From: a bacterium
GTDB lineage: Bacteria; Desulfobacterota_D; UBA1144
Length of the DNA: 32,521 nucleotides
Direction of reading: 5' to 3'
Assembly (NCBI GenBank): GCA_002708105.2
Contig: PAOQ02000022.1
Location: forward strand, 2,319-34,839
Each line of letters opens with the position of its first letter. Position 1 is the stretch's first letter. Below are positions 1 through 32,521 of this stretch, piece after piece. The notes below the pieces were generated by a model. It saw only the letters and a list, made by a program, of their open reading frames with translations, was not told the origin of the DNA and made no database searches. Both the position numbers and the translations under genes were made by a program.

Positions 1-63
1 CTAAAAGCTCTTACCCAAAAAGGATTAGAAGAAACACACGAAATCTATTATTATTTTAATTGA
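1..63 (+). CDS. 3' end of an unidentified upstream gene (partial)
   Basis: Reading frame 1 is open from the window edge to a TGA at 61-63 and encodes about 20 residues ending in EIYYYFN. The TGA shares its last base with the ATG of the next gene (TGATG), the kind of junction used for translational coupling, which supports this being a real gene end. Too little is visible to assign a family. Confidence 0.45.
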   Translation, partial: LKALTQKGLEETHEIYYYFN

Positions 64-1478
64 TGCCTGAGTTTAGTTTTTCTAAATCATTCAACTTCCC
101 TATTAATCAAGTTTTTGATTGGCACAAATCTGACCTTGCTCTGGAAAGAATTACTCCACCTTGGGATAATATTAAAGTGGTTAAAAGAGAGCCCTTAACT
201 ACGAATTTTTTGAAAGATGGAAAAATCATTTTGGAACAAAATTTCATGCCACTTGTTAATTTAAAATGGAGACTCTCACATCAAAATTATGTCGAAGGAA
301 AATCTTTCGAAGACAAGATGATTTCTGGTCCTGTTAAAAGCTGGGTTCATAATCATGAATTCATCCAAGAATCAAAAAATAAAACAAAAATACGGGATAA
401 AATTAACTTTTCCCATTGGATTAAAATTAAAAAATTGGATGACTTTACACTAAATAGTATGGAAAAATCATTCCGATATAGAAATAAAATTATTGAACAC
501 GACTTATCAAAGCAATATGCTAATACAAATGGCTATTATGTTGTAGTTTCAGGGGCAAGTGGGTTAGTTGGATCAGACCTGGTCCCATTGTTAAACTCTT
601 TAGGTTATAAAATACTAATTCTAAAATTTGATGAGAATTCGACTAATCTTGAAACAATTCAGGTTAAAAGTATAAAAAACAAAGAGATTGTTTCATTGAA
701 TTGGAATCCATATTCAAAAGTTATTCCAAGAATCCCTAAAGAAATAGCTGAGAAAGTAAAATTCCTAGTCAATTTATCTGGCGAAAATATATTAGGAGTG
801 TGGACCAAATCAAAAAAGGACCTAATAGTAAAAAGCAGGCTTCATACAACCAGAAGCTTACTAAGCTTTATAAAAACTAACTCCATAGAATTAAAAACAT
901 CTATCCACGCTTCAGCTACAGGCTTTTATGGTTCAAACAAAGATATGAAATTAGATGAGAACAATTCTCCTGGGATCGGTTTTCTAGCAAAAACCACCAA
1001 TGAATGGGAAAAGGAACAAAATAATTTTCTTAGTTGTTCAAAAAGAAATATCAACTTACGGATAGGTACTGTACTTTCTAGCAAAGGGGGACTTATAAAG
1101 CTAATAAAAGCGCCATTCAGGCTAGGACTAGCTGGCTATGTAGGTAATGGAAATAATTATATAAACTGGATTCTATTAGAAGATTTAATAAGAATCATCG
1201 AAAGAAGTTTTCATGATAAAGCCTTCTCTGGACCTGTGAATGCAGTAAGCCCTACCCCATTAAAAAGTAAAGATTTCTTTCGAGTTATAGCAGAAAAATA
1301 TAATTCGAAAATATTTATCAGTATTCCAGCTTTTTTTCCAAATCTTATTTCCAAAGAATTAGTACAAGAAATAATATTGAGCAATCAAAAAATAATACCA
1401 AAAAAACTATTAAGGAATGAATATAAATTCTTTGCTCATACATTGGATAAAGCATTGGACAATATCGTAGGTATTTAG
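63..1478 (+). CDS. TIGR01777-family NAD(P)-binding oxidoreductase fused to an N-terminal SRPBCC domain
   Basis: A two-domain protein of about 471 aa. Residues 1-150 look like an SRPBCC/START-type ligand-binding fold (polyketide cyclase-like). From residue ~158 a Rossmann domain starts with a glycine-rich nucleotide loop (SGASGLVGS), and a further motif, SATGFYG, is typical of TIGR01777/YfcH-like epimerases. The last ~50 residues fit the DUF1731 tail of that family. The SRPBCC-TIGR01777 fusion is a known architecture; its substrate is not established. The track starts at a TTG at 60, but the ATG at 63 overlaps the upstream TGA and is the better start. It leads a coupled cluster with pdxH and a DUF1285-like gene, so they are probably co-transcribed. 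The assignment to the family is firm; the reaction is unknown. Confidence 0.85.
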   Translation: MPEFSFSKSFNFPINQVFDWHKSDLALERITPPWDNIKVVKREPLTTNFLKDGKIILEQNFMPLVNLKWRLSHQNYVEGKSFEDKMISGPVKSWVHNHEFIQESKNKTKIRDKINFSHWIKIKKLDDFTLNSMEKSFRYRNKIIEHDLSKQYANTNGYYVVVSGASGLVGSDLVPLLNSLGYKILILKFDENSTNLETIQVKSIKNKEIVSLNWNPYSKVIPRIPKEIAEKVKFLVNLSGENILGVWTKSKKDLIVKSRLHTTRSLLSFIKTNSIELKTSIHASATGFYGSNKDMKLDENNSPGIGFLAKTTNEWEKEQNNFLSCSKRNINLRIGTVLSSKGGLIKLIKAPFRLGLAGYVGNGNNYINWILLEDLIRIIERSFHDKAFSGPVNAVSPTPLKSKDFFRVIAEKYNSKIFISIPAFFPNLISKELVQEIILSNQKIIPKKLLRNEYKFFAHTLDKALDNIVGI

Positions 1479-1492
1479 TAACTTTTATAGAT

Positions 1493-2116
1493 ATGAATAT
1501 TAATAAAACTAGAAAAATATATAAGGACAAAAAGTCAATCTTTAGCAATAACCATTCTCCTCTAGCTCTTTTTAAAACATGGTATAGTGAAGCTGAAAAG
1601 AAAGTTACAGAGCCTAATGCTTTTTCCTTATCAACAACATACAGAAACAAACCTTCTTCAAGAATGATGTTACTTAAAAGTTTCTCAAATACTTTTACTT
1701 TTTATACTAACAATAACAGCAGAAAGGGAAAGGACATTGATAGCAATAAATTCGCATCAATATTATTTTGGTGGAAAGAAATGCAGCGTCAAGTTAGAAT
1801 TGAAGGCTACTTAAAGCAACTTAGTGAATCCACTGTTAAAAAATATTTTTATTCACGGCCAAGAGAAAGTCAAATTGGTGCATTAAGTTCTAATCAGAGT
1901 TCATCTCTATCGTCTTACAATGAACTAGTTAACGAATTTAATCGAAATAATATTATATATAAGAATAAAAAAATACCTTTTCCCCAAAATTGGACAGGGT
2001 TCCAGCTTAAACCTTCACTAATAGAATTTTGGCAAGGTGGAAAAAATCGACTCCATCAAAGAATCGAGTACAAAAGAAAAGACAAAAAATGGGAAATAAG
2101 AATTTTAGCTCCATGA
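1493..2116 (+). CDS. pdxH: Pyridoxamine/pyridoxine 5'-phosphate oxidase
   Basis: This FMN enzyme oxidises pyridoxamine or pyridoxine 5'-phosphate to pyridoxal 5'-phosphate in the cytoplasm. The 207-aa length is close to the family norm. Family landmarks are visible in order: an N-terminal PLALFKTWYSEA segment, AFSLSTTYRNKPSSRMMLLK (FMN-binding strand), RQVRIEGY, the SRPRESQIGA stretch (here YSRPRESQIGALSS) and the C-terminal FWQGGKNRLHQR followed by a final W..RILAP. It begins 14 nt after the oxidoreductase gene. Its TGA is embedded in an ATGA shared with the next start codon at 2113, so the downstream gene is probably coupled to it. No Shine-Dalgarno is obvious before this ATG. Confidence 0.93.
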   Translation: MNINKTRKIYKDKKSIFSNNHSPLALFKTWYSEAEKKVTEPNAFSLSTTYRNKPSSRMMLLKSFSNTFTFYTNNNSRKGKDIDSNKFASILFWWKEMQRQVRIEGYLKQLSESTVKKYFYSRPRESQIGALSSNQSSSLSSYNELVNEFNRNNIIYKNKKIPFPQNWTGFQLKPSLIEFWQGGKNRLHQRIEYKRKDKKWEIRILAP

Positions 2117-2538
2117 AAAAAGAAAAATATAGATTCTTTGTTGATAAAGAATGCAATTGGTTTCAAGATGGCAAGCCAATCACTCATGAAGGAATTTATA
2201 AATTTAATTATCAGTGTTTAAATGTTAATAAAGACAATGAATTTTATCTAAAAGAAGGAAGTTCAATTGCATACGTAAAATTCGAAGACAAGCCTTTTTT
2301 TGTTAAACGAGTAGATATAATTACCGAGAAGAAAATTATATTACTTTTAAATGACTTTTCGGAGGAAGAGCTAGATATTCATGGTTTGTATTTCAAAAAG
2401 AACATACCCTACTGCAACGTAAAAGAAGGGCTTTTCCAGGCAAGATTTTCAAGGCCTGCTCTTTATCAAATCAGTAAAATTATTAACATAGTCAATGATA
2501 ACTACTATATCGGGGAGCTGCTAATTAAGCGTCAATAA
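2113..2538 (+). CDS. DUF1285-like small protein
   Basis: The track starts this frame at 2029, inside pdxH, but the ATG at 2113 forms an ATGA overlap with the pdxH stop and is the likely start, giving 141 aa. The pattern W-x-DGKPI, then a hydrophobic stretch, a YVKFEDKPFFV segment resembling the family's VEDAPF motif, and a C-terminal ARFSRPALYQI segment resembles the DUF1285 proteins of deltaproteobacteria-like genomes. No signal peptide or membrane segment is seen. Function is not known; co-location with pdxH and the SRPBCC oxidoreductase suggests a housekeeping role but does not define it. Its last 14 nt overlap the 3' end of hemW on the opposite strand. Confidence 0.65.
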   Translation: MKKEKYRFFVDKECNWFQDGKPITHEGIYKFNYQCLNVNKDNEFYLKEGSSIAYVKFEDKPFFVKRVDIITEKKIILLLNDFSEEELDIHGLYFKKNIPYCNVKEGLFQARFSRPALYQISKIINIVNDNYYIGELLIKRQ

Positions 2539-3697
2539 AGCTAATACTTTCAATTGTCCTAAAAATTACCTCGTCTGAAAGATTAAACCCCTTGTCAGTT
2601 AAACGTAAATTATATCCATCATACTCAACAAGCTTCTCTCTTGTCATATTATCAATATCTTCCTCAAAAAGCCTAAAGCTCTCTATAGATTGAAGAAATT
2701 TAATGTTAATTCCTTTTTTTAATCTTAATCCCATCATAAATCCATCCCTAACATACTCCTTAATTCCAAGGGAAAAACCTTCTAAGATACTTTTATTCCA
2801 AGGTACATTAAGAAACTTTTCGTATTCTATAATCGTATTTGGATTACTCCACCTATAATAAATCTTATCTTTTACATTAATCAAACTGGAATGTGCTCCT
2901 GGACCAAGTCCAAGATAAGAATCACAGTTCCAATAAAGAAGATTATGCTTTGATTCATAAGAAGGTTTAGAAAAATTTGAAATCTCGTATTGATCTATAC
3001 CAATCTCCTTCAACTTCTTTTTTGTAATTTTCGTCATTTCAATAAAAGTTTCATCTACAATATCACTAATTTCTCCTCTATCCCGCATTTTTGAAAAAGG
3101 AGTTTTTTCTTCAATTGTTAAACAATAAGTTGATATATGCTTTACATCTATTTCAGAAAGGAAAGACAATTCCTTTTCCCATTCGATCAAAGATTCATTG
3201 TCAACTCCAAAAATAAAATCAAAATTTATGTTTTTAATTTCTGATCTTGCAATTTTACTTATAAATTTCTGATTAGATTCACTAGTAGATTTTCTTCCCA
3301 AAATTTTTAATTTAGAATTATTAAAGGATTGTATTCCAACACTTACTCTGTTGATACCAATTTCTGATAAAGCCCCTAAGTCTTCCACCTCTGTATCATA
3401 TGGATTAATCTCAATACCGATTTCACAATGAGATTCAAAATGGCAGATTTTTTTTATTTCAATTAAAATTCTTTTTATTAATTTAGAATCTAACAGTGAG
3501 GGCGTACCACCACCAAAATGAATACTAACAATATTTTTATCTTTAAAAAGGTGAACTTTACTTCTTAAATCTTTTAAAATCAGCTCTACAAGCTTTTCAT
3601 AATCAGCTACATAAGATGAATAAACATTAAAATTGCAGTATGGACACACTTTTGTGCAATAAGGAACGTGAATATATATACCAAATTTATTACTCAT
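2525..3697 (-). CDS. hemW: HemW-type radical SAM protein (coproporphyrinogen III oxidase-like)
   Basis: The N-terminus carries the radical-SAM cluster C14-x3-C18-x2-C21 within a YIHVPYC...CPYCNF context. The residue two after the last cysteine is Phe, as in HemW; true oxygen-independent HemN has another Cys there. HFGGGTPSLL and a long SVGIQSFNNSKLKILGR segment are HemN/HemW hallmarks, and the 390-aa length fits HemW. Family members act in heme handling or insertion, and many were annotated as coproporphyrinogen oxidases by similarity. Given hemQ elsewhere in the window, HemW is preferred over HemN. It is divergent from the tolC-like gene with only 20 nt between start codons, and its 3' end overlaps the DUF1285-like gene tail-to-tail. 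Confidence 0.88.
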   Translation of the reverse strand: MSNKFGIYIHVPYCTKVCPYCNFNVYSSYVADYEKLVELILKDLRSKVHLFKDKNIVSIHFGGGTPSLLDSKLIKRILIEIKKICHFESHCEIGIEINPYDTEVEDLGALSEIGINRVSVGIQSFNNSKLKILGRKSTSESNQKFISKIARSEIKNINFDFIFGVDNESLIEWEKELSFLSEIDVKHISTYCLTIEEKTPFSKMRDRGEISDIVDETFIEMTKITKKKLKEIGIDQYEISNFSKPSYESKHNLLYWNCDSYLGLGPGAHSSLINVKDKIYYRWSNPNTIIEYEKFLNVPWNKSILEGFSLGIKEYVRDGFMMGLRLKKGINIKFLQSIESFRLFEEDIDNMTREKLVEYDGYNLRLTDKGFNLSDEVIFRTIESISFIDA

Positions 3698-3699
3698 GC

Positions 3700-3705
3700 T
3701 ATACT
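3700..3705 (+). promoter_or_regulatory. Candidate -10 element (TATACT) for the efflux operon
   Basis: TATACT matches the consensus -10 at five of six positions and ends 12 nt before the tolC-like ATG at 3718. There is no recognisable -35 box and no Shine-Dalgarno in the remaining leader, so a transcript from here would start only a few nucleotides before the ATG. Confidence 0.35.
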
Positions 3706-3717
3706 GTTTTTATTAAA

Positions 3718-4959
3718 ATGACGCGATTTATCCACCTTTTTCTAATAATTTATATCTTAACAGGTAGTTCTGCATGGTCTAATGATTATACAAACTTTTC
3801 TTTAAAAGATGCCCATGCAATAGCAATAGAGAACAATTACGAATTAATTTATTTAAAAGAGGAGATAAAAGCCCGATATTCCAGCGGTCAGGAATATCAA
3901 GCTCAGTATTTCCCCCAAATTAATGCTGGTGTTATTTTCCCATTTTATGGAAGAAGCTCAGCAATTAATGTTGATCAATTATTATTCGATTTTGGTAAAT
4001 TAAGCCAGAGGATAAACGCAGGAAAGTATTTAATTCGTGCACAAGAATACTCGCATGAAGGAAAAAAAATTATGATTCTCAATGAGGTGACTGAAAAATT
4101 TTATGGAATTTTAAAAGCTAAAAATTTTATTTCTGGCTTAGAATCTGAAAAGAAAACAAAAGATAAAGAATTAGAAAAATCTATTGCTTTTTTAAAAGCA
4201 GGAAGAGTATCATCACTTGATGTTGCACAGACAAATCTAAATCTTAGCAGAATAGAACTTGATTTAATTTCAAAAAAAGGACTATTAAGAAAATTAGAAG
4301 AGGAGCTTTTTACTCTTCTAGGAGTTACAACACCTGAAGCTGTAAATTATGTTTCAGAATTGGAATATACTAAAATAGACTTAGATTCTAACCTGATTAT
4401 CGATTCATACATGGCTAACATGTATCAAGTTAAAGCATTAGAGATGTCTATATTGTCTACAAAGGCAACAATATCGGCAATCTATAGAGACTTTCTTCCT
4501 AATATAGTAGCACGAGCGGCATATAGGTTTGAAGGTAAGGGTGTTGCAGACGAAGACAAAGATAACGATCTAATCGGTGGTATGGGTGCAACATGGCAAA
4601 TATTTAATGGTGGAAGAACATACTATCAAATTCAGTCTCATAAAGCTAGATTGAGAGCGCAGATGACTAAACTTAACCTACTAAAGCAACAACTAGGCTC
4701 AAAAATAAGAGCATCTGTGATTGAAGCTGAGACATCTTATTATAAAATTAATGTTTTAAAAAAATCTCTTAAAGCCTCTGAAGCACACTATAAATTTATG
4801 GAAACAAAGTATGACAGTGGTGAGCTACCAGAGATAAAACTTTTAGAGGCTGACAACATGAGAAATAAACAAGAAATTCTTTATCAAAATTCTATTTATG
4901 ATTATATAATTAAAATTGCTAGAATAGAAAAAGTCACTGGGCTAGATATTACAAAATGA
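3718..4959 (+). CDS. TolC-family outer membrane efflux protein
   Basis: The track start at 3640 lies within hemW; the ATG at 3718 gives a proper signal peptide (MTRFIHLFLIIYILTG, cleavage probably near SSAWS-N) and a 413-aa protein, a normal size for TolC-like channels. After the signal come the start of an outer-membrane-efflux repeat (SLKDAHAIAIENNYEL), long alpha-helical heptad-like stretches, and a second repeat ending with KYDSGELPEIKLLEADN, characteristic of the family. The mature protein should form a trimeric outer-membrane channel. Its TGA overlaps the start of the HlyD-like gene (ATGA), and an ABC ATPase and permease follow, so this is the channel of a MacAB-TolC-like export system. 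Confidence 0.88.
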   Translation: MTRFIHLFLIIYILTGSSAWSNDYTNFSLKDAHAIAIENNYELIYLKEEIKARYSSGQEYQAQYFPQINAGVIFPFYGRSSAINVDQLLFDFGKLSQRINAGKYLIRAQEYSHEGKKIMILNEVTEKFYGILKAKNFISGLESEKKTKDKELEKSIAFLKAGRVSSLDVAQTNLNLSRIELDLISKKGLLRKLEEELFTLLGVTTPEAVNYVSELEYTKIDLDSNLIIDSYMANMYQVKALEMSILSTKATISAIYRDFLPNIVARAAYRFEGKGVADEDKDNDLIGGMGATWQIFNGGRTYYQIQSHKARLRAQMTKLNLLKQQLGSKIRASVIEAETSYYKINVLKKSLKASEAHYKFMETKYDSGELPEIKLLEADNMRNKQEILYQNSIYDYIIKIARIEKVTGLDITK

Positions 4960-6560
4960 AGAATAAAAAAGAAAGCAAAAATCAAAAGGATAATTTCATA
5001 GGAAATTTTATTAATTTTATTAAAGTATTTTTTAATAAAATCTCACCAAAATTAGAGAATCTTTCTGATAAATCAATTAATAGTGTAGATACTTGGAAAA
5101 AAAAGCAATCTCCAACTTTTATGAAATATACTGAAAAAATTCTTCAGCAAATTAAGAGGATTAAAGATTTATTGGGTCCAACATTTATCAAAACCTTTAT
5201 TTTTATAAGAAAAGTACTAATTAATTTAAGAGAGGCTATTCCTGTTTTAGGAAAAATATATAAATATATATCCAAACATCTGAATAATTTATTTTCAAGA
5301 ACTAAACGTATTTTAAGAAAAACTCTCCATTTCTTTCAAGTTTTATTCAGCCCCCTTGTATGGCTAATAAATTTTATATGGTCACTTAGAATTTTAATAG
5401 CGGTTGGCCTAATCATTTTTCTTGTATGGAGTAGATTCGCACAATCTCCCTCAATAAATATTGTTGATGATGACATAAGGCTTTCGACAACCCAAATGTC
5501 AATTGGGGAAATAAGTGAGTTTGTTAAAACATCAGGGAAGATAGTTCCAAAAAGAGAGGAAAAGTTATACTCTAAAATAGATCTCCCATTAAAGAAGGTT
5601 TATGTTAAGTATGGTGATTTGGTAGAAGAGGGTCAACTATTGTTAGAGCTAGACTCTGACTTAATAGAAACTGACATTAATACGCAAAAACAGAAATTAA
5701 CAGTTATTTCAAAAAAATACGATTTGGCACTTAAAAAAGCAGAATCAAATAAAAAACTGCTTGAGCAAGGTTTTATTTCAAAAGATGAATATGAATTAAG
5801 CTTAAGAGTCCCTGAGCAAATTTTAATTGATAAATCAAATACTGAATTAAACTTAAAAAAACTTGATGCGCAATTATTAAACACAAGATTTATTTCGCCA
5901 ATCAAAGGAAGGGTAGATTATATAGATCCTGCCATCACGCAAGAGAATGCTCAAAGAGGTGGAATTAAAGTCGGAATCTATAAGTGGTTCTTTACAATTT
6001 CATCCTCAAATGATGAATTAAATCTTAATTTAAGTATTGACGGAAGAGATGTCTCAAAGGTAGAGATAGGACAAGATGTTATGTTCAAAGTTGACTCTTT
6101 CAAACAAAGAAAGTTTTACGGAAAAATAGTGAAGATTATAGAGCCTTTAAACTTAAAGCCACATACAAATAAAGCACCTGTTTTCTATGAATTAATTGCA
6201 AGTATAAATGAAAAAGAAATTAAGCTGAAATCTGGTCTCAGTGTTGACGCAGAAATTAAAATTCAAACAAAAACTGGAATAAAAAGAATACCAAGATCTG
6301 CTTTAAGATTCGTTCCTCCTAAAGATATTGTTGTAAAAATTCCACCCCCAAATAATGCTACTACACTTATCGTATGGATAGCTAATGAGGACAACTCCAT
6401 ATCAGCCATCCCTATTAAAACTGGGATTAAAGATAATCAATATATTGAAGTACCAGAGGATACTAAAATAACTCTTGAAGATTCAATAGTTATTGGTGCT
6501 ACGGTTCCACAAACAAAGAAAAAGGGAAAGTTTGCTTTACCACAGCCTAAAAGATATTAA
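4956..6560 (+). CDS. HlyD/MacA-like periplasmic adaptor with a long basic N-terminal extension
   Basis: The 534-aa protein has a lysine-rich, presumably cytoplasmic, N-terminal ~130 residues, then hydrophobic segment(s) at about 132-158 (including ILIAVGLIIFLVW). An adaptor follows: a biotinyl/lipoyl-like half around VYVKYGDLVEEGQLLLEL, a helical hairpin rich in Lys/Leu, the second lipoyl half (ISPIKGRVDYI) and beta-barrel/membrane-proximal domains (LKSGLSVDAEIKI). Such adaptors bridge an inner-membrane MacB-type transporter and TolC. MacA proteins normally have only a few residues before the membrane segment, so the extension is unusual. Translation is coupled to the tolC-like gene by ATGA. 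Substrate cannot be inferred. Confidence 0.85.
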   Translation: MKNKKESKNQKDNFIGNFINFIKVFFNKISPKLENLSDKSINSVDTWKKKQSPTFMKYTEKILQQIKRIKDLLGPTFIKTFIFIRKVLINLREAIPVLGKIYKYISKHLNNLFSRTKRILRKTLHFFQVLFSPLVWLINFIWSLRILIAVGLIIFLVWSRFAQSPSINIVDDDIRLSTTQMSIGEISEFVKTSGKIVPKREEKLYSKIDLPLKKVYVKYGDLVEEGQLLLELDSDLIETDINTQKQKLTVISKKYDLALKKAESNKKLLEQGFISKDEYELSLRVPEQILIDKSNTELNLKKLDAQLLNTRFISPIKGRVDYIDPAITQENAQRGGIKVGIYKWFFTISSSNDELNLNLSIDGRDVSKVEIGQDVMFKVDSFKQRKFYGKIVKIIEPLNLKPHTNKAPVFYELIASINEKEIKLKSGLSVDAEIKIQTKTGIKRIPRSALRFVPPKDIVVKIPPPNNATTLIVWIANEDNSISAIPIKTGIKDNQYIEVPEDTKITLEDSIVIGATVPQTKKKGKFALPQPKRY

Positions 6561-6564
6561 TAGG

Positions 6565-7242
6565 ATGAGTAATAAAACTGTAATAGAATTAGAAAATATA
6601 AATAAAATATATCAAACTGGGAAAAATGAGCTCCAAGTTCTTTTTGATATATGTCTTCAAATTTATGAAGGTGACTTTATTTCAATCGTTGGTCCATCAG
6701 GATCTGGAAAAACTACGTTATTAAATATTATGGCTTGTTTGGATAGGCCTACATCTGGTAGATATCTTCTTGGTGGGAAAAATGTTAAGTCAAAGTCAAA
6801 CGATGACTTATCTAAACTAAGAAACAAGTCTATTGGATTTATATTTCAAAGTTTTAATCTAATCTCTAGACATACAGCAATTGAAAATGTTCAAATGCCT
6901 TTGCAATATTCAGATGTAATAAACAAAAAGGAAAGAGCACAAAAAGCCCTAGAATGTCTAGAGTTAGTTGATCTAACAAACAGAGCTAAACACCACCCCA
7001 ATGAACTATCAGGTGGTCAACAACAAAGAGTTGCTATTGCAAGGTCTTTAATTAATAATCCCGATATAATTCTCGCAGATGAGCCTACTGGGAATTTAGA
7101 CTCTAAAACCAGTAAGGATATTATAGATTTATTAAAAAAACTTCACGAATCAGGAAAAACTATTATCATTATAACCCATGATGAAAGTATCGCTAAAGAA
7201 GCTATGGACACTATAAGAATTAAAGATGGAAGAATAATATAA
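6565..7242 (+). CDS. MacB/LolD-type ABC transporter ATPase
   Basis: From the ATG at 6565 (4 nt after the adaptor stop; the track start at 6493 is inside the adaptor) the product is 225 aa. Walker A (GPSGSGKTT), Q-loop (FIFQSFNLI), ABC signature (LSGGQQQRVAIARSL), Walker B with catalytic Glu (IILADEPTGNLD) and switch His (ITHD) are all intact. The sequence type is the LolD/MacB/FtsE subclass that powers FtsX-like permeases. It should energise the permease encoded 3 nt downstream. Confidence 0.93.
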   Translation: MSNKTVIELENINKIYQTGKNELQVLFDICLQIYEGDFISIVGPSGSGKTTLLNIMACLDRPTSGRYLLGGKNVKSKSNDDLSKLRNKSIGFIFQSFNLISRHTAIENVQMPLQYSDVINKKERAQKALECLELVDLTNRAKHHPNELSGGQQQRVAIARSLINNPDIILADEPTGNLDSKTSKDIIDLLKKLHESGKTIIIITHDESIAKEAMDTIRIKDGRII

Positions 7243-7245
7243 ACA

Positions 7246-8472
7246 ATGAAAATATCTTACATAATCGAAAATATTATCGAAGCAAAAACCAACTTATTAA
7301 GAAATATGCCAAGAACAATATTGACCTCCCTTGGAATAGTTATTGGAATTACCTCTGTAATCATCTTAGTAGCTATAACAGACGGTGCAAAAAATATTAT
7401 TGAACAACAGCTTGTTAGCCTTGGTGCAAAAACTATTGTACTAAAACCAATTGGTAGAACAGCGAGTGGAGTTTACAGAGGGCAAGCTGCAGATTTCTCG
7501 CAAAATGAATTAAAACTAATGAGGGCTATTCCATCGGTAGAGTATGTTTCACCAATAGTAAAAACATCTAATCAAATTTCGTATAGAGATATCGTTCAAG
7601 TAGTTGCTGTTGTTGGAAGCAATGAAGATTTTTCTCTTATTAATGATTGGCCTACCGCATCGGGGGCATTTATCAATAGGATTGACGTTCAAGACGGGGC
7701 GAAAGTTTGTGTGCTAGGTGCTTCTGTTCAAAAAAGATTTTTTGGGGCAGAAAAATCTGTAGGTAAACAAATCAGAATAGATGGAATTTCATTTAGAGTT
7801 ATAGGTCATCTAACAGAAAAGGGTTTAACTCCTGGCGGTAGAGATCAAGATGATTTTATTCTAATACCGTATACATCTTTAAATAGGTGGGACTACAAAG
7901 GTCAGCTTTATGGAATTAGTAATATTATCATCTCAACAACAAAGACAACAAATGTGGACTATGCGAAATTTGCAATAAGAAAGATGTTAAGAGAGCAGAG
8001 AGGTCTATTGAAAGATCAATTTGATAATTTCCAAATGGTATCATACGAAAATGTAACAAAGAAAATTTTGCAAACAACAACAATATTAAAAGTTCTACTA
8101 TCTGCTATTGCTTCAATTTCTCTTATAGTTGGAGGGATAGGTATAATGAATGTCATGCTAGTTTCAGTAACAGAAAGGACTAAAGAAATAGGAATTCGAA
8201 TAACAATTGGTGCTACAAGCAAAGATATAATCTTCCAATTTTTATCAGAATCTGCTCTACTTTCTTTTTTTGGTGGGCTAGTTGGTATTTCATTGGGTTA
8301 TACTCTAAGCCATGTTGCATCAGGTTTCGTTGGATGGCCTGCAATCATAAGTACTAAATCGATCGCTGCGGCTTGTCTCTTCTCGGCATTCATTGGAATA
8401 TTCTTTGGAATTTATCCTGCATATAAAGCTGCAAAGCTTGATCCAATAAAAGCTATAAGGAATGAAGAGTAA
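7246..8472 (+). CDS. MacB-type ABC transporter permease (FtsX-like)
   Basis: A 408-aa inner-membrane protein with the MacB architecture without the fused ATPase: an N-terminal membrane helix (TSLGIVIGITSVIILVAI), a MacB periplasmic core domain (~residues 45-270), and three C-terminal helices forming the FtsX domain (VGGIGIMNVMLVSVTERTKE, the family signature, then two more). It ends with PIKAIRNEE, the typical tail of this family. With the separate ATPase, HlyD-like adaptor and TolC-like channel upstream it completes a tripartite export system. Its TAA overlaps the ATG of the next small gene (TAATG). Confidence 0.92.
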   Translation: MKISYIIENIIEAKTNLLRNMPRTILTSLGIVIGITSVIILVAITDGAKNIIEQQLVSLGAKTIVLKPIGRTASGVYRGQAADFSQNELKLMRAIPSVEYVSPIVKTSNQISYRDIVQVVAVVGSNEDFSLINDWPTASGAFINRIDVQDGAKVCVLGASVQKRFFGAEKSVGKQIRIDGISFRVIGHLTEKGLTPGGRDQDDFILIPYTSLNRWDYKGQLYGISNIIISTTKTTNVDYAKFAIRKMLREQRGLLKDQFDNFQMVSYENVTKKILQTTTILKVLLSAIASISLIVGGIGIMNVMLVSVTERTKEIGIRITIGATSKDIIFQFLSESALLSFFGGLVGISLGYTLSHVASGFVGWPAIISTKSIAAACLFSAFIGIFFGIYPAYKAAKLDPIKAIRNEE

Positions 8473-8666
8473 TGTACGAAATTTTATCTAGATACTTTAA
8501 AGGGTTTGTTTTTTTAACTAATAGCATTAGTGAAAATAAATCTTTTAAAAAAGTCCCCTTATTTATTCTAACAATTGCAATATATCCTATTTCATTATTT
8601 GTTATCTTCATTCTTTTCTTATTGTCAAAAATAAGTATCATTCTATTTAATGTATTTAATAGGTAA
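8472..8666 (+). CDS. Small hypothetical membrane protein (64 aa)
   Basis: The ATG at 8472 shares a base with the permease stop (TAATG) and the frame ends 8 nt before uppS, so it fills the gap exactly in the operon direction. The product has a polar, basic N-terminal half and one long hydrophobic segment (about residues 28-58, VPLFILTIAIYPISLF onward), suggesting one long or two short membrane helices. I do not recognise a family. In many genomes a membrane protein gene (cdsA) accompanies uppS, but this is far too short to be CdsA. The opposite-strand ORF 8453-8641 is its shadow. Confidence 0.6.
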   Translation: MYEILSRYFKGFVFLTNSISENKSFKKVPLFILTIAIYPISLFVIFILFLLSKISIILFNVFNR

Positions 8667-8674
8667 TTATTAAA

Positions 8675-9379
8675 ATGAACAATCCGCTACCTAATCATAT
8701 AGCCATTATAATGGATGGGAATAGAACATGGGCTAAGAACAACAATCTTTTAACAATTAAAGGCCATGAAAAGGGCCTAGATGTTGCAAGAGAAGTATGT
8801 ATACATTCTAATAAGCTTGGAATAAAAAATCTTACACTTTATGCATTCTCAATACAGAATTGGACCAGACCCAAAGTTGAAATTGATGCTTTGTTTAATC
8901 TTTTTATAGATTTCTTTGATAACAAAAGTAAATTCTTTCATGATCATAAATTAAAATTTCAACCTATTGGAAGGATTAGCGAATTGCCAAAGAAGATTGA
9001 AAGTAAAGTTCTTTCTCTGAAAGCGTCAACAAAAGATTACAATGGAACATCTATTAACGTTGCAATAAATTATGGTGGTAGAGAAGAAATTATAGATACT
9101 GTTAATGCTATAGTTACTAAAAAGGGTGCTAAAAATAAAATAAATGAAGATCTTTTTAAAGAAAATTCATATTTCCCGAATACGCCTGACCCAGAATTGC
9201 TAATAAGGACAGCAGGTTACTCGAGAGTATCAAACTTCTTATTATGGCATATTGCGTATTCAGAAATAGATATATCTGATAAGTTATGGCCAGAATTTAC
9301 TCAAAAAGATTTAGAAGAGTCGATTCAAAGATATAAATCAATTGATAGAAAATTTGGTGGTAGTTCAAAGAATGGTTAA
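8675..9379 (+). CDS. uppS: Cis-prenyl diphosphate synthase (undecaprenyl diphosphate synthase family)
   Basis: The family fold is clear: HIAIIMDGNRTWA (with the metal-binding Asp14), KGHEKG, YAFSIQNWTRP, LLIRTAGYSRVSNFLLW, YSEIDI and LWPEF. It should condense isopentenyl diphosphate units onto farnesyl diphosphate to give the lipid carrier for peptidoglycan. At 234 aa it is slightly short but ends normally (DRKFGG). Several usually conserved substrate-site residues differ: Thr18 where E. coli has Arg30, Thr27 aligned with Arg39, Gln61 in place of the Glu of the S-x-E-N-W motif, and Tyr182 where E. coli has Glu198. The E. coli Glu213 equivalent (Glu197) and Arg178/Arg184 remain. The position next to dxr and rseP supports the housekeeping role. 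It overlaps dxr by 8 nt. Confidence 0.87.
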   Translation: MNNPLPNHIAIIMDGNRTWAKNNNLLTIKGHEKGLDVAREVCIHSNKLGIKNLTLYAFSIQNWTRPKVEIDALFNLFIDFFDNKSKFFHDHKLKFQPIGRISELPKKIESKVLSLKASTKDYNGTSINVAINYGGREEIIDTVNAIVTKKGAKNKINEDLFKENSYFPNTPDPELLIRTAGYSRVSNFLLWHIAYSEIDISDKLWPEFTQKDLEESIQRYKSIDRKFGGSSKNG

Positions 9380-10520
9380 AAAAATTAGTATTTTAGGTTC
9401 TACAGGGTCTATCGGAAGACAAACTTTATCAGTAATTAATGAAAATAAAAAAAAATTTCTTGTTTACTCATTGTCAGCTGGTAAGAATGTAAAACTTTTA
9501 TTAAACCAAGTATCAAAATACAGACCAAAAATTATATCCTTATCAAGACAAGAGGATGCTATGTTAATAATGAAAAATCCACTGCTACGAAATATTAAAA
9601 TAGTCCATGGCAACGACGGTCTTAAAGAAATTGGGGGGAAAAAAGAATCGGATATATTAGTTGCTGCAACCTCTGATGTTAGTTCATTGATTCCTACTTT
9701 AGAATTCTTAAAAAATGGTAAAAGAGTTTGTATAGCTAGTAAGGAAATATTCTTATTGCTAGGAAAAGAAATTGTAAAAATTGCAAAAAAATATTCAGGA
9801 GAAATAATCCCTATTGATAGCGAACATTCGGGACTTTTTCAAATTATCAATAATGAGCCTGAATCAAATATTAAAGCTATATATTTAACAGCTTCTGGTG
9901 GACCCTTTTTCGGAAAAAAAAGAAAGGATTTAAAAGATGTTACTCCAGAAGAAGCGCTTAAACATCCAACTTGGACGATGGGTAAAAAGATATCAATTGA
10001 TTCTGCTACTATGATGAACAAAGCTATTGAAATAATAGAAGCATCATTAATGTTTAATATACCACATCAGAAAATCTACCCGATTATAAATAAAAAAAGT
10101 CATATTCATTCTATAGTTGAATTCATTGATGGGAACATTCTTTTTTCTGGTAGTGAAAATGATATGAAAATTCCAATAGGATATTCTCTTGATTATCCAA
10201 AAAGAATTCAAAGTAAAAAAAGAAAAATCATAAATTATAAAAATATTGAGCTAATAAAGATTAATGAAAAGAATTATTCTGCTTTCAAATTAGCTAGAAA
10301 AGCAATGGACCTTGGAGGGAGCATGCCAGCTGTTATGAATGCTGCTAATGGAGTTGCCGTAGAAAGTTTCTTAAATAGGAAATTAAGATTCAATGATATT
10401 CTAAAAGTCGTTGAACAAACAATGAATGAACATAAAATTGTTCGTAAAATTGACTTAAAAAAAATTATTAAAATAAATGAAATAGCCAAAAAAAGTGCGT
10501 ATACTATAGTTAATAAGTGA
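9372..10520 (+). CDS. dxr: 1-deoxy-D-xylulose 5-phosphate reductoisomerase
   Basis: Second enzyme of the MEP isoprenoid pathway, converting DXP to MEP with NADPH. The NADPH loop GSTGSIG lies at the N-terminus of the start chosen here (ATG at 9372; the track start at 9342 lies within uppS). Metal/substrate motifs IPIDSEHSGLFQ, LTASGGPF and HPTWTMGKKISIDSATMMNK are intact, as is the GGSMPAVMNAANG segment. The 382-aa length is normal. The start overlaps the uppS stop by 8 nt, so the two are coupled. Its product stream (IPP/DMAPP) feeds UppS directly. Confidence 0.94.
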   Translation: MVKKISILGSTGSIGRQTLSVINENKKKFLVYSLSAGKNVKLLLNQVSKYRPKIISLSRQEDAMLIMKNPLLRNIKIVHGNDGLKEIGGKKESDILVAATSDVSSLIPTLEFLKNGKRVCIASKEIFLLLGKEIVKIAKKYSGEIIPIDSEHSGLFQIINNEPESNIKAIYLTASGGPFFGKKRKDLKDVTPEEALKHPTWTMGKKISIDSATMMNKAIEIIEASLMFNIPHQKIYPIINKKSHIHSIVEFIDGNILFSGSENDMKIPIGYSLDYPKRIQSKKRKIINYKNIELIKINEKNYSAFKLARKAMDLGGSMPAVMNAANGVAVESFLNRKLRFNDILKVVEQTMNEHKIVRKIDLKKIIKINEIAKKSAYTIVNK

Positions 10521-10527
10521 TTCTTTA

Positions 10528-11844
10528 ATGACAAGTCTGATATCTTTTATTTTAATAATTAGTTTTCTAATTTTTATCCATGAACTTGGTCATCTTTTAG
10601 CAGCCAAATGGGCGAATGTTAAAGTTGATGATTTTTCTATTGGCTTCGGTCCTAAAATATTTTCTTTTAACATTGGAGAAACGAAGTATTCCCTTTCACT
10701 CCTACCATTAGGTGGATACGTAAAAATGCAAGGTGAAGACATATCCGAACTAAAGAATAAGGCTGATGGAATTGAAATTGACCCAAAAAGAAGTTTTAAA
10801 AATCTTTCAAATCTCAAGAAACAAATAATACTTTTTGCTGGTCCAGGGATGAATCTGATTTTACCTTTTTTACTTCTTCCATTTATTTATCTTAATGGAA
10901 TCGAAATTCCAAGCTTCTTAAAAGAAACTCCAGAAGTTGGTTACGTAAGTACAGATATCGGATCAAAGTATTTCAAAAAAGGAGATTTAATTTTAGAAGT
11001 TAATAGTACCAAGATAAATACTTGGGAAGATATTAAAAAAGAAAAAAAAATAAATTTAAATAAAAGTCAAAATATTTTAATAAAAAGGAATGGCACTTAC
11101 AAAAGTATTGTATTTGATAATGATAAGAATAAGAAGTTTTATATACTTGATAGTGTTTATCCGAAACAATCTGCAATAATTGATCAAGTATTACCAAAAT
11201 CACTAGCCGATGAAATATCTCTAAATAAAGGCGATAAAATTCTAAGAATTAATAATGTAAGAATTCAAAACTGGTATCAAATTAGCGAGGTACTTAATAA
11301 TCAGTCTGTAACAAAATTTAATATTACTTTCGAAAGAAATAAAAATTTATTTACTAAAGAATTTTCTTTTAAGGAAAATAAAAGAATGCTTGGAATTACA
11401 CCAGAAGTTACATCAACATTTTATAGCTTTACTCTATATGAGGCCATAAAAAATGGTTATCACGATTCTATCAGAATGATAGGTCTTATTTTTAATGGGA
11501 TAATTGGTTTATTTTCAGGCCTTTTCAGTAGTGATTCAAGCATGGCTGAACTAAAGAGTTCACTCGCAGGCCCTATATCAATAGCAAAATATTCTGGACT
11601 AGCAGCAGAAAAAGGGTTTAATTCGTTAATTCAGTTCATAGTAGTAATAAGTATTAATCTTGGGATAATAAACCTTCTACCTATTCCACTCTTAGACGGA
11701 GGACATATATTCTTTAATACAATCGAAGTAATAACTAGAAGAAAAATAAATCCAAATATTCAAAATTTCATAAATAAGATTGGTTTTGCAATTTTAATAA
11801 CTTTAATGTTGTTTGCAATATACAATGATATTGTCAACTTTTAG
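10528..11844 (+). CDS. rseP: RseP-type site-2 intramembrane zinc metalloprotease
   Basis: A 438-aa inner-membrane protease. The zinc motif HELGH (residues 18-22) lies in the first membrane helix, the second catalytic motif is INLLPIPLLDGGH near the C-terminus, and two PDZ domains lie between (roughly residues 130-205 and 210-285, each with a KGDxIL-type core such as KKGDLILEVN and NKGDKILRIN). This is the RseP/YaeL layout, cleaving membrane anchors such as anti-sigma factors or remnant signal peptides; the actual substrate here is unknown. It follows dxr by 7 nt, the usual bacterial order. Its last 4 nt overlap the hemQ stop on the other strand. Confidence 0.92.
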   Translation: MTSLISFILIISFLIFIHELGHLLAAKWANVKVDDFSIGFGPKIFSFNIGETKYSLSLLPLGGYVKMQGEDISELKNKADGIEIDPKRSFKNLSNLKKQIILFAGPGMNLILPFLLLPFIYLNGIEIPSFLKETPEVGYVSTDIGSKYFKKGDLILEVNSTKINTWEDIKKEKKINLNKSQNILIKRNGTYKSIVFDNDKNKKFYILDSVYPKQSAIIDQVLPKSLADEISLNKGDKILRINNVRIQNWYQISEVLNNQSVTKFNITFERNKNLFTKEFSFKENKRMLGITPEVTSTFYSFTLYEAIKNGYHDSIRMIGLIFNGIIGLFSGLFSSDSSMAELKSSLAGPISIAKYSGLAAEKGFNSLIQFIVVISINLGIINLLPIPLLDGGHIFFNTIEVITRRKINPNIQNFINKIGFAILITLMLFAIYNDIVNF

Positions 11845-12533
11845 AAAATTTTCTTTAAATTCTTAAAATCTTTATAAATACAAGTGATTATTGGCACGTC
11901 TCTTTCAGTGTACGCTCTAGCTTTCTGTGATCTCATCTCTTCTACTAAATCCAAAAAATCCTCTGGATAGTCTGTTTCAAATGATACCATTTGTTCTTGG
12001 TCATCAATTCCAAAAGAATATGAAGTATTAATACTAACAGATGGATACTTATGACCTGTTCCTATATGCTCTGTCATCATCTCTTGCCTTTTCTTCTGGG
12101 ACAGAAGATACCATTCAACCTTTTTAACAAAAGGATATACGATTAGGTATTTTCTTCTTTTTGGTGCGATTTTAATCCTAGTACCTTCTTGCTTTATATT
12201 CTTATTCCTACTTACATACTGTGAGTGCTTAGTCATTGACAGAAAAGAATATTTATTTTCTATAAATGAACCAACGCCGGTGTTCATTAGTTCAGAAGTC
12301 ATTTCTTCAAAGTCTTCTAACCTCTCTGAAATACGCCAAAACATGAAATCAGTTTCAGCCCTTACACCAAAGGTAGAATAAAAATTTAAGATAATCTTTT
12401 TATCATATTTTAAAAACAGTTTTTCAATTTTTCCAAGAATTGATTGCTTATCTTTCTTCTTTAGGCTGTACCATCCAGGTAAAAACTTATAAAAAGAATA
12501 ATTAATATATTGTCTGCCGCTTGGTTTTCTCAA
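11841..12533 (-). CDS. hemQ: Coproheme decarboxylase / HemQ (chlorite dismutase superfamily)
   Basis: HemQ (ChdC) converts coproheme to heme b in the coproporphyrin-dependent heme pathway. The 230-aa protein has the family C-terminal half almost motif by motif: YPFVKKVEWYLL with the candidate catalytic Tyr133, an MMTEH segment with the likely proximal His156, GHKYPSVSINTSYSFGIDD, FETDYPEDFLDLV and a final RAYTERDVPIITC. No signal peptide is seen, so it is cytoplasmic and unlikely to be a true chlorite dismutase. The start is a TTG at 12533, two nt after the stop of the UPF0173 gene; no ATG in frame lies upstream of the conserved region. The gene is probably translated from the same transcript as that hydrolase. 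Confidence 0.87.
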   Translation of the reverse strand: MRKPSGRQYINYSFYKFLPGWYSLKKKDKQSILGKIEKLFLKYDKKIILNFYSTFGVRAETDFMFWRISERLEDFEEMTSELMNTGVGSFIENKYSFLSMTKHSQYVSRNKNIKQEGTRIKIAPKRRKYLIVYPFVKKVEWYLLSQKKRQEMMTEHIGTGHKYPSVSINTSYSFGIDDQEQMVSFETDYPEDFLDLVEEMRSQKARAYTERDVPIITCIYKDFKNLKKIF

Positions 12534-12535
12534 AT

Positions 12536-13252
12536 TTATAGCACATCACCAGGATTCATAACGTAAACGTTTACGTCTAAATCACTGACTAGCTTGATGT
12601 ATTCTTCGGGTGTCCCTACAAGGACAGGAAAAGTGCCATAATGAAAAGGTATGACATTATTTGAACCTAGGAGCTTTGTAGCATAAGATGCCTCAAGAGG
12701 ACCCATTGTAAAATGGTCACCTATTGGTAAAACAGATAAATCAGGTGAATATATATCGCCAATTAATTTCATATCAGAAAAGACAGCTGTATCCCCAGCA
12801 AAATAAATAGTAAATCCATTTTCGAATTTGAGAATATAACCGTTTGCTACACCACCATAAACCATGCCTTCAGAAGATTCACCAGCAATTCCAGAACCAT
12901 GGACCGCATTAACCATTGTTACTTTTATATTATTATCAATAGGCTGGCTCCCACCAATTCCCATAGGCAAAGTATTGGAGATACCTTTCGCATTCAACCA
13001 TGTTGATATTTCCAAGCTTGTAATCACTTTTGCATCTTTATTAATTTCACAAGCAGTAAATAAATCACCAATATGATCAAAATGCCCATGCGTAATTAAA
13101 ATATAGTCAATGTCTTGAGGTTCTTGGAGGTCTTTTGGACATGCTGGGTTGTCTTTTAGCCATGGGTCTATCAACAATCTAGTCCCTTTCTTATCATCCA
13201 AAATAAAAGTTGAATGACCTATATATGTAATCTCTACTTCTTTATTATTCAT
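12536..13252 (-). CDS. UPF0173-type metallo-beta-lactamase-fold hydrolase
   Basis: The 238-aa product begins with ITYIGHSTFIL and has the metal-binding HGHFDHIGD motif, a later AVHGSGIAGESSEG loop, IYFAGDTAVFSD and IPFHYGTFP, the recognisable order of the UPF0173 (YtkL-like) family. These are cytosolic metal-dependent hydrolases whose physiological substrates are generally undefined. A purine-rich GAGGG lies 7 nt before the ATG as a possible ribosome binding site. It is followed 2 nt later by hemQ, suggesting a two-gene operon divergent from serS. Confidence 0.87.
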   Translation of the reverse strand: MNNKEVEITYIGHSTFILDDKKGTRLLIDPWLKDNPACPKDLQEPQDIDYILITHGHFDHIGDLFTACEINKDAKVITSLEISTWLNAKGISNTLPMGIGGSQPIDNNIKVTMVNAVHGSGIAGESSEGMVYGGVANGYILKFENGFTIYFAGDTAVFSDMKLIGDIYSPDLSVLPIGDHFTMGPLEASYATKLLGSNNVIPFHYGTFPVLVGTPEEYIKLVSDLDVNVYVMNPGDVL

Positions 13253-13274
13253 GACGACCCTCTTCTATATTAAA

Positions 13275-13280
13275 ATTATA
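13275..13280 (-). promoter_or_regulatory. Candidate -10 (TATAAT) for the UPF0173-hemQ operon
   Basis: A perfect TATAAT on the minus strand lies 22 nt before the hydrolase ATG. No good -35 hexamer is present at 16-18 nt upstream, so it is only a candidate in an AT-rich spacer. Confidence 0.35.
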
Positions 13281-13290
13281 ATTAAATCCA

Positions 13291-13299
13291 TGTTATGAT
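13291..13299 (+). promoter_or_regulatory. Candidate extended -10 promoter for serS
   Basis: TGTTATGAT reads as an extended -10 (TG, one base, then TATGAT, five of six to consensus) about 30 nt before the serS ATG. There is no clear -35, which extended -10 promoters can do without. Confidence 0.4.
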
Positions 13300-13329
13300 A
13301 TACCAAAAAAAAAGCGAGTTCAAATAATA

Positions 13330-14586
13330 ATGATTAATCCCAATTTCATTTTTGATAATAAAGAATTAGTTCTAAATAAATTATCTAATAAAAGTTATGA
13401 CTTAAATTATAAAAAATTTTCAGATTTATACCTATTAAGAAAGGAATCTATACAAAAACTTGAAGAATTAAAGTCTGAATTAAACAAATTTAATAAAAAA
13501 ATTACTAAGGAAAAAAGGAAGCCTACTGAAGATGAGCTTAAGGAAATCAAAGGATTTTCAAATTCAAGCAAGGAAGCAGAGGCGCTCAAAAAGAAAATTG
13601 AGATAGATTTAAATAATCTTTTACTTGAAATACCAAACTTACATCATGATTCAGTTCCTGTTGGTTCAGATGAAACATATAATGAAGAAATCAAGAAAGT
13701 TGGCGAGATCAAAGAATATAATTTTAAAATCAAAGATCATTCAACCTTAGGAAAAAATCTCAATCTTTTTGATTTGGAGGCTGCTGCAAAAATTACCGGT
13801 TCAAGATTTAACTTATACAAGGGGTTAGGTGCTAAATTAGAACGAGGTTTAATTAATTTTATGCTAGACGAGCACTCTAAAAAAGACTACATAGAAATTT
13901 TTCCTCCATTTATTTGCAATGAAGAAAGCTTTATTGGGACTGGCAATCTTCCTAAATTTGAAGAAGACTTATTTAAAATTGAAGGAACAAAAAATTATTT
14001 AATTCCAACAGCTGAAGTTCCATTAACAAATATTCATTCGAATGAAATAATTGACCCAACAAAATTACCAATAAAATATGTAGCCTATAGCGCATGTTTT
14101 AGGTCTGAAGCAGGTTCTTATGGAAAAGATGTTAAAGGCTTAATTAGGCAACATCAATTTAATAAAATAGAGCTAGTAAAAATTACAGACGAATTCAGCT
14201 CATATGACGAACTAGAGAAATTAACCCAGGATGCATGTTCAATATTAGATCAACTTGAATTGCCTTATAGAGTTGTTACCTTAAGTACAGGTGATATGAG
14301 TTTCTCATCTGCTAAAACTTATGACATCGAAGTATGGATTCCATCAGAAGGTAAATATAGAGAAATATCATCTTGCAGTAACTTTGAGTCTTTCCAATCC
14401 CGAAGGGCAAATATCAAATACAAAGTCAACAATAAAATGAACTATGCCCACACAATAAATGGATCAGGCCTCGCAGTTGGGAGAACATTAGTTGCAATAT
14501 TGGAAAATTTCCAAAATTCTGATGGAACAATCACTGTTCCAAAAGCTTTAAGACCATATCTTAATAATATTGAGATAATATCGTAA
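13330..14586 (+). CDS. serS: Seryl-tRNA synthetase
   Basis: Class II aminoacyl-tRNA synthetase that charges tRNA-Ser; a tRNA-Ser gene lies about 3 kb away. The 418-aa protein has the N-terminal coiled-coil arm (Lys/Glu-rich, about residues 30-105), then TAEVPLTNIHSNEI, motif 2 (FRSEAGSYGKDVKGLIRQHQF, arginine and ATP contacts), EISSCSNFESFQSRR and motif 3 (NGSGLAVGRTLVAILEN). All key motifs appear intact. It is divergent from the UPF0173-hemQ pair with 77 nt between. Confidence 0.96.
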   Translation: MINPNFIFDNKELVLNKLSNKSYDLNYKKFSDLYLLRKESIQKLEELKSELNKFNKKITKEKRKPTEDELKEIKGFSNSSKEAEALKKKIEIDLNNLLLEIPNLHHDSVPVGSDETYNEEIKKVGEIKEYNFKIKDHSTLGKNLNLFDLEAAAKITGSRFNLYKGLGAKLERGLINFMLDEHSKKDYIEIFPPFICNEESFIGTGNLPKFEEDLFKIEGTKNYLIPTAEVPLTNIHSNEIIDPTKLPIKYVAYSACFRSEAGSYGKDVKGLIRQHQFNKIELVKITDEFSSYDELEKLTQDACSILDQLELPYRVVTLSTGDMSFSSAKTYDIEVWIPSEGKYREISSCSNFESFQSRRANIKYKVNNKMNYAHTINGSGLAVGRTLVAILENFQNSDGTITVPKALRPYLNNIEIIS

Positions 14587-14649
14587 ATATTATTGCTCTT
14601 TTTAAAAAGGTAGTTAAATTATTTTTATATTTCAATAGGGGGTAACATT

Positions 14650-14859
14650 ATGAGGAATTTAGATGTTTTGGCCGCAGTTTTACTGGTGATTGGTGGATTA
14701 AATTGGGGGTTAGTTGGCCTAGTGAACTTTAATTTAGTTGATTTTCTATTTTCAACTATGCCTTTAGTCGAAACTACAGTTTATGCGCTAGTAGGTTTGG
14801 CTGCAGTATATCAAGTAATTGGACTTAAGGGTATACAAGCTAGATGGCATGTAAAGTAG
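14650..14859 (+). CDS. DUF378 small membrane protein
   Basis: The 69-aa protein begins RNLDVLAAVLLVIGGLNWGL and matches the DUF378 (YuzA-like) family, with two membrane helices (about residues 5-26 and 40-60). Function is unknown for the family. An unusually strong Shine-Dalgarno, AGGGGG at 14637-14642, sits 7 nt before the ATG, in contrast to most genes here, so it is probably well translated. Only one base separates its end from frr on the opposite strand. Confidence 0.85.
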   Translation: MRNLDVLAAVLLVIGGLNWGLVGLVNFNLVDFLFSTMPLVETTVYALVGLAAVYQVIGLKGIQARWHVK

Positions 14860-14860
14860 T

Positions 14861-15415
14861 TTAGATTTTAGTAATCTCTTCTTCTTTTATCTTGCTTTCT
14901 GAGCCAATTAAAGCGATGAATTTGTCGGTCAGTTCCTGAACTTGGGACTGGCCTTGCTTGGAATCATCTTCGTTTATTTCTTTATTTTTAAGTAACTTCT
15001 TAATTAAATCATTTGAATCTTTTCTTATATTTCTAATTGATACTCTATAGGTTTCTGTTTGTTTGTTTAAAAATTTAACAAGTTCTACTCTTCTTTCCTG
15101 TGTTAATGGCGGAACATTAATAATGATAATCTTTTTATCAACACTTGGGTTAAAACCAAGATCAGCCTTCTGAATCCCTTTAACAATATCATCTGTAGCA
15201 TTCTCATCATATGGGGTAATGATCACAGAGGAATCCTCACTCATGTTTATATTACATACTTGATTCAATGGAACTGGGGCTCCATAATAATCAACTAAAA
15301 TGTCATCAAACATTGCTTTGCTGACACTTCCTCCCCTAATCTTTGTTAATTCTTTCTTAAAGGACTCAACACCCTTTTTCATTTTTGATTCACATTCTGA
15401 AATTATGTTGTTCAT
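14861..15415 (-). CDS. frr: Ribosome recycling factor
   Basis: RRF splits post-termination ribosomes together with EF-G. The 184-aa length is the family norm. Landmarks are KELTKIRGGSVSKAMFDDI, VDYYGAPVPLNQVCNI, ITPYDENATDDIVKGIQKADLGFNP and PPLTQERRVELVKFL, all canonical. A clear Shine-Dalgarno (AAGGAG, 15423-15428 on the plus-strand coordinates) lies 7 nt before the ATG and overlaps the pyrH stop codon. It is the last gene of the rpsB-tsf-pyrH-frr operon. Confidence 0.96.
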   Translation of the reverse strand: MNNIISECESKMKKGVESFKKELTKIRGGSVSKAMFDDILVDYYGAPVPLNQVCNINMSEDSSVIITPYDENATDDIVKGIQKADLGFNPSVDKKIIIINVPPLTQERRVELVKFLNKQTETYRVSIRNIRKDSNDLIKKLLKNKEINEDDSKQGQSQVQELTDKFIALIGSESKIKEEEITKI

Positions 15416-15426
15416 AGTTAAGCTCC

Positions 15427-16149
15427 TTAAGAAACCATAGTTCCAATATTTTTTCCAAGTACAATACTTTTAATATTATTTCTTTGGAATAGATTGAAAA
15501 CACAAATGGGAATTTTATTATCCTTACACAAAGATATTGCAGTTGAATCCATTATTTCTAATTCTTTTTCTAAAACTTGCATAAATTTCAGTTTTTTAAA
15601 CATCTTCGCATTTTTATATTTAACAGGGTCTTTATCGTAGACACCATTAACCTTAGTAGCCTTAAGAATAATTTCAGCATCTATCTCTAAAGCTCTTAAA
15701 GAAGCTGCGGTATCAGTTGTAAAATAAGGATTTCCAGTTCCAGCAGCAAATATCACAATTCTTCCTTTTTCCAAATGTCTCATAGCTCTTCTTTGAATAT
15801 ATGGCTCTGCAACTCTATTCAATTCAAGTGCAGACATAACCCTTGTAATCGCACCTTCTTTTTCCAAGAAATGCTGTAATGCTAAGGAATTAATCGCAGT
15901 AGCTAACATTCCCATATAGTCAGCTGTAGTCCTATCCATACCTTGAGCGGCAGCCGAGACACCTCGGTAAATATTCCCAGCGCCAATTACAATAGAAACC
16001 TGGACACCTAATTTTGATACTTCTTTGATTTCTTTTGCTATTCTTTCAAGAGTGAGATTATCAATCCCATAGCCTAAATTTCCTTGTAATGCCTCGCCAC
16101 TTAATTTTAAAAGAATTTTTGAATAAGAAAGTTTTTTCTTACTACTCAT
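15427..16149 (-). CDS. pyrH: Uridylate kinase (UMP kinase)
   Basis: Bacterial UMP kinase of the amino-acid-kinase fold, making UDP for pyrimidine nucleotide synthesis. The ATG at 16149 gives 240 aa starting [21 protein letters not shown], the family's phosphate-binding strand; the longer track start reads into tsf. Other motifs are [50 protein letters not shown] and [13 protein letters not shown]. The start overlaps the tsf stop by 8 nt, so translation is coupled. The position between tsf and frr is the usual one. Confidence 0.95.
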
Positions 16150-16756
16150 TACTAGAAGTTTCACCAATTTGATATCTAACAAAACGAGATATCTTAATAT
16201 TCTCACCAAGTTTGGAGACTAATTCATTTAGCAAATCTTCAACTTTTAACTTGGAATCTCTTATATAAACCTGATTCAACAAACAAGACTCTTCTAATAT
16301 CTTATTCAGTTTTCCTTCAACCATCTTTTCTATTATTTCAGGTTTCTTTCCAGAATCTTCCAATTGAGCTAGTATTATCTTTTTCTCATCTTCAATAAAA
16401 GCCTCTGGCATTTGATCTTTCGAAACAAACTTTGGATCAGATGCAGCAATTTGCATAGCAACCTCTTTCGCAAAATCTTGAAATTCGCTATTCCTAGCAA
16501 CAAAATCAGTTTCACAATTAATTTCAACTATAATACCTATTTTTCCGCCTGCATGGATATATGAGAATATTTGACCTTCTGGAGTATTCCTACTACTTTT
16601 CTTCTCAACTTTAGACAATCCTTTAATCTTAAGTATTTCAATAGCTTTAGGAATATCACCTTCTGATTCTTGTAATGCTTTTTTACAATCAAGCAAAGGT
16701 GCGCTAGTTTTATCTCTTACATCGCGAACATGTTCTGGAAGTACTTCTTTTCCCAT
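16142..16756 (-). CDS. tsf: Elongation factor Ts, short form
   Basis: EF-Ts exchanges GDP for GTP on EF-Tu. The ATG at 16756, four nt after the rpsB stop, gives a 204-aa protein that opens with an EF-Ts UBA-like domain ([21 protein letters not shown]) followed by [22 protein letters not shown], the EF-Tu-contacting TDFVxxN motif. E. coli EF-Ts is about 283 aa; this is the short form found in several lineages, with a single dimerisation subdomain. The longer frame in the track starts within rpsB. The end overlaps pyrH by 8 nt. Confidence 0.94.
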
Positions 16757-16760
16757 TTGA

Positions 16761-17645
16761 CTACACTTTTTCGTCAGCTTTATCCTCAGAGTAAACAACT
16801 GATTCTTGCTCATTCTCAGAGGAATTTGTTTTAAATACAAAAGCTTTTCTTTCTACTACAACTCCGTCATCTGAATTATCCTCTGGTTTAATCTGACCAG
16901 AATTAATTTTTTCTGAATAAATTAATCTTCCCTCACTTGTAGCTGCTGCAATTTTTTCAACGCATAACTTAACAGCCCTGATAGCATCATCATTACTTGG
17001 AATAATATAATCAGCGTCAGATGGATTTGCATTGGTATCAACAACACCAACTATAGGAATTCCTATCTTTCTTGCTTCTTTTATTGCTATGTCTTCTTTC
17101 TTTGTATCAACAACAAAAATAGCGGCAGGCATTCTTTTCATATTTACAATTCCATTTAATAAGTACTCAAGCTTTGCAAGCTCTCTATTTAAGCTAATTT
17201 GTTCCTTTTTAGGTAAATTATCAAATTCACCATCATCTTTTAACTTTTTTAGCTGCAACATATAGTCAACTCTAGACCTTATGGTATTAAAGTTAGTTAA
17301 AGTCCCGCCTAACCATCTAGAGTTAACAAAAGGCATATCGCATTTTATTGCTTCCTCGCCGATGATCTCTTGTGCTTGTTTTTTTGTACCTACAAAGAGT
17401 ATATCTTTGCCTGTTGATGTTAAGTCTCTAACAAAATCATACGCAACCAAAAAGGATTTAAGTGTTTTTTGAAGATCTATAATATGAATACCATTCCTTG
17501 CCCCATAGATATAATCTTTCATCGCCGGATTCCACTGACTAGATTGATGACCAAAGTGGACACCCGCCTCTAATAATTGCTTCATTGTAATGACAGATTC
17601 CTGATCTTTTTCTACAGTATCTTGAACTTTTTCTTCAGTACTCAT
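16761..17645 (-). CDS. rpsB: 30S ribosomal protein S2
   Basis: The 294-aa protein contains the S2 signature sequences MKQLLEAGVHFGHQ, MKDYIYGARNGIHIIDLQKT, FVGTKKQAQEII, NSRWLGGTLTNF and PIVGVVDTNANPSDADYIIP. Compared with E. coli S2 it has about 20 extra acidic residues at the N-terminus before MKQLL and an acidic C-terminal tail of about 50. Neither start has a clear Shine-Dalgarno; S2 genes commonly have structured leaders subject to autoregulation. It is the first gene of the rpsB-tsf-pyrH-frr operon and is divergent from tRNA-Ser. Confidence 0.94.
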   Translation of the reverse strand: MSTEEKVQDTVEKDQESVITMKQLLEAGVHFGHQSSQWNPAMKDYIYGARNGIHIIDLQKTLKSFLVAYDFVRDLTSTGKDILFVGTKKQAQEIIGEEAIKCDMPFVNSRWLGGTLTNFNTIRSRVDYMLQLKKLKDDGEFDNLPKKEQISLNRELAKLEYLLNGIVNMKRMPAAIFVVDTKKEDIAIKEARKIGIPIVGVVDTNANPSDADYIIPSNDDAIRAVKLCVEKIAAATSEGRLIYSEKINSGQIKPEDNSDDGVVVERKAFVFKTNSSENEQESVVYSEDKADEKV

Positions 17646-17718
17646 AATATAAGCAGAAAATTTAACACATATAGAATCAAAATCAAATGCAAATAATTTA
17701 TATTTCGAATAGTAAAAA

Positions 17719-17748
17719 ACTATAATTCATATAGTATATAATGTTCAA
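17719..17748 (-). promoter_or_regulatory. Candidate rpsB promoter
   Basis: On the minus strand TTGAAC, an 18-nt spacer and TATAGT form a plausible sigma-70 promoter that would leave a leader of roughly 65 nt before rpsB. It overlaps the divergent -10 candidate of the tRNA gene, so the two promoters would share the same 100-nt gap. Confidence 0.4.
17737..17742 (+). promoter_or_regulatory. Candidate -10 (TATAAT) for tRNA-Ser/rsmI
   Basis: A perfect TATAAT ends 10 nt before the mature tRNA 5' end, so transcription would start almost at the tRNA. No good -35 is visible. Confidence 0.45.
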
Positions 17749-17752
17749 TAAT

Positions 17753-17835
17753 GGAGGGCTGGCAGAATTGGCAATGCACCGGTCTTGAAAACCGGCGTCC
17801 TCACGGACTTCAGGGTTCGAGTCCCTGGCCCTCCG
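17753..17835 (+). tRNA. tRNA-Ser (anticodon UGA)
   Basis: The 83-nt cloverleaf has a 7-bp acceptor stem (GGAGGGC with GCCCTCC), anticodon stem CCGGT/ACCGG with loop CTTGAAA giving anticodon TGA, a class II variable arm (GTCC TCAC GGAC), a T-stem CAGGG/CCCTG with TTCGAGT loop and discriminator G73 as in serine tRNAs. CCA is not encoded. It reads UCA, a favoured serine codon in AT-rich genomes. Only 7 nt separate it from the rsmI ATG. Confidence 0.95.
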
Positions 17836-17842
17836 AATTGTT

Positions 17843-18679
17843 ATGAGTTTTTATATAGTTCCAACCCCTATTGGAAATCTTAAAGATATTTCAAATAGAT
17901 CGATTCAAATCCTAAGTGATTCTGACATTATTTTATGCGAAAAAAAAGAACGTGCATTAAAACTATTAAATTCTTATAGTATCAAGCCGAAACTTCTAAT
18001 TCCTTATCATGATGATAAATGTGAGAAGATTGCACCAAGATTAGTCAAAGAATTAACAAATAATAAGGTTATATCATTAATTTCTGATGCAGGGACTCCC
18101 CTGATATCGGATCCAGGGCATAAAATAATAAGGTTCCTAGTAGAAAATAAAATTGAGCCAATTACAGTGCCTGGGCCAAGCTCAGTTATCTCTGCTCTCA
18201 CTTTAAGCACGCTAGATATTAGTAACTTTTTATTTTTAGGATTTCTTCCAAAAAATAAATCGAAGATGGTGGATATTTTAAAAGAAAAACTTCCAATAAA
18301 TATTCCACTTGTAATTTTTTCGAACACAAAAGAAGTAACTACTATTATAAATATTTTAAATAATGAATTCAGAAATACCTTTATCTCAATTAGTAAAGAA
18401 ATATCTAAAATAAACGAAGGTACAAAACGCGGAACACCTGATGAGCTAATTGATATTATTCAAGATGATTTTTTTACAAAAGGAGAATTTATAATCACAC
18501 TTGTCAACACATTAAAAGATAGCGATAAAACCTACCTGAAAGAGATATCAATACTACTTAACTCTTTTAAAAATGAAGGTATAACTTTAAAACAAAGTGT
18601 TAAAATCCTTAAAAATCATTTCAAAATTAATAAAAAAATTATATATGATGAAGCTTTAAAGATATGGGATAAAAAATAA
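17843..18679 (+). CDS. rsmI: 16S rRNA (cytidine-1402-2'-O) methyltransferase
   Basis: RsmI methylates the ribose of C1402 in the ribosomal P site. The 278-aa product has the tetrapyrrole-methylase fold: N-terminal YIVPTPIGNLKDIS, SLISDAGTPLISDPG, a PGPSSVISALTLS stretch in the SAM-binding region, and a lysine-rich C-terminal region. The ATG is 7 nt after tRNA-Ser with no room for a promoter or Shine-Dalgarno, so it is most simply expressed from the tRNA transcript after 3' processing. It converges on gatA with a 2-nt gap. Confidence 0.93.
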   Translation: MSFYIVPTPIGNLKDISNRSIQILSDSDIILCEKKERALKLLNSYSIKPKLLIPYHDDKCEKIAPRLVKELTNNKVISLISDAGTPLISDPGHKIIRFLVENKIEPITVPGPSSVISALTLSTLDISNFLFLGFLPKNKSKMVDILKEKLPINIPLVIFSNTKEVTTIINILNNEFRNTFISISKEISKINEGTKRGTPDELIDIIQDDFFTKGEFIITLVNTLKDSDKTYLKEISILLNSFKNEGITLKQSVKILKNHFKINKKIIYDEALKIWDKK

Positions 18680-18681
18680 AA

Positions 18682-20145
18682 CTATATAGTAATTTTAAAA
18701 TCAACTTCCTTCTCAATTAATGAAGAAATTTTTAATAGTGATTCCTCACAAAGCTTATCGCCAGTTAGCTGAGCCCCTATTGGAAGATTAGATGATGAAA
18801 CATTAAAAGGTATTGAAATAGATGGTAATTGAGCAAGATTCGCTGGGATTGTAAGAATATCTGACAAATACATACTCAAAGGATTATCTTTTTTTTCCCC
18901 TAACTTAAAAGGTAATTCAGGCGATGTTGGACTTAAAATACAATCTACTTTTTCAAATGCTTTTCCAAAATCATCCTCAATCATTTTTTTAACTTTCACG
19001 GCTTTAAGGTAATAGGCATCATAATATCCTGAGGAAAGAGCATATGTTCCTAGCATTATTCTTCGCTTTACTTCTTCACCAAACCCCTCTGATCTATTCA
19101 TAACATAAAAGTCATCTAATGAATCAACATCAGAATCATTTGAAAGTCCATATCTAATACCATCATATCTTGATAAATTTGAGCTTGCTTCAGATGGTGC
19201 GATTATATAGTAAATCGCAACAGCATATTTTGAATTAGGCAAGGAGACCTCCTCTATTCTAAACCCAGAGGACTTTAACTTTTCAACTAAAATATTAAAA
19301 TTATTCTTAACTTCAGGATCAAGGCCTTCCTCTAGTAAATTATAAGGAATTCCTATAACGTAATCATTTGGTGAAAAATCATTCTTTTTTAAACTTTCAT
19401 AACAATTTGTTGGAGGTAATTTTAAAGATGTAGTATCTCTCTCATCAAATCCAGATACTGCATCTAATAGTATTGCAGAATCGTTTACACTTAAAGTTAA
19501 AGGCCCAGCTTGGTCCAAAGAAGACGCAAAAGCAATCATCCCATACCTGCTTACTCTTCCATATGTTGGCTTTAAGCCAACTACTCCACAAAAAGATGCA
19601 GGCTGCCTTATTGATCCACCAGTATCAGTTCCAATTGACGCAGGAGCTAATTTGCCCGCAACTGAAGCAGCCGATCCTCCACTAGATCCTCCAGGTACTC
19701 TATCCAAATCCCAAGGATTAAGAGTTGGTCCAAAGAAAGATGTCTCAGTTGAAGATCCCATTGCAAATTCATCCATATTTGTTTTACCAAGAATAATAGC
19801 ACCTTTTTCAGTTAATTTTTTCTTAACAGTTGAGTCATAATTAGAAATATAATTTGAGAGCATCTTAGAGCCACACGTACATAACTTGTCTTTAACCAAG
19901 AAAATATCTTTTAAGCTAATAGGAATTCCAGACAAGATATCTAATTCATTTCCTTCTTTAAAAAGCTTATCAAACTTTTCTGCCATTAATACAGCATCAT
20001 CTTCATAGGTACTTATATAAGCATTTATCTTTCTATTTTGATTTATATTATTAAAAAAATAATCCAATATACTTGAAGGAGTAAAATCTTGGCTTCTGAA
20101 ACCTTCAGCAATTTCCTCAATAGTTAGAAATTCTTTTTTATTCAT
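18682..20145 (-). CDS. gatA: Asp-tRNA(Asn)/Glu-tRNA(Gln) amidotransferase subunit A
   Basis: GatA is the amidase that releases ammonia from glutamine or asparagine for transamidation of mischarged tRNAs. The 487-aa protein has the amidase-signature triad region: the Lys in GIPISLKDIF, then GGSSGGSAASVA with the cis-Ser and GTDTGGSIRQPASFCG with the nucleophile. The length is typical. Its start overlaps the gatC stop by 8 nt. With gatC directly upstream and gatB about 3 kb away on the same strand, the window encodes a complete GatCAB enzyme. Confidence 0.96.
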   Translation of the reverse strand: MNKKEFLTIEEIAEGFRSQDFTPSSILDYFFNNINQNRKINAYISTYEDDAVLMAEKFDKLFKEGNELDILSGIPISLKDIFLVKDKLCTCGSKMLSNYISNYDSTVKKKLTEKGAIILGKTNMDEFAMGSSTETSFFGPTLNPWDLDRVPGGSSGGSAASVAGKLAPASIGTDTGGSIRQPASFCGVVGLKPTYGRVSRYGMIAFASSLDQAGPLTLSVNDSAILLDAVSGFDERDTTSLKLPPTNCYESLKKNDFSPNDYVIGIPYNLLEEGLDPEVKNNFNILVEKLKSSGFRIEEVSLPNSKYAVAIYYIIAPSEASSNLSRYDGIRYGLSNDSDVDSLDDFYVMNRSEGFGEEVKRRIMLGTYALSSGYYDAYYLKAVKVKKMIEDDFGKAFEKVDCILSPTSPELPFKLGEKKDNPLSMYLSDILTIPANLAQLPSISIPFNVSSSNLPIGAQLTGDKLCEESLLKISSLIEKEVDFKITI

Positions 20146-20419
20146 CTATTACTTTTTTAACCGCAAAGAAATTATTTTCTACTTTTGCAGAATTCTTTAC
20201 AACATCCTCTACTTCTAACTTTTCTATAACTGAATCATCTCTAACCGAATAATCCTCAACCTTAAGATTATCATTCCTCTTTGGTACATTTGCCTCTTCT
20301 AATAAATTTATATATTGAATAATCTCAGAAAAATTTTTAATAAAACTGTCGACTTTTTTATCCTCAATAGATAATCTTGATAATTTTGATATTTTTATAA
20401 CTTCTTTTTTGTCTATCAT
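20138..20419 (-). CDS. gatC: Asp-tRNA(Asn)/Glu-tRNA(Gln) amidotransferase subunit C
   Basis: The small GatC subunit links GatA and GatB. The ATG at 20419 gives 93 aa beginning MIDKKEVIKISKLSRLSI, the usual GatC opening; the track start four codons upstream is a TTG. The middle has the NYINLLEE-type helix (FSEIIQYINLLEEANVP) and the C-terminal VRDDSV...VEDVVKNSAKVENNFFAVKKVI tail closes on the family's FxVPKVI motif. It sits 13 nt after gshB and overlaps gatA. Confidence 0.92.
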   Translation of the reverse strand: MIDKKEVIKISKLSRLSIEDKKVDSFIKNFSEIIQYINLLEEANVPKRNDNLKVEDYSVRDDSVIEKLEVEDVVKNSAKVENNFFAVKKVIDE

Positions 20420-20432
20420 AAACAGTCTCAAA

Positions 20433-21452
20433 TTAATGATTAATTTTATTAAGAATAAAATCTAACACATTTTTTTCTAATTTTACGTTATTAGCACGAT
20501 TAATTTCCTGCACACAGGTTGGACTGGTAATATTAATTTCGGTTAACTTTCCGCCAATTATATCAATTCCTGCAAAAAATATATCATTTTCAATTAGAAA
20601 ACTTTGAATTTCTTTACATATATGCAAGTCTTCTTTAGTAATTTCAACAGGCATCGGTTTTCCGCCGGAATGAAAATTGCAAATAAAACTTCCCTCTTTT
20701 GCGATTCGTAATATAGCTCCTATAGGCTCGCCGTTTAATATAATGACTCTCTTGTCACCTTTATATACTTCTTTAATAAACCTTTGAATAATATATGTAG
20801 TATCTTTTAATTCTAATGAATTAAAATTTATTCCATCATATTTCTGGACACCTTCTCCTCCACAAAGATTCAATGGTTTAAGAACTAAGCCTTCGGGAAA
20901 AATTTCAATATACTTTTTTAAATCATCTTCTGAAATATTATCCAAAATAAAAGTTTCAGGTATTAAATTAGGAAAATTTAACGTACAAAGCTTTTCATTA
21001 AAGTTAATAAGTGCTGATGGATTATTAACAATCAACACTTCATCTTTTATTGATTCCAAGTAAGTACAAGCATCAAGATAAGCATCATCGACTGGCGGAT
21101 CTGATCTCATAAAAATTACAGATGCTGTAGATAATTCAAAATTTTTAAGAATATAGAAATTTTCATCATCTTCACATCCAACAATCCCATCATCAATTGC
21201 CCATTTAGAGTTTAAAAAAACTGTATCCTTAACAAGCTCCCTATTAAGTACTTCAACTGATCTAGCCTCTTTTGCAACTACCACATTTATTTTTTTTACA
21301 TGTCTATCATATGTAAATTCAATTGCTCTATGATCGCATATTAAGATATTCATTCCTCTTTTTTGAGCTTCTAACATAAATAAATAGCTTGTATCTTTAT
21401 CTGGATCTATGAAATTTTCTGTACTCAATATAAATAGGGCTATTGGTTTCAT
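20433..21452 (-). CDS. gshB: Glutathione synthetase
   Basis: ATP-grasp ligase that adds glycine to gamma-glutamylcysteine. The 339-aa protein has FMRSDPPVDDAYLDACTYLE near the middle, ATP-grasp segments LVLKPLNLCGGEGV and YKGDKRVIILNGEPIGAILR, a glycine-rich NFHSGGKP loop and the metal-binding ITSPTCVQEINRAN tail, matching proteobacterial GshB. gshA is not in the window. Its ATG overlaps the carA stop (TAATG), so it is translated with carA; why these two are paired is unclear. Confidence 0.92.
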   Translation of the reverse strand: MKPIALFILSTENFIDPDKDTSYLFMLEAQKRGMNILICDHRAIEFTYDRHVKKINVVVAKEARSVEVLNRELVKDTVFLNSKWAIDDGIVGCEDDENFYILKNFELSTASVIFMRSDPPVDDAYLDACTYLESIKDEVLIVNNPSALINFNEKLCTLNFPNLIPETFILDNISEDDLKKYIEIFPEGLVLKPLNLCGGEGVQKYDGINFNSLELKDTTYIIQRFIKEVYKGDKRVIILNGEPIGAILRIAKEGSFICNFHSGGKPMPVEITKEDLHICKEIQSFLIENDIFFAGIDIIGGKLTEINITSPTCVQEINRANNVKLEKNVLDFILNKINH

Positions 21453-22522
21453 TAAATCATCTCAATAAATTTTTTAAAATATTTCTTTGAGTCATGTGGG
21501 CCAGGTGATGCCTCAGGATGATGTTGAACTGAAAAGCATTTATATTTCTTAGATTCTATACCCTCTACAGTATTGTCATTAAGGTTAATATGGGTAACTT
21601 GGATATCTTCATTGTCTTCTTCTTTCACAGCGAAACCATGATTTTGCGAAGTAATTTCAACTTTTTTTGTATCAAGCTCCATTACAGGGTGGTTTCCACC
21701 TCTATGGCCAAATTTAAGCTTAAACGTCTTCATACCCAAGGCTAAAGAGAGAAGTTGGTGGCCAAGACAAATTCCAAATATTGGTTTATAACCAATTAAT
21801 TTCTTTATATTTTCTATCGCATAAAGGGCCGCAGCAGGGTCACCAGGACCATTGGATAATAAAATTCCATCTGGATTAATTTCTTTTACCTTTTCAGGAT
21901 CTGTATCCGACGGGCCAATTACTAAATTTAAATTATATTCTTGATTAAGAATTCTAAGAATATTCCTTTTACAACCAAAATCATATACAAAAATTGTTTT
22001 ACTGTTGCTTGCAGCAGAGATCTTATGGATTTTCTCACAGGTAGCATTAAGTGTAAGATCTCTACCTTTCATTGATGGATATTCATCAACCTTATTTTTT
22101 AATTTTTTTAAATCTTTATTTTGACTAATAATACATTTCTGTGATCCATCGCCCCTAATAATTCTTACTAACTTTCTTGTATCGATTCCAGATATTCCTA
22201 CAACTTTATTTTTTTTAAGGTATGAATCTAATGACTCATCAGATGCATAGTTAGATGGATAAAAACAATTTTCTCTTACTATCAAGCCCTTTGCAAAGCA
22301 TATATCTGATTCTCTATCTAACTTATTAATGCCATAATTTCCTATATGTGGATAGGTCATTAAAACAATTTGAGAATGATAAGAAGGATCTGTTAATATT
22401 TCTTGATATCCTGTCATAGATGTATTGAAAACAATTTCACCTAGTACTTCACCATTAAATCCGAAAGACGTGCCTTCAAAGGATTCGCCATTTTCTAAGT
22501 ATAGAATACAATTTTTATCCAT
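21452..22522 (-). CDS. carA: Carbamoyl phosphate synthase small subunit
   Basis: CarA is the glutaminase subunit supplying ammonia to CarB for arginine and pyrimidine synthesis. The ATG at 22522 gives 356 aa starting MDKNCILYLENGESFEGTSFG, the normal N-terminus; the track's start at 22561 is a TTG that is better read as a -35 box. The class I glutamine-amidotransferase triad is present: FGICLGHQ (Cys nucleophile) and SVQHHPEASPGPHD (His, Glu). N-terminal motifs VFNTSMTGYQEILTDPSY also match. carB is not in the window. It heads a carA-gshB-gatC-gatA run. Confidence 0.95.
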   Translation of the reverse strand: MDKNCILYLENGESFEGTSFGFNGEVLGEIVFNTSMTGYQEILTDPSYHSQIVLMTYPHIGNYGINKLDRESDICFAKGLIVRENCFYPSNYASDESLDSYLKKNKVVGISGIDTRKLVRIIRGDGSQKCIISQNKDLKKLKNKVDEYPSMKGRDLTLNATCEKIHKISAASNSKTIFVYDFGCKRNILRILNQEYNLNLVIGPSDTDPEKVKEINPDGILLSNGPGDPAAALYAIENIKKLIGYKPIFGICLGHQLLSLALGMKTFKLKFGHRGGNHPVMELDTKKVEITSQNHGFAVKEEDNEDIQVTHINLNDNTVEGIESKKYKCFSVQHHPEASPGPHDSKKYFKKFIEMI

Positions 22523-22532
22523 TAAAATACTA

Positions 22533-22561
22533 AAAATACTTCCTTTAATACTCTTAGTCAA
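22533..22561 (-). promoter_or_regulatory. Candidate carA promoter
   Basis: On the minus strand TTGACT (five of six), a 17-nt spacer and TATTTT (four of six) lie directly before the carA ATG; only 10 nt separate the -10 from the start codon, so the transcript would be nearly leaderless. The TTG that the ORF track used as a start is part of this -35. Confidence 0.5.
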
Positions 22562-22562
22562 T

Positions 22563-22568
22563 TAGAAT
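22563..22568 (+). promoter_or_regulatory. Candidate -10 (TAGAAT) for plsC
   Basis: TAGAAT, five of six to consensus, ends 10 nt before the plsC ATG. No -35 or Shine-Dalgarno is evident. It abuts the divergent carA promoter. Confidence 0.35.
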
Positions 22569-22578
22569 AAATATTAAA

Positions 22579-23298
22579 ATGTTAAAGTTGGAATTGTTTA
22601 AGAATTTGATGTTAAACATCAGTAATGATTTTTTCTATAAAGGGTATTACCCTTCAGGGGACTTAAAATCCTATCAGCTCAAGTATTGGCTGACTTTTAT
22701 AGTTAATATTTACCTTAAAATCTATCATAGGGTAAAAGTTATAAATCCCGAGAATATACCTAAAAGTGGGGGTGGTGTCGTAGCGTCTAATCATTTGTCA
22801 CATCTTGATGGAATAATAATCAACTCTGTTACCGCTTTCCATACAAGAAGAAAAATTAATTTCTTAGCGGCTGAGGATGTTTATAACAAGAATTTCCTTT
22901 TCAGATTCCTTTGTGACCTGGGAAACTGTATTCCAGTAAAAAGGGCAACAAGTGATAGGGTTGCATTATTAAAAGTGATAAAACTATTAAAGAAAGATAA
23001 TTTATGTGGATTATTTCCTGAGGGTCAACGCTCTAGGGATGGCAAAATGGGCGAAAGTAAGTTGGGAGTTGCCATTATGGCTCTCAAATCAGGATCACCT
23101 ATTATACCTCTGGCTATAAAGGGAACCTTTGAAGCTTTCCCGAGAAAAACTAAATTTATCAAGCCTGCCAATGTAATATTAAAGTTTGGTGAACCTTTGC
23201 AATATAAAATTGAAAAAAAACCTACTAAGGCAAGAATTAATAAAGTAAAAGATGAAATAATGGAACAAATACAAAAGCTATATGAAGATATTAGTTAA
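22579..23298 (+). CDS. plsC: 1-acyl-glycerol-3-phosphate acyltransferase (PlsC family)
   Basis: The 239-aa protein carries the acyltransferase block I NHLSHLD (HX4D, His72 and Asp77), block II around FLCDLGNCIPVKR, block III FPEGQRSRDG and block IV IIPLAIKGT. This fits PlsC-like enzymes that add the second acyl chain in phosphatidic acid synthesis on the cytoplasmic face of the inner membrane. One N-terminal hydrophobic stretch (about residues 35-48) could anchor it. The family also includes ornithine-lipid and other acyltransferases, so the acceptor is inferred. Its last 8 nt overlap gatB tail-to-tail. Confidence 0.85.
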   Translation: MLKLELFKNLMLNISNDFFYKGYYPSGDLKSYQLKYWLTFIVNIYLKIYHRVKVINPENIPKSGGGVVASNHLSHLDGIIINSVTAFHTRRKINFLAAEDVYNKNFLFRFLCDLGNCIPVKRATSDRVALLKVIKLLKKDNLCGLFPEGQRSRDGKMGESKLGVAIMALKSGSPIIPLAIKGTFEAFPRKTKFIKPANVILKFGEPLQYKIEKKPTKARINKVKDEIMEQIQKLYEDIS

Positions 23299-24712
23299 TA
23301 TTAAATTTCTTCTTAATTAATCCATTTATCACGCCGGGGTTAGCTTTTCCTTTAGTCTCCTTCATTACCTGACCCATAAAGAAGCTTACTAGTTTTAATT
23401 CACCATCAAGCAGTCTATTCTTTTCATCTGGATTGCTATCAATAACTTTATCAATAACTTCATTTAATAAATCCTCAGAACTTTCCTGCTTTAAGTCAAG
23501 TGAGTCTATTAAAGTATCTACATCTTCATTTGAAATTGATAATTTCTCAATTAATTCCTTACCCGAATTATTATTTATTTTTCCATCTTTTAATGTAAGT
23601 AAAAATTTAGCAAAATTCTCTGGATCTAATGAAAAATCACTTGAGCTTATATATTTAATTATTTCCGAAATAGTCCACTTGCAAACAAGCTTAGGTTCAT
23701 TTAGATAAATTAATGTATCATCAAAAAACTTTGAAAGTAATTTGTTTGATAGCAAAGTTTCAGAATCATTCTTTGATATATTATACTTATTGATATAAAT
23801 ACTCATTTTTTCATTATAAGACTCAAAGCAGGAATTTTTAAGCAAATCAATTCTTTCCTCTGTTAGCACTAATGGTTTTAAGTCTGGATCTGGGAAATAC
23901 CTGTAATCATGAGCATCTTCTTTAGACCTCATAGAAAATGTCTTATTAGAGCTTGCGTTAAAAAGCCTTGTCTCCTGTATAACCTCTTCACCATTTTCTA
24001 ACAACTTTGTTTGCCTATTAATTTCATATTCAATGGCTTTCTTTACAAACTTGAAAGAATTAATATTTTTTATCTCCGCCTTAACGCCTAATTCAGGATC
24101 GCCTACTCTTCTTATTGAGATATTTGCATCGCAACGAAAATTTCCTTCTTCCATATTGCAATCTGAAACATCAGCGTAAATTAAAATATTCCTTAATTTT
24201 TTAAGATAACTTACTGCTTCATCGGCATTTGAGATATCTGGCTCAGTAACAATTTCTATTAGAGGAACGCCAGCTCTATTTAAATCAACCATTGAAAAAT
24301 TATCAGAAATATCATGTATCAATTTCCCTGCATCTTCTTCCATATGAATCCTATTTATTCTAATTATCTTATCTTTGCCTTTATTATCTTCTATAAGAAG
24401 TGTTCCGTCAGATGCCAACGGTTCATCATATTGGCTTATTTGATAACCCTTTGGTAAATCTGGATAAAAATAATGTTTTCTAGCAAATGTGGATTTCATA
24501 TTAATCCTACAGTCAATTGATAAACCAGCTAAAATAGCTAGGTCAACAGCTTTGTCATTTATTACCGGTAGAACTCCTGGCAATCCAAGATCAACTACTG
24601 AAACGTTTGTATTTGGATCTTCTCCAAAATCATTATTAGATGCAGAAAATAACTTTGTTTTTGTTTTGAGCTGAGAATGTACTTCTAAACCTATAACAGC
24701 CTCGTACTTCAT
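23291..24712 (-). CDS. gatB: Asp-tRNA(Asn)/Glu-tRNA(Gln) amidotransferase subunit B
   Basis: GatB binds the mischarged tRNA and activates its side chain. The 473-aa product opens with YEAVIGLEVHSQLKTKTKLF and has the family motifs GLPGVLPVIN, YFYPDLPKGYQISQYD, HMEEDAGKLIHD, EGNFRCDANISIR and YRYFPDPDLKPL, then the helical and YqeY-like tail ending in GKANPGVINGLIKKKF. A strong Shine-Dalgarno (AAAGGAG, 24720-24726) lies 7 nt before the ATG. Length is normal. It is unlinked from gatCA by plsC, gshB and carA, although on the same strand. Confidence 0.96.
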   Translation of the reverse strand: MKYEAVIGLEVHSQLKTKTKLFSASNNDFGEDPNTNVSVVDLGLPGVLPVINDKAVDLAILAGLSIDCRINMKSTFARKHYFYPDLPKGYQISQYDEPLASDGTLLIEDNKGKDKIIRINRIHMEEDAGKLIHDISDNFSMVDLNRAGVPLIEIVTEPDISNADEAVSYLKKLRNILIYADVSDCNMEEGNFRCDANISIRRVGDPELGVKAEIKNINSFKFVKKAIEYEINRQTKLLENGEEVIQETRLFNASSNKTFSMRSKEDAHDYRYFPDPDLKPLVLTEERIDLLKNSCFESYNEKMSIYINKYNISKNDSETLLSNKLLSKFFDDTLIYLNEPKLVCKWTISEIIKYISSSDFSLDPENFAKFLLTLKDGKINNNSGKELIEKLSISNEDVDTLIDSLDLKQESSEDLLNEVIDKVIDSNPDEKNRLLDGELKLVSFFMGQVMKETKGKANPGVINGLIKKKFNIN

Positions 24713-24764
24713 AAAATAACTCCTTTTATAAATTATTAAATATATTACATCTTAATCAATAAAA

Positions 24765-25421
24765 CTATTTAATAATCTCTCCTGTTTTAAAATACCACAT
24801 AACTAAATCTAATGAACTTAGATTCAAATTATGCCTTGCCCCAATTTCTCTAAGTATTTTTTCAATCCTCAAATAATTCTTTTCATTCAAAACTTTAATA
24901 TCTGTACTGATTATTCCACATTCTTTTAATAGATTAATAATATGTTTGTCTAATATAGCATAGTCATGAAAGCCTATATTCCTTAAAAAATGGCTTGATG
25001 CCTTCATGCCAACACCTTGAATCATTTTATTTGAATAAAAAAAATTTCTTCTGTCATAATGCCCAGAATTATTAGCAAAAATTTTATTAAAATTATTATC
25101 ATATGATTCTTTGATATAACTACGTGTAGTGTAAATATATCTACCTCTGACATTATAAAACCTGTAGCATCCTTTAAGCTTTAATATAATTTCATTCATA
25201 TTACTATGGAAGATAAAATCTTTTTTTTTTAATATTTCAGTTGTTTTTAATGCTAACTTAGCACTTGTCCCAGCTGCCAAAATAACAAATATTAATTCTA
25301 AAAAAATATCTTTATAGTTATTTAAATTAGTTAATGAAAAAGATTCTATTTTTCTTGTAATTTCTAATCTTTTTTCTTGATAAATTCGATCTATTATTAA
25401 ATCAATGTTCGGTTTATTCAT
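24765..25421 (-). CDS. Archaeal-type (Ogg2-like) N-glycosylase/DNA lyase
   Basis: The 218-aa protein contains a helix-hairpin-helix GPD region, GVGMKASSHFLRN followed by YAILDKHI, with the Lys (K140) and Asp (D158) expected for a bifunctional 8-oxoguanine glycosylase/lyase, and a C-terminal LDLVMWYFKTGEIIK that is typical of the Ogg2 group (known from archaea and Thermotoga). There is no 4Fe-4S cysteine cluster, which argues against endonuclease III. It should remove oxidised guanine in DNA. It overlaps mltD by 8 nt at its start and lies in the alaC-mltD transcription unit. Confidence 0.82.
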   Translation of the reverse strand: MNKPNIDLIIDRIYQEKRLEITRKIESFSLTNLNNYKDIFLELIFVILAAGTSAKLALKTTEILKKKDFIFHSNMNEIILKLKGCYRFYNVRGRYIYTTRSYIKESYDNNFNKIFANNSGHYDRRNFFYSNKMIQGVGMKASSHFLRNIGFHDYAILDKHIINLLKECGIISTDIKVLNEKNYLRIEKILREIGARHNLNLSSLDLVMWYFKTGEIIK

Positions 25422-26631
25422 TAGATTTTATAATTTTCAACGTTTGTCCGACTTGTATTTTATTTGAAGGAAGGTTATTTATCTCTTTTAATTCTTTAGT
25501 TTTAATATTAAACCTTTTAGCTATCATACTTAATGAATCACCTTTCTTAACTAAATATGTGAATGAATCATTATTATTTTGTTCTTCATTAAAATAAACT
25601 TTTTTATATACCAACAAATCTTGACCAATGTATATTAAAGAAGAATCTAAATCATTTAATTTAATTATTTCACTGACTTTATTTGAATATAGTTTTCCTA
25701 TTTTAGACAAAGTATCTCCCTTTTTTACTTTATATTTAAAAATTACCTTAGAGACTGGGTTAGAATATAGCTTTGCATAGACCTTTTTCTTTAACCCTGC
25801 AGGAACATAGATCGAATAAGGTGTGTCTGGTGGAGTAATATCTCTTAACAAAGAAGGATTCATTTTCTTAAGTCTGCTATAGCTAATATCGGAGATTTTT
25901 GCTATATAGTTTAAAGAAGTTTGCGGGGGTAGTTCAACTTTTTCTATTTGATCCATAGGGCTCAAAATCTTATTGCTAAATCCAAACTTATTTAAATTTT
26001 TTGATATATGAATTACCGCAAGAATTTGAGGCACATAATCTTTTGTTTGTTTAGGAAAAGTATGCTGAGATAAATACCAAAAATCTCTAGATTTATGATT
26101 CACAATAGCATCCCTTACTGTTAAATCTCCAGAGTTATATCCTGCCATTGCTAACTCCCAAGAGCCGAATTTTTTCTTTAAACTTCTTAAGTACTTTACG
26201 GCTGCATATGTCGATTTCTCGAAGTCTTTCCTTTCGTCTATCCATTTATCGACTCGTAGACCAAATATTCTTCCTGTGGATGGCATAAATTGCCATAAAC
26301 CTACAGCACCAGCACTTGAACGAACATCAACCTGAAAGCCGCTCTCAATCATGGATAAATAAATCAAATCTACCGGTATGTTATATTCATCAAAAATTTC
26401 TTCTATTCTATCTCGAAAATACCCTTGCCTTCTATAAGTTTGTTTAAAAAAAACTCTTCCCTTTTCCGTTTTCGTAAAATAATTAATAAATTTATTAATT
26501 TTAGTTCTTTTGTATGAGGAATTATTAATAGTTGAGACTGAAAGAATACTATTATTAAAATTATACTCCTCACACTTTACATTAAAAGTGATAAGAATAA
26601 GTGTTAGTAAAATAAAAGAAATTTTTCTCAT
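25414..26631 (-). CDS. mltD: MltD-like lytic transglycosylase with LysM repeats
   Basis: A 405-aa exported murein hydrolase. The N-terminal hydrophobic segment (FILLTLILITFNV) is a signal peptide; the following Cys20 lacks a good lipobox, so lipoprotein status is uncertain. The SLT domain has the catalytic Glu96 in MIESGF, then SSAGAVGLWQFMPSTG and MAGYNSG. Two LysM modules follow near the C-terminus (KVKKGDTLSKIGKLYS and LVKKGDSLSMIAKRFN). This layout matches MltD, which cleaves glycan strands in the periplasm. The start is coupled to alaC by TAATG. Confidence 0.92.
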   Translation of the reverse strand: MRKISFILLTLILITFNVKCEEYNFNNSILSVSTINNSSYKRTKINKFINYFTKTEKGRVFFKQTYRRQGYFRDRIEEIFDEYNIPVDLIYLSMIESGFQVDVRSSAGAVGLWQFMPSTGRIFGLRVDKWIDERKDFEKSTYAAVKYLRSLKKKFGSWELAMAGYNSGDLTVRDAIVNHKSRDFWYLSQHTFPKQTKDYVPQILAVIHISKNLNKFGFSNKILSPMDQIEKVELPPQTSLNYIAKISDISYSRLKKMNPSLLRDITPPDTPYSIYVPAGLKKKVYAKLYSNPVSKVIFKYKVKKGDTLSKIGKLYSNKVSEIIKLNDLDSSLIYIGQDLLVYKKVYFNEEQNNNDSFTYLVKKGDSLSMIAKRFNIKTKELKEINNLPSNKIQVGQTLKIIKSNE

Positions 26632-27809
26632 TATTTAAACAACTTCTTAATTGATCTCGTAGCTTGTTGAATACGTTGCTCGTTTTCTATTAAAGCAAAC
26701 CTTACATGTTCATTACCAAGCTTACCAAAGCCAATTCCAGGCGAAACTGCAACATTACATTCTTTTATTAATTTCTTTGAGAATTCTAATGAACCAATAC
26801 TTTTAAACTTGTCGGGTATTTTTGCCCATACAAACATTGTAGCTTTAGGTGGATCTATATCCCAACCTGCCTTACCCAAACCATCAATCAATCTATCTCT
26901 TCTACTTTTATACGTATCCCTTATTTGTTTAACACAATCCTGAGTCTCATTTAAGGCTGTAATTGCAGAAATTTGTATAGGTTGAAATATTCCATAATCC
27001 AAATAGCTTTTAACTCTTTTTAAGGCAGATATAACTTCTCTATTTCCACACATAAACCCAACGCGCCATCCAGCCATATTATAGCTTTTAGAAAGAGAAA
27101 AAGATTCTACACCAACATCCATCGATCCTTTCGCCTGCAAAAAACTAGGCGCCTTATATCCGTCAAAACAAATATCAGCATATGCAAAATCATGAATGAC
27201 AATTATCGAATATTTTTTTGCTAGCTCTACAACTTTTGTAAAAAAATCTATATCAACTGTTTGAGTTGTAGGATTACTTGGGAAAGAAATAATTAGTGCT
27301 TTGGGTTTTGGGTCTGACATCAAACCAAGCTCTATATTTTCTAATAATTTTTCGTCGTCTATAGAATTATATTCTTTTATATTTCCACGCGCTATTAAGA
27401 CTGAGTAGCTATGAATAGGATAACAAGGGTCTGGCACTAGAACTGTTTCACCTGGCGCTAACAGCGAAATCATCAAATGGGACAATCCTTCTTTAGAGCC
27501 TATTGTAACAATTGTCTCTTCTTCAGGATCAAGCTTAATATCATAATTCCTTTTATACCAATTACTTATAGCTAATCTTAACTTTGGAAGCCCAGCAGAA
27601 ACTGAATACCTATGATTCCTACCTTGCACAGAAGATTCTAATAATTTCTCGATTATATGTCTTGGTGTTGGTTGGTCGGGGTTCCCCATTCCAAAATCAA
27701 TAATATCCTCCCCATTAAGTCTTGCCTGATGCTTTAACTCATTTACCGAAGAAAAAACATATTGAGGTAATTTTGACAGTAGAGAGAACTTTTCACTATT
27801 AATAGACAT
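26631..27809 (-). CDS. alaC: Glutamate-pyruvate aminotransferase (AlaC-like)
   Basis: Class I PLP aminotransferase of 392 aa closely following E. coli AlaC motif by motif: GEDIIDFGMGNPD, VTIGSKEGLSHLM, VLVPDPCYPIH, ISFPSNPTTQ, VIHDFAYADI, the PLP-lysine block SFSLSKSYNMAGWRVG (Lys241) and VSPGIGFGKLGNEHVRFALIENEQRI. It likely interconverts alanine and glutamate. No Shine-Dalgarno precedes the ATG; a promoter lies immediately upstream. It heads the alaC-mltD-ogg2-like unit and is divergent from panB, whose pathway starts from valine-related 2-ketoisovalerate. Confidence 0.92.
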   Translation of the reverse strand: MSINSEKFSLLSKLPQYVFSSVNELKHQARLNGEDIIDFGMGNPDQPTPRHIIEKLLESSVQGRNHRYSVSAGLPKLRLAISNWYKRNYDIKLDPEEETIVTIGSKEGLSHLMISLLAPGETVLVPDPCYPIHSYSVLIARGNIKEYNSIDDEKLLENIELGLMSDPKPKALIISFPSNPTTQTVDIDFFTKVVELAKKYSIIVIHDFAYADICFDGYKAPSFLQAKGSMDVGVESFSLSKSYNMAGWRVGFMCGNREVISALKRVKSYLDYGIFQPIQISAITALNETQDCVKQIRDTYKSRRDRLIDGLGKAGWDIDPPKATMFVWAKIPDKFKSIGSLEFSKKLIKECNVAVSPGIGFGKLGNEHVRFALIENEQRIQQATRSIKKLFK

Positions 27810-27819
27810 TTTTTTTAAA

Positions 27820-27825
27820 TATAAT
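27820..27825 (+). promoter_or_regulatory. Candidate -10 (TATAAT) for panBCD
   Basis: A perfect TATAAT on the plus strand overlaps, base for base apart from an offset of one, the TATTAT -10 of alaC on the other strand. It would leave a ~33-nt leader before panB. A -35 is not apparent. Confidence 0.4.
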
Positions 27826-27848
27826 AAAGCTATATATAAAATTGTAAA
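27821..27848 (-). promoter_or_regulatory. Candidate alaC promoter
   Basis: On the minus strand TTTACA (five of six), a 16-nt spacer and TATTAT (five of six) precede the alaC ATG by 11 nt, so the transcript would have a leader of about 5 nt. Confidence 0.5.
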
Positions 27849-27853
27849 TGATT

Positions 27854-27858
27854 AAGGA
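27854..27858 (+). promoter_or_regulatory. Shine-Dalgarno fixing the panB TTG start
   Basis: AAGGA lies 6 nt before the TTG at 27865, correct spacing for initiation there rather than at the next in-frame ATG ten codons later. The same stretch is read as part of a tiny overlapping frame (27848-27868). Confidence 0.5.
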
Positions 27859-27864
27859 AATGTA

Positions 27865-28638
27865 TTGAGGAAATCTATTCAAGACTTACAAGCAATGAAG
27901 ACGAATAATGAGCTTATTGTAGCATTAACTGCTTACGATTATCAAACAGCTTCAATTATTGATTCTTACTGTGATTTTATACTTGTTGGTGACTCCTTAG
28001 GAAATGTATTTCAGGGCGAGGATACGACCTTGGGGGTTTCAGTTGATAATGTTATATATCACGGATCATGTGTATCAAAAGGAGTTTCTAATGCTCACTT
28101 ATCAATAGATATGCCATTTATGTCTTATCAATCCTCTATTCCAGATGCATTAAGAAATGCAGGAAGAATAATTAAGGAAACAAAAGCTCAGTCTGTAAAA
28201 CTTGAAATTAGCTTTGATACAATTCCAACTATTCAAAAGTTAGGAAATGCAGGGATACCTGTGGTTGCACATGTTGGCCTTTGTCCGCAATCATACAACA
28301 TCTATGGTGGATACAAGAAACAAGGTAAAAAGAAAACTGACCAAGAATATATTTTTACTCTTTCAAAAGAAGCAGAACAAAATGGTGCCTCAATAATTGT
28401 GTTAGAAGGTATTCCTGATAATCTTGCGTCTAAAATAACAAAAGCATTAAAAATTCCTACTATAGGAATTGGTGCGGGAAAAAAATGTGATGGGCAAATA
28501 CTTGTAACAGAAGACATGTTAGGAATTACTCCGTCGCCCCACCCCTCATTTGTTAAGAATTACTCTAATTTAAGAGGTAACATTAAGAAATCTGTTAGCC
28601 AATATAAAAATGAAGTTAAAAAAAGAAAATTCCCTTAG
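27865..28638 (+). CDS. panB: 3-methyl-2-oxobutanoate hydroxymethyltransferase
   Basis: First committed step to pantothenate: ketopantoate from 2-ketoisovalerate and methylene-THF. The 257-aa product matches PanB: LTAYDYQTASII, VGDSLGNVFQG (metal Asp), DMPFMSYQ (second Asp), VKLE, a VAHVGLCPQSYNIYGGYKKQGK segment and LEGIP with the catalytic Glu, then GIGAGKKCDGQILVTEDMLG. The start is a TTG; the AAGGA 6 nt upstream and the need for an N-terminal helix (as in E. coli PanB) favour it over an ATG ten codons in. It overlaps panC by 29 nt. Confidence 0.94.
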   Translation: MRKSIQDLQAMKTNNELIVALTAYDYQTASIIDSYCDFILVGDSLGNVFQGEDTTLGVSVDNVIYHGSCVSKGVSNAHLSIDMPFMSYQSSIPDALRNAGRIIKETKAQSVKLEISFDTIPTIQKLGNAGIPVVAHVGLCPQSYNIYGGYKKQGKKKTDQEYIFTLSKEAEQNGASIIVLEGIPDNLASKITKALKIPTIGIGAGKKCDGQILVTEDMLGITPSPHPSFVKNYSNLRGNIKKSVSQYKNEVKKRKFP

Positions 28639-29476
28639 AATTATAAAGACTACGAAAGAAATGCAAGCGATTTCTTTACGTATAAAAAATAAAGGTATTA
28701 ACAAAATATTTGTAATACCTACCATGGGTGCGCTTCATGATGGACATTTAAGCCTTATTAAAAAAGCTAAAAAAAAGAATATTGTTACAGTGGTAACAAT
28801 TTTTGTTAATCCAAAACAATTTAATGATAAAAAAGATTTGAACAAATACCCTGCTAATTTAAAGTCTGACATAAAGAAACTTAGAAATATTGGTGTCGAT
28901 TTTTTATTTGCACCGAAAAATCATGAAATATACCCTAGCAACTTTCAAACAAAAGTTATAGTAGAAGAATTGCAGAATCACTTATGCGGTATTTCTAGAA
29001 AAGGGCACTTTGATGGAGTTACTTCAGTTGTACTAAAAATTTTCAATATAATACAGCCAGATTATTCTATATTTGGAGAAAAAGATTTACAGCAACTCAT
29101 AATTATCAAAAGAATGGTAAAGGATCTTAATATTCCTATTAAAATTTTATCTCACAAAATAATTAGAGAAAAGGATGGGCTAGCTTTAAGCTCAAGAAAT
29201 ATTAGGCTAACTAAGAAAAACAGGGAAATCGCACCAATCATTTTTAAAGGCTTGAAAAAAGCCAAAGAGGATTATAAAAAAAATAATCTTTCCTCAATTA
29301 ATATAATAAAAAACTTAAGAAAATATTATTTAATTAATAATATTAATGATATTGAGTATATTGAAATAATTAATCCAGAAAACATTACATATCCAATTAA
29401 GCCTAAATCTGGTGACTACCTTCTTGTCGCTGTCAAATTAGGTTCAATAAGATTAATAGACAATCTAAAATTTTAA
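28610..29476 (+). CDS. panC: Pantothenate synthetase
   Basis: PanC condenses pantoate with beta-alanine using ATP. The 288-aa protein has the nucleotide-binding HxGH-containing segment PTMGALHDGHLSLI, IFVNPKQF, FGEKDLQQLIIIKRMV (the KDxQQ motif) and a KMSKS-like SSRNIRL. The ATG at 28610 is the only start that leaves the usual N-terminal strand (LRIIKTT) intact; it lies within panB, giving an unusually long 29-nt overlap. A later ATG at 28661 would lose that strand. Confidence 0.93.
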   Translation: MKLKKENSLRIIKTTKEMQAISLRIKNKGINKIFVIPTMGALHDGHLSLIKKAKKKNIVTVVTIFVNPKQFNDKKDLNKYPANLKSDIKKLRNIGVDFLFAPKNHEIYPSNFQTKVIVEELQNHLCGISRKGHFDGVTSVVLKIFNIIQPDYSIFGEKDLQQLIIIKRMVKDLNIPIKILSHKIIREKDGLALSSRNIRLTKKNREIAPIIFKGLKKAKEDYKKNNLSSINIIKNLRKYYLINNINDIEYIEIINPENITYPIKPKSGDYLLVAVKLGSIRLIDNLKF

Positions 29477-29491
29477 TTTAAAATACTTTGT

Positions 29492-29881
29492 GTGAATCTG
29501 ACAATTTTAAAATCTAAAATTCATCGAGCTACCGTCACGGAAGCAAATTTATATTATGAGGGGAGCATTACTATTGATAAAGCTCTAATGGATGCTGCAA
29601 ATATTTTACCTTATGAACAAGTCCATATCTTTAACCTTACAAATGCTGAAAGGTTTATTACTTACGTTATTGAAGGGGAACGAGATACTGGAGTAATTTG
29701 TACAAATGGTGCTGCAGCCCATTGCGCTAGGAAAGGTGACACGTTAATAATAGTTTCATTTGCACAAATGGAAGCAGAACGAGCATCAAAACATAAACCT
29801 AAACTTGTATATGTTAATCCAAAAAATACTCAAGTTGATGCTGAACTTATTGATGGCAAGCTCGTTAAACTTTTAGGTTAA
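29492..29881 (+). CDS. panD: Aspartate 1-decarboxylase proenzyme
   Basis: PanD makes beta-alanine for PanC. The 129-aa proenzyme has the self-cleavage site Gly24-Ser25 in YEGSITID, where Ser25 becomes the pyruvoyl group, plus Lys7-Ser-Lys at the N-terminus, a VHIFNLTNAERFITY strand, the CTNGAAAHCARKGD loop and a C-terminal PKLVYVNPKN. The start is a GTG, 15 nt after panC. With panB and panC it completes the local pantothenate set; panE-type ketopantoate reductase is not here. Confidence 0.94.
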   Translation: MNLTILKSKIHRATVTEANLYYEGSITIDKALMDAANILPYEQVHIFNLTNAERFITYVIEGERDTGVICTNGAAAHCARKGDTLIIVSFAQMEAERASKHKPKLVYVNPKNTQVDAELIDGKLVKLLG

Positions 29882-29932
29882 TAAATTAACTAAATTACTT
29901 AAATAAAAATAAAAAATTAAGTATAAGAAGAT

Positions 29933-29960
29933 AATAAATGGACTTTATTCGCCTTTTTTT
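29933..29960 (+). terminator. Weak candidate terminator after panD
   Basis: AATAAA-TGGAC-TTTATT can form a 6-bp A/U hairpin followed four nt later by seven T. It lies in the right place, between panD and the next promoter, but the all-A/U stem is weak. Confidence 0.25.
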
Positions 29961-29970
29961 ATTTATTTTA

Positions 29971-29999
29971 TTGACTTAATTTTTTTTAAGAGTTATAAA
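29971..29999 (+). promoter_or_regulatory. Promoter for the nucleotidyltransferase/CDP-alcohol operon
   Basis: TTGACT (five of six), exactly 17 nt, then TATAAA (five of six) is the best sigma-70-like promoter in the window. Transcription would begin near 30006, leaving about 20 nt that contain an AGGAAAG Shine-Dalgarno before the ATG at 30027. The rest of the 145-nt gap holds the weak terminator and a spaced inverted repeat. Confidence 0.6.
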
Positions 30000-30026
30000 T
30001 AATTCAATTCAATAGTTAGGAAAGAA

Positions 30027-30782
30027 ATGAAAGCAATTATTCTCGCAGCTGGAAAAGGTAAACGACTTCAACCCCATACTAATGAAATTCCAAAGTGTCT
30101 TCTTACAATAGACAATGAAACAATTCTTGAGCATCAAATTAATCACTTAAAATCTTGCGATATCGAAGAAGTTAATGTTGTTGTGGGTTTTGCTAAGGAT
30201 AAAGTTGAGGAGTTTCTAGGAAATTATGATTCTTTAGGGATGAAGATAAATACTATATACAACCCTTTCTGGGAAACAACTAATAGCCTTTTCTCATTAT
30301 GGGCTGCAAGATTTCAATTAAATTCTGACGTTGTACTTCTAAATGGTGATGATGTTTTTGAGCTTGAAGTAATGAACCAGATACTTTCCAATAAAGATGA
30401 AATATGTGTACCGTATAAAGTTAAAAAAAATTATGCGGCTGAAGATATGAAAGTAAAGATTAAAGATGGGTATTTATCAGCGATAGGAAAAAATCTTAGA
30501 AATGCCTCAGGTGAATCTGTTGGAATACGAGTTTTCAGAAACGAGGGAGTTGAAATACTTAAAAGATCTCTGGAAAAAGAGATTAGGACTGATAACTTTA
30601 ATCTTAAATGGTATGCATCAGGAATAGATAGGATTCTACAGCGTGGTCATAAAATTAAAACTCTAGATATCAAAGACTTATATTGGCACGATGTTGACTA
30701 TCCAAATGATTTAAATAACGCCAAAATCAATGTAAATAAAATCTCTACTAAGAAGAAAAAAACAAATCTTAAAATAGTATAG
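30027..30782 (+). CDS. Sugar/alcohol-phosphate nucleotidyltransferase (phosphocholine/inositol-1-phosphate cytidylyltransferase-like)
   Basis: The 251-aa protein begins MKAIILAAGKGKRLQPHT, the nucleotide-binding signature, with the PKCLL lysine and a metal-binding LLNGDDVFE segment (Asp108/Asp109). The sequence YNPFWETTNSLFSLWAAR and the ending WHDVDYPNDLNNAK resemble the cytidylyltransferase subgroup that includes LicC-type and inositol-phosphate enzymes rather than the classical glucose-1-phosphate uridylyltransferases. It should activate a phosphorylated alcohol as a CDP (or other NDP) derivative. The CDP-alcohol phosphotransferase gene follows after 6 nt, so the pair probably makes and uses the same CDP-alcohol. 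The exact substrate is inferred. Confidence 0.78.
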   Translation: MKAIILAAGKGKRLQPHTNEIPKCLLTIDNETILEHQINHLKSCDIEEVNVVVGFAKDKVEEFLGNYDSLGMKINTIYNPFWETTNSLFSLWAARFQLNSDVVLLNGDDVFELEVMNQILSNKDEICVPYKVKKNYAAEDMKVKIKDGYLSAIGKNLRNASGESVGIRVFRNEGVEILKRSLEKEIRTDNFNLKWYASGIDRILQRGHKIKTLDIKDLYWHDVDYPNDLNNAKINVNKISTKKKKTNLKIV

Positions 30783-30788
30783 GCAAAT

Positions 30789-32018
30789 ATGCTTCCAGTA
30801 GTTATATGCAGTGGACCAGGAATAGATTCAGAGAAATTAGATTTATTTTTACATGAGAAAATAGGCGATTTAACTCTAACCGAAAGGATTCTGTTGTTAT
30901 TAGCCTCAGAAGGGTTTAGCAATGCTTACATTGTAAATAATGTGGCTCAGATAAATTTTAAACGCCTGAATAAAAAATTCCCTGATTTTAAATTATTACA
31001 AGTAAGTTCTCTTATAAATCTTCCTAAAAATAAAGACTTATTATTTTTTCAAAATAATGTGGTCATAAATAAAAAACAACTTCAATCAACTTTAAATATG
31101 ATTAAAGAAGAAAATGAATCTATTAGGATGAGTAACTCAGAGGATCTAGGAATCGTTTTTATAAAAAATGACAAAAATAATATATTTGTATTAAATAATA
31201 TTAATGAAATAGACGAAAAGATTAAAAAAATCTGTCCAAATGATTCTCCTATCAAACTTAAAGCTAGTGAAATAAATTCTAATGTTGGTAGAGATTTTCT
31301 ATTTAATCATATTAGCAAGAACGTCAGTGGTTGGTTTTCAAAAACTATAAACAGTAAAATCTCAATACCAATAAGCAAGTTACTTATTAAAACCTCTATT
31401 CATCCAAATATTATAACTCTAATAGTTGGGCTAATTGGTATTTCGTGTGGAATTTTTTATGCAATCAATATGCCTTTTATTGGGGCAATTATTTTACAAT
31501 CAGCAACAATACTTGATAGATGTGATGGTGAGGTAGCTAGAATAAAATTACGTGAATCAAAATTTGGTCAATGGTTTGATACAGCTCTAGATCAACTATC
31601 ATACTTTTCAATGTTTTTAGGAATCAGTATTTGCATGAATAACCCAAAGTTCTTTCTTTTCACTGCTGACAATATTATATTTAAGCAACTATCAATATTA
31701 AACATACTTTTGTATTTAATATTCCTAACCACGATACTTTTCTTTATGTTAAGGCGAACAGAAAATGGAAGCTTAGCATATTATCCTAGTGAGGTTGATA
31801 AAATTGTTCCATTAGAGGATAGATCTTTAAGCTATAGAATAATTACCAGATTTAGGTTCCTTTTAAAAAGGGAATTTTTCTCCCCTGCAATGATTATCAT
31901 ATCTCTTATCGGATATGAAACAGCTACAGTCTTGGCTTCTGTATTATTAATAGGAGGCTTGTTACATCAAGTTTCAGATTTTATTGAATTAAGAAAAAAA
32001 ATAGATATTACTTATTAA
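30789..32018 (+). CDS. CDP-alcohol phosphotransferase with a degenerate N-terminal nucleotidyltransferase-like domain (DIPP-synthase-like)
   Basis: The 409-aa protein has two parts. Residues 1-170 resemble a nucleotidyltransferase fold (TLTERILLLLASEGFSNAYIV) but the ATP/CTP loop is MLPVVICSGPGID in place of the usual glycine/Arg-rich signature, so it is probably inactive. A linker VSGWFSKTINSKIS...HPNIIT, as in IPCT/DIPPS proteins, leads to an integral-membrane CDP-alcohol phosphotransferase domain with an intact DG-x2-AR-x8-G-x3-D-x3-D motif (Asp246, Asp264, Asp268) and about six helices. It would transfer a phospho-alcohol from CDP onto another alcohol, possibly an inositol phosphate. The intact nucleotidyltransferase is supplied by the gene just upstream. 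Product identity is inference. Confidence 0.75.
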   Translation: MLPVVICSGPGIDSEKLDLFLHEKIGDLTLTERILLLLASEGFSNAYIVNNVAQINFKRLNKKFPDFKLLQVSSLINLPKNKDLLFFQNNVVINKKQLQSTLNMIKEENESIRMSNSEDLGIVFIKNDKNNIFVLNNINEIDEKIKKICPNDSPIKLKASEINSNVGRDFLFNHISKNVSGWFSKTINSKISIPISKLLIKTSIHPNIITLIVGLIGISCGIFYAINMPFIGAIILQSATILDRCDGEVARIKLRESKFGQWFDTALDQLSYFSMFLGISICMNNPKFFLFTADNIIFKQLSILNILLYLIFLTTILFFMLRRTENGSLAYYPSEVDKIVPLEDRSLSYRIITRFRFLLKREFFSPAMIIISLIGYETATVLASVLLIGGLLHQVSDFIELRKKIDITY

Positions 32019-32097
32019 GCTTTGATATACAAATTCCAACTAATATGAAGATTAAAGACCAAGCGGTTATAAGAAAAATTAAAGCATCAATTTTCAA
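32008..32097 (-). CDS. Small single-helix membrane peptide, possible symporter small subunit (MetS-like)
   Basis: Too short for the ORF track. A TTG at 32097-32095, inside the end of the symporter gene, opens 29 codons to TAA at 32008-32010. The product starts MKIDALIFLITAW, has one hydrophobic helix (about residues 5-24) and a basic tail SKLNK. It overlaps the symporter stop by 11 nt in another frame. Small single-helix partners of about 30-40 aa directly downstream of neurotransmitter:sodium-symporter genes are known (MetS with MetP). The position, size and hydropathy fit that; sequence identity to MetS is not demonstrable here. It also overlaps the CDP-alcohol gene by 11 nt tail-to-tail. 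Confidence 0.55.
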   Translation of the reverse strand: MKIDALIFLITAWSLIFILVGICISKLNK

Positions 32098-32521
32098 CTC
32101 TATACACCTTTTTAAAAACTATTATTATCAAGAAAATAAATAAACTAATCAACACTCCTTTAGACAAATAAGACCACAAGCTATCTTTAAAGATTATCGA
32201 ATTCATACTATTGATATCTTGCACTAACCAAGAAACGAATAATGTAATTAATAGTATCGGAAGATATATTTTGAAAATCTTATTAAAAAATTCGGGAATT
32301 TTAATAAGCCCTCCTCGATTTATCTCACCAATAGGACTTTGTGGAGCAATATAGAAAATAAAGATAACAATTTCAATCAAAGCCAAAATAATTAACAAGA
32401 TTGTTCCAGCCCAAAAATCAAATTCATCGAGAAATTCTGGCAAGAAAATAACTAGTTGCGAAAGGAATAATATTATCGATATTACAAGTAAAGATGCTTT
32501 TTTCTGAGTGAAGTTAAACTC
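32087..32521 (-). CDS. Sodium-dependent (neurotransmitter:sodium symporter family) transporter, C-terminal part
   Basis: The frame is open beyond the track's TTG start at 32443 all the way to the window edge (26 more codons, EFNFTQKKASLLVI...), so this is the 3' end of a gene whose start lies outside. The 144 visible residues contain LDEFDFWAGTILLIILALIEIVIF and EINRGGLIKIP, characteristic of the last helices of bacterial NSS/SNF transporters (LeuT/MetP type), with about four membrane helices. These import amino acids or related amines with Na+. The substrate cannot be read from this part. It is followed by the small peptide gene. Confidence 0.8.
   Translation of the reverse strand, partial: EFNFTQKKASLLVISIILFLSQLVIFLPEFLDEFDFWAGTILLIILALIEIVIFIFYIAPQSPIGEINRGGLIKIPEFFNKIFKIYLPILLITLFVSWLVQDINSMNSIIFKDSLWSYLSKGVLISLFIFLIIIVFKKVYRVEN

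Follow-up and report, generated by a model that had tools for sequence, protein, structure and literature searches.

The locus studied here raises the question of what two adjacent genes make together, when the first encodes an intact nucleotidyltransferase and the second a CDP-alcohol phosphotransferase fused to a nucleotidyltransferase-like domain devoid of catalytic residues. The pair lies in what we call the window, the whole 32,521-nt stretch of DNA analysed, whose source genome is that of a marine Dadabacterium (0.91 Mb, 24 contigs, completeness 88%), a size that fits the streamlined marine Dadabacteria (PMC8115339). The initial annotation, made from the letters alone, had placed the pair in a non-thermophilic organism, in agreement with this origin. 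Upstream of the pair are three genes whose sequences suggest panB, panC and panD; downstream, on the opposite strand, a predicted membrane transporter is encoded. The two genes of the pair have the coordinates given by the initial annotation and are separated by 6 nt (Table 1), and no match was found in the literature under their database names. Our results suggest that the pair probably uses CTP to activate a small alcohol in phosphorylated form, which is then handed to an acceptor in the membrane.

Table 1. Features of the gene pair in the window, and IPCT-DIPPS-type fusions found in other Dadabacteria
Feature	Position	Strand	Evidence or remark
Promoter of the pair, TTGACT-17-TATAAA	29971..29999	+	Only exact match in the window; conserved in marine genomes
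Gene 1, LicC/PntC-like type cytidylyltransferase, 251 aa	30027..30782	+	Intact signature loop and metal Asp
Gene 1 signature region MKAIILAAGKGKRLQPHTNEIPK	30027..30095	+	Loop intact in 52/52 orthologs
Gene 2, CDP-alcohol phosphotransferase with an N-terminal pseudo-nucleotidyltransferase domain, 409 aa	30789..32018	+	
Gene 2 residues 1-165, nucleotidyltransferase fold lacking both the loop and the metal Asp	30789..31283	+	Model; Foldseek to AF2299
Gene 2 residues 177-404, CDP-alcohol phosphotransferase domain	31317..32000	+	PF01066, model helices, tree
CDP-alcohol motif D243..D246-G..A-R...G...D264...D268	31515..31592	+	Complete in 52/52 orthologs
IPCT-DIPPS-type fusion	L084:2163-3506		
IPCT-DIPPS-type fusion	L085:5039-6352		
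IPCT-DIPPS-type fusion	L086:3815-5131		
IPCT-DIPPS-type fusion	L087:1-1274		
IPCT-DIPPS-type fusion	L088:7977-9305		

Conservation of the gene pair

A strong match to gene 2 was present in 55 of 58 Dadabacteria genomes. Two of the three genomes without it have completeness values of 59% and 77%, and in the third (G030) the contig breaks off at gene 1, so that gene 2 was probably lost to assembly. The two genes were adjacent at all 13 loci recovered by the first scan of genome contigs, which came from marine Dadabacteria-type genomes, at 30 loci of a phylum-wide search with gene 2 (some genomes being shared with the first 13) and in 20 larger regions from outside the marine family, with intergenic gaps ranging from -17 to 12 nt. 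This adjacency persists in the three of those 20 regions (L058, L064 and L073) where panD was not recognised beside the pair.

The initial annotation had also assigned the locus a promoter of its own, and footprinting in the marine clade bears this out: the promoter listed in Table 1 is kept in seven marine Dadabacteria, its spacer being more variable, with a difference at one -35 base in L012. A generic sigma-70 scan gave 19 matches, with 18.2 expected by chance, and thus no excess.

Gene 1 resembles LicC/PntC-type cytidylyltransferases

Gene 1 matches the Pfam family NTP_transferase (2.2e-13) and carries the signature loop GKGKRLQPHTNEIPK. The loop, which the initial annotation had already called intact, and the NGDD motif are present in 52/52 distinct orthologs, and a W.DVD motif in 51 of them. 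The solved structures closest to the gene 1 model were IPCT, PntC, Tm IPCT and LicC, with RmlA in lower ranks, and from these fold neighbours we infer the use of CTP. A tree of 43 domains included as IPCTs the stand-alone Tm enzyme, the Af fusion and intact fusions of both CDP-alcohol subfamilies; in it, a branch with support of 100/100 parts gene 1 and the PntC-like enzymes from all IPCTs, placing gene 1 with the PntC or 'phosphocholine cytidylyltransferase' type. A grouping with NTP:sugar-phosphate uridylyltransferases, which would have spoken against the original interpretation, was not obtained. The motifs of gene 1 tell the same two types apart, since ATKV and DTGxF occur in every IPCT tested, fused or reference, while neither DTGxF nor ATK was found in any of the 52 gene 1 orthologs, all of which have DMKV/I and ESV/IG.

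Gene 1 shares its fold with LicC (1jyk) and PntC (6pd1/6pd2) and, in the tree, falls on the same side as PntC, but it differs from both in its substrate pocket. Glu104 and Glu196 of PntC, which are Asp in LicC, are the residues near the amine (PMC6697681). At the first of these positions gene 1 has Asn in 52/52 orthologs, and at the second Ala, Ile or Val in 51/52, the remaining sequence not being read by the search pattern; the IPCTs mostly have Met and Ser there. As both amine-binding acids are replaced, an amino-alcohol substrate is unlikely. The residues of the pocket suggest a phosphorylated substrate that carries no amine and, together with the tree, argue against inositol. The genomic setting differs as well, as the source genome has neither choline kinase nor PEP mutase. 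A phosphonate (AEP) route was rejected on account of the absent PEP mutase and the missing amine-binding acids, and a phosphocholine route because a choline kinase above the cut-off was found in only 1 of the 58 genomes.

The N-terminal domain of gene 2

Pfam found no nucleotidyltransferase match in the N-terminal part of gene 2. The AlphaFold model, by contrast, gave residues 1-120 a nucleotidyltransferase-like fold with a mean pLDDT of ~80-90, and Foldseek aligned the whole protein with AF2299 over 399 columns (E=1.2e-11), the alignments behind the structure models being shallow (14 sequences). The comparison of the gene 1 and gene 2 profiles was weak (hhalign probability 70%, E=4e-5), and for this reason the shared fold is a reading of the model. 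Neither the signature loop nor a W.D[VI]D motif occurs in any of the 52 distinct gene 2 orthologs. On the strand that should bear the metal-binding Asp, the alignment shows FQNN, LQSN, ESSL and the like in place of NGDD, a substitution that we describe from the alignment and leave uncounted, since the search pattern for this site fit 16 of the 52 sequences. Among marine orthologs the mean identity of this domain is 42%, versus 77% for the membrane domain.

The initial annotation had recognised a nucleotidyltransferase-like domain without its loop in the second gene, and the model, Foldseek and the 52 orthologs agree with it. Its description of the domain as a decayed copy of the same domain stands with regard to the fold and falls with regard to descent, as this is not a copy of the subfamily of gene 1.

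Such a fused domain already has a precedent, since AF2299 of Archaeoglobus fulgidus (PDB 4o6m/4o6n/4q7c) and DIPPS both have an N-terminal cytidylyltransferase-like domain (PMC4634129). AF2299, the best full-length fold match of gene 2, likewise joins this domain to a CDP-alcohol phosphotransferase, and gene 2 is of the AF2299 type in that its nucleotidyltransferase-like domain lacks an intact loop. What differs in Dadabacteria is the pairing with gene 1.

The CDP-alcohol phosphotransferase of gene 2

Gene 2 matches CDP-OH_P_transf (PF01066) above the cut-off (4.7e-9). Its motif, D243-R-C-D246-G-E-V-A-R...G260...D264...D268, holds every catalytic Asp, as had been claimed from the sequence alone, and is complete in 52/52 orthologs. 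With the pattern D..DG..AR.{8}G...D...D and its membrane helices, of which the model has about six, the protein qualifies as a CDP-alcohol phosphotransferase.

The region that follows TM4 separates two subfamilies. In the alignment, group A, with DIPPS and AF2299, has S/AYTxD/EK with RDxR close behind, whereas group B, to which gene 2 belongs, shows GSL, ~30 inserted residues and K/RRDFF or a sequence very like it. The acceptor-side SYTxD/EK motif of DIPPS is found in none of the 52 gene 2 orthologs. A tree of CDP-alcohol domains joined group B with the Dadabacteria (88/90) and group A with AF2299 (94/82), support that we consider moderate. Gene 2 thus differs from AF2299 in subfamily and in lacking the AYTGDK motif of the archaeal protein. 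The A. fulgidus IPCT-DIPPS fusion (PDB 4mnd) and its relatives have the domain order and the CDP-alcohol motif in common with gene 2; they differ in that the fused domain is catalytically intact, the acceptor motif is SYTxEK and gene 1 is no IPCT.

Group B comprises both fusions with an intact IPCT-type domain (G168, G188, G207 and G071) and fusions with a dead domain (G253, G206, G204 and G106). The JM1 motif is DG...NR in the intact fusions, SG...N-A/S in G253 and G206, and S/TG...N-S/G (once H-S) in 52/52 gene 2 sequences of Dadabacteria. As the pocket for the donor substituent is located near JM1 and TM2 (PMC4634129), the changed motif makes an altered donor plausible. The dead-domain protein of G204 (L125:8530-10641) is 703 aa long and has ~350 further residues besides its N-terminal and CDP-alcohol domains.

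A probable partner in trans

The presence of intact fusions among the relatives of gene 2 implies that the domain of gene 2 itself died and that an enzyme of another subfamily seems to act in trans. A search with the gene 1 profile in twelve genomes was consistent with this idea. In G206, which lies outside the phylum, a gene 1 relative (237 bits) is located directly upstream of the dead-domain gene 2; in G253, also with a dead domain, a relative of 206 bits is found on another contig, and G281 has a stand-alone relative of 211 bits. None of the four genomes with intact group B fusions had a gene 1 relative above 94 bits. The dead-domain genomes G204 and G106 had only weaker relatives (45 and 102 bits). 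In these few genomes, therefore, the rule that a dead domain goes with a partner in trans appears to hold for the close relatives of gene 2 and is unproven for the distant ones. This supports the original suggestion that the cytidylyltransferase activity would be supplied in trans and that the fused domain may have become structural.

Lipid-related genes in the neighbourhood

An OlsC-like hydroxylase gene was found in 22 genomes outside the marine family and in none within it. In 21 of the 22 it follows gene 2 immediately on the downstream side; the genome that departs from this is G030, in which no gene 2 was found. The best NCBIfam match of this gene is OlsC (371 bits, E=2.6e-111), below the curated cut-off for that family (450 bits, the best score in the phylum being 371.5). 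A gene of this kind, from the Asp/Asn beta-hydroxylase family, is the third member of the operon at L059, L060, L061, L062, L065, L068-L070, L072 and L074-L077. Its place directly after the pair in 21 non-marine genomes makes a membrane lipid headgroup the best reading of the locus, and supports the alternative guess of the initial annotation, in which the pair makes some other phosphodiester, for instance a lipid headgroup. The gene cannot simply be assigned to an ornithine-lipid machinery, as a strong match to the OlsB-type family PF13444 is absent from 12 of the 22 genomes, although PF13444 is itself of limited specificity and does not settle the matter.

Other neighbourhoods likewise favour a membrane lipid. 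Plasmid pPNP1 of Pseudomonas sp. JS425, on which sul1 and intI1 are found as well, has three neighbouring genes (L139:4745-7765): one related to gene 1, one for a CDP-alcohol enzyme of a subfamily other than that of gene 2, and one OlsC-like, which scores 325 bits against the Dadabacterial profile. Gene 1 relatives in Diaphorobacter and Roseomonas are found in clusters with genes for an acyl carrier protein, a fatty acyl-AMP ligase, PLP enzymes and LptF/G permeases. The Roseomonas PLP enzyme, used as a query, had matches in 56/58 genomes at ~28-43% identity; a ceramide acceptor was set aside, since this query does not separate serine palmitoyltransferase from related enzymes. In other phyla, a gene for an MMPL transporter lies beside the group B fusions of G207 (L124, closest to HpnN) and G071 (L132), and a radical SAM gene beside those of G188, G204 and G071 (L121, L125 and L132), so that group B fusions might there belong to a lipid module. 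By its description, CpgD of Caulobacter is a comparable cytidylyltransferase, making CDP-glycerate for a lipid headgroup, and differs in serving a sphingolipid (PMC12275187).

A proposed pathway and its rivals

We propose that gene 1 would convert CTP and a phosphorylated hydroxy-compound X without an amine to CDP-X, and that gene 2 would transfer phospho-X from CDP-X to a lipid acceptor, forming a phosphodiester headgroup. The order would be of the Kennedy type, in which the headgroup and not the lipid is activated. The ancestor of gene 2 would have been a bifunctional fusion with an inositol-type cytidylyltransferase domain that subsequently lost its catalytic residues; the dead domain may have been retained as a cytosolic scaffold, the activity now being provided in trans by an enzyme from a different subfamily and the alcohol probably no longer being the same. 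In many Dadabacteria outside the marine family, the OlsC-like enzyme might then 2-hydroxylate an acyl chain, either on this product or on a companion lipid. For this pathway as a whole, from CDP-X to lipid headgroup, we consider the chances to be evenly balanced.

The principal rival is that X is inositol, so that gene 1 would make CDP-inositol from inositol-1-phosphate and gene 2 would transfer it to a lipid or to inositol phosphate (DIPP). The inositol-1-phosphate synthase that the first reading proposed to look for is encoded in 53/58 genomes, including the source genome, where its gene (L007:703-2076) has a pair of ribosomal-protein genes on one side and a gene resembling that of an ATP synthase subunit on the other. 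This presence does not discriminate between the readings, because a PI-phosphate-synthase-like gene, a possible user of the same substrate that can account for the inositol phosphate, is equally widespread, with a match of at least 120 bits in 56 of 58 genomes (140.9 bits in the source genome, below the cut-off of 180). IPCT-type fusions among the relatives of gene 2 also speak for inositol, as does the alternative inositol-lipid cluster proposed for Bacteroidetes (PMC9246714), which has a stand-alone NTP transferase and a CDP-alcohol phosphotransferase in a Kennedy-type scheme and, unlike the pair in our window, includes an inositol-phosphate synthase and a HAD hydrolase. Transfer from CDP-inositol to a lipid has been reported in Rhodothermus, according to a citation in PMC9246714. 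A locus resembling that cluster was found in another phylum (G281, L137:6990-14713), where a dead-domain CDP-alcohol enzyme adjoins an inositol-phosphate synthase gene (663 bits), with NTP transferase, HAD hydrolase, class III aminotransferase-like and ATP-grasp-like genes nearby.

Against inositol, gene 1 falls outside all IPCTs (100/100), lacks their ATKV and DTGxF motifs and has a different pocket, with Asn and Ala/Ile/Val where IPCTs mostly have Met and Ser, and the acceptor and donor motifs of gene 2 are changed, SYTxD/EK being absent. Moreover, five Dadabacteria, of which G057 belongs to the marine family, hold, in addition to the pair, a separate IPCT-DIPPS-type fusion with an intact loop (Table 1), whose aligned members have the DIPPS acceptor motif. 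The IPCT/DIPPS reading of the initial annotation is not sustained by these results; the separate fusions and the PI-phosphate-synthase-like gene make CDP-inositol a rival and not the leading reading, and we regard it as unlikely.

Less probable still is a soluble phosphodiester, a compatible solute or storage compound made from two soluble alcohols. The marine habitat would suit such a product, and so would the six helices of gene 2: this architecture, shared with AF2299 and DIPPS, which process no lipids, is linked to soluble acceptors, the enzymes for lipid acceptors having extra helices (PMC4634129), and it therefore counts against the lipid that we propose. However, the acceptor motif of AF2299 and DIPPS is missing in 52/52 gene 2 orthologs, the operon of many relatives includes the OlsC-like lipid hydroxylase, and the pair is also kept in larger genomes of the phylum outside the marine clade.

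A surface decoration, in which the CDP-X from gene 1 would feed a transferase acting on glycans or the cell surface, with gene 2 as just one of several users, seems to us very improbable: LicC/PntC-type enzymes do serve mostly surface molecules (PMC6697681), and some plasmid relatives lie beside glycerophosphotransferases, but gene 1 is strictly adjacent to gene 2 across the phylum and no conserved glycan genes were found near the pair. That the two genes are mere neighbours without a common pathway, held downstream of panD by inherited synteny, is scarcely credible given their tight spacing in all lineages, their adjacency without panD beside them (L058, L073) and the recurrence of the pair in another phylum (G206).

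Significance

Returning to the lipid headgroup, we advance only tentatively, and with more doubt than for the pathway itself, the wider idea that this is an undescribed pathway running through the whole Dadabacteria phylum, with a CDP-alcohol new to lipid pathways, in which an inositol-type domain died, an enzyme of another subfamily took over with a new substrate and the dead domain became a docking scaffold. If true, an ocean lineage streamlined to a genome of ~1 Mb would have kept a pathway devoted to making a headgroup, and it seems that nobody has yet looked for the product. The pair would also illustrate cleanly how an enzyme from a different subfamily can take over, in trans, the work of a fused catalytic domain. 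Since the fusions range from intact ones through dead ones that have a partner to dead ones that lack it, what a dead domain does can be tested directly.
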